From Caryophanales bacterium (GTDB lineage Bacteria; Bacillota; Bacilli; Bacillales; Bacillaceae_J), in assembly GCA_012840465.1 (NCBI GenBank), contig DULJ01000040.1, positions 1 to 64,000 on the forward strand: a DNA stretch of 64,000 nt. The letters run 5' to 3'. The notes beneath the pieces are model-generated. The model ran no database searches and was not told the DNA's origin. It saw nothing but the letters and a program-made list of their open reading frames with translations. A program made the translations under genes and the position numbers. Shown one piece after another: positions 1-64,000 of this stretch (within the stretch, counting starts at the first letter, position 1; every line of letters starts with the position of its first letter).

Positions 1-1232
1 CGAATGGGAATCAGACTAGCATCGCAACAGATAAAGGAACCGTATCCTACGAGTACGATTCATTGAACCAATTGGCGAAAGAGACCTTAACAGACGGAAC
101 CGTGATTACGTATGAATACGATGCGGCAGGAAACCGCACGAAAAAAATCGAAACAAAAGGAAGCACACCTACAACAACGAATTATACGTATAATGCCGGA
201 AACAAGTTGACGAATGTCAATGGACAAGCTTATACGTATGATCAGAACGGAAACCTCCTCAATGATGGCGAAAAAATGTACATCTATAATGAGGAAAACC
301 AACTGATCGAAGTAAAAGATAAGACTGGAACTTCTTTGGCGAAGTTTGCCTATGACGAAGAAGGAAGACGTACCAGCATGATGACATCAACAGGGACAAC
401 CTATTTCCATTACAGTGGGGATAAAGTTGTCGCAGAGACAGATGCCAAAAATAATATTATTGCCGAGTATTCATGGGATGATCAGGGTAACCCAATAACA
501 ATGACAAAAGGCGGAAAAATATATTATTATCATCTTAATGGACACGGTGACGTTACTGCCTTAACTGACGAAAATGGAAGTGTAGTTGCGGAGTATCAAT
601 ATGATACATGGGGGAATATCTTAACACAAACAGGTACAATGGCGTCCTCTAACCCTTATCGTTATGCAGGTTACCGTTTTGATGAAGGAACAAAATTATA
701 CTATTTGATGGCTCGTTTTTACAATTCTATAGACGGTAGATTTATAACTAGAGATACGTTCCATGGATTTGAAAATGATCCTTTAAGTTTAAATCAGTAT
801 GCTTATACAAAAAACAATCCTGTAGTGTATATTGATCCGGATGGACATGCACCTAATAGGTTAGATAAAGCACTCGAAGCAGCGTTGGCTGGAGCTTCAT
901 TAGTAGTATTACAGATGCTCAAATCAGGAAAAACTACGCAAAAAGCCATAGAATATATTAAGGGAAAAATTGATAAATTATTTAAGAATATCAAAAAAAA
1001 TTATGATATTAAGTTTAATTCAGGAAATAATTTGGTAATAATTATTGATAAAAGAGTACCGAAAGGACAAAATGGAAGGGTTTTTTCAATAGATAACGGC
1101 CCAGCATATTATCAGAATAAAAAAACGGGGAAAAAGGAAAAAATAAGTGGCTATTGGCACTACCATTTATCTGACGGCGGCCATTATCAACCAGATTTTA
1201 TGGCGCCAAAGGATTACAAAATTATTAAATAA
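1..1232 (+). CDS. RHS/YD-repeat wall protein, 3' part with toxin-like C-terminus (5' end outside window)
   Basis: The frame is open from the first bases, so the gene starts upstream of the window. The first ~250 residues are YD repeats (YEYDAAGN, YTYDQNGN, FAYDEEGR) followed by the RHS-core end (RYAGYRFDEGTKLYYLMARFY, then NNPVVYIDPDGHAP). In this family that core end marks where the variable tip begins. The tip (about 125 residues) is lysine-rich and ends in WHYHLSDGGHYQPDF, a histidine/aspartate cluster of the kind found in polymorphic toxin nucleases. I do not recognise the exact toxin family. A small gene follows after 25 bases and is the candidate immunity gene. The RHS assignment is firm; toxin activity is inferred from architecture. 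Confidence 0.88.
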   Translation, partial: NGNQTSIATDKGTVSYEYDSLNQLAKETLTDGTVITYEYDAAGNRTKKIETKGSTPTTTNYTYNAGNKLTNVNGQAYTYDQNGNLLNDGEKMYIYNEENQLIEVKDKTGTSLAKFAYDEEGRRTSMMTSTGTTYFHYSGDKVVAETDAKNNIIAEYSWDDQGNPITMTKGGKIYYYHLNGHGDVTALTDENGSVVAEYQYDTWGNILTQTGTMASSNPYRYAGYRFDEGTKLYYLMARFYNSIDGRFITRDTFHGFENDPLSLNQYAYTKNNPVVYIDPDGHAPNRLDKALEAALAGASLVVLQMLKSGKTTQKAIEYIKGKIDKLFKNIKKNYDIKFNSGNNLVIIIDKRVPKGQNGRVFSIDNGPAYYQNKKTGKKEKISGYWHYHLSDGGHYQPDFMAPKDYKIIK

Positions 1233-1257
1233 AATTTAATACAATGGAGCACACTCT

Positions 1258-1830
1258 ATGGGAAAAGAATTATTTATCCAGCATAGTCACGAAAGTTCAA
1301 TTAGAAGTATTGGTCTAAAAAACAGTGATTATAATTCAATTGATATTGGGATTAATCTCAATGATTTTAAATTTCTATCTTTATTTTTAAATAAACTCTC
1401 TAAATACCCCTATCTCTTTGCGATAGATTCGAGCCTTATAATAGAAGCATTCAAGTCAAACCTTAAAAAAAATAATATTAATTATAGGGAAGCGAATAAT
1501 AGAAACAACTGGATAATAATCAATGTGTTTTCGTATGAACAATTGAGAGTAGTGGTTGAATATACTATACAATCAGTAAATTTAGGGTCAAATACCTTTA
1601 TTTTTATTGGTGAAAATTTTGGTGAATCTACATTAATTCCAATTACTCATCTATTTAAACCAACTGAATTTACGAATATTGATTATTCAAATGTTAATTC
1701 GATTATAGACGTTTCTGAAGTGGGAATATCAATTCATACTAAGGATACTTCTATTAATAGTCCAATGAAAATTAGAAATTATATTCCAGATGGTTATACA
1801 ATAGATAGTAGTAATAGTGATTTCAATTAG
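1258..1830 (+). CDS. hypothetical protein, candidate immunity protein for the RHS tip
   Basis: This is a 190-residue, AT-rich, soluble-looking protein without signal peptide or membrane helices. It starts 25 bases after the RHS stop with an AATGGAGC ribosome site. No family is recognised. Position directly behind a polymorphic-toxin tip, same strand, and a base composition lower in GC than the RHS core are what is usually seen for cognate immunity genes. A rho-independent terminator follows at 1948, so the two genes probably form one transcript. Function is inferred from context only. Confidence 0.6.
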   Translation: MGKELFIQHSHESSIRSIGLKNSDYNSIDIGINLNDFKFLSLFLNKLSKYPYLFAIDSSLIIEAFKSNLKKNNINYREANNRNNWIIINVFSYEQLRVVVEYTIQSVNLGSNTFIFIGENFGESTLIPITHLFKPTEFTNIDYSNVNSIIDVSEVGISIHTKDTSINSPMKIRNYIPDGYTIDSSNSDFN

Positions 1831-2171
1831 TTAAGTATTTTTAACTGGTAGCAGTTCTGAAATTTATACAAAACACCGATTATGCATCAAGTATATGTTC
1901 TGGAAAGTATGTTAAAGAACTGTGATTAATTGGGTTAACAAATGCAGAGAAGCAAAGGGACGGTTCTTCTGCTTCTTTTTTAGTTGAATTTCATGATTAT
2001 TTTTTTAACAACTTAATGAACCATTGCTTCCTAACCTATTGCAGAATATATGGGAGGATGTTTTTGTTTATTTACCATATTCAAAAGCAGTATTTTTAAA
2101 TGTTGATTTTTTGAGGGTGTATTGTGATCAGCAGTAAGTCAAGGAACGGTCCGTTTTGAAGGAATCCAAGT
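1831..2171. other. gap without supported gene
   Basis: Apart from the terminator at 1948-1981, this AT-rich stretch shows no credible coding frame. It separates the first toxin/immunity unit from the start of the second RHS remnant. Confidence 0.6.
1948..1981 (+). terminator. rho-independent terminator after RHS/immunity pair
   Basis: AGAAGCA (1948-1954) pairs with TGCTTCT (1970-1976) and is followed by a run of T. The loop carries the AGGGACGGTTC string. Confidence 0.55.
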
Positions 2172-3700
2172 ATCAAAGATCCAAAAGGGAAAACCACTTC
2201 ATTTACGTATGATGGCAGGACCTTGTTGACAAAAGTAACGGATGCGAAACAGGGCGTCACTTCTTATCTATTTCGGGAGGAAGCAAAACAGACTTTATTT
2301 ACAACCCTTTTAACCAGTTGAGAACGATTTTAAAAAATAACTTGACTATTGCGAATCATATTTATAATGAAAGCAGTCAAGTGTTATCTATCCATTTCAA
2401 TAATGGAACATACACATCTTTCGAATACAATGGAGCCAATCAGCTAGTCAGCCAAACGAATTACAATGTCGGTGGGGTAGTCGGGGAACGATTTACTAAC
2501 AGCTATGATAAAAACGGCAATATAGTAAGTATTCAAACGACAAAAGGAACCATCAATTACCAGTACGATCCCCTCAATAAATTGACCCAAGAAACGTTAC
2601 AAGATGGAACAAGGATTTCCTACGAATATGATTCGGTGGGAAATCGAACTAAGAAAACCGTAACGAAGGGGACCAATTCAACCATCACCAACTACAGCTA
2701 CGACCAAGCCTATCAATTAATTTCAGTCGATAATCAGACGTATGTATACGATCCAAATGGCAATTTGGTTGATGGTGGAAAAAATACTTTTGTGTATAAT
2801 CCAGAAAATCAGTTGACTGAAGTGAAAGAAAAAGCGACTGGCAAAACGACATCATTCACTTATGATCATCAGGGAAGACGCAAAACCACGACTACATCAA
2901 GTGGAACGGTTACCTTTCATTATGATCAGAAAGATAATGTGGTATTTGAAACCGATCAAAATGGAAATATTCTTGCTGAATATACCTGGGATCAAGAAAA
3001 TAGACCAGTGACAATGGTCAAAAATGGACTTACGTATTACTATCACCTCAATGGTCATGGTGATGTGGTTGCATTAACGGATAAAGATGGAAATAATGTA
3101 GCATCATATACGTATGATGCATGGGGGAATATTTTAAGTCAATCAGGAACTATGCATTCAACCAATCCATATCGGTTTGCGGGGTATCGGTATGATGAGA
3201 ATACGAAGTTGTATTATTTGATGGCAAGGTATTATGATCCTGAGACAGGACAGTTTATATCACGCGATCCTTCTTCAGGAAAATTAGAAAATCCAGTCAC
3301 TCAAAATGAGTATACTTATGCTAACAATAATCCTATAATGTTAATAGATCCTAATGGAAAAGTTGCATTTTATGTAACAAGAAAACAATTTTCTACTCCT
3401 TTAAAAGCAATGTTAGTATTTTTATGGCCAGCGTCTTTTATTAAGCCAAAAGCCTTAGTGTCAAAGTCCTTAGCAAAACGATCAAGGAAAGTTATTCTTG
3501 AACAAATAATAGCAGCCGAAAAAAAGGCGAAACTTGGACAATTGGAAGGGATAACAAGAAAAGTATTTAATGCTGTACTAATAATTGCAGGTATTGATTT
3601 AGTTGATGAACTTGCAAAATGGATGGACCGATCGGACGGTAAATACGATAATAGGATTAAAATCAATGTTTATATTATAGGAGCTTATAAATGGTTTTAA
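2172..3700 (+). pseudogene. RHS/YD-repeat gene cassette, 5' truncated and fused out of frame, with its own C-terminal tip
   Basis: From 2172 a YD segment reads IKDPKGKTTSFTYD ... VTDAKQGVTSYL, but at about 2268 it runs into a second RHS segment (GGSKTDFIYNPFNQL) in a different frame. The junction is a short TTATCTATT string that both parents share. The longest open frame begins at a TTG (2318) and carries 460 residues: YD repeats, the RHS-core end (YYLMARYYDPETGQFISRDP, NNNPIMLIDPNGK), then a tip of about 110 residues with a hydrophobic stretch and a basic segment. No upstream signal peptide exists and no immunity-like gene follows, so this looks like a silent or orphan cassette rather than a working toxin gene. 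Confidence 0.8.
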
Positions 3701-3711
3701 CTAGACCATAA

Positions 3712-3747
3712 AAAAGGCGTACATTTTGTTCAAAATGTACGCCTTTT
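3712..3747. terminator. strong bidirectional terminator hairpin
   Basis: A perfect 16-base stem (3712-3727 with 3732-3747) around a 4-base loop, with A-run before and T-run after, lies directly behind the RHS cassette stop. Confidence 0.8.
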
Positions 3748-3807
3748 GGTGAAAATTTAACATCTTTTACACATTAACCAGAACAAATCAAATATGTCCA
3801 CTATGTA

Positions 3808-5432
3808 TCAGCTCTGAAGAGTAAATTTTATTATCATTGCCCTGACGGGCAAAATTCACCTTTTTATAATGCAAAATTTTACCGGTGCACTTTTTTCATT
3901 TAGGCCAAAAAAGGATAACCTAAAGCTTCTTATTGGTATTTAATTAGAAGTAAAACACAACCCTCTAATCATCACATCCTTTGTTATAATAAATTTGCTA
4001 GGTAAACCTTATTTGTATTGGTTTTGCCATAGCAATCAGGTCCTCGTCTGTTAATGTGCGTGTGCGAATCGCTTCTTACAGGTTTGAGGATTTTTTTTTG
4101 CCATTTTTTGAATTACTTTAAATATTACAGAGCCATTCTCAAACAGTTGTCTTAGGATATCCGTTATTTGAACAAGAAGATAATGATTTTTCATGGCCGT
4201 ATAATTATGACTATTGACATGTTCAATATCATAGTGAATATTTTTTTGTTGATTAAAACCCTGATTTTTAATTTTCCAACGGCTCCGTCCAGCAGTTATC
4301 ACTCGTTCTGCATTCTTTTTGGTTATTTTTAGGTCAGTTATAAATACATATTCTCTCTTTTTGCCATCTTCCATTTCCACAGTAGCTCAATCAAATTAAC
4401 CTTTCTTTCGTTATAAGCAATATCATTTACAAAAAATATGCCGCCATTCTTTTGGTTATGTTCCAGCTCTTTTATGGATTTAAACTCGGAAAAGATGCTT
4501 TTGATTCTACCTTCCTTAAATCTACATAAATATTTCCACTTGTGGTCATTATAAATTTTAAAAACAGATTCGCATGCATAAAGACTGTCACCAAGGATGC
4601 AAATAGGTAGCCTTTTAAACGTTTGTTTTATTTTCTTTGCGAGCCTATTAAATGCCTTTAATTCGCAATCTTGCTTCGTAACATCCTCAGACTCATTTTC
4701 AATAAACTCAGAACCAATACTAAAGACCATGTCACCCACAACAAGCTTGGCTTCAAGTACATGGTGCATATAAAGTACTGTTTTCTCTCCCGTTTCTTTA
4801 TTCGTGTACATTCGTCTAAGACAGTGGTCACAGTGCTTTTCATGGAAGGTATGTAACCCTGTTCCATCAATGATAACTCCCCAATACTTCCCTTCAATAC
4901 GAAAGGATTCAAAGCATCTTTTTTTCAATAGTTCTTTAATCATATATGTCCGGATCGTTTCCAATTCTTTAACATCTAATCCCGATAAGAAGTTGTTGAT
5001 AGTATCATAATGTGGAAGCTCTTCAAGGGATTTTAAACCAAGTGCCTTTCTTACATTTTCGATACATTCCTCTTTATTAAACTGATCACTCATGGTTCTC
5101 ATTGATTTCAAACCTGCCATGTTTTTTGGAATCATGGTAAATAAAAGGACCTCCGGACCGTATATTATGTAGTCTTGATGTCGTTGATCTTTTACATTTT
5201 TTAGGTTAGTTGTTGGTCTTTGAAAAAATACTTCTGAATTTTGAGGAACTCGAAAAAATTATTTTGTTCTTTTTCAAGTTCTCTTTTTTCTTTTCTAGTA
5301 ATCAAAATAAAAAGCCCCCTAAATATGCTTGTCACATTGTGTTAATTAGTTAAATTATCACATATTTAGCATACCTAGGGGCAATAAAATTTTCAAAAAT
5401 ATCCCGAAGAATTTTTACTCCTCAGAGCTGAC
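3808..5432. mobile_element. insertion sequence, about 1.6 kb, decayed
   Basis: Terminal inverted repeats of 18 bases with one mismatch bound the element: TCAGCTCTGAAGAGTAAA at the left end (3808) and its near complement ending at 5432. One transposase gene, broken by frameshifts, lies inside on the minus strand. I see no clear target-site duplication. The right end abuts a group II intron maturase reading frame, so the element inserted into the intron or a rearrangement joined them; the other maturase half is not at the left end. The IS family is not assigned. Confidence 0.8.
4051..5309 (-). pseudogene. DDE transposase of the insertion sequence, two frameshifts
   Basis: Read from about 5309 downward, an N-terminal piece (ITRKEKRELEKEQNNFFEF) ends at a stop near 5208. 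The frame resumes after a shift (KNVKDQRHQDYIIYGPEV), runs through a DDE core with IIDGTGLHTF and ILGDSLYAC, and breaks again near 4380. The last part is RSRWKIKNQGFNQQKN. Relatives as I recall them carry a KIENEGFN-type block supplying the catalytic glutamate; here the corresponding positions read K and Q. Two frameshifts and a probable lost catalytic residue make it non-functional. Confidence 0.75.
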
Positions 5433-6103
5433 TCTTTAATAGTTTTGTTTTAGGAATCCACAACTATTTCAATCGAGCAACGCAAGTCAATATTGAGTTC
5501 TCACGTCTTGCCTTTGAGTTACGAACATTTATTTACAATCGTCTTAAACCTGTTGGGAAATATGAACACCCTACAAACCCACCACCAACGTACAAGAAAT
5601 TTTACAGTTTGGGTTTCAGAACGTTTAAAGTATCAAATGTGTACTTATTTCCTCTTGCCAATGTGAAAACATGGAACAACATGAACTTCAGCCAAAGCTT
5701 AACTCCTTACACCAAGGGAGGAAGAGAACGTATACATAAAGGACTCCAAGCGAATATTCAGCGAGAAATTTCTTTGTTGATGAATTCGACCATACTGACA
5801 CGAAGTGTCGAATATATGGATAATCGGATAAGTCGATATAGTATGAAAATGAGAAAATGTGAAATCACAGACATTTTTCTATGCGCTAGCGATGTTCATT
5901 GCCATCACTATATCCCGATACATCATGGTGGAAACGATGAATTTAACAATTTGCGTATCCTACACAAGGATATACATAAATTGATTCATCAAACGGACAC
6001 ACAGACGATTGCCACACTCATAAACAAAATTGGTTATACCGAGTCAATTGTTCAGAAGATTAACAAATATCGTGAAAAATGCGGTATGGAACCAATCTCA
6101 TGA
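5433..6103 (+). pseudogene. group II intron reverse transcriptase/maturase, C-terminal fragment with HNH domain
   Basis: From the insertion-sequence boundary the frame reads FVLGIHNYFNRATQVNIEF, the thumb/maturase (X) region typical of intron-encoded proteins. It ends in an HNH nuclease domain (CEITDIFL then HCHHYIPIHHGGNDEFNNL and HKDIHKLIH). The catalytic reverse transcriptase palm (YADD) is absent. The internal ATG-less piece up to 5609 is in frame with the rest, so it is one truncated gene. Confidence 0.78.
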
Positions 6104-6234
6104 ACCAACTCTATGAGTAACATGGAACTTATAATCCAGTAAATATCGTTAGATGGAGCGCGGAATGCGGGGAAACCCGCACGTTCCGTGTGGAGCAGGG
6201 GAAAAGCCGGAGATTACATCAAACGCTTACCTAT
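5433..6234 (+). mobile_element. group II intron, 3' fragment (intron A)
   Basis: Only the 3' part remains: the end of the maturase gene, then RNA domain V at 6156-6191 (AGC triad, GAAA tetraloop between GCGGG and CCCGC, then CGTTCCGTG), and a domain VI-like segment ending in CTTACCTAT near 6234. The 5' RNA domains and most of the reverse transcriptase are missing, because the left boundary is the insertion-sequence end. It cannot move by itself. Confidence 0.75.
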
Positions 6235-6725
6235 TGCTGACGATAGCCTCGTTGGGCGGAGTCAGATATTGATAATTCTGGCTTCCCGGCTTGGGAGTCA
6301 TGCCCATGTTAAGTTGCAATTCTCTCCATTCCCAACTGCATAACTATGTATTTTTCGATTGCACAAAAGAGATAAAGAACTACGATTTAGTTCTTATGGA
6401 TTATGAATTGACACACAAATGATTAAAGCTTTTGAGCATGAGATTGAGCGAATTTTCATTGAAACAGCCAAGACGGTCTTTACCTTTTAACAGTTTCTGG
6501 TATCGGTCTTGTAACAGATGCCGAACTCTACTATGAAATGGGGGATCCACTGTTAAACAATTAGGTCCTAAAAGGGTTATTATGAGCGTATCTTTAAACA
6601 AAAAAATACGAATTTGCAAATATCCGTTTACAACGCTGGACGTTTCCTTTTAGTCTATTTCAGTTTGATTAATTCTTAAATGTTATCAACCACCACAAGG
6701 CACTTTACAAGTGTAGAAAGTTTTT
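6235..6725. other. degenerate stretch, possible IS110-type transposase remnant
   Basis: No intact gene. Around 6480-6560 one frame reads TVSGIGLVTDAELYYEMGDP, which resembles the helix-hairpin-helix GIG..TA block of IS110-family transposases, flanked by further out-of-frame pieces. It is too short and broken for a firm call. Confidence 0.35.
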
Positions 6726-6983
6726 TTAATACAAAATATAAAGTATGAAGCAAATGAACAATAGGATACTTGCAAAAAATTTAATTCGTGACCATAAAAT
6801 AACTTTTTTTAACATACTTCTTTCTGTTTCTTTTAGTTGTTCCGCTTCTTTATCTTTTTCTAATTCGACTCTCAATTTTGTTAATTTACTGGTTAGAATT
6901 TTGTCTATTACTAGGGATAACACAAAACTAAAAATAATCAAAGCAAGTATTAAAACTTGGATTTTATTCAATTTTACTTCCAT
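6726..6983 (-). CDS. small two-helix membrane protein
   Basis: This protein of about 85 residues has a hydrophobic helix near residues 8-27, a charged lysine/glutamate-rich middle that could form a coiled coil (KLRVELEKDKEAEQLKETE), and a second helix at the C-terminus. I chose the ATG at 6983. The only purine-rich string, AGGAAGG, touches that ATG without spacing, and the 3' end of a group II intron lies about 25 bases upstream, so the natural 5' leader is probably lost. No family is recognised. It may be an immunity gene stranded by rearrangement. Confidence 0.5.
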   Translation of the reverse strand: MEVKLNKIQVLILALIIFSFVLSLVIDKILTSKLTKLRVELEKDKEAEQLKETERSMLKKVILWSRIKFFASILLFICFILYILY

Positions 6984-7008
6984 CCTTCCTGCATGTATAA
7001 CTATGTGG

Positions 7009-8409
7009 ATAGGTAAGACCTTGATATTATCTCCGCCTTTTCCCCCCATTCACACCGTACGTGCGACTTTCATCGCATACGGCGTTCCATCAAGAATGAC
7101 CTATTCTCTTACAACTCACAATTCCCAGCGAGAATTCGAAGCTTGTTGACTTTCCGTATAGCCTTTTCTTCTAATCCAAGTTTTTGTTGATAATATTGGA
7201 TTGTTTCTACATTAGTGGCGTGAATTAGTTTGTGTACTTCTGTTGTGACAAACAAAAGATTATCATATTTATCCGTACCGCATAGGCTTCTTGGTACTTT
7301 ATGATGTGCTTCCATTTGTCCAATTTCTAATTCACATTTCGTAATTGCGCATTTTCCATTTTGTCCTACATACAGCGAAATCCGGTTGTCGTTGTATTCC
7401 GCTGATTGTCCAGGAATGGGATTTTCCAATAGGTATTAGAGAATCTTATGGTTAATAAGGCGTAAGTTCTCATGAATTTTCTGTCTGCCGGCTTTAGTGC
7501 ATCGACAGTACTCGTTGAAAAACCCATTGGGGGTCTCATTTTAATTCCCCATATTGGAAATAATGCTAAGCCACTAATATAAATGGTTTTATGGTTGTAC
7601 ATGCCATAAAACCGCTGATAAGCTAGGCTTTTAGTTCCATCACGGCTTCGATTTCCTTTCAGGCTGTTTCTTTCGTGTCTTTTCGCTTGTTGTTCTCGTT
7701 GTATTAGTCAGCCTTCATTACTGTTGGCTTTTCTTAGTCATACACGAACCTAATCATCATTGTGAATATAAGTTTTATTGTCTTTCCTGACTAGTGGCTA
7801 TCCCTCAACAATGTTTCCATTGCTTCCCCGGTACTGTGCCACCACTCTCACTAGCATAAGATGGAGTGCGTGTCTTAGAGACTTTCCTCCATACCATTTC
7901 ATCGAATGTAAATTCTCCGTGTTACCAGCTTTCCACGTTCCAACAATTTTATCTGTGCATATGCTTTTGGTGCTTCCTTTTGGCCTGTTTGCTTGATAAC
8001 GCCTATAACGTTATAAGGACTTTCATAACGAGGAATTTTACTCATCCCCACAAACCCTGCCTCCGCAGGAGATAGCATTTCTGCTCTCTAAATTTTTAGA
8101 CCCGTACATTCGGAAATTCGTCAGACCGCATTGTTTTGGTCATTCTCACCATGAGCATTTTATAGACCCCCCGGCCTATCATGTATTCGACCACCTCTGG
8201 TTCGCTTTTCCTCGGCTTCACCCGTTAGGAATACACTCTTAGCCGACTTCACCGTGCTCTGCACATTCGGTATTCTACAATACCGCCTGCACATCGGAGT
8301 ATCAGGGCAGGCGTTTCAGGGCGTTACCCCTTCATTCCACCTGTCAAATTGTTGGTTCTAATTGATGTAGTCAATTAGGCAATGCTTTTCACATTGCAAC
8401 GTGTCGTAC
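7009..8409 (-). mobile_element. group II intron B, internally deleted
   Basis: On the minus strand the 5' end reads GTACGACACGTTGC (from 8409) and leads into a domain I-III-like structured segment (for example GAGGAAAAGCGAACC and GCGGTCTGACGAATTTCC). Near 7700 come remains of the maturase gene. Domain V follows near 7075 (CGCCGTATGCGATGAAAG then CGCACGTACGGTG), and the 3' end is CTTACCTAT at 7009. At 1.4 kb it is about half the usual length because most of the reverse transcriptase is gone. Intron A shares the same 3' layout, so both belong to a similar class. Confidence 0.72.
7109..7720 (-). pseudogene. intron B maturase, C-terminal remnant with HNH domain
   Basis: Frame pieces read GNRSRDGTKSLAYQRFYGMYNHKTIYISGLA, split by a frameshift from KIPFLDNQ/NPIPGQSAEYNDNRISLYVGQ. 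The last intact part (7109-7429) is an HNH domain with CAITKCELEIGQMEAHHK and VHKLIHA. The reverse transcriptase domain is absent. The break lies near 7430. Confidence 0.7.
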
Positions 8410-8690
8410 CCTCATAATTTCGATTCATTCTAGTTTTCTTATTCTTCACTTCCTGTGTATATCCTTCTTCAACCGGTCCCGTAACTTAAGTACAAAACTT
8501 CACAATCTCTCCTAAACTTTAACCCAGAAATCCAATTTTCTTTAAAGGCGTTGCCTCATAATCACTATTTTTACCAAATTAAAAGAGAAACAGTCAAGGG
8601 GGTAATTTGGTGTAGCAGAAATATCAGACAGGGAAGTATTTAGATTGCGTAGCCTTAAAGGAGGGAGGGTTAGGTTTTTATCCCATCTAG
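8410..8690. other. gap between intron B and RHS remnant
   Basis: No coding frame supported. A purine-rich GGAGGGAGGG string at 8660 lacks a start codon at usable distance. Confidence 0.5.
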
Positions 8691-8693
8691 TGA

Positions 8694-11335
8694 ACAGTCA
8701 CAGTGACTGTTCGCTCATCCTACGGTCTAAATCGTTCTTTAATTCGGTTTGCCCTACCACCATTACCAAGCAATAGCCAGATTACGAAAGCTACGTTTCA
8801 GGCTTTTCAAGCTAATACAAACATCGGTAATACAGCGATTGATTTGCATCGAATTACTAGTTCTTGGAATGATTTCCGTGACGTGGAATACGCAGCCGTC
8901 GATTTTAGCCACACACGAGTCAAGCATCGCTCCCGCTACTTCCAATGTTTATTGGGAATGGGATATTACCAAGTTATCACAAGATTGGTATAGTAGCTTG
9001 CAGGCGAATTACGGACTATTATTAAAGAATAATAATGAATCATCAACTACACCTTATGGTTACTTTGGTGCAAGTGAAAATATACCAGCCTACATTCCAA
9101 AAATGACGATTACGTATACTGTTGTTCCTATTGGTACCGAAGATTTTTGGTATCAAACACAAGAAGGAGTAAACCCAAGCAACGGGAACTTAACGATAAC
9201 AGAATCCGATTTCGTATTTCGAATCCAACGGGTTGGGCGATAGTTTATTGTTCACACCTTATTCATTACTCAGACAAAGAAACATATGTAGTTAGTGGAT
9301 ATGTGAAAACCGTTTCAACTATAGGAAGAGCCTTTATAAAAATAGAATATTTTGATGCAGTAAACAATTGGCTTGGTCAACGTAATTCTTATGGGTTGTC
9401 AGGAACCTATGATTGGGATTACAGGCCATCATTACTAATGTTCCTGCAAAAACGGTTACCATCCGCGTATCAGCTGCTTTGGAGCCGGGTCAAGGAACTG
9501 CTTACTATGATGGAATGCAATTGGAAAAAGGGAATGTGGTTAGTGCTTATAACCTGATTGAAAATTCAAGCTTTGAACGCTATAGCAGTCCCACTGCAAA
9601 GATTCCCTTATCATGGACTCCCAGTAGCAATCTCTCCGCATCAGATGGCCGTGATCAAAATGCAAGTGAAATAGATACGAAGGTGTATGTAGGCAATTAC
9701 TCCTTTAAACTTACCGGTGAAAAAGGAAAAAACAAGTATGTAGTACAAAGGGTGCTGATTTCTGGAGATGCGAGTACGAAGTTCACCTTATCCGGGTGGT
9801 CTTACCAGGAAGGAGCCGATCCCAATGGTGGAAATTACGGGTTACAATTAGGGATTAATCATACAGATGGAACGATTGATTGGCGCTTTGCGAATGATTT
9901 TAGCAAAACGACATTCGGCTGGCAGCATCTCTCTGTTGTGGTCGAACCAGCGAAACCCTTTCAATCGATTGATGTCTATTTGCTTTATTATAATCAATCA
10001 GGATCTGCTTGGTTCGATGCGATGCGACTCGAGACAGCCCCTTCTCATACTTCTTACGAGTATGACGAAGGAAAAAGTTACGTTACCTTAATAAAAGACC
10101 CATTAGGAAACACAGCTAGTTATTCCTATGATTATTTCGGGAATACAACTGGCATAATCGATGGAAATGGCAATAAAACAATCAATACCTACAATGGAGC
10201 AAATGAGCTTACCTCTGTTAAAGATGCAAAAGGTTTTACTACTTCCTATCTATATGATGGGGAAGGGAATCTGACAGAGGTGACTAACCCCAAGGGATAT
10301 AAACAAACAAGTCAATTTAACGAACTAAATCAATTAACCAAATGGACGGATTCCTTAAATCGTTCAACTTCTTATGAATTCGATTCCCATGGAAATCAAA
10401 CGAAAATCCGTAATCCTAACAATACCATTATTTCAAATATTTTCGACATATCCAATCGTTTGGCATCTGTTTCTTATAATAATGTTAAACAATTTGATTT
10501 AGAATATGATGTAAACGACAATCTTATAAAAGTAACAAAAACAGGAGGTCTAAGTACAACATTTTCATATGACTTGAATAATCGTCTTGTTTCCGAAACC
10601 GAAGGAGTCAATACAACGGGCTATGCCTATGACGATAATTCCAACCTTACAGGATTATCTATTGCAGGTGGAAGCAAAACCGACTTTATTTACAATTCTC
10701 TTAACCTGTTGAGTACGATCTTAAAAAACAACTTGACCATTGTGAATCACATTTATAATGAAAGCGGTCAAGTGTTATCCAACCATTTCAACAATGGAAC
10801 CTACACATCCTTCGAATACAATGGAGCCAATCAGCTAGTCAGCCAAACGAATTACAATGTCGGTGGGGTAGTTGGGGAACGGTTTACTAACAGCTTTGAT
10901 AAAAACGGCAATATCGTAAATATTCAAATCCCGAGACTGGATCATTCATTTCAAATGATAAATTTCCGGGAACTGCTTATAACCAAATTTTACAAAATGG
11001 CTATACTTATCTAGAAAATAACCCTGTAATGAATATAGATCCATCTGGAAATGTCTCCATAAAACAAGGGATAAGTAAATTACCAAAATGGGTGGGTGAA
11101 ACCATTGCTAAAAAAGCAATGGAATGGGGAGTGATAGGGGGGTATAGGCGGAACTACAGGGGGAATTTTAGTTAGTTTGAGTCTTAGGAAAGGACCACAA
11201 AATTTGGATATTGGAGTTAAAGTAGGATACGTTGGTGGTTTTGTTTTTGCATACCATGCCGGTGCAATATCAGCATCACTATTGACAACTATTAGATATC
11301 GAATTGGAGTGTATTTATTTGGAAAAAATAAATAA
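8694..11335 (+). pseudogene. RHS/YD-repeat wall protein gene, multiply frameshifted, core deleted
   Basis: The order of recognisable parts is: a DNRLRE-like stalk domain (SYGLNRSLIRFALPPLPSN ... SSWN); a frameshift near 8885; its continuation (SNVYWEWDITKLSQDW); a carbohydrate-binding-like stretch (ETYVVSGYVKT ... TAYYDGMQLEKG) with breaks near 9240 and 9413; YD repeats from about 10030; then at about 10926 a deletion joining VNIQ to the RHS-core end (PETGSF-like, ENNPVMNIDPSGN) in another frame; then a short glycine-rich hydrophobic tip that is itself shifted near 11150 and stops at 11333. At least five lesions make it a clear pseudogene. Bases 10677-10926 are nearly identical to 2276-2530. 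Confidence 0.82.
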
Positions 11336-11361
11336 TAATTAATAAAGCAGAGGAAAAATAT

Positions 11362-11580
11362 ATGAAAATAATGATTATTGGTATTCTATTGATTATTATT
11401 GGGTGTAGCATTTTAGTTTGGTTAATTAAAGAATCTTATAAAAATAATAAAAATAAAAGTACAAAATATAAAACTTTCTATTTCCTATGGATTATTTTAG
11501 GTGTCTTATTAGATACAAGTGGATTAATCATTCTCTTTGGCTTAATATTTTTAGGAATACTTTTAATAATCTATTTTTAA
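11362..11580 (+). CDS. small membrane protein, possible orphan immunity protein
   Basis: This 72-residue protein consists of an N-terminal hydrophobic helix (IMIIGILLIIIGCSILVW), a short lysine/asparagine linker, and a hydrophobic hairpin at the C-terminus. It begins 26 bases after the RHS pseudogene stop, preceded by AGAGGAAAA. The RHS tip before it is also hydrophobic, which fits a membrane-acting toxin and membrane immunity pair. That is context-based inference. Confidence 0.55.
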   Translation: MKIMIIGILLIIIGCSILVWLIKESYKNNKNKSTKYKTFYFLWIILGVLLDTSGLIILFGLIFLGILLIIYF

Positions 11581-11631
11581 GGGAACCTGTCTCTCCTAAC
11601 CTTAATGCAATATTAAAGACTATTTATTTTG

Positions 11632-11664
11632 CAAGGAGTGCTCATAGGGTGTTCTTTGTTTTTT
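11632..11664 (+). terminator. terminator closing the RHS region
   Basis: A 12-pair stem with several G-T pairs (11632-11643 with 11647-11658) is followed by TTTTTT. Confidence 0.6.
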
Positions 11665-11763
11665 GATTTTTAATCAAATGACTTTACATTACGGGCTTAT
11701 TTAAAGATAATAGATTAAATAACGTATTTTTTTATTCGGATAGAATATTAGGTGATCGATTTT

Positions 11764-13965
11764 ATGGCTAATGAACAAGTACTAACAATAGAACAAGTAT
11801 TAGACCTCGCTGGACGCTATTTGCCTAAAGAAGATGTTGCGTTTGTTGAAGCAGCATATAAGTATGCAGAGGTGGCACACAGTGAACAATATCGGAAGTC
11901 GGGAGAACCGTACATTATCCACCCCATTCAAGTAGCCGGGATACTAGCAGAGCTTGAAATGGACCCTGTTACAGTTGCAGCAGGGTTTCTTCATGATGTC
12001 GTTGAAGATACAGAGGTAACATTAAAAGATTTAGAAGAGACATTCAATAAAGAAGTTGCGATGTTAGTTGATGGTGTTACAAAGCTAGGCAAAATTAAGT
12101 ATAAATCTAAAGAAGCACAGCAAGCTGAAAACCATCGCAAAATGTTCATTGCAATGGCTCAAGATATACGGGTAATCCTTATCAAACTTGCTGACCGTCT
12201 TCATAATATGAGAACGTTGAAGCATTTACCTCCGGAGAAACAAAGACGTATTTCTAATGAAACGCTTGAAATATTTGCTCCCCTTGCCCATCGTCTAGGT
12301 ATTTCAACAATCAAATGGGAGCTTGAAGATACCGCATTAAGGTATTTAAATCCACAGCAATATTATCGGATTGTTAACTTGATGAAAAATAAGCGGGCGG
12401 AGCGGGAAAACCAGGTCCATGAGGTCATTGATGAAATTCGGAAGCGATTGGATGAAGTTCATCTTAAGGCTGATATCTCAGGCCGTCCAAAGCATATATA
12501 TAGCATTTATCGAAAAATGGTGCATCAAAATAAACAATTTAATGAGATATACGATCTCCTTGCCGTTAGGGTTTTAGTGGAAAGTATTAAAGATTGTTAT
12601 GCGGTCCTTGGGGTGATCCATACTTGCTGGAAGCCGATGCCGGGAAGGTTTAAGGATTATATTGCAATGCCAAAGGCAAATATGTATCAATCCTTGCATA
12701 CAACCGTTATTGGTCCTAAAGGCGATCCGTTAGAGGTTCAAATACGAACAACTGAAATGCATCAAATTGCAGAATACGGGATTGCTGCCCACTGGGCTTA
12801 TAAAGAAGGAAAACAAATCACCCAAAACCGAGAGAATCTGCAAGAGAAGATGACATGGTTCCGTGAAATTCTTGAATGGCAGCAGGCTACGAATGATGCC
12901 GAAGAATTTATGGAATCGTTGAAAATTGATTTGTTTTCGGACATGGTCTTTGTATTTACCCCAAAAGGGGATGTTTATGAACTACCAAGAGGTTCGGTGC
13001 CCATTGATTTTGCTTACCGGATTCATACGGAGATTGGAAACAAAACGATTGGATCGAAAGTAAACGGGAAGATGGTAACGTTAGACCATGTTTTAAAGAC
13101 TGGTGATATTATTGAGATCCTGACATCGAAGCAATCCTTTGGCCCTTCACAGGATTGGATCAAGATCTGTCAGACTTCTCAGGCAAAAAATAAAATTAGA
13201 CAGTTTTTTAAGAAACAACGTCGTGAGGAAAATGTTGACAAAGGAAAAGAGTTAGTTGAAAAAGAAATTTTAAAACATGATTTTGAACTCAAAGAAGTAT
13301 TAACAGCTGAAAACCTAAACCGTGTAGCGGAAAAATTTAATTTTACAAACGAAGAAGACATGTATGCTGCAGTTGGTTATAACGGCATTACCGCTGCCCA
13401 AATTGCAACAAGATTAACAGAAAAGCTTCGCCGCAAGAAAGACCAGGTACAGCTTGAAGAATCGCTGTTAAAAGCTGTTGCTGAGGTAAAAAACATTCCG
13501 CATAAAAAGAAAAAAGATACCGGTGTCGTTGTAAAAGGCGTTGATAATCTACTAGTAAGATTATCAAAATGCTGTAATCCTGTTCCCGGTGATGACATCT
13601 TAGGATTCATTACAAAAGGACGAGGCGTATCTGTCCATCGCACCGACTGTCCTAATATCCACACTGAGGAAGCGAAGGAAAGGCTTCTTCCAGTTGAATG
13701 GGAAGGTAGTGGTGAAGACGGTAAAACATACAATGTTGACATTGAGATCACAGGTTATGACCGCCGCGGCCTTTTAAATGAAGTGCTTCAAGCGATAAAT
13801 GAGGCAAAAACGAATATCACGGCCGTTTCAGGTCGAACGGACCGAAATAAAATCGTTACAATTGATATTTCGATCCCAATTCAAAACGTGAATCATTTAC
13901 AAAAAATCGCTGATCGGATAAAATCAATCCCTGACATTTATTCCGTACGGAGAATTATTCAGTAA
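11764..13965 (+). CDS. relA: bifunctional (p)ppGpp synthetase/hydrolase RelA
   Basis: The protein makes and breaks the stringent-response alarmone (p)ppGpp from GTP/GDP and ATP in the cytosol. It has 733 residues, about the family length. The N-terminal HD hydrolase domain shows HPIQVAG and the HD pair at residues 77-78 (FLHDVVEDT). The synthetase domain follows (GRPKHIYSIYRKM, GRFKDYIAMPKANMYQSLHT), then TGS (FVFTPKGDVYELPRGSVPIDF), a CC/zinc-finger-like block (LSKCCNPVPGD) and a C-terminal ACT domain. The ATG at 11764 has AGGTGA nine bases upstream and starts with the usual MANEQVL. A GTG 12 bases earlier is less likely. In B. subtilis apt lies just upstream; here the RHS region does. Confidence 0.97.
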   Translation: MANEQVLTIEQVLDLAGRYLPKEDVAFVEAAYKYAEVAHSEQYRKSGEPYIIHPIQVAGILAELEMDPVTVAAGFLHDVVEDTEVTLKDLEETFNKEVAMLVDGVTKLGKIKYKSKEAQQAENHRKMFIAMAQDIRVILIKLADRLHNMRTLKHLPPEKQRRISNETLEIFAPLAHRLGISTIKWELEDTALRYLNPQQYYRIVNLMKNKRAERENQVHEVIDEIRKRLDEVHLKADISGRPKHIYSIYRKMVHQNKQFNEIYDLLAVRVLVESIKDCYAVLGVIHTCWKPMPGRFKDYIAMPKANMYQSLHTTVIGPKGDPLEVQIRTTEMHQIAEYGIAAHWAYKEGKQITQNRENLQEKMTWFREILEWQQATNDAEEFMESLKIDLFSDMVFVFTPKGDVYELPRGSVPIDFAYRIHTEIGNKTIGSKVNGKMVTLDHVLKTGDIIEILTSKQSFGPSQDWIKICQTSQAKNKIRQFFKKQRREENVDKGKELVEKEILKHDFELKEVLTAENLNRVAEKFNFTNEEDMYAAVGYNGITAAQIATRLTEKLRRKKDQVQLEESLLKAVAEVKNIPHKKKKDTGVVVKGVDNLLVRLSKCCNPVPGDDILGFITKGRGVSVHRTDCPNIHTEEAKERLLPVEWEGSGEDGKTYNVDIEITGYDRRGLLNEVLQAINEAKTNITAVSGRTDRNKIVTIDISIPIQNVNHLQKIADRIKSIPDIYSVRRIIQ

Positions 13966-13993
13966 GCAGTATTAGTATATGTATAAAATCATG

Positions 13994-14024
13994 TGGCGGC
14001 CCAATATGGAATTGGCCGCTTTTC
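13994..14024 (+). terminator. relA terminator
   Basis: GCGGCCCAAT pairs with ATTGGCCGC, one bulge, then TTTT. It separates relA from dtd. Confidence 0.6.
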
Positions 14025-14104
14025 TAATTTCACGAAGATTAAATCCGGGTAAAATATATAGATAAAGCCAAACTGTATAGGGTGCAAAATAAGGAGTTGT
14101 TAAA

Positions 14105-14545
14105 ATGAGAGTAGTAGTTCAAAGAAGCAAACAAGCTAATGTCCAAGTGAATGGGGAAATTGTTGGGAAAATTGAGAAAGGTTTAGTGCTTTTAGTTGGT
14201 ATAACTCATTCAGATACAATTGAAGATGGTAATTATATAGCTGAAAGGATAGTGAATCTCAGGATTTTTGAGGATGAAGACGATAAAATGAATTTATCAT
14301 TGCTTGATGTGGGGGGAGCTATTTTGTCAATCTCGCAGTTTACTTTATACGGGGATTGCCGGAAAGGAAGAAGGCCTAACTTTATGGCAGCGGCTAAGCC
14401 TGAATTTGCGAACGAGCTTTATGAAAAATTTAATGAATGCCTAAGAGCAAAAGGCGTCCAGGTTGAAACAGGTGTATTTGGAGCAATGATGGATGTCTCT
14501 TTAATCAATGACGGACCCGTTACAATCATCCTTGAAAGTAAATAA
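14105..14545 (+). CDS. dtd: D-aminoacyl-tRNA deacylase
   Basis: This enzyme hydrolyses D-amino acids wrongly attached to tRNA and also mis-charged Gly-tRNA(Ala). It has 146 residues, the normal size. Visible family motifs are [17 protein letters not shown] at the N-terminus, [18 protein letters not shown] (the SQFTL block) and the C-terminal [10 protein letters not shown], whose Gly-Pro pair belongs to the cross-subunit active site. AAGGAG lies seven bases before the ATG. Its place between relA and hisS is conserved in Bacillus. Confidence 0.96.
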
Positions 14546-14632
14546 CCGAGTTAAATATTCACTCATTTTTCCTTCATAAGTAATTATTTAGTAATTTGTG
14601 GGCAAGCTATAACTAAATAAGTAAACGCATCC

Positions 14633-14827
14633 ATGAAGGGAATGAGGATAGTGCGTTATAGTGCAAAAGGAGAACTGACAGGTAATCCGGCAAATCAATT
14701 ATTTGGTGTTGATTTTCATGATTTTATGCAAAAAGAACAATCTGGAACGAGTATGGAAATTGCCCAAGAATTTGGAGTAACGCTGCGCACAGTTAAAGAT
14801 TTAAAAAAGCGGCTGGAAAGAAATTAG
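14633..14827 (+). CDS. small helix-turn-helix-like protein
   Basis: A protein of up to 64 residues. The C-terminal half (SMEIAQEFGVTLRTVKDLKKRLERN) has the pattern of a helix-turn-helix like sigma factor region 4, and the N-terminal half has RYSAKGELTGNPANQLFG. The start is uncertain: ATG at 14633 has little upstream, whereas AAGGGAATGAGG inside the reading frame would serve a GTG at 14651. Bacilli commonly carry a small gene at this site between dtd and hisS, but I do not know its role. Confidence 0.6.
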   Translation: MKGMRIVRYSAKGELTGNPANQLFGVDFHDFMQKEQSGTSMEIAQEFGVTLRTVKDLKKRLERN

Positions 14828-14829
14828 TA

Positions 14830-15160
14830 TTGACAAGAATGCAGTTCATCCGTAAGATTATAATCAATGCAAAAATAATATCGAAAAAGATCGAACCTAT
14901 AACGGAGAAAAGTAATTAAGATTACACATGGACAGAGAGGAAATGCCATAGGCTGAAAGCATTTCTCCATGATGATTTAATGAAGAACACTCAAGAGGTT
15001 CCACTCTGAAATAAACTATAGTAGGAGCTGGACGTGTCAGGCGTTATCTGAACAAAGTGGAAAGGCATATGGATTTAATTTTATTGCTTTTTCAACTAGG
15101 GTGGCACCACGGGTAAACTCTCGTCCCTACATTTAATGTAGGGGTGGGAGTTTTTTTGTT
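14830..15160 (+). promoter_or_regulatory. T-box leader (histidine) of hisS-aspS with promoter and terminator
   Basis: A promoter TTGACA (14830-14835), 17-base spacing, TAAGAT (14853-14858) precedes a long structured leader. The specifier is CAC (14988-14990), a His codon. The T-box AGGGTGGCACCACGGG lies at 15098-15113, followed by a terminator (15116-15157: GTCCCTACA with TGTAGGGG, then TTTTTTT). Uncharged tRNA-His should favour the antiterminator and transcription of hisS and aspS. Confidence 0.92.
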
Positions 15161-15192
15161 TTATTAAATTCATTGATCGGGAGGGAAAAAAT

Positions 15193-16461
15193 ATGGCGAT
15201 TAACATTCCACGCGGTACGCAAGATATCCTACCAGGTGTAGTTGAAGAATGGCAGTATGTGGAACAAAAAATGAGAGAAATTACGAAACGCTATAATTAT
15301 AGCGAAATTCGTACACCGATTTTTGAACAAACAGAGCTGTTCCAAAGAGGTGTAGGTGAAACTACAGATATCGTTCAAAAAGAAATGTATACATTTGAAG
15401 ATCGCGGTCGTCGTAGCCTAACACTACGTCCTGAAGGGACCGCTCCAACTGTTCGATCTTATGTTGAAAATAAAATGTATGGAGACCCAAACCAGCCAAC
15501 GAAGCTATTTTACATAGGTCAAATGTTTCGCTACGAACGCCCACAAGCAGGCCGTTGGCGCCAATTCGTCCAGTTTGGGGTAGAAGCCCTTGGCAGCAAC
15601 GACCCAGCGATTGATGCAGAAGTGATTGCGCTCGCGCTCGATGTATACCGTGAACTGGGCTTAAAGCATTTAAAACTTGTGATTAACAGCCTAGGTGATA
15701 TCGAAAGTAGAAAAGAGCACCGTAATGCTTTAATAGACCATTTTAAACCAAGAATTGGCGAGTTTTGTTCTGACTGTCAAAGTCGATTAGAGAAAAACCC
15801 AATGAGAATTTTAGACTGTAAAAAAGACCGTGATCATGAACTGATGAATTCGGCCCCATCGATTTTGGAGTATTTAAATGAGGAATCACAAGCCTTCTTT
15901 GAAAAAGTGAAAATGTATTTAACAGACATGGGTGTTGATTTTGAAATCGATTCACGTTTAGTGCGTGGCTTGGATTACTATAATCACACTGCCTTTGAAA
16001 TCATGAGCAATGCTGAAGGCTTTGGTGCGATCACAACCTTAATGGGTGGAGGTCGCTATAATGGACTCGCTGAAGAAATCGGCGGTCCAGCAACACCGGG
16101 AATAGGCTTTGCGTTAAGCATCGAGAGATTACTTTTAGCTTTAAAAGCTGAAGGGATTAGTTTACCAATTGAAAAAGGACTTGATTGCTATCTTGTTGCC
16201 CTTGGAGATTCAGCCAAAGACAAAGCGGCTTCTCTTTTATATGAATTAAGAAAAGCGGGATTCACAGCAGATAGGGACTACCAAGACCGCAAATTAAAAG
16301 CTCAATTTAAAGCAGCAGACCGTCTGAACGTTAAATATGTTGCAGTGCTTGGTGAAGACGAGCTTGCTAAAAATGTAATTAATGTAAAAGATATGGAAAC
16401 TGGTACACAAGAAGAAGTTCAGCTACCAAACTTTATCGAATATTTACTTGAAAGAAGTTAA
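15193..16461 (+). CDS. hisS: histidyl-tRNA synthetase
   Basis: The enzyme charges tRNA-His with histidine in the cytosol. It has 422 residues, typical for the family. Class II motifs are visible: motif 2 ([23 protein letters not shown]), the histidine A motif [14 protein letters not shown], and motif 3 (GGGRYNGL ... [13 protein letters not shown]). The C-terminal anticodon-binding domain begins near residue 330. GGGAGGG lies eight bases before the ATG. It is transcribed behind the His T-box and is followed after 13 bases by aspS. Confidence 0.97.
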
Positions 16462-16474
16462 GGGGGATATAGAA

Positions 16475-18247
16475 ATGTCAGAGTTAGGAAGAAGTCATTA
16501 TTGTGGTGATTTACGCGAAGAGCATGTTGGAGAATCCGTTCAATTAAAAGGCTGGGTTCAAAAAAGACGTGACTTAGGTGGTTTAATCTTTTTAGATTTA
16601 AGAGACCGCACAGGAATTATCCAGGTTGTTTTCAACCCGGAAGTTTCAGGTGAAGAAAATGTTAAAATTGCTGACCGTGTAAGAAGTGAGTTTGTTTTAA
16701 ATATTAAAGGAAAAGTTGTTGCACGTGCGGAAGGTACTTTTAATAATAAAATTCCGACTGGAACGATTGAAGTTTTAGCTGAAGAGGTCGCGATTATCAA
16801 TGCATCAAAAACACCGCCATTTATGATTGAAGACGATGTTGATGCATCTGAAGAGCTACGCTTGAAATATCGTTATCTTGATCTTCGTCGTCCGGAAATG
16901 TTTAATACATTAAAAATGCGTCATCAAGTTTCTACAATAATCCGTAATTTCTTAGATCAGAACGGATTTTTAGATGTTGAAACGCCAATCCTGACGAAGA
17001 GCACTCCTGAAGGAGCACGTGACTATCTAGTGCCAAGCCGTGTTCATGAAGGTCAATTTTATGCATTACCGCAATCACCACAGCTTTTCAAACAGCTTTT
17101 AATGGTTTCAGGGATTGACCGTTATTATCAAATCGCACGTTGTTTCCGTGATGAGGACCTTCGTGCTGACCGTCAACCAGAGTTTACACAGGTGGATATT
17201 GAAACTTCCTTTTTAGATAAGGAAGACTTAATTGCCTTAATGGAAAAAATGATGACTTTAGTGCTTAAAGAAGTAAAAGGTGTTGATATCGTAACTCCAT
17301 TCCCACGGATGACTTATGATGAAGCAATGTCACGTTACGGATCTGATAAGCCGGATACACGTTTTGGCATGGAGCTAGTTGATGTAGGGGAATTAGTAAA
17401 AGATACCGAGTTTAAAGTATTTGCCAATGCGATCTCAGGCGGCGGACAAGTGAAAGCAATTAATGTTAAAGGTGCTGCTGAAAAATACTCTAGAAAAGAT
17501 ATTGATGCATTAATGGAGTTTGTGGGCCGTTATGGAGCAAAAGGGTTGGCTTGGTTTAAAGTGGAAGCAGATGGCTTAAAAGGACCAATTTCTAAGTTCT
17601 TCAATGAAGACCAACAAGCTGGAATTCAAAAAACGCTTGAAGCAGAAGTTGGAGACTTACTATTGTTAGTAGCAGATTCCAAGCAAGTTGTTGCGGACAG
17701 CTTAGGTGCTCTTCGCGGGAAGCTTGCTAAGGATTTACAATTAATCGATGAACATAAATTCAATTTCTTATGGATTACGGATTGGCCGCTCTTAGAGTTT
17801 GATCCGGATGCAGGTCGTTATTTCGCAGCCCACCATCCATTCACAATGCCAGTGCGTGAAGACTTACCATTGTTAGAAACAAATCCTGGTCAAGTTCGCG
17901 CACAGGCCTATGATATCGTCTTAAATGGTTACGAGCTTGGTGGCGGTTCTTCACGTATTTACGAGCGTGATATTCAAGAAAAAATGTTTAAAGTACTGGG
18001 AATGCCTGAAGAGGAAGCGCACGAACAATTCGGCTTCTTATTGGACGCATTTGATTATGGGACACCTCCACATGGTGGAATTGCGATTGGACTTGATCGT
18101 TTTATTATGCTTCTTGCTGGTCGTACAAACCTTCGTGATACAATTGCTTTCCCGAAAACAGCAAGTGCAAGCGACATTATGACAAATGCACCAAGTCACG
18201 TAAGTCACGATCAATTATTGGAGTTGAATTTACAGGTAAAACTATAA
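16475..18247 (+). CDS. aspS: aspartyl-tRNA synthetase
   Basis: The enzyme charges tRNA-Asp. It has 590 residues. It contains an N-terminal OB-fold anticodon-binding domain ([24 protein letters not shown]), class II motif 1, motif 2 ([16 protein letters not shown]), the bacterial GAD insertion (residues ~290-410), and motif 3 ([15 protein letters not shown]). The ATG at 16475 has AAGGGGG nine bases upstream. An in-frame ATG at 16448 overlaps hisS and lacks a ribosome site. It is co-transcribed with hisS under the His T-box. Confidence 0.97.
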
Positions 18248-18254
18248 AATAATA

Positions 18255-18283
18255 TTGATATTAAAACATCAATATGTTAAGAT
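18255..18283 (+). promoter_or_regulatory. 6S RNA promoter
   Basis: TTGATA (18255-18260), 17-base spacing, TAAGAT (18278-18283); the predicted first transcribed base is about 18292. Confidence 0.6.
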
Positions 18284-18291
18284 TCAAATAT

Positions 18292-18499
18292 AAAGTCCTG
18301 AGGTGCACGTTATTTAACCTATTAGTTTTGACCGAACATATTAACTAGGGGAGCTTGGAGTTTTCTAGTTACGTACATGCCTCAATCGGAAGCTGGCATT
18401 TCGCCGCCCGGAGGAAGTACAATGGCCTGAAATAGAGCACCCACCTGCTTTAAGCGGGTTCAAAACAAAGGCCGAGTAACGACACAAACGGGACTTTCA
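18292..18499 (+). ncRNA. bsrA: 6S RNA
   Basis: The regulatory RNA that binds the housekeeping RNA polymerase holoenzyme. The ends AAAGTCCTG (18292-18300) and GGGACTTTC (18490-18498) pair to form the closing stem of a long, mostly double-stranded rod about 207 bases long. B. subtilis 6S-1 (bsrA) sits at the same place, between aspS and tcdA/yrvM. The call rests on closing stem, size and conserved location. Confidence 0.85.
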
Positions 18500-18515
18500 T
18501 ACTTAAGAATGATAG

Positions 18516-18544
18516 CCCTAAGCACAGAGTTGCTTAGGGTTTTT
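18516..18544 (+). terminator. 6S RNA terminator
   Basis: CCCTAAGCA (18516-18524) pairs perfectly with TGCTTAGGG (18531-18539), followed by TTTTT. Confidence 0.8.
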
Positions 18545-18673
18545 ATATGTTCTCTAGCTGCCATAAGTCAAATATCGCTTAGCAAGCGGTATTATAGGAA
18601 AAGTAAACTTGAATGAAACCAACCATCTTAGGATAAAACATTACTATTACATATGTCTTGGAGAGTGAAAACA

Positions 18674-19450
18674 TTGCTACATCAATTTTCTAGAAATGAA
18701 CTTGCCTTTGGTAAGGAAGGATTGGACTTATTAAAAAATACAACGGTTGCCGTCCTAGGTATTGGCGGTGTGGGCTCCTTTGCTGCAGAATCATTAGCGC
18801 GTACAGGAGTTGGGAGATTAGTTTTAATAGATAAGGACGACGTGGATATCACTAATGTTAATCGACAATTAATTGCTCTATTATCAACGATTGGAAGATC
18901 AAAGGCGGAACTTATGAAGGAACGGATTGCTGACATTAATCCGGAGTGTGAGGTTATCGCCTTAAAGATGTTTTATACAGAAGAAACATATGAAGAAATT
19001 TTTAATTATGGATTGGATTATGTCATTGATGCATCTGATACGATTATTTATAAAGTCCATATAATGAAGGAATGTTTAAAAAGAAATATTCCAATCATCT
19101 CAAGCATGGGTGCGGCCAATAAAATGGACCCGACGCGCTTTAGAATTGCTGATATTTCTAAAACCCACACAGACCCGATTGCCAAGGTCGTTCGTCAGAA
19201 GCTTCGCAAAGAAGGGATACACAAGGGGATTCCAGTTGTCTTTTCAGATGAAAGTCCGATTGTCATCCGTGAAGAAATTAGAAGAGAAATTGCTAATGAG
19301 AATTCAGCAATTAGAAAGGCAAAAATGCCACCTGCTTCAAATGCTTTTTGCCCTTCAACTGCGGGTTTAATCATGGGTGCCTATGTAGTTCAAGAAATTT
19401 TAAAAGATATTAAAATCGAAAGGGTAGCACCAGAGCTGGACAAAAAATGA
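18674..19450 (+). CDS. tcdA: tRNA threonylcarbamoyladenosine dehydratase
   Basis: An E1-like enzyme that uses ATP to cyclise t6A37 of ANN-decoding tRNAs to ct6A. It has 258 residues. The N-terminal Rossmann motif VAVLGIGGVGSFAAE, the KDDVDITNVNRQ block and the later FCPSTAGLIMGAYV are typical of YrvM/CsdL. I place the start at TTG 18674, which gives LHQFSRNELAFG as in relatives and has GGAGAGTG at good distance; an ATG seven codons earlier overlaps that ribosome site. It shares its terminator with the convergent regulator gene. Confidence 0.93.
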   Translation: MLHQFSRNELAFGKEGLDLLKNTTVAVLGIGGVGSFAAESLARTGVGRLVLIDKDDVDITNVNRQLIALLSTIGRSKAELMKERIADINPECEVIALKMFYTEETYEEIFNYGLDYVIDASDTIIYKVHIMKECLKRNIPIISSMGAANKMDPTRFRIADISKTHTDPIAKVVRQKLRKEGIHKGIPVVFSDESPIVIREEIRREIANENSAIRKAKMPPASNAFCPSTAGLIMGAYVVQEILKDIKIERVAPELDKK

Positions 19451-19475
19451 GGCTGATCAAACGCAGCCTCATTTT
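19444..19475. terminator. shared bidirectional terminator of tcdA and the RsfA-like gene
   Basis: AAAATGAGGCTG (19444-19455) pairs with CAGCCTCATTTT (19464-19475). The stem contains both stop codons (tcdA at 19450, the minus-strand gene at 19469). Confidence 0.8.
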
Positions 19476-20185
19476 GCAACTTGTCCCAAATCATGATTAT
19501 CAAGATTGTTTGGATCGATAAACGAAACCATCCGTCTTGCTCTGTCCATTATTTGTACAAGCGCTTGATAATCTTCTTGAATGATGATATTTTCCTGCTT
19601 TAACCGCTGTAGTTTTTTCTCTATTTTTTCTTTCTCATCCAACAAGTGCTGGTTTTCTCTAGTAAGTCTTTCATTTTCAGACTGTAGTAGGAGAGAATTC
19701 ATTCCTAAATTTTTTACTGAATAGAGATATGAAATCACAGAATCTAAATTAAGCTCGTTCGCCATTTCTTCCTGTATTTCTACTTGTCTAGTTAATAGCC
19801 CATTGGTTGTATTGATATTATTGTAAGCCGTGTAATCGAATGCTGTTTCCACCGCCGTTACTTCCACAGGATCAGCCACTTGTGCTTGGACTGGTACCTC
19901 ATTCACTAGCGGTTGACGGTTGTGATTTAAATGTTGCTGAGATTGTCCCGCAAGAGCTCTTTTCCGATCTTTTCTCTGCTTTTTGGCCAGTTCCATCGCT
20001 TGGTAGTATTTCTTCCGTACTTCTGCATTCCAGCGAAATCCACAAGCTGCCGACGTTCTATTTAATTGATCGCCAATTTCTTCAAAAGCGTTCAACTGTG
20101 TACTGCCTTCGCGAATATGCCTTAATACCGTCTCTGCTAAAAGTAGGTCATCTTCATGGGACCATGCATCCTGTCTAATTTTCAT
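19469..20185 (-). CDS. RsfA-family sporulation transcription regulator
   Basis: The 238-residue protein starts with a Myb/SANT-like DNA-binding domain ([21 protein letters not shown] ... [21 protein letters not shown] ... VRKKY), the signature of B. subtilis RsfA/YlbO prespore regulators. It ends in a leucine-rich coiled coil (residues ~165-215: [26 protein letters not shown]). GGGAGATG lies before the ATG. It is likely a prespore (sigma-F/G) transcription modulator; which RsfA paralogue it is cannot be told here. Confidence 0.85.
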
Positions 20186-20287
20186 ATTTTCATCTCCCTA
20201 ATTCTAGTTTCTTGTAGTTTGCCCAATTTTTATATGATTATACTTTTGCAAACCAATGCTAGTTTTAGGGAATGATATAAAGTAGGC

Positions 20288-21589
20288 TTATCTGTCCTGT
20301 TTCTTTTTTAGCTCCTCAAGTCGTTCATAAACTTTTGAAAAGTGCTTTTCATGACCACTTTCCTTTGGAGAATAATATTGCTTGTCCTTTAATAGATCAG
20401 GTAAATACTGTTGTTTCACCCATGAGTTAGGGTAATCATGGGGGTATTTATAACCTGCCCCATGCCCCATAACGGCAGCCCCTTTATAATGGGCATCTTT
20501 TAAATGTGATGGAATTTCATCACTCAACCCTTTTCTTACATCTTCGATTGCTGCATCTAAAGCTTTATAGGCACTATTCGATTTCGATGATAGACATTGT
20601 TCAATGACTACATTGGCTAAAGGTATCCTTGCTTCCGGTAAGCCGAGGCGTTCGACTGCTTCAATTGCCGCTACAGTATGAACACCGACCTCTGGGGAAG
20701 AAAGTCCGATATCTTCGTAGGCGATTACTAGTAATCTGCGACAAATGGAGGTCAAGTCCCCGCCTTCGATTAGTCGTGCTAGATAATGTAGTGCTGCGGA
20801 AACGTCACTGCCACGTATGGACTTTTGCAGGCAGGATAAAAGATTATAAAAGATATCGCCATGCTTGTCATGGGAGAATCCTTTATTTTCAACGCATTCT
20901 TTCACTACCTCAATCTCAATCTCAATTTTTCCAGAATCCATGTTTTTGGATGCACGTGTAACTTCTTCTAAGGTATTTAAGGCTGACCTAGCATCGCCAT
21001 TTGTTGAAATAGAAATGATTTCGACGGCTTCTTTTGATATTTCTATTTCCATTTTTCCTAGACCGCGTTCTTCATCAGACAAAGCGCGCCATAATAATTC
21101 TTCCAGGTCACCCGGTAAAAGTGGCTTTAATTCTTTAATTTGTCCGCATCTACTTCTAATCGCAGGATTTACATCATGAAACGGATTTTCAGTCGTGGCA
21201 CCGATTAAGGTAATCAATCCGCGTTCTACATGTGGTAAAAGATAGTCCTGCTGTGCTTTATTAAATCTATGGATTTCATCGATAAATAAAATTAATTTTC
21301 CTTCTGCTTTTGCAATTTCAACCGCTTGTTCTATTTCCTTTTTTCCGGCAGTTGTGGCATTGATGCTTTCAAATGGAAAATTAACGGTTCCGGCGATTGC
21401 TTTGGCAATGGATGTTTTTCCAACACCCGGTGGCCCATATAACAGCATAGAAGGAACATATCCATTTTGAATCATCTTATATAGTGAGGTACACTCGCCT
21501 ATCACATGTTTTTGTCCGACGATCTCATCTATATTACGAGGTCGCATTCGATAAGAGAGGGGTTCCTCGACTAAGAAATCAAACAGCAA
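20288..21589 (-). CDS. rarA: replication-associated recombination ATPase RarA (MgsA)
   Basis: An AAA+ clamp-loader-like ATPase acting at stalled replication forks. It has 433 residues. It shows PLSYRMRPRNIDEIVGQKH, Walker A (LLYGPPGVGKTSIAKA), Walker B (LILFIDEIHRFNKAQQD), sensor 1 (IGATTENPFHDVNPAIRSRC), and the C-terminal tetramerisation part with HYLARLIEGGDLTSICRRLLVIAYEDIG and PHDYPNSWVKQQYLP. The glycine-proline Walker A is intact. Conserved position near cymR. Confidence 0.95.
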   Translation of the reverse strand: MLFDFLVEEPLSYRMRPRNIDEIVGQKHVIGECTSLYKMIQNGYVPSMLLYGPPGVGKTSIAKAIAGTVNFPFESINATTAGKKEIEQAVEIAKAEGKLILFIDEIHRFNKAQQDYLLPHVERGLITLIGATTENPFHDVNPAIRSRCGQIKELKPLLPGDLEELLWRALSDEERGLGKMEIEISKEAVEIISISTNGDARSALNTLEEVTRASKNMDSGKIEIEIEVVKECVENKGFSHDKHGDIFYNLLSCLQKSIRGSDVSAALHYLARLIEGGDLTSICRRLLVIAYEDIGLSSPEVGVHTVAAIEAVERLGLPEARIPLANVVIEQCLSSKSNSAYKALDAAIEDVRKGLSDEIPSHLKDAHYKGAAVMGHGAGYKYPHDYPNSWVKQQYLPDLLKDKQYYSPKESGHEKHFSKVYERLEELKKKQDR

Positions 21590-21726
21590 TCAAATCACCT
21601 CATTTTTCATTGCTCCTTTTAATACTTTATCATATAATTTCACGCTTTTCTTATATTTTATATTTGCCAAATATCATGCTACAATAACTTAATGTGCATT
21701 TATTTTGATAAGAGAGAAGGATTCAC

Positions 21727-22371
21727 TTGAAAAAATGGTTAGTTTACTTAATTGGGTTGTTAATCATGACCTTGGGTCTTGTGTTGGTTATTGTGGCTAA
21801 TCTTGGTAGCGCCCCATGGGATGTCCTTCATATCGGCCTTTATAAACAGTTTGGTTTGACGATTGGAAGCTGGTCGATCATTGTCGGTGTATTTGTACTC
21901 ATTTCTTCAGCTTTTTTGGCAAAAGCTTTCCCTAAAACAGGTGCTTTTTTAAATATGCTGTTATGTGGAATTTTTATTGATATGTATATGTTAATACCAT
22001 GGCTTGATACTCCGGAAACAATACTCGGTCAATTTATAATGTTGACAAGTGGAATCATCCTAAATGCGTACGGGATGGCTATTTATATTTCAGCAAATGT
22101 TGGAACTGGTCCAAGAGATAGTCTGATGTTAGCCCTCATGCAAAGGACAGGACTAAAGGTACAATGGATTCGACTGATTATGGAGGTTACAGTTTTGGCA
22201 GTTGGCTGGATGCTAGGTGGTCCGGTCGGTATTGGAACCGTCATCCTCAGTTTATCAATCGGACATATTGCCGGATTTGCCCTGCCACAGTGTCAAAAAA
22301 TGACCAATTATTTGTTGAAGAAAAGACCAGTTGAAGTTATCGAAGATCGTGTGCCAAGCAAAAGCATATAA
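21727..22371 (+). CDS. YitT/YczE-family integral membrane protein
   Basis: A 214-residue membrane protein with about five hydrophobic helices (for example WLVYLIGLLIMTLGLVLVIVANLG, IIVGVFVLISSAFL, LIMEVTVLAVGWMLGG). The motif GSAPWDVLHIGL and its internal counterpart VGTGPRDSLMLAL are the duplicated half-motifs of the YczE/YyaS/YitT family. The start is TTG with AGAGAAGGA seven bases upstream. The transported substrate is unknown. It faces rarA divergently. Confidence 0.85.
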   Translation: MKKWLVYLIGLLIMTLGLVLVIVANLGSAPWDVLHIGLYKQFGLTIGSWSIIVGVFVLISSAFLAKAFPKTGAFLNMLLCGIFIDMYMLIPWLDTPETILGQFIMLTSGIILNAYGMAIYISANVGTGPRDSLMLALMQRTGLKVQWIRLIMEVTVLAVGWMLGGPVGIGTVILSLSIGHIAGFALPQCQKMTNYLLKKRPVEVIEDRVPSKSI

Positions 22372-22443
22372 CATCAAAAGGAACTTTTAATCATTTCGTG
22401 ATATAATAGCAGTGATTAAGATGCGTCGGAAATTGTCGTAAAA

Positions 22444-22530
22444 TAACTTTATTCAGCAGAGTCTCCTCATTGCACGAAATAGGATCCAATCTGAGGCTGA
22501 ATGAAGTTAAAGCTTTCGGCATATTTGATA
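22444..22530 (+). repeat. intergenic repeat A, copy 1 (cymR leader)
   Basis: TAACTTTATTCAGC is followed about 40 bases later by GCTGAATGAAGTTAAAGC and TTTCGGC, ending in ATATTTGATA right against the cymR ribosome site. The inverted CAG/CTG arms form a hairpin. Copies 2 and 3 at 30652 and 39339 share the same start, inverted arm and tail. Confidence 0.75.
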
Positions 22531-22543
22531 AGGAGTGAAAACT

Positions 22544-22963
22544 GTGAAAATTTCTACAAAAGGTCGTTATGGATTGACGATCATGATTGCGTTAGCGAAA
22601 AAACAAGGTGAGGGTCCTATTCCTCTTAAAAATATCGCAAGGGACCATGATTTATCAGAGCATTATTTGGAGCAATTAATTGCCCCTTTACGTAATGCTG
22701 GTTTAGTAAAAAGTATCCGCGGGGCATATGGTGGTTATATTTTAGCAAGGGAGGCCGAAAAAATTACGGCTGGTGATATTATTCGGGTTCTCGAAGGTCC
22801 AATTAGTCCTGTTGAAGTTTTGGAGGATGAAGAGCCTGCAAAACGTGAATTATGGATAAAAATCCGTGATGCAGTGAAAGATGTTTTGGATACAACGACG
22901 CTTCAATATCTTGCAGATTATGAAGGCGACCATGCCCAAGACGCCTATATGTTCTACATTTAA
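22544..22963 (+). CDS. cymR: Rrf2-family cysteine metabolism repressor CymR
   Basis: A 139-residue Rrf2 winged-helix protein (KISTKGRYGLTIMIALAKKQGEG, SEHYLEQLIAPLRNAGLVKSIRGAYGGYIL). No cysteine triplet for an Fe-S cluster is present, as expected for CymR, which instead senses O-acetylserine through CysK and represses cystine uptake and cysteine synthesis genes. The start is GTG 22544 with AAGGAG eight bases upstream. The next gene, a cysteine desulfurase, follows after 20 bases, so they are co-transcribed. Confidence 0.93.
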   Translation: MKISTKGRYGLTIMIALAKKQGEGPIPLKNIARDHDLSEHYLEQLIAPLRNAGLVKSIRGAYGGYILAREAEKITAGDIIRVLEGPISPVEVLEDEEPAKRELWIKIRDAVKDVLDTTTLQYLADYEGDHAQDAYMFYI

Positions 22964-22983
22964 TTCTTTTGGTAGGTGAAAAT

Positions 22984-24135
22984 ATGCGTCAACTGATATA
23001 TTTAGACCATGCAGCTACAACCCCGGCACGCCCAGAGGTAGCTCAGGTAATGATGGACTGTATGATCAATACTTTTGGAAATCCCTCAAGTATTCATTCT
23101 TATGGAAGACAAGCGCGTCTCGTCATTGATGAGGCTAGAGCCTTTATTGCAAAATCCATTAACGCTACGGAAAATGAAATCATTTTTACAAGCGGTGGTA
23201 CTGAAGCCGATAACACTGCGCTATTCGGGGTTGCTATGGCGAATAAAGAAAAGGGAAATCACATTATAACAACTTCAATAGAACATCATGCTATCTTACA
23301 CACTTGTAAACAGCTGGAAAGTGAAGGCTTTGAGATTACCTATTTGCCAGTCAATGAATGTGGGGAAATAAGTATTGAAGCATTAAAGGCGGCAATTAAA
23401 GAGTCTACGATAGTAGTATCTATTATGTATGGTAATAATGAGGTTGGAACGATTCAGCCAATAAAGGAAATTGGTGAGTTGCTATCTGAATCTACGATAT
23501 TGTTCCATTCCGATGCAGTTCAAGCGTATGGCACACAGCCAATTGATGTTAAGGAATTGCATCTAGATTTAATGTCAGTATCCGCCCATAAAATAAATGG
23601 TCCAAAAGGGATTGGCTTTTTATATGCGAAAAATGGGGTGAAGTTTGTTCCACGCCAATATGGTGGGGAACAGGAACGGAAACGCCGCGCTGGTACAGAA
23701 AATGTAGCTGGAATTGCCGGCTTTAAAGAGGCTGTGCGTCTTGCCCACGAGGGACTACAGGGGAAAATTGAGAAGTTCGAGCAATTTAAACAGCGTATCG
23801 CGGCCATTTTCGTACAAGAAAAAATTCAATTTAAAATTAATGGAGAAGGGGCAAAAGCCTTACTACCCCATGTCTTAAATATTTCATTCCCTGGAACCAA
23901 TGTTGAATCAATGCTGGTAAATCTTGATTTGGCAGGTATTGCTGCATCTAGTGGTTCTGCTTGTACAGCTGGATCAATTGACCCATCCCATGTCCTCGTT
24001 GCCATGTTTGGGAATGGATCGGAGAGAACGACTAATTCAATTCGATTTAGTTTTGGTTTCGGTAACACGTTGGATGAAATTGATGAAGCGGCATTACGTA
24101 TAACGAAAATCGTAAAAAAAATGGCAGAACGTTAA
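22984..24135 (+). CDS. yrvO: cysteine desulfurase for tRNA thiolation
   Basis: A PLP enzyme (383 residues) that takes sulfur from cysteine. The start of the fold LIYLDHAATTPARPEV, the PLP lysine K203 in SVSAHKINGPKG, and the persulfide cysteine C327 in SSGSACTAGS are all present. In Bacillus this desulfurase gives sulfur directly to MnmA, whose gene follows after 20 bases. I chose ATG 22984 with TAGGTG upstream over a TTG five codons earlier. Confidence 0.93.
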   Translation: MRQLIYLDHAATTPARPEVAQVMMDCMINTFGNPSSIHSYGRQARLVIDEARAFIAKSINATENEIIFTSGGTEADNTALFGVAMANKEKGNHIITTSIEHHAILHTCKQLESEGFEITYLPVNECGEISIEALKAAIKESTIVVSIMYGNNEVGTIQPIKEIGELLSESTILFHSDAVQAYGTQPIDVKELHLDLMSVSAHKINGPKGIGFLYAKNGVKFVPRQYGGEQERKRRAGTENVAGIAGFKEAVRLAHEGLQGKIEKFEQFKQRIAAIFVQEKIQFKINGEGAKALLPHVLNISFPGTNVESMLVNLDLAGIAASSGSACTAGSIDPSHVLVAMFGNGSERTTNSIRFSFGFGNTLDEIDEAALRITKIVKKMAER

Positions 24136-24143
24136 AAGAATAG

Positions 24144-25274
<1,131 letters not shown>

Positions 25275-25308
25275 GAAGCAAGAGCTGGTTCTCTTGCTTC
25301 TTAATATT
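25275..25308 (+). terminator. hairpin after mnmA
   Basis: GAAGCAAGAG (25275-25284) pairs perfectly with CTCTTGCTTC (25291-25300). The T-run is weak (TTAATATT), so it may attenuate rather than end transcription. Confidence 0.5.
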
Positions 25309-25324
25309 AGAAAGAGGAGATAAA

Positions 25325-25990
25325 ATGATAGATAAAAATAGCATAGGAATTCAATATATGAAGCAGAGAAAATATGAAGAAGCTGCAAAAGTTTTTAATG
25401 AAATTCTTGAGCAAGATCCAAATGATCCGATCGCTTATATTAATTTTGGTAATTTACTTGCAGCAGTTGGGGAAAATATTCGCGCAATTGCTTTTTTCGA
25501 TAAGGCCATTGAAATCGATGCTTCTTTAGCAACTGCGTATTTTGGCGCCGGAAGTACATATTACAATCAGGAAGATTACGTAAAAGCGAAAGATAACTTT
25601 GAACAAGCAGTAAAACTTGGACTCCAGGAAGCGGATGTTTATTTTATGCTCGCGATGTGTTTAGCCCAACTTGGTCAGGAAAAGTTAGCTTTACCCTATT
25701 TCCAAAGAGCGATTGAACTAAATGATTTAGATGAAGAAGCCCATTTTCAATATGGTTTATGTTTAGCGTTATTGGAAATGGTTGATGAAGCAATACCTCA
25801 TTTTGAAAAAACAATCGAATTAAACGACGAGCATCCTGATGCCTATTACAACCTGGGTGTTGCTTATGCTTTCAAGGACCAATCTGAAAAAGCACTTGAG
25901 ATGTTTGAAAATGCTTTAAAAATTCAACCAGACCATTTCTTGGCTGCAAACGGGAAGAAAAATGTTGAGGAATTCTTTCGTAAGCATTAA
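25325..25990 (+). CDS. yrrB: TPR-repeat protein
   Basis: The 221-residue protein is almost entirely tetratricopeptide repeats, about six of them, with the usual W/L-G-Y-A-F-A-P spacing (AAKVFNEILEQDPNDPIAYINFGNLL, ALPYFQRAIELNDLDEEAHFQYGLCL, ALEMFENALKIQPDH). It has no signal peptide or membrane segment, so it is a cytosolic scaffold. It lies between mnmA and recD2 as in B. subtilis, 12 bases before recD2. The partner is unknown. Confidence 0.9.
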   Translation: MIDKNSIGIQYMKQRKYEEAAKVFNEILEQDPNDPIAYINFGNLLAAVGENIRAIAFFDKAIEIDASLATAYFGAGSTYYNQEDYVKAKDNFEQAVKLGLQEADVYFMLAMCLAQLGQEKLALPYFQRAIELNDLDEEAHFQYGLCLALLEMVDEAIPHFEKTIELNDEHPDAYYNLGVAYAFKDQSEKALEMFENALKIQPDHFLAANGKKNVEEFFRKH

Positions 25991-26002
25991 AGGGGAATAA
26001 CA

Positions 26003-28357
26003 ATGGAAAAACAGCAATCAATCGATTTATTGGAAGAACAAAAAAAATATATAAAAGGAAAAGTCATTGTTATGATTTTTCACAATGAACAAACTTTATA
26101 TTCAGTTGCAAGAATTCGAATTAGCGAGACGAACGAGCAATATGAAGATAAAGAAGTAGTTGTTGCTGGTTATTTCCCTTACATACATGAAGATGAGGTC
26201 TATACATTTTATGGCAACCTTCATAACCACCCTAGACACGGGCTACAATATCAAGTCAACCAATTTCGGAAGGAATTGCCTCAATCAAAGGATGGAATCA
26301 TCCAATACCTTTCCAGTGATTTATTCGTAGGTATCGGTAAAAAAACAGCTAAAAAAATTGTTGATACATTGGGAGATAGAGCGATTTCCAAAATCCTGGA
26401 AAACCCTTCTGTTTTGACAACGATACCTAAATTGCCCGAGGAAAAAGCAAAATTGCTTTATGATACTTTAAAGCATCACCAAGGGTTAGAACAAATTATG
26501 ATTTCCCTATCAAATTATGGCTTCGGTCCACAACTTTCAATGAAAATTTATCAAACCTATAAAGAAGATACACTCGAAATCATTCAAAATAATCCATATC
26601 AAATGATTGAGGATGTTGAAGGAATTGGTTTTACCAGAGCAGATGAATTGGGTCAGGCACTTGGTATATCCGGTAATCATCCGGACCGGATCCGAGCAGG
26701 CTGTATTTATATTTTAAACCAGCAATCTCTACAAGAGGGTCATGTTTACTTAAAGTTGGAGCCTTTTTTGTTGCAAGTTTATAAATTGATTAATGAAAAA
26801 GAAAAAGGGAACAAAGTTTCAGAAGTCGACATTTCTCGGGAAATAATGAGTCTTGGTGAAGAAGATAAAATTATCATTGAAGACGATAGAGTTTATCTGC
26901 CATCGCTTTACTTTTCCGAAAAGGGTTTGGTTACCAGTTTAAAGAAAATTACGGAGCAGAATGAGTTTACTGAGCAATTTCCTGAATCTGAATTTCTTAA
27001 GGCACTCGGGAGTTTGGAGGAAAGATTAAAGGTCCAATATGCACCTTCACAGAAAGTAGCGATTCAAACCGCTGTTTCTTCTCCATTAATGATTTTAACT
27101 GGAGGCCCCGGCACTGGAAAAACGACTGTTATTAAAGGAATCGTCGAAATCTATTCGGAGTTGTACGGTTGTTCCTTAAATCCTAAAGATTATGATAAGG
27201 CTGATAGCTTTCCTATTGTCCTTTGCGCTCCGACAGGCAGAGCGGCGAAACGAATGACAGAATCCACTGGCCTTCCAGCTGTAACTATTCACCGACTTCT
27301 TGGTTGGAATGGTTCCGAAGGCTTCAGTCATGACGAAGATAATCCGATTGATGGGAAGCTTGTCATTATCGATGAATTTTCGATGGTCGATGTGTGGCTT
27401 GCTAATCAGTTATTTAAGGCGTTGCCTCAGGAAATTCAGGTCATCATTGTTGGCGATGAGGATCAATTACCTTCTGTTGGACCTGGTCAAGTGCTAAAGG
27501 ATTTGCTTAAAACTAAAAAAATTGACGTTGTTCGTTTAACTGATATTTATCGTCAATCAGAAGGCTCATCAATCATAGATTTAGCACACGGTATGAAGGT
27601 TGGGGTAATTCCTGAGGATATAGCAAAACCTAAAGTGGACAGAGCCTTTTTTAAATGTAAACAAGATCAAGTGCTCGACGTCGTTCGCCAGGTTAGTGCA
27701 AATGCACTGAAAAAAGGATACACAGCTAAGGATGTTCAAGTGCTTGCGCCGATGTATAGAGGCTCAGCTGGTATAGATGCTTTAAATAAGATGCTGCAAA
27801 ATTTGTTTAATCCAAAAGCTGATGGGCGGCGGGAGCTTTTATTCGGTGAAATAGTTTACCGTGTCGGAGATAAAGTATTGCAGCTCATGAATCAACCCGA
27901 TGATAATGTATTTAATGGGGACATTGGTGAAATTATCAGCATTATTTATGCCAAAGAAAATGTGGAGAAGCAGGATCAAATTATTATCAGCTATGAAGGA
28001 ACCGAAGTATTGTATACAAGACAGGATTTGAACAATATTACCCATGCTTATTGCTGCTCAATCCATAAATCACAAGGCAGTGAATTTCCTATTGTAATTT
28101 TGCCGATAGTAAAAGGCTATTATCGGATGTTAAGGAGAAATTTAATATATACGGCTGTTACACGTAGTAAAGATTATTTAATTTTATGCGGGGAAGAAGA
28201 CGCATTAAGAAATGGCGTGTTGCGTCAGGATGAAGGTTTACGACAAACGACATTGACTGAGAAAATTATAGAACGGTTTGAGGGATCTGAGGTTAAAGAT
28301 GCCGATGAACCTGGAAATGAAAACATGGAAACATTATCTCCGTATGATTTCATGTAA
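26003..28357 (+). CDS. recD2: ATP-dependent DNA helicase RecD2
   Basis: An SF1B 5'-3' helicase of 784 residues acting in replication-fork and mismatch repair without RecBC. The N-terminal domain carries helix-hairpin-helix repeats (FVGIGKKTAKKIVDTLG, EGIGFTRADELGQALG). The motor follows: Walker A GGPGTGKTT at 367-375, the LVIIDEFSMVD Walker B, GDEDQLPSVGPG, the LTDIYRQ arginine motif, the CSIHKSQGSEFP motif and TAVTRSKDYLIL at the end. GGGGAA lies before the ATG, and it is probably in the cymR-yrvO-mnmA-yrrB operon. Confidence 0.95.
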   Translation: MEKQQSIDLLEEQKKYIKGKVIVMIFHNEQTLYSVARIRISETNEQYEDKEVVVAGYFPYIHEDEVYTFYGNLHNHPRHGLQYQVNQFRKELPQSKDGIIQYLSSDLFVGIGKKTAKKIVDTLGDRAISKILENPSVLTTIPKLPEEKAKLLYDTLKHHQGLEQIMISLSNYGFGPQLSMKIYQTYKEDTLEIIQNNPYQMIEDVEGIGFTRADELGQALGISGNHPDRIRAGCIYILNQQSLQEGHVYLKLEPFLLQVYKLINEKEKGNKVSEVDISREIMSLGEEDKIIIEDDRVYLPSLYFSEKGLVTSLKKITEQNEFTEQFPESEFLKALGSLEERLKVQYAPSQKVAIQTAVSSPLMILTGGPGTGKTTVIKGIVEIYSELYGCSLNPKDYDKADSFPIVLCAPTGRAAKRMTESTGLPAVTIHRLLGWNGSEGFSHDEDNPIDGKLVIIDEFSMVDVWLANQLFKALPQEIQVIIVGDEDQLPSVGPGQVLKDLLKTKKIDVVRLTDIYRQSEGSSIIDLAHGMKVGVIPEDIAKPKVDRAFFKCKQDQVLDVVRQVSANALKKGYTAKDVQVLAPMYRGSAGIDALNKMLQNLFNPKADGRRELLFGEIVYRVGDKVLQLMNQPDDNVFNGDIGEIISIIYAKENVEKQDQIIISYEGTEVLYTRQDLNNITHAYCCSIHKSQGSEFPIVILPIVKGYYRMLRRNLIYTAVTRSKDYLILCGEEDALRNGVLRQDEGLRQTTLTEKIIERFEGSEVKDADEPGNENMETLSPYDFM

Positions 28358-28433
28358 ACTCCGTAATATAAGTATGAGTTGACCTAATCGTGCAGTCGAC
28401 TCGTGATATGAATGTTCGAGGGGTGGGGTCCTT

Positions 28434-28928
28434 ATGCGAACGTTCTCGTCTATTAAAGACTTACCCGTTTACGACATGAGTTCTGGGAAGGAACTTGGAA
28501 AAGTATTGGATCTTTGTTTTGATAAACGGGGTACTGTTAATGGGGTAATGATGGATACTAAGGGGCTATTGAAAAGAAACAAACTCATACCTCTTTCACA
28601 GATTTCCTCTTTTGGAATGGACGGAATTATGTTGTCTAATGAACCGGTAGAAGAGCGTATGACTGAAAAGTTGATGGGATTGCATTTTCTCGAAAACGGC
28701 CAAGACCGAATAATCGGTAAACCTTTATTGACAAGCGAAGGTGAAAAGCTTGGATTAGTGGAAGATGTATATTTTAAAGAAGAATTGGGAACCATTGTAG
28801 GGTATGAAGTTACAGACGGATTTTTTGCCGATATGACGGAAGGGCGAAGGATTTTTAAATCTAGAAAGCCTTTAACGATTGGTGAAAATGTCGTGATCGT
28901 TGATCTTAAAGAAGACGAAAAGATATAA
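28434..28928 (+). CDS. yrrD: PRC-barrel domain protein
   Basis: The 164-residue protein contains two PRC-barrel units (LPVYDMSSGKELGKVLDLCFD at 9-29 and KPLLTSEGEKLGLVEDVYF in the second half). PRC-barrels are small beta domains used in RNA processing and membrane-linked regulation. There are no membrane helices. GGGGTGGGG precedes the ATG. The position after recD2 matches B. subtilis yrrD. Function is unknown. Confidence 0.85.
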   Translation: MRTFSSIKDLPVYDMSSGKELGKVLDLCFDKRGTVNGVMMDTKGLLKRNKLIPLSQISSFGMDGIMLSNEPVEERMTEKLMGLHFLENGQDRIIGKPLLTSEGEKLGLVEDVYFKEELGTIVGYEVTDGFFADMTEGRRIFKSRKPLTIGENVVIVDLKEDEKI

Positions 28929-28974
28929 GAAATCAATCATACCTGTTGTAAGGAAAGAGGAGTGACAGTACCCT

Positions 28975-29166
28975 ATGATGAAGTGCCCCAATTGTGCCAG
29001 TAAAGATATTGGAAAGATCGGTGTGAACCAATATTATTGCTGGAACTGCTTTATCGAATTATCAGTAACCAAAGATCGTTTCTTTACCCATCAAGTAGAA
29101 GAAGACGGTACGCTTAGTTCATTAGATGATCTTTTTTCGGAAGAGGATTTGCGTTTGGAAATGTAA
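28975..29166 (+). CDS. yrzR: small zinc-ribbon protein
   Basis: A 63-residue protein with two CxxC pairs (CPNCASKDIG and YYCWNCFIE), a classic zinc ribbon, and an acidic tail. There are two adjacent ATG codons; AGGAG lies about 13 bases upstream of the first. It precedes yrzQ as in B. subtilis. The role is unknown. Confidence 0.8.
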   Translation: MMKCPNCASKDIGKIGVNQYYCWNCFIELSVTKDRFFTHQVEEDGTLSSLDDLFSEEDLRLEM

Positions 29167-29192
29167 ACTTTCTTCTAGGGGTGACAGTTCTT

Positions 29193-29333
29193 ATGAATAA
29201 AACAATGACATCGCTTTTAGCTTTAGGAATTGGTGTAGCCGCTTATAGTATGAGTAAAGGGAAGAACTTTGATTTAATAGATAGCCGGACAATGAGGAAA
29301 ATGCGGAAACGTATTTCCAAGGCTATTTTTTAA
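29193..29333 (+). CDS. yrzQ: DUF3918-type small membrane-associated protein
   Basis: A 46-residue protein with an N-terminal hydrophobic stretch (TMTSLLALGIGVAAYSMS) and a strongly basic C-terminus (RTMRKMRKRISKAIF). AGGGGTGAC precedes the ATG at 29193. Size, composition and position match B. subtilis YrzQ. A terminator follows. Confidence 0.8.
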   Translation: MNKTMTSLLALGIGVAAYSMSKGKNFDLIDSRTMRKMRKRISKAIF

Positions 29334-29352
29334 AAAGTAAATTATTTGCAAG

Positions 29353-29384
29353 GGCTGAGGCTGAAACCTCAGCCTTCTTTTTGA
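29353..29384 (+). terminator. terminator after yrrD-yrzR-yrzQ
   Basis: GGCTGAGG pairs with CCTCAGCC around CTGAAA, followed by TTCTTTTTG. Confidence 0.7.
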
Positions 29385-29403
29385 TAAAAGGAGCGGTGGG
29401 TCT

Positions 29404-30486
29404 ATGGGTTTTTCTCGGAGTTATAAATGGTTAATACGAGCGACTACATTATTAATCGTTTTTTTATGCATATTCGTATTTCTTAAACTGACTCCAATTT
29501 TGGAACCCATTTACCGGATCATTTTAACCATTTTAATGCCAGTTCTTATTTCAGGTTTTATCACCTATTTATTACTTCCGATAGTGGAAGGTCTTCATAA
29601 CCGGGGAATTCCTAGAACGGTTGCAATCTTAGGTATTTATATTCTGTTTTTCGGAGGAATTGGTTTCGGTCTTTATAAGCTGTTCCCACAAATAATCAAA
29701 CAATTAAAGGATTTAAGTGAAAACCTTCCATATTTAATGAATACATACCGAACATGGATTGAAGAAATTGATTTTCAAACGAAGAATTTTCCAGTAGAAA
29801 TTCATACACGAATTGAACAAGGAATTAGCGGTGTTGAAACGGCAGTAAACCAATTCATTTCCTCTATTATGATATTTTTAAAAGGACTGCTGAATTCTCT
29901 TGTCCTTATTGGCCTTATCCCCTTAATTGTATTTTATCTGCTAAAAGATATTAGCTTGGTAAAAAAGGCGGTATGGTATATGACACCTAGAAAATGGAGA
30001 AAAGCGGGGATTGAGTTGTTAAAAGACATTGATGAATCACTTGGCAATTACATAAGGGGACAGTTATTTGTTTGTATCATTATCGGTCTTGTAGCCTCAG
30101 CGGCACTTTGGATCGCAGGCATGAGTTATCCTCTATTGTTAGGAGGCATTATTGGGGTGACCAATATTATCCCTTATTTTGGACCGATTATTGGGGCTGT
30201 GCCAACGGTCATTGTTGCCTCGACAATATCGATAAAAATGGTCATTATTGTTGCAATTATTATCGGTATTCTGCAATTCTTGGAAGGGAATATTCTGTCG
30301 CCGCTAATAGTTGGAAAAAGCCTTCGTATGCACCCTGTTGTGATCATTTTAGCTTTACTTGCAGGAGAAGAGTTAGGAGGAATCATCGGTTTAATTCTCG
30401 CTGTTCCTGTTCTCGCTATTCTACGGGTGGTGGTTACACATTTAAAATTTAACTTTGAAAAACAAACGCAGGAATCTATCGAATAA
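29404..30486 (+). CDS. yrrI: AI-2E (YdiK/PerM-like) family membrane transporter
   Basis: A 360-residue integral membrane protein with about eight helices: two N-terminal hairpins, a soluble middle (residues ~90-150) and a C-terminal bundle with the family motif GGIIGVTNIIPYFGPIIGAVP. The AI-2E family was named for autoinducer export, but several members exchange Na+/H+, so the substrate is open. The terminator upstream and the alaS leader downstream make it a single-gene unit. Confidence 0.9.
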   Translation: MGFSRSYKWLIRATTLLIVFLCIFVFLKLTPILEPIYRIILTILMPVLISGFITYLLLPIVEGLHNRGIPRTVAILGIYILFFGGIGFGLYKLFPQIIKQLKDLSENLPYLMNTYRTWIEEIDFQTKNFPVEIHTRIEQGISGVETAVNQFISSIMIFLKGLLNSLVLIGLIPLIVFYLLKDISLVKKAVWYMTPRKWRKAGIELLKDIDESLGNYIRGQLFVCIIIGLVASAALWIAGMSYPLLLGGIIGVTNIIPYFGPIIGAVPTVIVASTISIKMVIIVAIIIGILQFLEGNILSPLIVGKSLRMHPVVIILALLAGEELGGIIGLILAVPVLAILRVVVTHLKFNFEKQTQESIE

Positions 30487-30489
30487 TGT

Positions 30490-30859
30490 TTGACAAATAT
30501 TGCGGTAAATGACTAAAATAGTTTAGTATGAAAATAAACGAATGATGACGGAACGAAGTAGATTACAGCCCGTTTATAAGAGAAGGGTTTCCCTAGGCTG
30601 AAAGGAACTCTAAATGAAGAGTAATCGAATGCTACTCCAGAGTGCTTAGTATAACTTTATTCAGCTGAATAAAGCAAAAGCTTCCGGGCGCAAATGCGCC
30701 TTGGCGTATTGGATAAACCTAAGCCGTATTACCGCGTTAAGGTTATGAAAGGTGATGAAAAATTTCCGCATTGCAGGGATTTTCATAATCAGGGTGGTAC
30801 CGCGAGGACATAATAGCTCTCGTCCCTGCAGTTTACTGTAGGGACGAGAGCTTTTTTAT
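30490..30859 (+). promoter_or_regulatory. T-box leader (alanine) of alaS with promoter and terminator, carrying an inserted repeat
   Basis: Promoter TTGACA (30490-30495), 18-base spacing, TAAAAT (30514-30519). The stem I region contains a GCT (Ala) specifier at 30631-30633. The T-box AGGGTGGTACCGCG is at 30791-30804. The terminator is a 17-base stem (30815-30831 with 30836-30852) followed by TTTTTT. Between stem I and the T-box lies intergenic repeat A copy 2, which lengthens the variable middle of the leader. Confidence 0.92.
30652..30717 (+). repeat. intergenic repeat A, copy 2 (inside alaS T-box leader)
   Basis: TAACTTTATTCAG joins CTGAATAAAGCAAAAGC directly, making a tight palindrome, followed by TTCCGGGCG, CAAATGCGCCTTGGCGTATT and GGAT. 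It matches copy 3 at 39339 in both the inverted arms and the GGGCG...GGCGTATT tail, but lacks the middle spacer. Confidence 0.75.
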
Positions 30860-30883
30860 TTACATAATTAGGAGGATTTTAAT

Positions 30884-33520
30884 ATGAAAAAATTAACTGC
30901 TGCCCAAATTCGACAAATGTACCTTGATTTCTTTAAGGAAAAAGGGCATACTGTGGAACCCAGCCGTTCCTTAATCCCCCATGAAGACCCAACTTTATTG
31001 TGGATTAACAGTGGTGTTGCCACATTAAAAAAATACTTTGATGGACGTGTTATTCCTGAGAACCCACGTATTTGTAATGCTCAGAAGTCCATTCGAACAA
31101 ATGACATTGAAAATGTAGGTAAAACAGCAAGACATCATACATTCTTTGAAATGCTTGGTAATTTCTCAATCGGCGAATATTTTAAAAAAGAAGCGATTGA
31201 ATTTGCATGGGAGTTTTTAACGGGTGAGAAATGGCTTGGACTTAAGCCAGAAAAATTATCGGTTACGATCCATCCTGAGGATAATGAAGCATATAACTAT
31301 TGGTTAAACGATATTGGCATTCCAGCAGAAAGAATTATTCGTATTGAAGGCAACTTCTGGGATATTGGGGAAGGTCCAAGTGGTCCGAATACAGAGATTT
31401 TCTACGATCGTGGCGAAGAATTTGGCAATGACCCAAGCGACCCTGAGTTATATCCAGGGGGAGAGAATGAACGATATCTTGAAATTTGGAACCTAGTTTT
31501 CTCAGAGTTTAACCATAACCCAGATCATACTTATACGCCACTTCCTAAGAAAAATATTGATACAGGAATGGGCCTAGAGCGTGTAGCATCTGTTATGCAG
31601 GAAGTTCCAACAAACTTTGATACTGATCTATTTATGCCGATTATCCAGGCAACAGAAGAAATTTCAGGTCAAAAATATAATGAAAGCACGGAAAAAGATG
31701 AAGCCTTTAAAGTAATTGCTGACCATATCCGTACCGTTACTTTTGCAGTTGGTGATGGGGCCCTCCCATCAAACGAAGGTCGCGGCTATGTATTACGTCG
31801 TTTACTGCGCCGTGCCGTTCGTTATGCGAAAAAGATAAATATTAACCGCCCGTTTATGTTCGAACTAGTACCAGTAGTTGGCGAAATTATGGTCGACTTT
31901 TATCCAGAAGTAAAAGAAAAAACGGAGTTTATTCAGAAGGTTGTCAAAAATGAGGAAGAGCGTTTCCATGAAACATTACATGAAGGCTTAGCGATTCTTT
32001 CTGAAGTTATCAAAAAAGCGAAGGGGCAAGGAAGCACTGTCATTCCTGGTGAAGATGCCTTCCGTTTATATGATACGTATGGCTTCCCGTACGAGTTGAC
32101 AGAGGAGTATGCCGAAGAAGAAGGCATGACGATCGACCAAGAAGGCTTTAATGTAGAAATGGAGAAGCAACGCGAAAGAGCACGCAGTGCCCGCCATGAT
32201 GAAGGTTCAATGCAGGTTCAAGGCGGTATCCTTGGCGATATTAAGATTGAGAGTAAATTTATCGGTTATGACCAAGCTGATGCAGAGTCTTTGATTGAAG
32301 TTGTTATACAAAACAATGATTATGCCCCGCATGTACAAACTGGTGATGAGGCTCAAATTATTTTAGATGTGACACCGTTCTATGCTGAATCAGGCGGTCA
32401 GATTGCTGACCAAGGCTATTTGGTGAATGACCAGCTTACACTTTGTGTTAAAGATGTTCAAAAAGCACCAAATGGACAGCATCTTCATTCCGTTGTTGTT
32501 GAAAAAGGGATTTTAACTAAAGGCGTGAAAGTAACAGCAAAAATTGATGAAGTAAAGCGTAATGCGATTATTAAAAACCATACTGCTACACACTTGCTAC
32601 ACCAAGCATTAAAGGATGTTCTGGGCAATCATGTAGCACAGGCCGGTTCTTTAGTATCACCGGACCGTCTTCGCTTTGACTTCTCTCATTTTGGACAAGT
32701 AAAGCCGGAGGAACTAGATCAAGTAGAAGCAATTGTTAATGATAAAGTTTGGAACAGCCTTGAGGTTGAAATCTCTCAAAAAGGCATCAAAGAAGCAAAA
32801 GAAATGGGAGCAATGGCCCTATTTGGTGAGAAATACGGAGATATTGTTCGGGTTGTTAAAGTGGGCGATTATAGTTTAGAGCTTTGCGGAGGCTGTCACG
32901 TATCGAATTCAGCCCAAATCGGTTTATTCAAAATCGTTTCCGAATCTGGTATCGGTGCAGGAACTCGTCGTATCGAAGCCGTTACTGGTCAAGGTGCTTA
33001 TCTTTTAATGAATGATCAAATCAATATCCTAAAAGATACAGCTAATAAATTAAAAACTAATATAAAAGAAGTACCTGCTAGAGTTGAGGCTTTGCATAGC
33101 GAACTTCGTCAGCTCGAGCGTGAAAATGAATCATTATCTGCGAAATTAAGCAATATTGAATCATCCACCCTTGTGAATGAAGTCAAAGAAATCAATGGGG
33201 TAAAGCTGCTTGCAAAAAAAGTTAATGTTAAAGATATGAATAGCCTTCGCACAATGGTAGATGACTTAAAAGGAAAATTAGGTTCTGCGGTTATCATCCT
33301 TGGAGCAGTAAGTGATGATAAAGTAAATCTAACAGCTGGAGTAACAAAAGATTTACTAGAAAAGGGTTATCATGCCGGTAAATTAATTAAAGAGGTTGCG
33401 ACGCGTTGTGGCGGCGGCGGTGGCGGCCGTCCAGATATGGCACAAGCAGGTGGGAAAAATCCGCAACAGCTGGTAGATGCCTTAAATTATGCGGAAGAGT
33501 GGATGAAATCTATTTCGTAA
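30884..33520 (+). CDS. alaS: alanyl-tRNA synthetase
   Basis: Charges tRNA-Ala and edits Ser/Gly mischarging. It has 878 residues. The N-terminal class II core starts with [18 protein letters not shown]. The editing domain holds the zinc site HTATH (from H566) and CGGCH (C668-H672). The C-terminal C-Ala/DHHA1 part ends in the glycine run [22 protein letters not shown] lies seven bases before the ATG. It is controlled by the Ala T-box. Confidence 0.97.
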
Positions 33521-33574
33521 ATGCTTCAATATGGTGTACAATGGATTTATGAACATGAGAACGGAGGTGTCATG

Positions 33575-33847
33575 ATGAGCTCACTGGATAATACGATGAG
33601 ATTTAATTTTCAAGAAGAGCCAATTGATACAAATGTGAAGGATGTACTTTTTACTGTGTACGAAGCCTTACAGGATAAGGGTTATAATCCAATTAACCAA
33701 ATAGTAGGTTACTTACTATCAGGCGACCCTGCCTACATTCCACGCCATAAGGATGCGCGAAATATTATTCGCAAACTTGAAAGGGACGAATTAATTGAAG
33801 AATTAGTGAAATCCTATTTAGAGACTCATCGGGAAGGCACAAACTAA
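33575..33847 (+). CDS. yrzL: IreB-family regulatory phosphoprotein
   Basis: A 90-residue UPF0297 protein. In Enterococcus the homologue IreB is a substrate of the PASTA kinase IreK that affects cephalosporin resistance. Visible family blocks are [10 protein letters not shown] and [24 protein letters not shown] chose the ATG at 33575, with GGAGGTG at good distance, over the adjacent ATG at 33572. Its stop overlaps the ruvX start by one base (TAATG), so the genes are translationally coupled. Confidence 0.93.
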
Positions 33848-34263
33848 TGAGAGTGATTGGCTTAGATGTAGGTACAAAAACGATTGGTGTAGCTGTCAGC
33901 GATGAACTGGGATGGACTGCACAAGGTATTGAAACAATCAAAATAGATGCAGATCAAAATGATTTTGGACTTGAGCGGATTAAGACATTTATTAATGAGT
34001 ATAATCCCGAGAAGATAGTTGTTGGTTTTCCAAAAAATATGAACGGAACAGTAGGTCCACGTGGGGAAGCTTGCTTGGAATTTGCTGAACTCTTGAAAAA
34101 GAAGTTTCATATTGAGGTAGTGCTTTGGGATGAAAGACTATCAACTATAGCTGCTGAGCGGATTTTATTAAGCGGTGATGTCAGTCGTAAAAAGCGGAAA
34201 AAAGTAATAGATAAAATGGCAGCTGTCATGATTTTGCAAGGATACCTTGATAGTAAACAATAA
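33847..34263 (+). CDS. ruvX: Holliday-junction resolvase-like nuclease RuvX/YqgF
   Basis: A 138-residue RNase H-fold protein. The acidic residue in [17 protein letters not shown], the glutamate strand ([18 protein letters not shown]) and [13 protein letters not shown] with its aspartate form the expected catalytic set. It is probably used in 16S rRNA 5' processing or junction resolution. It overlaps yrzL by one base and is followed after 13 bases by yrzB, a conserved three-gene unit. Confidence 0.94.
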
Positions 34264-34276
34264 GGAGTGGAAACTA

Positions 34277-34570
34277 ATGGCTAAAGAAGAAAAAGAACGA
34301 ATTATTATTCCAGATGAAAACGGTGACGAGCATTTATTTGAAGTTTTATTTACTTTTGATGTAGAAGAAACAGGTAAATCGTATATGGTAGTAGAACCTG
34401 TGGGCACTAGCGACGAAGACGAAGAAGTTGAAGTATTTGCCTTCCGTTTTGAAGACGGTGAAGACGAAGAAGATCTTGCTCTATTCCCTATCGAAACTGA
34501 TGGAGAGTGGGATATTGTTGAAGAAATGTTGAACACCTTCTCAGAACAAGAAGAGGACGAAGAAGAATAA
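34277..34570 (+). CDS. yrzB: DUF1292 acidic protein
   Basis: A 97-residue, highly acidic protein (long runs of D and E, such as TSDEDEEVEV and EQEEDEEE) with the DUF1292 core ENGDEHLFEVLFTFD and DDIVEEMLNTF-like end. AAGGAGTGG lies eight bases before ATG 34277. It is always next to yrzL-ruvX in Bacilli; no function is established. Confidence 0.9.
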   Translation: MAKEEKERIIIPDENGDEHLFEVLFTFDVEETGKSYMVVEPVGTSDEDEEVEVFAFRFEDGEDEEDLALFPIETDGEWDIVEEMLNTFSEQEEDEEE

Positions 34571-34589
34571 TAGATAAGTGTAAAATATA

Positions 34590-34622
34590 AAAAGGCGCAC
34601 CGGCTAATGGTGCGCCTTTTCG
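34590..34622. terminator. bidirectional terminator after yrzB
   Basis: AAAAGGCGCACC (34590-34601) pairs perfectly with GGTGCGCCTTTT (34609-34620). Confidence 0.85.
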
Positions 34623-34694
34623 TCTTTTACAAAAAATCACTCGAAATTTGTTGTATATATAGTATAATAAAACGGATAGGAAGGAGGGGCATTT

Positions 34695-35834
34695 TTGGGC
34701 AGAATAAAAGCAAAAGAATCCAAAACAAAACTTTCAGAACGTGAGCAGGAAGCACGCTTAGTTCGTAAAATAGTAGCTACCATTTTTACAGTTGTCTCGC
34801 TAATAATAATTGGTACAGCCATTTTTGGATATTTTTATATAAAGTCAGCGTTGGAGCCTGTTGATGCAACAGACAAGTCAGAAATGAAAGTGACAATACC
34901 AATCGGTTCGTCCGTAAAAGGAATTGCAAATACCCTTGAAGAAAGCGGTATTATTAAAAATGGTAAAGTCTTTCGTTATTATGTGAAGTTTAAAAATGAA
35001 TCTGGATTTCAAGCGGGCGATTATAACCTAAGTCCATCGATGGAATTTAGCGACGTTATTGCTCAATTAAAAACAGGTAAGGTTATGAAAGAACCCGTTT
35101 TTACAATTACAATTCCGGAAGGTAAGCAGCTTGAAGAAATTGCAACAATCATCTCGAAGAAGACAAATTATTCAGAGGCTGAGGTTATCAAAAAACTTGA
35201 TGACAAACAATATGTTAAAAGCTTAATTAAAAAGTATTCGGCGATTTTATCAGATGATATTTTAAATGCAAAGATTCGTCACCCATTGGAAGGTTATTTA
35301 TTTCCAGCCACGTTTGAATATTATGAGGACGATCCGAAATTAGAAAATATCATAGAAGATATGCTTTCAAAAACAGAGGATATTGTATCTTCTTATTTAG
35401 GTCAAATAGAAGAAAAGGAACTTTCTGTTCATGAGTTTATGACGATGGCTTCCCTAATTGAGGAGGAAGCAACCGAAAAAGCAGACCGTGAAAAGATTTC
35501 ATCTGTTTTCTATAATCGCATCAAACAAGGCATGCCTCTGCAAACAGACCCTACTGTCTTGTACTCTATGGGCAAGCATCAAGTTGGAATCACATATGAG
35601 GACTTAAAAGTAGACTCACCGTACAATACGTATAAAAATCCAGGTTTGCCGCCGGGTCCAATTGCAAGTCCGGGTGAAATATCGATGGTAGCCGCAGTAA
35701 ACCCTGCTGATGGTAAATTCCTGTATTTTTATTCACGCCCTAATGGTGAAACGATTTTTACAACAACATTAAATGAACATAATAATATTAAGAATAAGTA
35801 CAAGCAAGAGTGGAATGAATTAAAAGAAACCTAA
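34695..35834 (+). CDS. mltG: endolytic murein transglycosylase MltG
   Basis: Cleaves nascent peptidoglycan glycan strands at the membrane. It has 379 residues. A basic cytoplasmic N-terminus is followed by one membrane helix (residues ~31-52), a LysM-like domain and the YceG fold with the catalytic glutamate E256 (MASLIEEEA) and the block LQTDPTVLYSMG ... PGLPPGPIASPG. The TTG start at 34695 has GGAGGGG upstream. It stands alone between two terminator or repeat regions, next to the yrrM group. Confidence 0.94.
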   Translation: MGRIKAKESKTKLSEREQEARLVRKIVATIFTVVSLIIIGTAIFGYFYIKSALEPVDATDKSEMKVTIPIGSSVKGIANTLEESGIIKNGKVFRYYVKFKNESGFQAGDYNLSPSMEFSDVIAQLKTGKVMKEPVFTITIPEGKQLEEIATIISKKTNYSEAEVIKKLDDKQYVKSLIKKYSAILSDDILNAKIRHPLEGYLFPATFEYYEDDPKLENIIEDMLSKTEDIVSSYLGQIEEKELSVHEFMTMASLIEEEATEKADREKISSVFYNRIKQGMPLQTDPTVLYSMGKHQVGITYEDLKVDSPYNTYKNPGLPPGPIASPGEISMVAAVNPADGKFLYFYSRPNGETIFTTTLNEHNNIKNKYKQEWNELKET

Positions 35835-35850
35835 ACAGTTTATTCAACAG

Positions 35851-35937
35851 TTGTCTAGCTCCAGCGCCTATCGCCTAGCAAACTTCAGGACTCCTCCAGT
35901 TTGTACGGCGATGAACAAGGCGCTTGCGCTTTTCTAA
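35851..35937 (+). repeat. intergenic repeat B (hairpin-rich Bacillus-type repeat)
   Basis: It begins TTGTCTAGCTCCAGCGCC and ends CAAGGCGCTTGCGCTTTTCT. GGCGCTTGCGC and the first GCGCC can pair. I recall this text as a frequently dispersed intergenic sequence of Bacillus and Geobacillus relatives. A single copy is seen here. Confidence 0.65.
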
Positions 35938-36054
35938 AGGGGAATGTGGATTGGACGTCTAAGCTGTTCAATTAGCGTTCCCCCTCTTGTTGTGATAAAA
36001 TATCCTGAGGTATATTTTTGAATAGGTGTATTTGTTTATAGGAGGTATTCATAC

Positions 36055-36696
36055 TTGTTCGTCCCTAGTGATGTAACTGAATATATAGAAAGCTTGGTTC
36101 CTGATAGAGAACCTGCGATAGTAGAAATAGAGAAATATGCACAGGAGCATGGTGTTCCAATCATGGAGCTTGTTGGAATCGAAGCGATGCTTCAATTTTT
36201 AAGACTCGTACAACCGAAGTCTATTCTCGAGGTTGGGACGGCCATTGGTTATTCGGCAATCAGAATGGTAAAGGCCTTGCCTAACGTACGCATTGTAACG
36301 ATAGAGCGCGATAAAATTCGTTACGATAAAGCGATTGAGAATATCGAAAAGATGCAATTGCAGGAACAAATAACCGTGATCTACGGGAATGCACTTGAAA
36401 CAGGTGAACAGGTTGGCCAATATGGTCCGTTTGATAGTATTTTTATAGATGCCGCAAAGGGGCAATATACGCGCTTTTTTGAATTATATAGCCCGATGCT
36501 ACGTCAAAATGGTGTTGTTTTTTCCGATAATATTTTATTCAGAGGTTTAGTTGCCAAAAGTAATATTGAGGATCGACGACAGCGAAGTTTAGTCGAAAAG
36601 ATTAAAGGATATAACAAGTGGTTAATGAATCATCCCGAATTCGATACAACAATACTAACTGTAGGGGATGGTATCGCCATTAGCCGTAAGAGGTGA
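36055..36696 (+). CDS. yrrM: tRNA 5-hydroxyuridine methyltransferase
   Basis: A 213-residue class I SAM O-methyltransferase; motif I is ILEVGTAIGYSAIRM and later FIDAAKGQYTRFFEL carries the conserved acidic residue. The B. subtilis homologue TrmR/YrrM converts ho5U34 to mo5U34 in tRNA. The TTG start has AGGAGG eight bases upstream. The two following U32 genes make the hydroxyuridine, so the three genes form one wobble-modification pathway. Confidence 0.92.
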   Translation: MFVPSDVTEYIESLVPDREPAIVEIEKYAQEHGVPIMELVGIEAMLQFLRLVQPKSILEVGTAIGYSAIRMVKALPNVRIVTIERDKIRYDKAIENIEKMQLQEQITVIYGNALETGEQVGQYGPFDSIFIDAAKGQYTRFFELYSPMLRQNGVVFSDNILFRGLVAKSNIEDRRQRSLVEKIKGYNKWLMNHPEFDTTILTVGDGIAISRKR

Positions 36697-36703
36697 AGAA
36701 AAA

Positions 36704-37633
36704 ATGAAAAAACCAGAGTTATTAGTAACACCGACAAGTGTAAACGATATTGAACTTCTTGCTAAAGCTGGAGCGGATGCTGTCATGATGGGCGAAGAGC
36801 GCTATGGTTTACGCTTGGCTGGGGAATTTAATAGAGAAGATCTACAAACTGCGATAGAGTTGGCTCATCAGAATAATTTGAAAGCTTATGTTGCAGTGAA
36901 TGCTATTTTTCATAATGAAAAAATTGAGGAATTACAGGATTATATTAAATTTGTAAGTGATTCAAATGCCGATGCAATTGTGTTTGGCGATCCAGCTGTG
37001 TTAATGACAGTACGAGAAATTGCACCGGAAATGAAAATGCATTGGAGTGCAGAAACGCTCGCTACGAACTATTACACATGTAATTATTGGGGTCGTAAAG
37101 GGGCAAAACGCTCTGTATTAGCACGTGAACTTAATCTGGATGCTATTGTTGAAATAAAAGAAAATGCAGAAGTTGAAATTGAAATTCAGGTACATGGAAT
37201 GACATCGATGTTTCAATCAAAGCGGTCGTTAATTGGCAACTATTATGAGTTCCAAGGAAAGAGCATGAAGATAGAAAATCGATCCGGGCAGGATCAAATG
37301 TATCTTCACGATAAAGAGCGTGATAATAAATATCCGATTTTTGAAGATGAGAATGGAACACATATCATGAGTCCAACTGACATCTGTATCATTGATGAGC
37401 TAGAAGAATTGATCGATGCTAGCATTGATAGTTTCAAAATTGAAGGTCTTCTTAAATCATCAGAGTATATTGTTGAAGTTACAAAACAATATCGCAGGGC
37501 CATCGATTTATGTGTGGACGACCGTGATCAATATGAGAAAATAAAAGATCAATTGGCAGCTGAAATAGAAGCAATCCAGCCACCAAATCGTCCGTTGGAT
37601 ACAGGTTTCTTCTATAAGGAAACTGTATACTAG
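36704..37633 (+). CDS. yrrN: U32-family protein for tRNA 5-hydroxyuridine synthesis, first subunit
   Basis: A 309-residue peptidase-U32-type protein (GADAVMMGEERYGLRLAGEFN, VVFGDPAVLMTVREIAP-like strand, IQVHGMTSMFQSKRSLIGNY, SPTDICIIDELEELIDASIDSFKIEGLLKS). Unlike YrrO it lacks the four-cysteine cluster block, having only isolated cysteines. In B. subtilis YrrN/YrrO (TrhP1/TrhP2) use prephenate-dependent chemistry to hydroxylate U34. ATG 36704 has AGAGGTGA upstream. Confidence 0.9.
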   Translation: MKKPELLVTPTSVNDIELLAKAGADAVMMGEERYGLRLAGEFNREDLQTAIELAHQNNLKAYVAVNAIFHNEKIEELQDYIKFVSDSNADAIVFGDPAVLMTVREIAPEMKMHWSAETLATNYYTCNYWGRKGAKRSVLARELNLDAIVEIKENAEVEIEIQVHGMTSMFQSKRSLIGNYYEFQGKSMKIENRSGQDQMYLHDKERDNKYPIFEDENGTHIMSPTDICIIDELEELIDASIDSFKIEGLLKSSEYIVEVTKQYRRAIDLCVDDRDQYEKIKDQLAAEIEAIQPPNRPLDTGFFYKETVY

Positions 37634-37674
37634 GATGAACCGCGTTACGTTTTTAGAAGAAAGGAATGTTAAGA

Positions 37675-38955
37675 GTGGCAGTTACAGCTGATAAAATATC
37701 AAAAATCGTAGACGGCAAGCGTGTCATCGTCAAAAAGCCTGAGCTCCTTGCTCCAGCCGGCAACTTAGAAAAGTTGAAAATTGCCGTTCATTATGGTGCA
37801 GATGCCGTTTTTATTGGCGGACAAGAATATGGTTTACGATCAAACGCAGATAACTTTTCACATGAAGAAATGGCTGAAGGGGTTCAATTTGCCAAAAAAT
37901 ACGGGGCAAAAATATACGTAACAACGAATATTATTGCCCATAACGAAAATATCCCCGGATTGGAAGAGTATTTAAAAGCTGTTGAGAGTGCCGGTGTGGC
38001 CGGGATTATCGTTGCTGACCCTCTTATTATCGAAACAAGTAAGCGGGTAGCACCGAAGCTTGAGACTCATTTAAGTACCCAACAGTCCCTATCTAACTGG
38101 AAAGCAGCTCAGTTTTGGAAAGAGGAAGGTCTTGAGCGAGTTGTATTAGCTCGTGAAACCAGTGCGGAAGAAGTTAGAGAAATTAAAGAAAAAGTAGATA
38201 TTGAAGTAGAAACATTTATTCATGGGGCCATGTGCATCGCTTATTCTGGTCGTTGTACGTTAAGTAATCATATGACTGCCCGTGACTCCAATCGAGGCGG
38301 CTGTTGTCAGTCATGTCGTTGGGACTACGATTTGTATAAAATGGAAATGAATGATGGAAATATAGTGGAGGCACCTCAATTTGCGGAAACAGATCTGGCC
38401 TTTGCAATGAGTGCAAAAGATTTAAATTTAATCTCATCAATTCCAATGTTAATTGAACTTGGGGTTGATAGTCTAAAAATTGAAGGAAGAATGAAATCGA
38501 TCCATTATATTGCAACTGTTGTCAGTGTGTATCGTAAAGTAATTGATGCTTACTGTGCAGACCCCGACAATTTTACAATTAAACAAGAGTGGCTGGATGA
38601 ACTTGATAAATGTGCAAACCGCGAGACAGCTCCTGCATTTTTTGAAGGAGTTCCAGGGTATAAAGAGCAATTGTTTGGAAATCATAGCAAAAAGACAACC
38701 TATGATTTTGTGGGAATGGTGTTAGACTATAACCCCGAAACACAAATGGTGACTTTACAGCAACGGAACCACTTTAGACCAGGAAATGAAGTAGAGTTTT
38801 TTGGTCCAGAACTTGAGAATTTTAAAATGGTTATTGATAAGGTTTGGGATGAAGAAGATAATGAGCTCGATGCCGCACGACACCCTTTACAAATCGTGAC
38901 CTTTAAAGTGGATAAGCCAGTGTACAGGTACAACATGATGCGGAAGGAGATCTAA
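37675..38955 (+). CDS. yrrO: U32-family protein for tRNA 5-hydroxyuridine synthesis, Fe-S subunit
   Basis: A 426-residue U32 protein with the signature ETFIHGAMCIAYSGRCTLS and the cysteine block GGCCQSCRW, which in the family binds an iron-sulfur cluster. ELLAPAGNLEKLKIAVHYGADAVFIGG at the N-terminus is typical. A C-terminal beta domain begins near residue 345. I chose GTG 37675, eight bases after AAGGA, because the ATG at 37666 overlaps that site. The downstream gene udk is broken. Confidence 0.92.
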   Translation: MAVTADKISKIVDGKRVIVKKPELLAPAGNLEKLKIAVHYGADAVFIGGQEYGLRSNADNFSHEEMAEGVQFAKKYGAKIYVTTNIIAHNENIPGLEEYLKAVESAGVAGIIVADPLIIETSKRVAPKLETHLSTQQSLSNWKAAQFWKEEGLERVVLARETSAEEVREIKEKVDIEVETFIHGAMCIAYSGRCTLSNHMTARDSNRGGCCQSCRWDYDLYKMEMNDGNIVEAPQFAETDLAFAMSAKDLNLISSIPMLIELGVDSLKIEGRMKSIHYIATVVSVYRKVIDAYCADPDNFTIKQEWLDELDKCANRETAPAFFEGVPGYKEQLFGNHSKKTTYDFVGMVLDYNPETQMVTLQQRNHFRPGNEVEFFGPELENFKMVIDKVWDEEDNELDAARHPLQIVTFKVDKPVYRYNMMRKEI

Positions 38956-39171
38956 TAAAAAGCCAATCGTCAAAAATTTTCGAATGAAAACATATTAGTG
39001 CTTGAACAGGACTATTATTATAAAGACCAAAGTTATATGCCATTTGAAGAAAGATTGACAACGAATGATGATCATCCACTTGCGATTGATAATGATCTGT
39101 TCATTACACATGTTAAACAGCTTCTCAATTATGAACAAATTGAGAAGCCTGTTTACGATTACGGAATCTAA
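38951..39171 (+). pseudogene. udk: uridine kinase udk remnant lacking the P-loop
   Basis: Right after yrrO, GGAAGGAG is followed by ATAAAAAAGCCAATCGT (lost ATG, reading KKPIV). It then jumps, in a different frame, to [48 protein letters not shown] before a stop at 39171. These are the uridine kinase segments on both sides of the Walker A loop; the GIAGGSGSGKTS block and everything after about residue 90 are missing. B. subtilis has intact udk at this exact position between yrrO and greA. Confidence 0.85.
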
Positions 39172-39338
39172 GCGTGTTAGTCTGATATTGCAATCGTTTT
39201 ATTGGTAACAAAAATCCAAACAATTGTTGATGAAATGGGAAATTTGTAATAGGATATTAAAAGTATACTTAATCCGTTTGTGTAAAGTTATGGGGGCTTT
39301 ATACGATCCATTATACTTTTACCGATGTACATAACGAT
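39172..39338. other. non-coding stretch after udk remnant
   Basis: No gene is seen. AAAGTATAC (around 39260) and GTATA-type strings upstream of repeat A copy 3 may hold the greA promoter, but I cannot assign -35/-10 with confidence. Confidence 0.4.
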
Positions 39339-39466
39339 TAACTTTATTCAGTAGAAGTCTACTGAATAAAGTTAAAGCCTCCGGCGGATGCCTCAGATTT
39401 TCAAAGGTAGTTTTTCGAGCTTGCTCGAAAAAATCTGGGCGTAAATACGCCAAGGCGTATTTGATT
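39339..39466 (+). repeat. intergenic repeat A, copy 3 (greA leader)
   Basis: TAACTTTATTCAG, a short spacer, CTGAATAAAGTTAAAGC, CTCCGGC, an inserted hairpin (TTTTTCGAGCTTGCTCGAAAAA), then GGGCGTAAATACGCCAAGGC and GTATTTGATT. This is the longest of three copies, and it ends about 15 bases before the greA ribosome site. Confidence 0.78.
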
Positions 39467-39491
39467 GAAAGAATAAAAGGAGCGAAGGGAT

Positions 39492-39977
39492 ATGGCAGAA
39501 GAAAAAAGCTATTATATGACTGAAGAAGGAAAAGAAAAATTAATGAAGGAATTGGAATATTTAAAGTCAGAAAAAAGAAAAGAAGTTGTTGAACGTATTA
39601 AAATTGCCAGAGGATTTGGAGACCTATCAGAAAACTCTGAGTATGATGCTGCAAAGGATGAACAAGCATTTGTAGAATCCAGAATTGCAACATTAGAAAA
39701 AATGATTCGTAATGCTGTCATTATTGAATCCGATGCAAATTCAACAACTGTATCATTAGGTAAAAAAGTAATCTTTGCTGAAATTTTATCCAATGGCAGT
39801 GAAGAAGAAGTTGAAGAATATACCATTGTTGGTAGTGCAGAAGCAGATCCGTTTGAAGGTAAAATTTCAAACGATTCTCCAATGGCTGTGAGCCTTTTAG
39901 GACGCCATGTTGGTGATGAAGTCGTCGTTCAAACACCTGGCGGTGAAATAAAAGTTCGAATTAAAGATGTAAAATAA
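39492..39977 (+). CDS. greA: transcription elongation factor GreA
   Basis: Rescues backtracked RNA polymerase by stimulating transcript cleavage. It has 161 residues. The N-terminal coiled-coil hairpin contains the tip acidic pair ([18 protein letters not shown]), and the C-terminal FKBP-like domain ends [20 protein letters not shown] lies before ATG 39492. Its leader contains repeat A copy 3. A terminator at 40000 follows. Confidence 0.96.
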
Positions 39978-39999
39978 TCTATCCAATGTTTAATAATTT

Positions 40000-40035
40000 A
40001 CACCTCGTCAAAAATGATGATGAGGTGTTTTTTTT
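40000..40035 (+). terminator. greA terminator whose 3' arm carries the pbpI ribosome site
   Basis: CACCTCGTC (40001-40009) pairs with GATGAGGTG (40019-40027), then TTTTTTTT. The ATG of pbpI (40036) follows at once, and GAGGTG in the 3' arm is its only ribosome site. Confidence 0.75.
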
Positions 40036-41790
40036 ATGAAAATAAAACGAAGAGCAATATTTATGATTACCTTAATCATGATTATTTTTATAGGTTTGAT
40101 TGGAAGGCTAGCGCAAATACAGCTTATACAAACTGAATCTTTTTCAAAACACCATGTCAATTTAATTGAAGCGAGCATTAAGCAAAGGACGCAATCGATT
40201 GTATTGGATGATGGAAGAGGACGATTTATAGATAGGAATGGAGAGGCGATTACCAATGATTATTACCCAAGCCTCGTCCTATTTCCGTTTCTAAAAGGGA
40301 TGGATTGGCCATCCGAGAAAATAGCAAAAATAACCGGAATTCCTGAACAGTATTTATTGACCGAGGTTAATCAAGCCAAAGCTCCATTTGCTTATGGTGG
40401 AAAGTATCCGCTTAAATTAACGGAAGCGCAGCAGAAGCAGATTAATGATTTAAAAATCCCAGGAGTGTTTGCCTTATATCAGCAGGTTAATACGAATCAA
40501 ATCGTGGCAGAGCACTTAATCGGTTTGGTTCGCCAAAATAAAGAACTGATTGAAAAAAAGTATAAAGAAAAGTTAGAGATTGACCTCATTTCACCTGACA
40601 CTGAAATAGGTATAACCGGCCTTGAGCGGGCTTTCGATGAATTCCTTCTCCCAGAAGGTGAATCAAAGCTGTTGTACCATGTCGATCAGTTAGGAGGGCC
40701 TTTATTCGGGCTTGAAGTTAAATATACAGCACCGGCTAACCCTTATTACCCGACATCAATCAAAACCACATTAAATAAACCGTTTCAAATTATTGCAGAA
40801 CAAGCAATTGACAGGATGGGAATGAAAAAGGGCGGGTTAGTATTATTAGATGTTGAATCAAGCGATGTTTTAGCAATGGTCAGTAGACCCCAGATGAATG
40901 GAGAAAATCCTTTTGCTGATGCGGGTGGGGTCAACGAAATGATACAGCCGCAAATACCTGGCTCTGTCTTTAAAATTGTAACAGCTGCTGCCGTCTTAGA
41001 AAATGATGTGAAGATTCGGGGAAGAAGGTTTAATTGTGATTTGAATTTATACGGTGAAGCCCGTAATGACCGTGAACTGGGACAGTTGAATTTCGAGGAA
41101 AGCTTTGCAAAAAGCTGTAATTATACATTTGCCAAGTTAGCTGAAGAAATCACTATTCAAGACCCAACGTATATGGAGGATTATGCTGAAAAACTCGGCC
41201 TAATTAGTCGGGTTGGTTGGCATGGGGATGTTTTTCATTTTAACCGCTTTATGCAATTTCCCGAAGAGCGCGTAGGCCGGGTTTGGGGAGCTGAAAAAGA
41301 CAAAAATGTAAAAAAGGCTGTCAATCAAACAGCGATCGGGCAAAAAGAAGTTCGGGTAAGTCCTTTGGCTGTTGCCAATATGATGGCTACAATTGCCAGA
41401 GGAGGGCAAAAGAAACAAGTAAGAGCGGTATCTGAAGTTCAATATAAAAATGGAACTACATTATTTGCGTTTCCGAAACAAACCCTTGAGGGTGGTGGGA
41501 TTTCCTCCTATACATCCGAGCGGCTCCAAAGTCTGCTAAAAGGTGTTGTTCAATCCGGCACAGGGGAGCGCTTTAAAACTTTGCCATACACCGTTGCAGG
41601 TAAATCAGGAACAGCTGAAACGGGACGCAACGGATTGGTTAACAAATGGTTTGCAGCCTATTTTCCAGTTGAACAGCCTAAATACGCACTAGTAGTTGTC
41701 GATTTGGATGTAAAAGAATCAGCAGCGAAAACGAATGACATTGTTGAATTATTTATTAAAAAACTATATGAATGGGATACAAAAAAGTGA
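40036..41790 (+). CDS. pbpI: class B penicillin-binding protein, PbpI-like
   Basis: A transpeptidase of 584 residues. It has an N-terminal membrane anchor (residues ~8-24, IFMITLIMIIFIGLIGRLAQ), a dimerisation domain and a transpeptidase domain with S310 in SVFK, S360-C-N, and K523-S-G-T, the complete penicillin-binding triad. In B. subtilis PbpI/YrrR is made under sigma-F during sporulation, and yrrS follows it, as here. The start codon sits at the end of the greA terminator. Confidence 0.93.
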   Translation: MKIKRRAIFMITLIMIIFIGLIGRLAQIQLIQTESFSKHHVNLIEASIKQRTQSIVLDDGRGRFIDRNGEAITNDYYPSLVLFPFLKGMDWPSEKIAKITGIPEQYLLTEVNQAKAPFAYGGKYPLKLTEAQQKQINDLKIPGVFALYQQVNTNQIVAEHLIGLVRQNKELIEKKYKEKLEIDLISPDTEIGITGLERAFDEFLLPEGESKLLYHVDQLGGPLFGLEVKYTAPANPYYPTSIKTTLNKPFQIIAEQAIDRMGMKKGGLVLLDVESSDVLAMVSRPQMNGENPFADAGGVNEMIQPQIPGSVFKIVTAAAVLENDVKIRGRRFNCDLNLYGEARNDRELGQLNFEESFAKSCNYTFAKLAEEITIQDPTYMEDYAEKLGLISRVGWHGDVFHFNRFMQFPEERVGRVWGAEKDKNVKKAVNQTAIGQKEVRVSPLAVANMMATIARGGQKKQVRAVSEVQYKNGTTLFAFPKQTLEGGGISSYTSERLQSLLKGVVQSGTGERFKTLPYTVAGKSGTAETGRNGLVNKWFAAYFPVEQPKYALVVVDLDVKESAAKTNDIVELFIKKLYEWDTKK

Positions 41791-41866
41791 AATTACTTTT
41801 AGGCTATACAAAATAATGGTAGAATACGAGGTGATATACATTTGATTTAAAAGTGGGGGACAGAAT

Positions 41867-42619
41867 ATGAAATACGATTTCAAGGATTTATATGAAGGCC
41901 CGCGTTTTCAAAACAGGGCAAAAAAACGAAAGATTAAATTAATAATGACTGGTATTGTTGCTATTATCGGAATTGTTCTGATCATCGGTATCATTAATAT
42001 TTTTTCAGGGGGTTCTGATGAAGCGAACGTAGCCCCTGAAGAGCCAAATGAAACAGAACAAGTAGATGTAGACGACACGATCGAAGAAGTTGCTGACGAC
42101 GCCGGGGCAGATGAAGAAACTGTATCTACAGACAATGATGAAGCAACCCCAAATGCTAATATAGCAGAAAAAACTTCTCCTAAAAATCCGGAATCTAGCA
42201 AAGATGCAAAAAGCGATGCAGCTTTAGGTTCTACTAAAACAGTGAACGGCGAATCTAAGGTAGTTGGTTCGAATGAGGAAGACTGGGCACCCGTTGGAAC
42301 GGAGCAGGAAGGGGAACATGTAACGGATTTTACAAAAGGATCACGGGATTGGGAGGAAATGACCCAAGCTGTCGGCTCTGCAACAGGTTTATCAAATGAT
42401 AATATGATCGTATGGTGGATGGGAAATGGCGGTGCTTCTGATAAAGCCGTTTCTACAGTAAGTACAAAGGATAAAGGAACCTATTATCGTGTTCAGCTTC
42501 AGTGGGTGAACGGCTCAGGCTGGAAACCTGTTAAGGTGGAAGAAGTAGAGGGAAACGATCAACAACCCGGTACCCAATCAGCAACTAGCAGTAATACCGA
42601 AAAAACTAAAAACAGATAA
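41867..42619 (+). CDS. yrrS: DUF1510 membrane protein YrrS
   Basis: A 250-residue protein with a short basic cytoplasmic start, one membrane helix (residues ~23-45, LIMTGIVAIIGIVLIIGIINIF), a long acidic, low-complexity linker (residues ~50-125) and a globular extracellular DUF1510 domain (DFTKGSRDWEEMTQAVG ... WMGNGGASDKAVSTV). It is the partner gene of pbpI in Bacillus; function at the spore envelope is inferred from that. Confidence 0.9.
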   Translation: MKYDFKDLYEGPRFQNRAKKRKIKLIMTGIVAIIGIVLIIGIINIFSGGSDEANVAPEEPNETEQVDVDDTIEEVADDAGADEETVSTDNDEATPNANIAEKTSPKNPESSKDAKSDAALGSTKTVNGESKVVGSNEEDWAPVGTEQEGEHVTDFTKGSRDWEEMTQAVGSATGLSNDNMIVWWMGNGGASDKAVSTVSTKDKGTYYRVQLQWVNGSGWKPVKVEEVEGNDQQPGTQSATSSNTEKTKNR

Positions 42620-42647
42620 TTAGACATAGAAAAGAGGCAAAGCTTGG

Positions 42648-43352
42648 ATGAAAATTGGTATTATTGGAGCAATGGATGAAGAAGTAGCGATATTAAAAGA
42701 AAAGATTCAAAATAGGAAAGATATAACAATCGGGAAAAGTGAATTTTCAATCGGAAAAATTGATAATATTGATGTCGTCTTATTAAAATCAGGGATCGGA
42801 AAAGTAAATGCGGCCGTTGGTACAACATTATTATTGGATCATTTCAAACCTGATTATGTATTAAATACAGGCTCGGCAGGGGGATATCATACAGAATTAA
42901 ATGTTGGTGACATCGTCATTTCATTAGATGTTAGGCATCATGATGTCGATGTGACTATTTTTGGATATGAGTATGGGCAAGTTCCGAAAATGCCTCCTGG
43001 TTTCACACCGGATGAAAGCTTAATTGAAAAAGCTGAAAAAGCCGCAGCTGGGATTCCAGATGTAAAGGTAGTTAAAGGATTAATTGTAACTGGTGACTCT
43101 TTTATGGACGATCCTGAAAGAGTTGAATTTGTTCGAGGAAAGTTCACGGATTTATATGCGGTGGAGATGGAGGCTGCAGCGATAGCCCAAGTCTGTCATT
43201 TATTTAATGTTCCATTTGTAATCATCCGTGCATTATCTGACATTGCTGGGAAAGACTCCAATGTATCCTTTGATAAATTTCTCGAAAAAGCAGCACTGCA
43301 TTCTGCGACATTAATTTTAAATATGATTAGTGAATTTAATCAGGAAATATAA
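42648..43352 (+). CDS. mtnN: 5'-methylthioadenosine/S-adenosylhomocysteine nucleosidase
   Basis: Cleaves MTA, SAH and 5'-deoxyadenosine to adenine plus the thio-sugar. It has 234 residues. It shows the family start [16 protein letters not shown], the [13 protein letters not shown] block, [14 protein letters not shown] with the base/ribose-binding glutamates, and RALSDIAGK carrying the catalytic aspartate. AAAGAGGC lies before the ATG. A terminator follows. Confidence 0.96.
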
Positions 43353-43360
43353 GAAATGAA

Positions 43361-43409
43361 AAAGAGTGTGAGATTGCCCCATCGTGGGTAGCTTACATTC
43401 TTTTTTTAT
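43361..43409 (+). terminator. mtnN terminator
   Basis: AAAGAGTGTGAG pairs with CTTACATTCTTT using G-T pairs, with an inner CCC/GGG helix, followed by TTTTTTT. Confidence 0.65.
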
Positions 43410-43556
43410 TGCTAAAAGCACTAAAAATTCACATTCTATCAAATTACCAACTAACATCCCGTAATTTCCCTTTTCTTCAAAAATATGGTTTACATTACTG
43501 ATTTATGTGATATGGTAGAGTTGTTGTTAGATTAATAGAAAGATGAAAGAGTCTAA

Positions 43557-44396
43557 ACAAAGGAGGGAAATGAGGTAAAACAAAAAGATGAAAATATTAT
43601 ACGAATAGTAGAGAAAAGAAGAGTAGAGGTAAAAATAGATAAAAAATATGAAATAGATAGAAATAAGCTATCTTTTAAAACGAATGAAAATGGAGAATTT
43701 CATGCTACATATTTACTTACACATTCAACTCAAAAGAAAGAAAAGTTAGTATTTTATGCAATGTTGGAAAATGAAGATTCGCTACTTCCTATGGAAGTAA
43801 GTGGAGTGAAGAACACTCATCATTTTATAGATGTCTCAGAAAATGGTGAAACAAAAGTTGATTTTTCATTAGATGATTTGCCTTCAGGTACACACATAAT
43901 ATACATAATAAGTGAAAAAGTGATTGATAATAATCTAAAAGATCATTTGGAAAAGAAACAGAATCAGGAAGTATTTTCTGCAAACCATTTCTCTTTAGAA
44001 ATAGATAAAAAAAAGATAGACAAAAATGAAAGATTTAAACCCGTTGAAAATATTGAGGACTCTTATCAAGATGAGCGTATATCATTAAGATTATATGAAG
44101 ATAAAAAACTAACTACGGAGGTTAGTTCTGTTGAGGATACCAATTACTATTTAATGTTTAATAACCCGTCAGAGAATGAAATATCAGGTGTTTTAAAATT
44201 GTTAAAAGATTATAGTGCAGAAACCTTAGATCGAATTAAAGTACCAGCAAATTCTAAAATAATGATACCAGTAAAATTAAAGAATCTTGAGGATATCCAA
44301 AGTATACGATTTTTACTATTAGCACAACCCAATATTAAAGATACAGTATTTCCCCTTAGAACGATAAAATTTTCTCAACGAATACCTGTTAAATGA
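43557..44396 (+). CDS. hypothetical protein with no normal start codon
   Basis: The frame is open from 43557 and, from the first plausible codons at about 43575, gives 270 residues of hydrophilic, charged protein with beta-rich spacing. The first in-frame ATG is at 43761, but it has no ribosome site. The excellent AGGAGGG at 43561 is followed by ATGAGGTAA in another frame, a two-codon dead end. Either a one-base slip separated the start from the gene, or an ATT or other rare start is used, or the 5' end (perhaps a signal peptide) was lost. No family is recognised. Confidence 0.5.
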   Translation, partial: TKEGNEVKQKDENIIRIVEKRRVEVKIDKKYEIDRNKLSFKTNENGEFHATYLLTHSTQKKEKLVFYAMLENEDSLLPMEVSGVKNTHHFIDVSENGETKVDFSLDDLPSGTHIIYIISEKVIDNNLKDHLEKKQNQEVFSANHFSLEIDKKKIDKNERFKPVENIEDSYQDERISLRLYEDKKLTTEVSSVEDTNYYLMFNNPSENEISGVLKLLKDYSAETLDRIKVPANSKIMIPVKLKNLEDIQSIRFLLLAQPNIKDTVFPLRTIKFSQRIPVK

Positions 44397-44424
44397 AGAA
44401 ATATATTAGTGACATAGTAGCGAG

Positions 44425-44480
44425 GGGTTATTTGTTCTCTGGTAAGCACAAGAGGATCAAATCACCTTTTCCTTTTTTAG
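44425..44480 (+). terminator. probable imperfect terminator
   Basis: GGGTTATTTGTTCTCT and AGAGGATCAAATCACC are imperfect inverted repeats followed by TTTTCCTTTTTT. Confidence 0.4.
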
Positions 44481-44485
44481 ATTAA

Positions 44486-44516
44486 TAAAAAGGTAGATGA
44501 GGATTCCCATCTACCT
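44486..44516 (-). terminator. terminator of the nuclease gene
   Basis: AGGTAGATG (44491-44499) pairs with CATCTACCT (44508-44516). On the minus strand it is followed by TTTTTATT. It overlaps the nuclease stop codon. Confidence 0.75.
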
Positions 44517-45244
44517 TATCTTATTGGTGCTCGGAATCCTGCAGCTATTGCCTCTTCTTCCGTACAAAACCACATTTCAGGCTTTGTTTGTTTGTAGGAA
44601 CGGGAGTCAGGTGTATGATAGATTTTCTCACCTTTTGAATTAATGTTTCCTTTGATAACGCAGTCTTCATTCGCTGTAGGGGTAATTGCCTCTTGTTTTT
44701 TAGTAGGTGTAGCTGCCTTTTCTTCAATAAACCCTTTGTCGGTAGCGTAATTCTCTATACTCCAGATTCCTACTCCTTGTTTTTGTGCTTTTTTCTGAAT
44801 TTCATAGAATTGATCAACATATTTCGTATTAGGCGCATATACATAGGCTACACGTGCCAGACCTTTTTCAAGCAGCATTTCATTAAACATTTTCCCATCA
44901 ATCCAAATATAGGCCAATAAACGTCCGTATTTATCCCGCTCAGAAACATCTAATTCAACCGTGACTTCTTTTCCTTCCAATGTGTCTTTAGCAAACTTGG
45001 AAGCCTCAGGTCCAAAAGGCTGTACGGGTTTACTTGGATGCTTCGTTTCTGGTGTATCGACTAAAAGTAACCGTATTCGTTCTTCTTTATTATTTAACAT
45101 TACATCCAAAGTGTCGCCATCAACGACATTGGTCACGATCGGTTTTTCTCCGACACTACTAGTTGCTGAACAACCAACAAGTAAAGAAATTAGTAGTAAT
45201 GATAGATAGATTGCTATGTATTTCTTGCATATAAGTAGTTTCAT
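44516..45244 (-). CDS. thermonuclease-like lipoprotein
   Basis: A 242-residue secreted lipoprotein. The signal peptide ends in the lipobox LLVGC (Cys near residue 25). The staphylococcal-nuclease domain shows VTNVVDGDTLDV, IRLLLVDTPETKHP, FAKDTLEGKEV, DKYGRLLAYIW and GLARVAYVYAPN; the two arginines and the glutamate of the catalytic set are present. A short C-terminal domain with two cysteines (CVIKGNINSKGEKIYH ... WFCTEEEAIAAGFRAP) follows, a cell-surface module common on such nucleases. GGGGGA lies before the ATG. A role in extracellular DNA breakdown is likely. Confidence 0.9.
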   Translation of the reverse strand: MKLLICKKYIAIYLSLLLISLLVGCSATSSVGEKPIVTNVVDGDTLDVMLNNKEERIRLLLVDTPETKHPSKPVQPFGPEASKFAKDTLEGKEVTVELDVSERDKYGRLLAYIWIDGKMFNEMLLEKGLARVAYVYAPNTKYVDQFYEIQKKAQKQGVGIWSIENYATDKGFIEEKAATPTKKQEAITPTANEDCVIKGNINSKGEKIYHTPDSRSYKQTKPEMWFCTEEEAIAAGFRAPIR

Positions 45245-45369
45245 TAATAATCCCCCAATTTTATCACTACTATTATTTTAGTAAAGTTTGCTAGAAATGT
45301 CACATAAATAATGATTTTAAGATGACAGGTAGATATTGTTTCTTCTTAGGCTGAATCCGTTATAATATG

Positions 45370-45399
45370 GAAACCCGGGTCCATGTAGACCCGGGTTTC
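45370..45399. terminator. GC-rich hairpin between two minus-strand genes
   Basis: GAAACCCGGGTC (45370-45381) pairs perfectly with GACCCGGGTTTC (45388-45399). The T-run is on the plus-strand side only, so its role for the minus-strand DUF1540 gene is uncertain. Confidence 0.5.
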
Positions 45400-45403
45400 T
45401 TTT

Positions 45404-45559
45404 TCAACCTTGAAGTTCAAATGTTTGACAATCGGTTTCCGTTTGAGAAGAAGCCTCTGTTCCATGGTGGCTTACTACATAAATGGATTCGGCTGCACAT
45501 TTATTTCCGTTTGCCCAGTACGTACAGTTACTTACTTCGCATAACACGTCTTGTGCCAT
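45404..45559 (-). CDS. DUF1540 small cysteine-rich protein
   Basis: A 51-residue protein starting at ATG 45559 with AAAGGAGAGG upstream. Four cysteines lie in the DUF1540 spacing: LCEVSNCTYWANGNKC and TDCQTF near the end. Such proteins are common in spore formers and may bind metal. It is followed by the GC-rich hairpin. Confidence 0.82.
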   Translation of the reverse strand: MAQDVLCEVSNCTYWANGNKCAAESIYVVSHHGTEASSQTETDCQTFELQG

Positions 45560-45744
45560 CTAAACCTCTCCTTTAGAAATAAATTTGGTCTTACAAAAAT
45601 ATCTTAACCAAATAAAAAGGGAGATATGCGGAGAGCATACTTTACCATTATTTTATATTATTAATAATTTTTATTCTCGATATACATAAAAATCATAAGA
45701 TTGTTTAGTGTGGATAAAAAACTAAATGGACACCTCTTGTGTTT

Positions 45745-46704
45745 CTATTCCAATGCCTGTTTCAGCGTTTCAATATTTTTTTCCATCAAAGTAAAGTAGT
45801 CTTCATTGTTTTTAATATCTTCTTCGGTTAAAACGGAAAGATTATGAATACGTAAGACCTCTGCGTGAATTTCATTTTTAATAATTTCCGCAACCTTCGG
45901 AGTAACATTTTGTTCAAAAATAATATATTTTATTTTATTTGCTTTGGCATTATCGATAATCTTTTGTAACTGTTGTTGGGAAGGCTCATTTGTAGAAGAA
46001 AGTCCGGTAATTGAAATTTGTTCAATCCCATATCTTTTTTCCCAGTAGCCAAAGGCAGCATGGGAAACTAAAATCTTAGGTGATTTTTTTCCTTTTACAA
46101 GTTCATCAAAGTCGCCGTTTACTATTTCTAATTGCATTTTTAATGTATTATAATTAGCAATAAAATCTTCTGTTGCTTCTGGTTTTAATTCTATTAAGCT
46201 ATCTTTTATATTTTCCGCCAATTTTATCGATAGAATTGGATCGATCCAAACATGCGGATCGACGTCTCCGTGGGCATGTTCATCTACATGTTCTTCTTCT
46301 TCATGATTTTCTTCGCCGACTTCAAGCATCGTAATGCCATTCGATGCTTCGACCATTTTTACATTTTCATCCTTTAGGGCTTTAGAAATCTTATCGGCAT
46401 ACGGCTCCATGATTTCACTACTATAAATAAAAGCATCGCCTTCCGCTATTTCAATCATTGTTTTCGTTGTAGGTTCATACGTATGGGCATTTGTTCCTAG
46501 AGGAATAATGCTTTTAACGTTGACATGAGAACCGCCAATTTTTTTTGTGAAATCTTCTATTGGAAACAGTGTTGTATAAATTGTAAGTGTACCGTTAGCA
46601 CCTTGTGCAGGTTGATCAATTCCGTTTTGTTTTTGACTGCATCCACTCATTAATATGTTGATTAATAAAAATAAGATTATAAGTCCAGTTGATTTTTTTT
46701 TCAT
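45745..46704 (-). CDS. znuA: zinc-binding lipoprotein of an ABC transporter (ZnuA/AdcA-like)
   Basis: A 319-residue extracellular lipoprotein with the lipobox LMSGC. Cluster 9 metal-binding features are present: His in GTNAHTYEPT, a flexible His/Glu loop (EENHEEEEHVDEHAHGD), DPHVWIDP, and HAAFGYWEKRYG. The His-rich loop is the mark of zinc rather than manganese binding. Two Zur operators lie directly upstream. The permease and ATPase genes are not next to it. Confidence 0.92.
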   Translation of the reverse strand: MKKKSTGLIILFLLINILMSGCSQKQNGIDQPAQGANGTLTIYTTLFPIEDFTKKIGGSHVNVKSIIPLGTNAHTYEPTTKTMIEIAEGDAFIYSSEIMEPYADKISKALKDENVKMVEASNGITMLEVGEENHEEEEHVDEHAHGDVDPHVWIDPILSIKLAENIKDSLIELKPEATEDFIANYNTLKMQLEIVNGDFDELVKGKKSPKILVSHAAFGYWEKRYGIEQISITGLSSTNEPSQQQLQKIIDNAKANKIKYIIFEQNVTPKVAEIIKNEIHAEVLRIHNLSVLTEEDIKNNEDYFTLMEKNIETLKQALE

Positions 46705-46738
46705 ATGTCAGACTCCTCGCATAAATATTGTGATTATA

Positions 46739-46789
46739 TCGTAATTATTACGATTTATATCCATTGTAATTATATCGTAATTATTACGA
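46739..46789 (-). promoter_or_regulatory. two tandem Zur boxes upstream of znuA
   Basis: TCGTAATTATTACGA occurs at 46739-46753 and again at 46775-46789, each inside a longer identical repeat of about 24 bases, centres 36 bases apart. It matches the Bacillus Zur operator (palindromic TCGTAAT-ATTACGA), so zinc repression is expected. Confidence 0.88.
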
Positions 46790-46997
46790 TTTGCAACATA
46801 AAGTTTTTACTTTAATTTTAATTATTAGAAAAATGATTGTACAGTGTTAAGGTTTATGTTGAAAAGAAAGATAAAGATATTCATGACCATCAGATGGAAA
46901 AAGTAACAATTCATTAACAGGACAGACACAGATATTACTTTCATGGCATAGGATTGGTAATAGGCAAATACCTACTATGTTAAATGGAGGTGAGTTT

Positions 46998-47417
46998 GTG
47001 TCTTTATTAATTACAGCTATGGGTTATTTTCTGAAAGAGTTGTTTTTTCTTGTCTCCTATGTGAAAAACAATGCCTTTCCACAGCCGTTATCTGAAAAAG
47101 ATGAAAAAAAATATCTTCTTCTAATGGAACAAGGTGATCCTGAAGCCCGAAATCGGCTGATTGAGCATAACTTAAGACTTGTAGCCCATATTGTAAAAAA
47201 GTTCGAAAATACAGGTGAGGATTCCGAGGATTTAATTTCGATTGGAACGATAGGTCTGATTAAGGCAATTGAAAGCTATTCCTACGGAAAAGGAACGAAG
47301 CTTGCGACCTACGCGGCCCGGTGTATAGAAAATGAAATCCTTATGCATTTAAGGGCTTTAAAAAAGACGAAAAGAGATGTTTCCTTACATGATCCGATCG
47401 GTCAGGATAAGGAAGGG
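46998..47417 (+). CDS. sigK: RNA polymerase sigma-K, N-terminal half (gene interrupted)
   Basis: Mother-cell late sporulation sigma factor, first 140 codons. GTG 46998 follows GGAGGTGA. The pro-sequence (about 20 residues, hydrophobic [10 protein letters not shown]) precedes the mature start Y21[10 protein letters not shown]. Sigma regions 2.1-2.4 follow ([72 protein letters not shown]). After N141-E142 the frame departs from sigma-K, and it stops at 47552 with no region 4. The second half must be restored by excision of the downstream element in the mother cell. Confidence 0.93.
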
Positions 47418-47422
47418 AATGA
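47418..47422. other. putative skin-element crossover site (left)
   Basis: AATGA at codons 141-142 of sigK is exactly where the sigma-K sequence ends. The same pentamer is the known recombination core of the B. subtilis skin element. The partner site is expected downstream of the window. Confidence 0.75.
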
Positions 47423-47552
47423 AATTAGATTAACATGTTATCCGTTTGGAAAAATCATTGATATTAAAGGATTTTTTTCTTATTATTTCGTAGATAGGCT
47501 TAATTTCAAACAAGTTAGCGGTAAAGCAGCGGATACAGTAGTAAGCGGATAA

Positions 47553-48250
47553 ACACTATGATGTCCCTCAACATACGTAATGGGTTTAACAAGAAATACC
47601 TACAGCCTCATTCTTGGCCTTCATTGGATTCTTTTTCCTCTTCCGATTGCTGCTATGGAATTGCGGAAGGATGCAACGCCCGTGCAATTACATGAATACC
47701 TAAATACACAAAATGTAATACCATCATCATTTTAACAGGGTATTCCGTTTAATTCCTTAATCTAATAATCCTCCCTCAATAAAGTTATAATTATCTCCTG
47801 AATACTCCCCTTTTTTTACACTTTAATAAACACCTAACAGTTGACACCGTTGATTCCTACGGGGAGTAAGGACATATATTGAAAATCTTTAAATATTTTA
47901 CAGATAGGAGGCCATCCTAACGTCCAACTTGGATCAAATTGGAAACCAAAATATAACCGTGCATAGAAATCTCCACACAACTCACGGTCGCTAACCCTCC
48001 CATTTCTCACCGGATTGGGGTCCATACATTCCTTCGTCCTGCGTATCCTTGAGGTGGAGGTCGGATAGGCTCCTTAAACTTATATAATAGCTAAATAACA
48101 GGAAAATAATAGTGACTTAAATACTATATTTAAGTCACTATTATAGTATTTCGGGAGGAATATCCTACTTTAATGGCGAAGTGAAAGACAAATGATCATC
48201 TAAATGTATCTAGGTGAAGTATTTATTTAATCGTTAAAGGAGTGGAAAGC
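47553..48250. other. gap with small unproven frames
   Basis: After the sigK break no firm gene appears for 700 bases. A 51-codon frame at 47580 (plus) has no ribosome site. A 63-codon frame at 47834-48025 (minus) has a weak GAAGGA four bases before its ATG and no recognised similarity. A long palindrome lies at 48108. Confidence 0.5.
48108..48142. repeat. long perfect palindrome
   Basis: Sixteen-base arms (48108-48123 and 48127-48142, AATAGTGACTTAAATA and its complement) around CTA. It could be a terminator-like hairpin or a protein site about 110 bases ahead of the next gene. Confidence 0.7.
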
Positions 48251-49300
48251 ATGCAAAGATTCAAAAGAATATTTGACGCGATGTATCACATTGACTTGGT
48301 TAACAACACTATAGTACAAAAGGAAGTGGGCGCAGGGGATTTAGATGAATATATTGTTGAATTACTGGAAACAATTGTGAAACTACCTGATAGCCGATTT
48401 TTTGGTTTTGAAAGCGAAAATACAGAAGTGAAAACACTTCTTGACAAACTCATAGAAGAAAAGAACGAAAATGAAGAACCCCCTAACTGTTTGCCAATTT
48501 CAGATGCGATTGCTAATCGCTTGTTAAGAAAAGAAGTGGAAGCACAGGAAAAGTATTCACACATTACTAAACTACAAAAAGGAAGTTTGATTCAATCGCT
48601 TGTAGAATATAAAGATCAACTGTATTTCTTAATATCAAAAGTCGAGCATGAATCATTTTTAAATACAGAAGATTTGGTGCGCCAGATAGGCTTACCTTAT
48701 GAGAAGAAAGCATTAAAAACATGTTTAATTAAATTTACTGCGGAAGACGATATAGAAAGTATTATTGTTTCTGACACAAATGTTAGGATTTCACAGTATT
48801 GGGTGAAGGACTTCTTGGAATTAAAGGAAAAAAATTCAGATGAGAAAAATACATCAAGTGCATTTAATGCAATAGATTTGATTCTAACTAGGAAGATAAA
48901 AAAGCAATCCCCGTCTGATTACTCGGTTCTAAGAAACAATCTTATTGGATATTTTAGAACACAAGAAGAGTTTTCATTTGAAAATATGGTTGGCTCAGTT
49001 TTTGGAGAATATGTACCAGAAAGGCCAGAAATTGTAGATATGAATAAAATTAAAGACACAGTGAATAAATTACCTGAACAAGTTGGATTTGATAAAAGAT
49101 TTTCTATTATTAGTAAAGAAATTTCTGCACGTATAAGAAAAGTAGTGAAAATTAGTGATAAAATAGAACTAAATTTAAAAGATCATATTAATCAACTAAA
49201 AAAAGTAATTAGATCAGAAACAACACCTGATGGCCAGAAAGTTATTGTCATTAAAACAGATAATTCTGAAGCATATGAAATGTTTAAGTTTAGGGAATGA
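48251..49300 (+). CDS. nucleoid-associated-like protein (NA37/YejK-type, tentative)
   Basis: A 349-residue soluble protein starting at ATG 48251 with AAAGGAGTGG upstream. Size and layout recall the 37-kDa nucleoid-associated family: an N-terminal alpha/beta part, a central block (SHITKLQKGSLIQSLVEYKDQLYFLISKVEH ... GLPYEKKALKTCLIKF) and a helical C-terminus. The family call is from general pattern, not a diagnostic motif. The next gene follows after nine bases, so the pair is one operon. In mobile elements such pairs can be anti-phage modules; that is speculation here. Confidence 0.5.
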   Translation: MQRFKRIFDAMYHIDLVNNTIVQKEVGAGDLDEYIVELLETIVKLPDSRFFGFESENTEVKTLLDKLIEEKNENEEPPNCLPISDAIANRLLRKEVEAQEKYSHITKLQKGSLIQSLVEYKDQLYFLISKVEHESFLNTEDLVRQIGLPYEKKALKTCLIKFTAEDDIESIIVSDTNVRISQYWVKDFLELKEKNSDEKNTSSAFNAIDLILTRKIKKQSPSDYSVLRNNLIGYFRTQEEFSFENMVGSVFGEYVPERPEIVDMNKIKDTVNKLPEQVGFDKRFSIISKEISARIRKVVKISDKIELNLKDHINQLKKVIRSETTPDGQKVIVIKTDNSEAYEMFKFRE

Positions 49301-49309
49301 GGTGAAATA

Positions 49310-50770
49310 ATGAATCCCGTTATCTCAATAGTCAATTGTTTTCAGGAAAATTCTTTAATGAATATTTGTGAGGATTTTGAAGAAGTAAAAATATCTGTTG
49401 AAATTCGCAATTTACATATACCTCATGTTGACGAACTAAAAGAGGTGGCGGGAAATTTATTGGAACGAGATAAATTGACAATTGATATTTATTTTGAGGA
49501 CATGGATCCAATTACATACTATCATGATGAAAATCCAGAAATTTTTGTTGAGGAACTACAAAAATTTTCTGTTCTGATGGATATTGAATCTAAAATCAAC
49601 TTAAAAATTAGTATAGAAAAACAGTTGGATCATAATAATTCAGTTTCAATTTTTTTCTTTGATAAATTTGTTGAATATTTATTACAGTTAACACTTAAAG
49701 GAAGCTTATATAATTTCTGTAAAGTTCTAACGAAAGGACAACAAGTAAAATTCAACCTAGTTAGTGAAAATCAAGGTTTATTTTTCGGTACCAATACTTT
49801 CCTTTTTTATTCTGGTGAAGATAATTATAATAGAATGAATATGAATAGACAAAGAATTCTCGAAAGCAGAGATAGTATTGGTAATTTTAATAACTCCTCG
49901 GATTATCTGTTTGTTCCAGAGGACTTTTATTTAATAGAAAAAAGTGATAATGAAAATTTTAATGACTACTTAAATAGGTTGTGTAATCTTTGTTCATTAA
50001 TTTTTATTTCGGATTTTACAAATATTTGTAGTGATAATGATTTACAACTAAAAATCAATGGGTATAAGTTGATAGAAAATTTGGTTAACTTCGAAAAATT
50101 TGAGATTGGTGAAAACAACGTTTATTACGAAATTTATAAGTGGATTTACAACGGAGGTAATCTAAGCGATAAAGTTGGTTTAGCGCGTAATATAATTACA
50201 TTACACATAAAACAAAACAATTCAGTATTAGAGTTGCCTATAAACACAATAAATTCAATTAAATCAAGTTATGAAATATATCTTAAAGAAAACGTTTCAC
50301 AGTACATTGATGTAAAAAATAAAGTAAGTGAATTTTTGCTAGACCTAGCCATGCGTACAAGTGATTTGGTTAATACTTTTGCCAACGCTTTAAGAAATAA
50401 TCATTACCTGTTCCTGACCTTTTTTGTATCTGTAATTGTTTTTAATACTTTATCAACAGGTAATTTACAGAACATTTTCAATAAAGATATTACTTATATA
50501 TCTTTTGGCTTGTTATTGATTTCATTTATTTACCTGATAGCAACCATTATACAAACAATTATTGAAACTAATAGGTTTAAAGTACAATATAATCGTTTGA
50601 AGAAAATGTATGTTGATATTTTAAACGATCAGGATATTGATAACATTTTTAGAAGTGAAGACCATAATGAAGATATTAAATTCATCGAACAAAAAGCAAC
50701 AGTGTTCTCGTTTGTATGGTTAGTTGAAATTCTTATATTATATACAGTTATATACCTTTTGAAAATATAG
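49310..50770 (+). CDS. membrane protein with large soluble N-terminal region
   Basis: A 486-residue protein. Residues 1-360 are hydrophilic and AT-rich in codon use, with no recognised domain. Three hydrophobic helices lie at about 364-379, 394-415 and 466-485, the last two separated by a basic/acidic loop (RFKVQYNRLKKMYVDIL). The ribosome site GAGGTGA is just inside the end of the preceding gene. A sensor-plus-membrane-tail architecture next to a DNA-binding-like partner suggests a conflict or defence system, but there is no direct motif for that. A terminator follows. Confidence 0.7.
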   Translation: MNPVISIVNCFQENSLMNICEDFEEVKISVEIRNLHIPHVDELKEVAGNLLERDKLTIDIYFEDMDPITYYHDENPEIFVEELQKFSVLMDIESKINLKISIEKQLDHNNSVSIFFFDKFVEYLLQLTLKGSLYNFCKVLTKGQQVKFNLVSENQGLFFGTNTFLFYSGEDNYNRMNMNRQRILESRDSIGNFNNSSDYLFVPEDFYLIEKSDNENFNDYLNRLCNLCSLIFISDFTNICSDNDLQLKINGYKLIENLVNFEKFEIGENNVYYEIYKWIYNGGNLSDKVGLARNIITLHIKQNNSVLELPINTINSIKSSYEIYLKENVSQYIDVKNKVSEFLLDLAMRTSDLVNTFANALRNNHYLFLTFFVSVIVFNTLSTGNLQNIFNKDITYISFGLLLISFIYLIATIIQTIIETNRFKVQYNRLKKMYVDILNDQDIDNIFRSEDHNEDIKFIEQKATVFSFVWLVEILILYTVIYLLKI

Positions 50771-50793
50771 TTCAAAGCTTTTTAATTTATTAT

Positions 50794-50833
50794 AAGAACC
50801 TCAGCTATGTACTTTAACAGGGGGTTCTTTTAA
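50794..50833 (+). terminator. terminator of the two-gene module
   Basis: AAGAACCTC (50794-50802) pairs with GGGGTTCTT (50821-50829), then TTTAAT. Confidence 0.6.
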
Positions 50834-51277
50834 TATCGCCAGTGTGATTAAATAATTTTTGATTAACCTTTATGCCCGCCAACTAATTTTTATCTATGGA
50901 GTGCGATACCTGTGGGAAGTAATCCTGGATGAAGTCAATACGATTTTACATGTAAAGCGCTACTACGTTTCAGCATATCCACTAAATTAAAAGACCAAGT
51001 GACATTCCAAAAAACGGAAATGGAATATCCATATTTTAATGAGTTTATTTAATAGGTTTATCGTAATAGTTCTAATATTCACTATCAATCTGTTCTGATT
51101 GATTTAACGTACACTTCATTCCTCAGATTCATCATTTTCAAGCTCGTTCAATCTAAATTTAATGATTTAAAATCAAATACTATAACATGTTTTTGACCGT
51201 CTTAAAATCTTATACATAGCAACCCTCTTTTTTTTTTTTTGAGAACGATCGTCTGTTTTGTATTGATATTAAATTCG
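50834..51277. other. gap with decayed short frames
   Basis: Only broken frames occur, such as one near 50895-50990 reading GVRYLWEVILDEVNTILHV. An 11-base T run lies near 51230. I see no intact gene. Confidence 0.5.
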
Positions 51278-51301
51278 AAAAAGAGAGCTGTTATAGCTCT
51301 C
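51278..51301 (-). terminator. recombinase terminator
   Basis: GAGAGCT (51283-51289) pairs with AGCTCTC (51295-51301). On the minus strand it is followed by TTTTT. Confidence 0.7.
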
Positions 51302-51302
51302 A

Positions 51303-52874
51303 TTAGAAGTCATTGCTATCCTGAGGTAGGATAGGGTATAGTATTAGTGTAAAATTTTCACGATATTGATGTTTTTCTTTTTTATAGACAGCTTTCTCAA
51401 GAACAGATTTGAGAAGGCTGTTTTTCTTTGCAGGATCGCTTGTTTTTCTATAAAGGTCTAATACTCTTTCTACTTTCGGAATGACATCGTGCTGGGCCTT
51501 CTGACGCTTCTCTTCAAGGAGAATATCCACTTTTGTTTCCTCAATTGCATTAGTGATCTCATTTGTCCTATTCATTAAATGTTCAGATCGTTCAAGGAAG
51601 ATTTTTTCGTTGTAAATTCCTCTTTCAAGTAGATCATGTAGCTTATTCTTTTGTTTTTCCAGTTCGATTAATTCTTTTTCTAAATTTTTGATGGCAGCCT
51701 TTTTTATTTCAATCATTTTAGAATCAATGTTAGTTGAATTAGGTGAGGTGTAATCTTCCCAATTTGCTTTATAGGCTTGCAACCATTCTCTGAGGCCATC
51801 TAATAGCTTTTGTTCAACTAGTTCAAAATTAGTGGCTTTACATCTGCATCGCGGTTGATTATAGCATTTTAGATGGGGTTTTTGGTTAGTATAGGGTCGA
51901 TAGACCATAGCTCCTCCGCAAAACCCACATTTAACCACACCAGCAAGTGGATTTCTGACACCGTTTACGATTTGATAGGGAACATGATATCGACCGCCTA
52001 GAATCTCCTGTGCCTTTTGAAAGGTATCCATGCTAATCAATGGTTCATGTTTTCCCTCGACATCGATCCATTCTTTCTTGGGCCTTGTTCGAACATCCAT
52101 TATTTTATCTGGTTCTTCGGATTTTTTTTCTTCTTTCTTTTTCCACTGAATTCTTCCGGCATAAACGGCATTTTTTACAATACTAAGAACGGCCCAATTC
52201 GCCCATTTTTTACCGGTAGCGGTTTGGTAGCCTAATTTATTAAGTTCATTTGCGATTAAACCAGATCCCATTCTTTTTTCGGGAATATCATGGGTATACC
52301 ATTGAAAGATTAGTTTAACTACCTGGGCTTTATCAGGATCAGCTTCAAGTGTTCGACCATCCGGTAGTTCCTTAATGACATAGCCGTATGGGGCATAGGT
52401 GCCAATGTAGTTGCCAGCTTCAACACTTGCAATCCTGCCACGCTGCATCCGCCGATTAATCATCTTCAATTCACGACGAGCCATGAATGTCTCAAACTCC
52501 ATGTATTCCTCGTCCCATTCATCCTCTAGGTTGTATGTTTTACGACTTGTAATGATGTTAGTCTTTGATTTTTTAAACGTTTCCTCAATCATGCCCTGAT
52601 CGATCTTATTACCACGCCCAAGACGATCTAGATCCATACAGAGTACAGCATCATACATGCCGGCTTCAACATTTTGGAGCAATTTAACCATTTCTGGACG
52701 ATGTATAATGCTTTCCCCAGAAACAATTTCCTCGTAAATTTTAATGATATTTAAATTTTGCTCACGAGCAATCTTTAATAATGCTTTTTTATGCTTGGAT
52801 AATGTTTCACCTTCGCCACGTGCTTCAGCTTCAATATCAGCACGAGATTTACGCAAATACATTGCAACATTCAT
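51303..52874 (-). CDS. large serine recombinase (skin-element integrase/excisionase candidate)
   Basis: A 523-residue site-specific recombinase. The N-terminal resolvase domain holds the catalytic serine in MYLRKSRAD and the arginine motif CMDLDRLGRG. A recombinase domain (PYGYVIKEL ... AQVVKLIFQWY) follows near residues 165-270, then a zinc ribbon (CGFCGGAMVYRPY ... CYNQPRCRC) and a coiled coil (residues ~385-460). ATG 52874 has AGAGGTGG seven bases upstream. It is the only recombinase in the visible element and presumably joins the sigK halves, the role SpoIVCA has in B. subtilis, though it is a longer, different subfamily. Confidence 0.93.
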   Translation of the reverse strand: MNVAMYLRKSRADIEAEARGEGETLSKHKKALLKIAREQNLNIIKIYEEIVSGESIIHRPEMVKLLQNVEAGMYDAVLCMDLDRLGRGNKIDQGMIEETFKKSKTNIITSRKTYNLEDEWDEEYMEFETFMARRELKMINRRMQRGRIASVEAGNYIGTYAPYGYVIKELPDGRTLEADPDKAQVVKLIFQWYTHDIPEKRMGSGLIANELNKLGYQTATGKKWANWAVLSIVKNAVYAGRIQWKKKEEKKSEEPDKIMDVRTRPKKEWIDVEGKHEPLISMDTFQKAQEILGGRYHVPYQIVNGVRNPLAGVVKCGFCGGAMVYRPYTNQKPHLKCYNQPRCRCKATNFELVEQKLLDGLREWLQAYKANWEDYTSPNSTNIDSKMIEIKKAAIKNLEKELIELEKQKNKLHDLLERGIYNEKIFLERSEHLMNRTNEITNAIEETKVDILLEEKRQKAQHDVIPKVERVLDLYRKTSDPAKKNSLLKSVLEKAVYKKEKHQYRENFTLILYPILPQDSNDF

Positions 52875-52879
52875 AAAAC

Positions 52880-52920
52880 CACCTCTATACAAATTATACG
52901 AATGTTTGTTTTTGTATACA
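52880..52920 (-). promoter_or_regulatory. recombinase promoter region with AAACATTCGTAT motif
   Basis: On the minus strand GTATACAAAAACAAACATTCGTATAATTTG includes a TATAAT at -10 position overlapping an AAAC-ATTC-GTAT palindrome-like box. Nearly the same box precedes the ImmA gene at 59463. Confidence 0.5.
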
Positions 52921-53709
52921 ACAAAAGAAAATTACCTGTTTTAAAATTGATAAATAAGACATATAGAGCATTACATATTTAATCAATTTAATAAGATTTA
53001 TGTGATTACTTCAATTATTTACATAAATTCGACAGCAAACGACAAAAGTGATTATGAATAAATGATAAAATCAATAAGGAAATTATAAGATTATATATAG
53101 TTGAAAGGTGATGGTTACATGAATACAATATTAAAAAATGATGCAGGAGTTTACAAATACTTTTCTAGGCTTTGACCATTGCGATGGAGCATCAAGCAGA
53201 TCATGATGCAGAGTTACCTCAAATTAATTAATATAGCGAGGATTCAACATCGCTTTTAGTCTCTTTGCCATACGAGCTGCATAACAGTTGGGCACCCTTC
53301 TGAAATCTTTGTGCAGCCTGTAACTGGGTTCCAAGGTGCTTCAGTTTATTCAATTTTCGAATTTCCAGGACTGGCCATCCTGTATTACAAGTTTATCCCT
53401 AACACTTTTTTGAATCCGAATAGTTCCAGAATTAGTTTTGGTATTGCTTTTTATTGGAAAGCTAAGGGTTTGGATAGAGCTGATTACCTCAACCATTTGA
53501 TTTTCTTGTAAATTATGACTTTGCATATCTTTTAGATTCTTTTAAGTGTTTAGGACTTTACTGTAGGCAGATTTGTTATTTAAATAATAAATACTCTGAA
53601 AGATACGTCTAATAAGCTGCTTTTTTGTTACTTTATGATAGGGAAATATATACTACTATACTAATAATGTTGTTTTTTGTCGGTGTTTTAAATTAGGGAG
53701 GTGGAATTT
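52921..53709. other. gap with decayed sequence
   Basis: A ribosome site and ATG at 53119 open only an 18-codon frame (MNTILKNDAGVYKYFSRL) that stops at once, and the following bases read LTIAMEHQADHDAELPQIN in another frame, so a small gene appears to have been broken here. A 66-codon frame at 53311 has no ribosome site. The helicase promoter should lie close to 53650. Confidence 0.5.
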
Positions 53710-56424
53710 ATGCTTAGAATAGACTTGGCAATTTTGAACGCTAATAAGAATATTTGTAAGAATATTGCTCGTTTTGATGAATCTGAACGTGGTTTATTAA
53801 GTCAAAATATTTTGGCTCAACTTCGTAATTTTGTTGAGTATATAGCTGGTAAAGTTTATGCAAATGGAACAGATGTCGATCCAAATGATTATGATACAAA
53901 TGTTAAAGCGCTTAAACATTTGCAAACTCGTGGTAATCTTAGATTTTTAAATAAATTTCATGAATTACTACAAAAATCGGTATCGCACTATACTATTGAT
54001 GAGGGCGGTTCTGAACGGCTTATGCTCAAGTATTATGAGTATTTATTGAAAATAAAAATTTTCCTAAAAGATACATATAATCTTGAGGTTTTAGAAAACA
54101 TCGAAGACTTTCCATTAAATAATGATACTGAATTAGCTGACTATTATAAAAAAATATCTGAGAAGATATCTCGACCAAGTAATAACTGCATAAGTGGTAA
54201 CTACAATGACCGCTACTATATACAAAAAATCAAACCTTTTTTTGTGAATCAACAAATATTTTATGAGATAACTTTCACGCTTGCAAATAATAAGACTAGT
54301 AAATTTGATAGAGTTATTGCATTTACCAGTTTAGATATATCAGGCAATTATGCTGTCAAACTATCAATCCATAGTGATAATATTGAGATTCTTGGTAAGA
54401 CAATGAGCATTCAAGTTATTGATAATTGGTCAGTTTCTATAAGACCTTGTGAATTAGAAAATTTTGCAAAAATTTTTGGTAATCATCCTAGAATCAATGG
54501 TGGTACTGTTGAGTATCAGGAAATAATGAAATTTCTTACAGAAACAAAAATGAGCCTTACAGAGTTTATTACATCGTCTGAAGAATATTATCAGTTTGTA
54601 AGATCAGTAATTACAACACCTGCCAAGGTAACACGTTTTTTTGATATTTTAGATCAATGCAGAGAACTAGTGATGCAAGGCTTACCAGGTAGTAATATTA
54701 TACGTTATCTACTGTACAAATTAAACAATAAAGTGATAAAGTGGCAGATTTGGCGAGAACCTAGTAATATGTTGTCAAATCTTTATTTGGGGTATGGCTG
54801 TATTCCTTTTGAAGAGATGCCGTATAATACTTCTTTAAGAAACCATAACCCAAGGCTTTCCGATTTGTTCGAATGTATTTTAGCCGATGGTCGTGAACAT
54901 GAATTGTTTGCGAGGTATATCAAAAGTAATACTGAAATTGAAGGTATGTTGTTTACCCCAATTAGAGATATCCAAAGCTTTGAAAATATTGAAAGTCTTA
55001 TAGAAGCATATAACAAAAAATTATATTTCAAACATGAGCATAGACGGCTTGAATTTTTGGGTAACCACATATACATTAAAGGTTATGCAGATGATAGTGC
55101 TTTCATAGTTGGAAAACTAAAAGAATTATCAAGCAGTGGAATTGGACAATTTAGTAGTTCAGTTGATTCATGGCTACAACAATCTAGTTACGATATTGAT
55201 TGTGATGAAAAAAAGACGGCTCTTAGACAAATGTTTTCAACTTCAAAAGTTGCTTTAATATATGGCTCTGCTGGAACTGGAAAGTCAACATTAATAAAGC
55301 ATATTTCTAATTTTTTTGCGGATAAGAAAAAAATATATCTAGCCAACACTAATCCTGCTGTTGATAATATGCGGCGTAAAGTAAAAACTGGAAATAGCGT
55401 TTTTAAAACTATCGCAAGTTTTATATCTAATAAAAATATAGAGACGGAATGTGACGTCTTATTCATTGATGAGTGTAGCACGCTTGGCAATTCAGATATG
55501 CGGAAAGTTTTAGTAAAGGCAGACTTTAAACTTCTTGTTTTAGTTGGGGATATTTTCCAGATAGAATCTATTTCTTTTGGGAATTGGTTTAGCGTTGCTA
55601 GGTCTTTTGTTCCTAGAGAATCTATTTTTGAGCTAACAATACCATATCGAAGTACCGACGATAATTTGTTACTAGTTTGGGATAGAGTGCGTAACCTTGA
55701 TATCGCAATTCTTGAACCTTTGGTTAAAAATAATTATTCTACAAAACTGGATGAATCCATATTTGACCATGCGGAGAGTGATCAAATCGTCCTATGCTTA
55801 AACTACGATGGTCTTTATGGGATTAATAATATCAATCGATTTTTACAAAATAGTAACCCTAATCCATCGGTACAATGGAGTACTAATATATATAAAATTG
55901 GAGATCCAATTCTTTTCAACGAGACAGAAAGATTTGCACCACTTATTTATAATAATATGAAAGGGCAGATTACCAAAATAGATGTAGATGAAAACCAAAT
56001 ATGGTTTGATATTGAACTTGATATTTCTATAAATGAGTTGGACGCATCCGAATATGATTTTGAGTTAATTGGAGAATCCTTAAATGGTAATTCTATAATC
56101 AGATTTAGCGTAAACAAGTATAGAAGTACAGATGAAGATGATGATTCTTCAGATGTAGTAGTTCCCTTCCAAATTGCATATGCGGTTTCGATTCACAAAG
56201 CACAAGGCTTGGAATATAATTCCGTTAAGATAGTCATAACAAATGAAACCGAAGAACGCATTACTCATAATATCTTTTATACCGCAATTACACGGGCAAG
56301 ACAAAAATTAAAGATATATTGGTCACCTGAAACGGAAAATAAAATTTTAGGTAGTATGGTGTTGCTGAATAATAATAAAGATGTAGCTTTGCTAAAGGCT
56401 AAATATAGTCATTTGGTGAACTAA
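53710..56424 (+). CDS. superfamily 1 helicase with unknown N-terminal half
   Basis: A 904-residue protein; ATG 53710 with AGGGAGGTGG upstream. Residues 1-500 have no clear family; the first 80 (SQNILAQLRNFVEYIAGKVY) are helical and remind of HEPN-like domains, without the RxxxxH motif evident. The motor contains Walker A GSAGTGKST at 519-527, Walker B FIDECS with D587-E588, LVGDIFQIES, the PYRST motif, HKAQGLEYN at 829, and TAITRARQKL at the C-terminus. It is RecD/UvrD-like and cytosolic. In mobile elements such proteins are often defence or plasmid-maintenance factors. No partner gene adjoins it. Confidence 0.85.
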   Translation: MLRIDLAILNANKNICKNIARFDESERGLLSQNILAQLRNFVEYIAGKVYANGTDVDPNDYDTNVKALKHLQTRGNLRFLNKFHELLQKSVSHYTIDEGGSERLMLKYYEYLLKIKIFLKDTYNLEVLENIEDFPLNNDTELADYYKKISEKISRPSNNCISGNYNDRYYIQKIKPFFVNQQIFYEITFTLANNKTSKFDRVIAFTSLDISGNYAVKLSIHSDNIEILGKTMSIQVIDNWSVSIRPCELENFAKIFGNHPRINGGTVEYQEIMKFLTETKMSLTEFITSSEEYYQFVRSVITTPAKVTRFFDILDQCRELVMQGLPGSNIIRYLLYKLNNKVIKWQIWREPSNMLSNLYLGYGCIPFEEMPYNTSLRNHNPRLSDLFECILADGREHELFARYIKSNTEIEGMLFTPIRDIQSFENIESLIEAYNKKLYFKHEHRRLEFLGNHIYIKGYADDSAFIVGKLKELSSSGIGQFSSSVDSWLQQSSYDIDCDEKKTALRQMFSTSKVALIYGSAGTGKSTLIKHISNFFADKKKIYLANTNPAVDNMRRKVKTGNSVFKTIASFISNKNIETECDVLFIDECSTLGNSDMRKVLVKADFKLLVLVGDIFQIESISFGNWFSVARSFVPRESIFELTIPYRSTDDNLLLVWDRVRNLDIAILEPLVKNNYSTKLDESIFDHAESDQIVLCLNYDGLYGINNINRFLQNSNPNPSVQWSTNIYKIGDPILFNETERFAPLIYNNMKGQITKIDVDENQIWFDIELDISINELDASEYDFELIGESLNGNSIIRFSVNKYRSTDEDDDSSDVVVPFQIAYAVSIHKAQGLEYNSVKIVITNETEERITHNIFYTAITRARQKLKIYWSPETENKILGSMVLLNNNKDVALLKAKYSHLVN

Positions 56425-56968
56425 GAAAGCAATGTTTGCCACTCAATAAAATATATGTTTTAGAAGTGTATTCGATTCGCCAAGGAATCAGTGAGTCTCT
56501 ACGATATTATTATTGTCTACTCAAGCCATGTGGAGTGACTAGTTGAAATGAAACAAATCTATACATAGAAATCCTTTGTTTTGAACACTTTTTGGCTGTT
56601 ACTCTTTTGCGATGTACAATGCTGATTTCAAAAATAAGGTGTTGAAGGACAAAATTGAGATTTTGGTTGTTTTGGATATGGGTTTCAGCATCAAGTGTGT
56701 AGACATGTCGAATGATTTTAAATTAACTTAATAATTTTATAAAGTATAAAACTAAAAGCGACACCTTTAACAGGGTGTCGCTTTTACGAATCGAAACGAC
56801 ATAATGTTGATTGTCTGAGTAGAAAATAGGTAAATATGAACGACTCCTGTTTATTGCAAAAGTGAATGGAATTTATACTATGTATTTACGTATTAAGTAA
56901 TTCATAAACAATATTTATGCATCACTGGTCTGTTATTGCACTGAATAAATTGAAGGAGAGAGAAATTC
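56425..56968. other. non-coding gap
   Basis: No gene is supported. It holds only the terminator hairpin at 56754-56785. Confidence 0.6.
56754..56785. terminator. bidirectional terminator
   Basis: AAAAGCGACACC (56754-56765) pairs with GGTGTCGCTTTT (56774-56785). Confidence 0.75.
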
Positions 56969-57784
56969 GTGAAAATAAAAAACTTATACAAGCAATTGAA
57001 AGAATTGGACGGGATGGCATTTCAACATAAATTTACTGAAATAATGAAAAAGATGCATGGGAGTAATTTCCATAATACTCAAATATACAGAGGGGATAAA
57101 AAAGTAGATGGTGTCCTCCTTGAAGGTAATACTGCTTTTGCAGTACATGCACCTGAAGTTTACAAAGATGCGGATGTTTTGGAGAAATTAAAAGATGACT
57201 ACGAAGGGTTCATGGAGTATAGAGAAAAAAACCAATGGACTGGAATTTCAAGTTGGATTTTTGTTATCAAGTCTAAAAGAAAAGGTGTAACTGCGAATGT
57301 TTTGGATTTTATTTCAGAAAAAAATGGGGTTAATGGTGTTTCTACTGGAATTATGACACTAACAGATATTAAAAATCAAGTAAACGATTGGTCTCCTCAG
57401 GAGATTCCTAAGAAATTGAAAACAGAAATTAGATCAAAAATAATACAGATTCGACAAAATGCAAAATATTTGATTGATGACTACATTGAAAATGCAGATA
57501 GATTATATCATTCTGTCGAATTAGAAGGGAATGCCGAAAAGAGGGCTATGTTATTTTCTAATCTTGCTGGTCTCATCTCTGATTTAGAGCAGTTTTATTA
57601 TGAGCATTTAGGCGCGTTTGAAGAGATAAAAATTGCCGGTAAGGTAAACAAAATAATTGGTATGTCTCCAATTGGAATAACATTTATTGATCTACATGAG
57701 GGCTATAAAAAGATTAGTGAAGTAGATAAGAAAGGTAATTATGTACTTCTTGAAGTCTGTGAGCAACTTAAAGAAGCACTTTAG
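56969..57784 (+). CDS. PD-(D/E)XK nuclease-like protein (tentative)
   Basis: A 271-residue soluble protein with GGAGAGAG before its GTG start. Residues 12-60 read GMAFQHKFTEIM, then YRGDKKVDGVLLEGNTAFAVHAPE. The arrangement GD-x(3)-DG followed by a strand ending APE is what I associate with restriction-endonuclease-fold sensors of bacterial conflict systems; the second catalytic (D/E)xK is not clear, so the site may be altered. The rest is helical. It is followed by its own terminator. Confidence 0.5.
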   Translation: MKIKNLYKQLKELDGMAFQHKFTEIMKKMHGSNFHNTQIYRGDKKVDGVLLEGNTAFAVHAPEVYKDADVLEKLKDDYEGFMEYREKNQWTGISSWIFVIKSKRKGVTANVLDFISEKNGVNGVSTGIMTLTDIKNQVNDWSPQEIPKKLKTEIRSKIIQIRQNAKYLIDDYIENADRLYHSVELEGNAEKRAMLFSNLAGLISDLEQFYYEHLGAFEEIKIAGKVNKIIGMSPIGITFIDLHEGYKKISEVDKKGNYVLLEVCEQLKEAL

Positions 57785-57810
57785 GTAAAATATCAAAAAT
57801 TAGAGTAATC

Positions 57811-57845
57811 AAGAGAGCGGTCTAACTAAGGCGTTCTCTTTTTAT
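57811..57845 (+). terminator. terminator after the nuclease-like gene
   Basis: AAGAGAGCG (57811-57819) pairs with CGTTCTCTT (57832-57840), then TTTTA. Confidence 0.65.
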
Positions 57846-58166
57846 ATAGCTCCACAGGACAAAATTAAAATGGTAACATCATAACCATCCACTTAATAGT
57901 ACCTCTATCCTTTATCATCAACTTTTCACTCCCTAAAAATTTTTTATAACTTCGATATAACTGGATTTTATCATTTTATTATTGGAGCCGCCAACCAACT
58001 TCTTTTTGTTGGCAGGATTCCTAGTAGACATGTTGTTGTAATTAATTATTATTTGGGCAGAAGGAAGGGAATCCATCATTGCTAGAAGAATAAATATATG
58101 TATAAGTTTATGAATCTTTAGAATTTAAAATGGGTGAACTTAATCAATAAAGGAGTGGATGGTTAA
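57846..58166. other. non-coding gap
   Basis: AT-rich with no supported frame. It must carry the promoter of the next gene, but no convincing boxes are seen. Confidence 0.5.
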
Positions 58167-58655
58167 ATGGAAGAAAATAATTCTATAAAGGTTGAATTTA
58201 ATAATGAGCTTATTAAAAATATGAAAATAGAAGGGATATTAACCTCTCCTTATGATGAAGTTTCCGTAGCAATTCTTTCAGATCAAGAGATAGATGCCTT
58301 TATTGTAAAGATATTTTATATGCACAAGGAAAAACAAGTTTATAAAATTAGTCATGAACTAATAACTTTAAAAATGGAATCTCGCTATAAAATTGATAAA
58401 TTTATACAACATCTCCCCCATATGTCTGCCATTGAGTTATTGATAATGCTGAACTCCAATGATAGTTCTAGACAACAAAGGGAGCCATCCACCGGTGAAA
58501 ATAGGCTTTTATTAAATATATTTGATGACATATTAGAAGGAAAAGAGATTTCGTGGGAAGATGCCAAACGATTTCTTCCAACTGCTAAAAAACTTGAACA
58601 AAGTTACGGTGAAAAGTTAATGTCTAAAATTAAAATAAAACAAAATAAGAAATAG
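58167..58655 (+). CDS. hypothetical protein
   Basis: A 162-residue soluble protein with AAAGGAGTGG before its ATG. The N-terminal half is beta-rich (IKVEFNNELIKNMKIEGILTSPYDEVSVAILS), the C-terminal half helical and very basic at the end (KLMSKIKIKQNKK). No family is recognised. It runs convergently toward the ImmA gene, with which it shares a terminator. Confidence 0.65.
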   Translation: MEENNSIKVEFNNELIKNMKIEGILTSPYDEVSVAILSDQEIDAFIVKIFYMHKEKQVYKISHELITLKMESRYKIDKFIQHLPHMSAIELLIMLNSNDSSRQQREPSTGENRLLLNIFDDILEGKEISWEDAKRFLPTAKKLEQSYGEKLMSKIKIKQNKK

Positions 58656-58680
58656 TATTAAAGATTCATTAGATGCATAC

Positions 58681-58722
58681 AAAAATAAGCAAGAGAAGGT
58701 TTGCCCTCTCTTACTTATTTTT
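58681..58722. terminator. shared terminator, convergent genes
   Basis: AAAAATAAGCAAGAGA (58681-58696) pairs, with one mismatch, with TCTCTTACTTATTTTT (58707-58722). It overlaps the ImmA gene stop. Confidence 0.75.
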
Positions 58723-59463
58723 GTAAGGTAACTCCATTTTCATTTCATCATAAACCTTAATAATGTGTTCCTCAATTTCTCTAACAGCCTGCACTCTTTC
58801 CTCATAATCCATATAATAATAACCATATATGTGAACATCAATTTTATTTCTTTGGTACATTTCAACCAGTGGATCATTATCATAAAAAATCATATGTGTT
58901 CTTTTTTTCTTCTTAGTTTTTTCCTCTTCCGCAGCTGTAAATTCTTTATAAGATTCAGACAGAGCCTTGTAAAATTGATTTTCATTTAGCCGCCTTTCAA
59001 AGCGATTAAATCGTTCCTTGGCGAACTGAAGCGTTACATTAAACGTTCTTGAAATGAGATGTATGAACTCATCTTTTGTATATGGAACATCTAATTTCAA
59101 TAGCATAAAGGTTGGTATACAGAAGTGATAAGCAAAGTTATTAGCCTTTGCTTCTTGCATCTGGATAAATGATTCAGGTAAGGCTAATTGATTGCCAGAT
59201 TGTCTTAGCAGGTGGCAAAGTTCATGCCCGAAGTCTTGCCATCTCTCTTGGACACTTAATTCCTGATTAATAATAATTCGTTTTGTTTTGGTAATCGGAT
59301 GTTCAATCGCTCGGCTTTCCCAGTGATCGATATGTATTGTGATCCCAAGTCTGTCGGCTATATCATGCATGTTAATTTCTTCAGGGCTAGTAATTCCCAG
59401 ATGTTGATAAAGTTGTTCAATGTAATCTTCGAGTGGGGTAGTTTGATAATTTTCTATATTCAT
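58711..59463 (-). CDS. ImmA/IrrE-family metallopeptidase
   Basis: A 250-residue protein with the zinc motif H80-ELCH and third ligand glutamate E104 (QEAKANNFAYHF), the pattern of proteases that cut XRE-type repressors of mobile elements (as ImmA does in ICEBs1). The C-terminal part has basic (TKKKKRTHM) and tyrosine-rich stretches. AGGTGA lies before ATG 59463. Its likely target is one of the XRE regulators 4 kb downstream in the window, which is farther than the usual adjacent arrangement. Confidence 0.88.
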   Translation of the reverse strand: MNIENYQTTPLEDYIEQLYQHLGITSPEEINMHDIADRLGITIHIDHWESRAIEHPITKTKRIIINQELSVQERWQDFGHELCHLLRQSGNQLALPESFIQMQEAKANNFAYHFCIPTFMLLKLDVPYTKDEFIHLISRTFNVTLQFAKERFNRFERRLNENQFYKALSESYKEFTAAEEEKTKKKKRTHMIFYDNDPLVEMYQRNKIDVHIYGYYYMDYEERVQAVREIEEHIIKVYDEMKMELPYKNK

Positions 59464-59469
59464 ATAATC

Positions 59470-59505
59470 ACCTCATAAAAATTATACAAACATACGTTTC
59501 CAAAT
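59470..59505 (-). promoter_or_regulatory. ImmA promoter/operator with AAACATACGTTT box
   Basis: AAACATACGTTT (a palindromic AAAC-N4-GTTT) lies just upstream of TATAAT on the minus strand, about 30 bases before the start codon; compare 52880-52920. Confidence 0.5.
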
Positions 59506-59595
59506 TCAATATAAATATGGGGATTTTTACAAAAACTTTAAACCTATATGCCTAGGTCAAAATAAATCTAAGCTGGATATGTGAGAAAATGAAAT

Positions 59596-59632
59596 AACCG
59601 TATACCTGATTAATAATCTCTGGTATACGGTT
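59596..59632 (-). terminator. hairpin after the lipoprotein operon
   Basis: AACCGTATACC (59596-59606) pairs perfectly with GGTATACGGTT (59622-59632). The T-run on the minus side is weak (ATTTCATTTT). Confidence 0.55.
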
Positions 59633-59703
59633 GTTTGTCATGCGTACTATTAAAGTACGTTTCATTTTTTTATGTTCCGGTTACGTCAAAAGAATAAGAT
59701 ATG

Positions 59704-61491
59704 TTATTTATAAAGGTACCCATCACTAATCAGTATTTTCTGGAAACCAGCTTCTCCCTTTGTTTGTTTCGCTTGAATTGCTATCTTGTTTATCTCTTTT
59801 ACGTTTAAGTCAATTGGCGTTGTTCCTGCTGTTAAATCAAACTCTTTTACAATCTGATCATCGGTAAGGATGGATACATGGGTGTTACCATATCCAGTTT
59901 TAGATGATTGTTTTTCAATGCCTATATTGAATGTGATTTTGCTGTATCTTTTATTTAATGTTAGGTTAATGGATGGTGCATCGTTATAAGAAAAGAAACC
60001 CGCATTGCCAGACATAAGAGCTGAATTTATAATAATATCTCCATTTGAATTCTGATAATATTCTTGTTTATTCTTATTATAGCTTTCAGTGTATTCACCT
60101 TCAGAAAAGACAATACTTTTTATTAACTCTTCTTTTGCTGGGGTGGCTTCTTCTCCTGTCTTCGGATTGAAATTTATTAGTGTATTAAATAGATAAAGTT
60201 TTACAAGTTCAACATCATTTGATAAAGGCTTGTTAAAAGAAAAGTTATAAGAAAAATCCTTTGGGATTCCAGCAAAGAGTTCCTCTTTTACTTTCTTGTA
60301 CGTTGATTCACTATGTAGAGGAATATGCATATATATTCTATCATCAAGAATAATATCTTTATTGGTAGTTACTTTTCCTGATATTGTAAATGATTGAGAG
60401 CTTGTTTCTATTTTGTTAATTTCAATTGTCTTTTCATCATCACTTGCTAACAATTTGGTTTGTAGCGTCAGGGGATTTAATTTGATAATTCCAGGGACGA
60501 TAACTTCTTTTGGATTATTACTGTCCATAGCAATACTTGCCATTTCTTCCTTATTCTCAAAGCCCCATTTATAATCAAGGCGTACAATCTTTCTACTAGA
60601 ATCTTGTTTTAATGGAATATAAACAATGGTATACTCAGGTAAGAAACGATAGTCCATGCGACTCCAATTGTCAATTTCAAAATTATTACCATTATCAAAT
60701 ATTGTTCTTATGTTAAGCGAGATTTCATCGGCGATATACTTCAGATCACCATCATATCTAAATACAGCTGTTAGTTCATTTTTTCTTATTCCTTCTCCCA
60801 GATATGTAATCTTCCCTAATTTGTTTTCATAAAGCACTATATTGCGCTCATTAATTTTAAACGGAAAATCAATATATTTATCTTTTTCTTGTTTTATTTT
60901 TAAGCTTGAAGCATTAAGATCCTCGAGAATTGATTCAGGAAACATTCGTTTTATCTCAATTAACTCGTTTAAATCAGTTTCAGCAGAATCAAATGCGGCT
61001 AATACCATGTTATTTTCAAAGCTTTTCATAAGAGATGTAACCTTTTCTACCTTTACAAAATCCAGGAGTTGTTGCTGCGCTTTATTTAAATCTTTATACA
61101 TAGTTGTGTTTGGATAGTTTTCAAGTTCAGATAGTAGATTACTTAATGTACTATAAACATTACTCAATTCATTAAAATTCTTCTTTGCTAATGTTTCTTC
61201 GTTAAGGAAACTTAGTACTTCTTGGGCTTCACTGTTTATACGATTAATTTGATTCTGTAACTGTTCAGTTTTATCTCTTAGCGTCTGAGCAATATATAAA
61301 CGACCTTCTCCATAATCTAATTTATTCGGATTAAGTTTTAATGCTTTATCGTAATAACTGAGAGCCTTATTTACTTCAAGGTCATCTATAGCCTTCTCTG
61401 CATTTGACATAAGTTCCTCATACTTGCTATTTTGACTGCATCCTGACAATATTAATACTGATAAAACGAGTATAATTGTTAGTGATTTCAT
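59704..61491 (-). CDS. large lipoprotein with TPR-like start and carbohydrate-binding-like end
   Basis: A 595-residue surface lipoprotein: signal peptide ending LILSGC (Cys18), a tetratricopeptide-like unit (ALSYYDKALKLNPNKLDYG), a long coiled region, beta-rich middle domains, and a C-terminal ~105 residues (INSALMSGNAGFFSYND ... RYSKITFNIGI ... VSILTDDQIVKEFDL ... IAIQAKQ) with the look of an NPCBM/CBM51 sugar-binding fold. Its start overlaps the stop of the upstream lipoprotein gene by four bases (ATGA), so they are coupled. Confidence 0.8.
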   Translation of the reverse strand: MKSLTIILVLSVLILSGCSQNSKYEELMSNAEKAIDDLEVNKALSYYDKALKLNPNKLDYGEGRLYIAQTLRDKTEQLQNQINRINSEAQEVLSFLNEETLAKKNFNELSNVYSTLSNLLSELENYPNTTMYKDLNKAQQQLLDFVKVEKVTSLMKSFENNMVLAAFDSAETDLNELIEIKRMFPESILEDLNASSLKIKQEKDKYIDFPFKINERNIVLYENKLGKITYLGEGIRKNELTAVFRYDGDLKYIADEISLNIRTIFDNGNNFEIDNWSRMDYRFLPEYTIVYIPLKQDSSRKIVRLDYKWGFENKEEMASIAMDSNNPKEVIVPGIIKLNPLTLQTKLLASDDEKTIEINKIETSSQSFTISGKVTTNKDIILDDRIYMHIPLHSESTYKKVKEELFAGIPKDFSYNFSFNKPLSNDVELVKLYLFNTLINFNPKTGEEATPAKEELIKSIVFSEGEYTESYNKNKQEYYQNSNGDIIINSALMSGNAGFFSYNDAPSINLTLNKRYSKITFNIGIEKQSSKTGYGNTHVSILTDDQIVKEFDLTAGTTPIDLNVKEINKIAIQAKQTKGEAGFQKILISDGYLYK

Positions 61492-62156
61492 TCTTCTTTT
61501 GCTCCTTCCAAGACGTGGGGAGTAGATGATTTGTTACTTTTAAGTTTTTTATAAAAAAGCCAGCCCCCAGAAATGACTGCTAATAAAAAAAATAATAGCC
61601 CAAATGAAAAATTTGATGCTGGTTCAAAAACGATAGTGGCAGAATTGCTTTGTATGATGGCTTCTCTTTTACTTTTCCCCTCAGATACGTCACCAGATAT
61701 TGCAATAATATTGCTTGGTAGTTGAATGGTCGTTATTACTTGATCTAATTTGTTAAAAGAAATAACAGGATACGTTTTAATTTTGTCAAGATTGAATTCC
61801 TTTCCATCTAGTGTGCGTAAATTATCAATTTTATTAGGTGCAAAGCGCTCTAAATCTTTTACAGTAACATATAATGCACTTTCATCTAAGGCTGATATAC
61901 TTTTAAAGGATAATTCTGCTTCAATATACTCCCCTTTTTTCTTTACACTTTTTAGTTTCATCACTTCTTTTCCAGCGTTATTTTGTTTAGAAATTTGTGA
62001 GTTGATCTCGTTTTCTAACTCTGTGGGTGTGATAAAACCACCTGAAGCAACTTTTAATACAGCTGTTCCAGAACCGTTTTCCTTTAAATTAATGTTTAGC
62101 TCAGCACATCCTGCTAATAGAAACAGCAGTATAAAGAGCATGAAAAATTGTTTCAT
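61488..62156 (-). CDS. lipoprotein with C-terminal membrane helix
   Basis: A 222-residue lipoprotein: lipobox LLAGC, an extracellular beta domain resembling LppM/DUF3153 proteins (ELNINLKENGSGTAVLKV), then a membrane helix near the C-terminus (FGLLFFLLAVISGGWLFY) and a basic tail. I chose ATG 62156, the third codon of the longest frame, since GGAGG is seven bases upstream of it. Translationally coupled to the next lipoprotein gene. Confidence 0.8.
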   Translation of the reverse strand: MKQFFMLFILLFLLAGCAELNINLKENGSGTAVLKVASGGFITPTELENEINSQISKQNNAGKEVMKLKSVKKKGEYIEAELSFKSISALDESALYVTVKDLERFAPNKIDNLRTLDGKEFNLDKIKTYPVISFNKLDQVITTIQLPSNIIAISGDVSEGKSKREAIIQSNSATIVFEPASNFSFGLLFFLLAVISGGWLFYKKLKSNKSSTPHVLEGAKEE

Positions 62157-62570
62157 TATCATTCCTCCAAAAGAATTCTAAAATTTCCATAAATATAGCA
62201 TGAATCTAGTAAAAATGACATATATTCGACAATAAAAGACATTTTTTGCAGCCTGAAAAGAATTCTAGGTATGAATTTTAGATTGGAAAATTGTAAAGGG
62301 ATTGTTTGCAGGAAGTTTATGTCAAAGGTAGAAATAGCTCTAGAGATAGACTTGCAATATTGGCTTGTAATTAGTTATCTTTAAAAGATCTACAATTGAA
62401 TCAGCAACAGATAATTTGTATGAGGGTGTAAAAAATAAATAAAAATAATAGATGCAGTTATTGCTAATAGCAACTCCAAACAATTTGAAAACAAAAAAGA
62501 CACCTGAACTTCCAGAAGATAGGTGTCTTTTATTATTGGGTTATCTATTTCGGCTGTTTCATTTTGTTAG
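62157..62570. other. gap upstream of the lipoprotein pair
   Basis: No gene is supported. It contains the minus-strand terminator at 62495-62531 and presumably the lipoprotein pair promoter near 62200. Confidence 0.5.
62495..62531. terminator. terminator of the third lipoprotein gene
   Basis: AAAAGACACCT (62495-62505) pairs with AGGTGTCTTTT (62521-62531), with A/T runs on both sides. Confidence 0.75.
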
Positions 62571-63215
62571 TTACTTAGTTCTCAAAAGCCCCACTGGGGA
62601 GTTTTCATCTTCAAACTCAAAATATACCGAATAATGACCTGATTGGTAAAATAGAAAATAAGAACCGTCTATATCACTTAGTCCTTTGCTTTCTGGTTCC
62701 CCAAGTATTTCTATTATTTCAGAAGGAGTATGGGTAAGTTTCTCACTGCCGTAATCAATGGCTGTCATTTTTGCATTTGAATTTTCGCTATCAACGAAAT
62801 AAATACAATCTCCATAAAGACGACCGTATCCACCGTCCCAGTAATCTTCCCATTCAGGTTCTCCAAATTTTGAAAGTATTTGAGAGGCTGTTATATTTGG
62901 ATCAAGGGGGAGTTCACAGTATTTAATCCTTCCTTTTGCAAGATTCGGTAAGAATGTTTCATCGATTAGTGAATATTCTTCATTACTCTTTTGTTCTTTT
63001 CCAATGTCATTACTATCTAATTGAGGCTCAGTTACCTCGGGTTCATCTAAATTAGATCCTATTTGCAAAATATTGCTGTTTGTAGCTGTTTCAGTATTAG
63101 TATTTTGCTCATTTGAACTTGCATCTTTGCTAGCATTGTTGGGATCTTGGCAAGCAGTTAATAATAGTAGTGCTAAAGTTAATGTGAATGTAATAAATTT
63201 GTAGTTTGTGTACAT
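62571..63215 (-). CDS. lipoprotein, DUF4309-like
   Basis: A 214-residue lipoprotein with lipobox LLTAC, a serine/asparagine-rich linker (residues ~23-80), and a C-terminal domain with two FGEPE/LGEPES-type repeats (SKFGEPEWEDYWDGGYGRLYGD and EILGEPESKGLSDIDG) as in DUF4309/BamE-like folds of Bacillus surface proteins. Its own terminator follows, so it is a separate unit. Confidence 0.75.
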   Translation of the reverse strand: MYTNYKFITFTLTLALLLLTACQDPNNASKDASSNEQNTNTETATNSNILQIGSNLDEPEVTEPQLDSNDIGKEQKSNEEYSLIDETFLPNLAKGRIKYCELPLDPNITASQILSKFGEPEWEDYWDGGYGRLYGDCIYFVDSENSNAKMTAIDYGSEKLTHTPSEIIEILGEPESKGLSDIDGSYFLFYQSGHYSVYFEFEDENSPVGLLRTK

Positions 63216-63247
63216 GTTTTCTCCTTTTTTGATATTTAAATTAAACC

Positions 63248-63283
63248 AAAAACACCTAGCTTATGATAACGCCTAGGTGTCTT
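63248..63283 (-). terminator. terminator of the XRE regulator
   Basis: ACACCTAG (63252-63259) pairs with CTAGGTGT (63273-63280). The minus-strand side continues TTTTTGG. Confidence 0.65.
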
Positions 63284-63733
63284 TTACTTCTGGTTGTCTT
63301 TTTTCTCTTGTTCGTTCAGCCACCGCAAGAAGTCTAGTGCTTTATGGCGGTTTTCTTCTGGTGAGCCTTTTAGTTCCCTAAACCACATGCCCATATCCGG
63401 GTGATCGAGGAGTTTTTCTAATTCTTCATCTGTTGTTTCAGAATCTTTATTTTCCTTTGGTTGTTCCTCTAAGTTTATCCGTTTTTTAAATTCTTTGGGA
63501 GCTCTTTCAAGGTAGGCGGCTACGATAAGATCCTCAGGATCACCACCAGTTACTTCAGCAATAGCCCGATTAAGGTCATCCGTTGCAGGAGGCTTCGTTC
63601 CGTTTTTTAGTTTGCTTATATAGGATTTATGTATATTTATACCTTTATTTGATACTCGAAGCACAATTTCAGCATAGCTTAGCCCACTATTTTCAATATA
63701 CTCGGTTAACAGTTCCGAATAAGACTTCTTCAT
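63284..63733 (-). CDS. XRE-family transcription regulator
   Basis: A 149-residue repressor-like protein. The N-terminal helix-turn-helix (KSYSELLTEYIENSGLSYAEIVLRV ... IHKSYISKLKNGTKPPATDDLNRAIAEVTG) is of phage-repressor type. The C-terminal part is acidic and helical. I chose ATG 63733, with GAAAGAGG eight bases upstream, over a GTG six codons earlier. It is divergent from a second, related regulator, with operator-like repeats between them: a lysogeny-switch layout, and a natural target for the ImmA protease. Confidence 0.88.
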   Translation of the reverse strand: MKKSYSELLTEYIENSGLSYAEIVLRVSNKGINIHKSYISKLKNGTKPPATDDLNRAIAEVTGGDPEDLIVAAYLERAPKEFKKRINLEEQPKENKDSETTDEELEKLLDHPDMGMWFRELKGSPEENRHKALDFLRWLNEQEKKDNQK

Positions 63734-63781
63734 ATTTGAAACCTCTTTCACTAGAGATATTTTAATTCTAATTCACTGTTG

Positions 63782-63895
63782 CCTAAAAATTCAACACAAA
63801 TGAATTTTATTTAACAAAATGTGTTGACTTAAAAGGAAACGGTATGATACTATTTAGTCAACAACTAAGGTGACTAAAAATTCAACAGTGACTAA
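63782..63895. promoter_or_regulatory. divergent operator region with repeated CTAAAAATTCAACA
   Basis: CTAAAAATTCAACA occurs at 63783 and 63874 as a direct repeat. TCAACACA and TGTGTTGA form an inverted repeat between them, and further GTGACTAAAA copies precede the plus-strand gene. TTGACT/TATGAT-like boxes for that gene lie at about 63825-63850. Confidence 0.6.
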
Positions 63896-63916
63896 AATTG
63901 AAACGGAGGTGATTTA

Positions 63917-64000
63917 ATGGATAGTTATTCTGAATTAATTAAAAATGGAATTTCAAAAAGTGGTCATTCTTTATCACAAATTACAAAGTTGCTTAAACAA
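63917..64000 (+). CDS. second XRE-type regulator, N-terminal fragment (cut by window end)
   Basis: ATG 63917 follows GGAGGTGA. The 28 visible residues (YSELIKNGISKSGHSLSQIT) match the first helices of the divergent regulator (YSELLTEYIENSGLSYAEIV), so the two are paralogues facing each other. Confidence 0.65.
   Translation, partial: MDSYSELIKNGISKSGHSLSQITKLLKQ

Follow-up and report, generated by a model that had tools for sequence, protein, structure and literature searches.

A short copy of a dispersed, hairpin-ended element in the stem II loop of the alaS T-box leader of a Schinkia species

T-box riboswitches carry lineage-specific insertions in every domain, of which stem II is especially diverse, with stem II regions spanning about 10 to 200 nt; the structure and function of these insertions are unknown (PMC7583486). 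In a typical stem II, contact with the codon-anticodon duplex is made by an S-turn (PMC7583486). Stem II of the Bacillus subtilis alaS leader is without an S-turn, and the alaS T-box of Clostridium acetobutylicum is without both stem II and stem IIA/B, yet it is efficient in vitro (PMC4695836). The loop of stem II is thus probably among the least constrained places in the alaS leader described here. In Streptococcus pneumoniae, a dispersed BOX element lies between two trp T-boxes, and RNA-seq indicates that regulation is retained (PMC3049150). Among mobile elements, those of the IS200/IS605 type have hairpins close to their ends and target the lagging-strand template for insertion (PMC6006769).

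The stretch of DNA analysed here (64,000 nt in total, hereafter the window) contains alaS as an open reading frame for an alanyl-tRNA synthetase of 878 aa (30884-33520, + strand, as are all features of this locus given below). The protein is 96% identical to AlaS of Schinkia azotoformans LMG 9581, and the window can therefore be assigned to a Schinkia species, which is represented by one genome. The alaS leader is a genuine T-box riboswitch: cmscan against Rfam matches RF00230 at 30536-30830 (95.9 bits against a gathering score of 93; E 8.4e-20) and covers model positions 1-219, leaving a long run of nucleotides unaligned midway through stem II. The specifier, GCT (Ala) at 30631-30633, fits the downstream synthetase gene and is supported by comparison with about 80 other alaS leaders, and both this codon and the T-box assignment had been recognised correctly in an earlier sequence-only reading. 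Stem II is formed by GCTTAG (30644-30649) and CTAAGC (30719-30724), the latter side being supported by folding and by comparison with congeners. The stem IIA/B segment, CCGTATTACCGCGTTA (30724-30739), follows from the Rfam alignment, and its CGTTA is conserved in the leaders compared. The T-box sequence AGGGTGGTACCGCG (30791-30804), evident in the sequence and in the Rfam match, precedes an intrinsic terminator with its U tract (30815-30857), whose perfect 17-bp stem, 10 pairs of which are GC, occupies 30815-30852. A promoter-like site, TTGACA-18-TAAAAT, lies at 30490-30519 and agrees with the consensus at 11 of 12 positions, a supportive call given that 1.1 such sites are expected per shuffle.

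In its stem I with GCT specifier, short stem II without an S-turn, stem IIA/B, T-box and terminator, this leader resembles the B. subtilis alaS T-box (RF00230; PMC4695836). It differs in that a 60-nt copy of a mobile repeat is seated in the apical loop of stem II, a feature that about 80 other alaS leaders lack. The window has a second T-box (14890-15131, 124.5 bits) upstream of hisS-aspS, which is without an insert.

The inserted repeat (30655-30714) is a short, internally deleted copy of a hairpin-ended Schinkia element, as judged from a covariance model (R1) and from the empty sites of congeners. Its left end is a perfect 20-nt palindrome, CTTTATTCAGCTGAATAAAG (30655-30674), which folds as a hairpin with p about 0.9; a right-end hairpin is predicted by the minimum free energy (MFE) fold at 30686-30701. 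R1, which was built from nine repeat copies including the alaS copy itself, matches the insert at 30653-30714 (E 6e-5 over 115 kb), and the repeat core GCTTCCGGGCGCAAATGCGCC had no match in 100 shuffles of the window. Two other copies are present in the window, where the R1 matches start at 22445 and 39340. One (22447-22529, +) lies upstream of an Rrf2/CymR-like gene and is common to S. azotoformans while absent from a second congener, G002. The other (39342-39465, +) is of a three-hairpin form and lies 26 nt before greA; no copy stands at the syntenic place in G002. Covariance model searches found at least 129 copies besides the alaS copy in this genome, including these two. The proposal, made from the sequence alone, that a dispersed repeat lies in the alaS leader is borne out by the model match, the shuffles and the genomic copies. 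Its description as a complete copy was wrong, the alaS copy being internally deleted and 60 nt long compared with 115-250 nt elsewhere. The span 30652-30717 proposed for it does contain the insert, with bounds that need correction to 30655-30714, and TATAA at 30650-30654 belongs to the target side. Its placement between stem I and the T-box was correct and can now be narrowed to the apical loop of stem II.

Elsewhere in the window, pieces of group II introns occur between 6156 and 8360 (RF00029 at 6156-6241, +, and 7003-7087, -; RF02004 at 8159-8360, -). They adjoin genes for YD/RHS-type repeat proteins with a 274-nt duplication (at 2264 and 10655, 91% identity). Separately, two tandem 30-nt units with ATCGTAATTATTACGAT palindromes lie between divergent open reading frames at 46727-46792 and look like a putative paired operator.

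The alaS site could be read in its empty state in two congeners, S. azotoformans (G001) and G002; no alaS leader was recovered from the assembly of G003. The empty sites are GAGTGCTTGG-ATTTAAAG-CTAAGCC in G001 and GAGTGTTTAG-TGTTTAAAA-CTAAGCC in G002, and the occupied site in this genome reads GAGTGCTTAG-TAT-AA[CTTTATTCAG...GGAT]AAAC-CTAAGCC. In the congeners, the 5' side of stem II is GCTTGG (G001; one change, giving a G-U pair) or GTTTAG (G002), and the loop carries ATTTAA or GTTTAA, respectively. Both congeners thus have TTTAA where this genome has TATAA directly left of the insert. This substitution, together with length differences of 1-2 nt from the congeners, means that the precision of insertion is not provable at alaS itself. 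The distance from the specifier to CGTTA is 96 nt here, compared with 15-36 nt in about 80 other Bacillaceae alaS leaders.

These comparisons bear directly on whether the segment could be an ordinary, lineage-specific elaboration of stem II with no relation to mobile DNA. No T-box domain varies more than stem II, where insertions have been described (PMC7583486). Nevertheless, this sequence, ends included, recurs at no fewer than 129 other places in the genome, and both congeners lack the insert in an otherwise alignable leader. The dispersed copies and empty sites refute such an elaboration, and we give it almost no credence. Nor does the palindrome occur as a normal stem II/III, which in distant genera would have spoken against the sequence-only reading: about 80 other alaS leaders are without it. 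The sequence-only view of a mobile repeat inserted in the leader accordingly stands, with two congeners empty at alaS and many dispersed copies whose orthologous sites are empty.

The repeat family comprises copies of nested size: about 250 nt, about 193 nt, a three-hairpin form of 115-126 nt and short derivatives of 60-100 nt, to which the alaS copy belongs. The form of about 250 nt has Bacillaceae-1 RNA (RF01690) as its centre, in about 18 copies scoring up to 77 bits (L182, L183, L185, L186, L189, L191, L192, L194, L195, L196, L199, L201, L202, L206, L210, L213, L221 and L222). The alaS copy is without this module, an Rfam covariance scan giving no RF01690 match in it. Rfam lists RF01690 as an sRNA, whereas here it is the central module of a mobile repeat; from its sequence setting, Bacillaceae-1 RNA in Schinkia seems to belong to a mobile element and not to be a gene in its own right. 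No Rfam family spans the whole element, Bacillaceae-1 in its centre being the only match. The whole element was not found in phage and plasmid collections, one of its inner patterns is absent from viral contigs, and we found no description of the family in openly licensed papers. Among the other genomes searched, at least 57 copies are present in two congeners, with one in G002, and 7 in one genome of another family; the other 56 genomes had none. A clostridial plasmid, CP026602.1 (L346 3001-3250), has 40 nt that match the interior of the long form at 93% identity; about 110 nt away lie the remains of a TnpB zinc ribbon (PF07282, E 1e-8). This match raises a possible link of the element to TnpB-bearing insertion sequences, which we treat as a lead. 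At L115, a copy of the element is immediately followed on its right, from 1637, by repeat-like sequence of another kind, GAAAAGCGCAAGCGCC....

Copies that are common to more than one species differ in their internal losses, both at the cymR-like site and at the codY site. In the hslU-codY gap, S. azotoformans has a 63-nt copy (L163 1064-1126) and this genome a 102-nt copy at the syntenic site (L207 1001-1102); from their sequences, these are the same site with different internal deletions. Given these unequal losses at shared sites, a copy can become short through deletions where it stands. The alaS copy may have arrived short or may have shrunk later, either order being compatible with the data.

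The manner in which the family moves can be read from sites that are empty in a congener. Insertion is precise, 3' of a TTTAA-like sequence and without target duplication, at seven copies (L168, L111, L165, L189, L107, L104 and L121) whose orthologous empty sites were taken from G001 or G002 (L104 and L121 against G002), some other sites being too diverged to judge. TTTAA stands directly left of 44 of 71 copies, compared with 0.4% of window positions, whereas no sequence is strongly preferred on the right. The element begins with CTTTATTCAG..CTGAATAAAG and ends with CAAATACGCCAAGGCGTATTTG, with subterminal hairpins at both ends and no terminal inverted repeats (TIRs). Orientation follows leading-strand GC skew in 22 of 25 copies over the 1.24 Mb counted in S. 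azotoformans (p 1.6e-4) and in 57 of 71 copies of the present genome (G000). Furthermore, 129 of 169 within-contig pairs share the same orientation, a value reached in none of 5000 randomisations.

End hairpins, a directional target, the absence of TIRs and of target-site duplications (TSDs), and a replication-strand bias together point to single-strand transposition of the IS200/IS605 type. The family most likely behaves as a non-autonomous element of this type (HUH-Y1), whose target rule is drawn from IS608 and ISDra2. The resemblance to non-autonomous IS200/IS605-type elements and REPs (PMC6006769) extends to insertion 3' of a short sequence and to high intergenic copy number. The Schinkia element differs in being longer than REPs, in having ends that match no insertion sequence examined, and in that no partner transposase was found in four drafts: of 16 Y1 loci in these draft genomes, which break at repeats, none has matching ends. 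The genome's own Y1/TnpB insertion sequences likewise share no ends with the element.

The missing partner would also be expected if the family belonged to another class, whether REP/RAYT-type or, for instance, a MITE with TIRs and TSDs or a serine-recombinase element. This genome does encode a RAYT-like Y1 protein, and GTAG stands 5' of the central hairpin in some copies. The RAYT-like gene (190 aa, L142 1291-2120) has several copies of another palindromic repeat, GGTGCCTGTCCCC, next to it and was accordingly rejected as a partner. A REP sequence mobilised by a RAYT would be a hairpin of 20-65 nt with a GT[AG]G foot, whereas these elements are 60-250 nt long. A classical MITE moved by a DDE transposase is rejected because the ends, CTTTATTCAG and TTTGAT, are not inverted repeats and the empty sites show no duplication. 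Taken with the directional target and orientation, these features leave membership of another class a minor possibility, though a real one, and we retain the IS200/IS605-like assignment.

In gaps between co-directional genes, our gene-context survey counted 35 sense and 7 antisense copies (p 1.5e-5); many copies end 13-32 nt before a start codon, and copies lie in the leaders of cymR-like, greA, glyA-like, codY and gcvT genes. This distribution would suit an exapted regulatory module, in which sense copies in 5' leaders alter expression through RNA stability, access to the ribosome-binding site or folding kinetics, and the insert tunes the alaS T-box. Sense bias is equally expected from the replication-strand bias combined with the co-orientation of genes and replication, which confounds its use as proof of RNA function. 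It is also expected from the target itself, because TTTAA is found in stop codons and in terminator U-tracts: in about ten cases, the AA of the TAA stop of the gene upstream comes from the element. Sense bias therefore need not mean RNA function. In addition, copies at shared sites erode through internal deletions. In the gcvT leader (L192 599-1240; G000 C51 about 223085-223726), and again as TTTAA in U-tracts would allow, a copy begins in the U-tract of the terminator behind a glycine riboswitch and stops 32 nt short of gcvT, and another copy lies upstream of this riboswitch.

T-boxes as such do not appear to be favoured targets. A copy lies inside 1 of the 17 T-boxes in this genome, and 0.8-1.2 copies would be expected at random in 17 leaders of 250 nt, given at least 131 copies over an assumed 12-18% of intergenic DNA. 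Nothing beyond chance is needed to account for this number, and selective targeting of T-boxes is rejected. Considering this together with the confounded sense bias, we regard an exapted module as unlikely and favour chance insertion of a mobile element into the alaS leader.

Predicted folding gives differing pictures of what the insert does to the riboswitch. In a local fold, stem II is closed over the insert hairpins with p 0.86-0.93, and when the fold is extended to 30795 this value is 0.31. For the whole 260-nt leader, the MFE fold gives stem II p 0.05 with the insert and 0.92 without it; about 8 pairs are predicted to join the insert to the leader. ViennaRNA folding leaves out the T-box tertiary fold, the K-turn, the pseudoknot and the co-transcriptional order, and because MFE folds with the insert and without it led to contradictory conclusions, we did not base a decision on them. 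The full-leader values would be in keeping with a leader inactivated by a broken stem II, so that alaS is constitutively terminated or read through. Against this, the promoter, specifier, T-box and perfect 17-bp terminator are all kept, the local fold retains stem II, and the insert carries no terminator of its own. Moreover, alaS is generally essential. Inactivation consequently seems very improbable to us.

Instead, the switch can probably still work with an insert at this spot. The insert is probably tolerated because stem II of Bacillus alaS is without an S-turn; in this group, stem II would be a minimal hairpin that makes no such contact with tRNA, and the two insert hairpins may form an independent knob at its tip, leaving stem I, specifier, stem IIA/B, T-box and terminator untouched. 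The insertion is most likely tolerated and near-neutral, and a kinetic or regulatory effect on the alaS T-box, such as the altered folding speed or readthrough proposed in the sequence-only reading, is possible. The word 'tolerated', used in the same reading, is apt in that the rest of the switch is intact, with support that is indirect.

We are now able to propose an account of how this leader arose. The ancestral stem II loop would have offered a TTTAA-like target, as ATTTAA in G001 and GTTTAA in G002 suggest. A hairpin-ended element that inserts precisely 3' of such sequences, without target duplication, would have entered it, most likely by single-strand transposition of the IS200/IS605 (HUH-Y1) type into the lagging-strand template. 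We consider it probable, with good confidence, that the segment 30655-30714 came about when, in this lineage, a short derivative of a non-autonomous, HUH-Y1-like element present in many copies was inserted into the alaS stem II loop, with the switch retained.

As in the pneumococcal case (PMC3049150), a dispersed repeat that folds independently, here by prediction, lies in a T-box-controlled 5' leader. BOX is situated between two T-boxes, whereas the Schinkia repeat is inside a single T-box domain, and no relation between the repeat families is apparent. A repeat in a T-box-controlled leader thus has precedent; what is new is insertion within the switch with empty sites that can be read, and not a new kind of switch. 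One may speculate that hairpin elements transposing through single strands are a general source of unexplained T-box stem II insertions, and that sense copies such as those at alaS and gcvT became working parts of riboswitch leaders, although we regard this as a long shot. The locus provides a concrete origin for one lineage-specific T-box insertion. As its empty state is still readable in sister species, the effect of the insertion on the T-box is measurable against a natural ancestor. A second and possibly more general result is a genus-wide repeat family with Y1-like habits, of which Bacillaceae-1 RNA appears to be a module.
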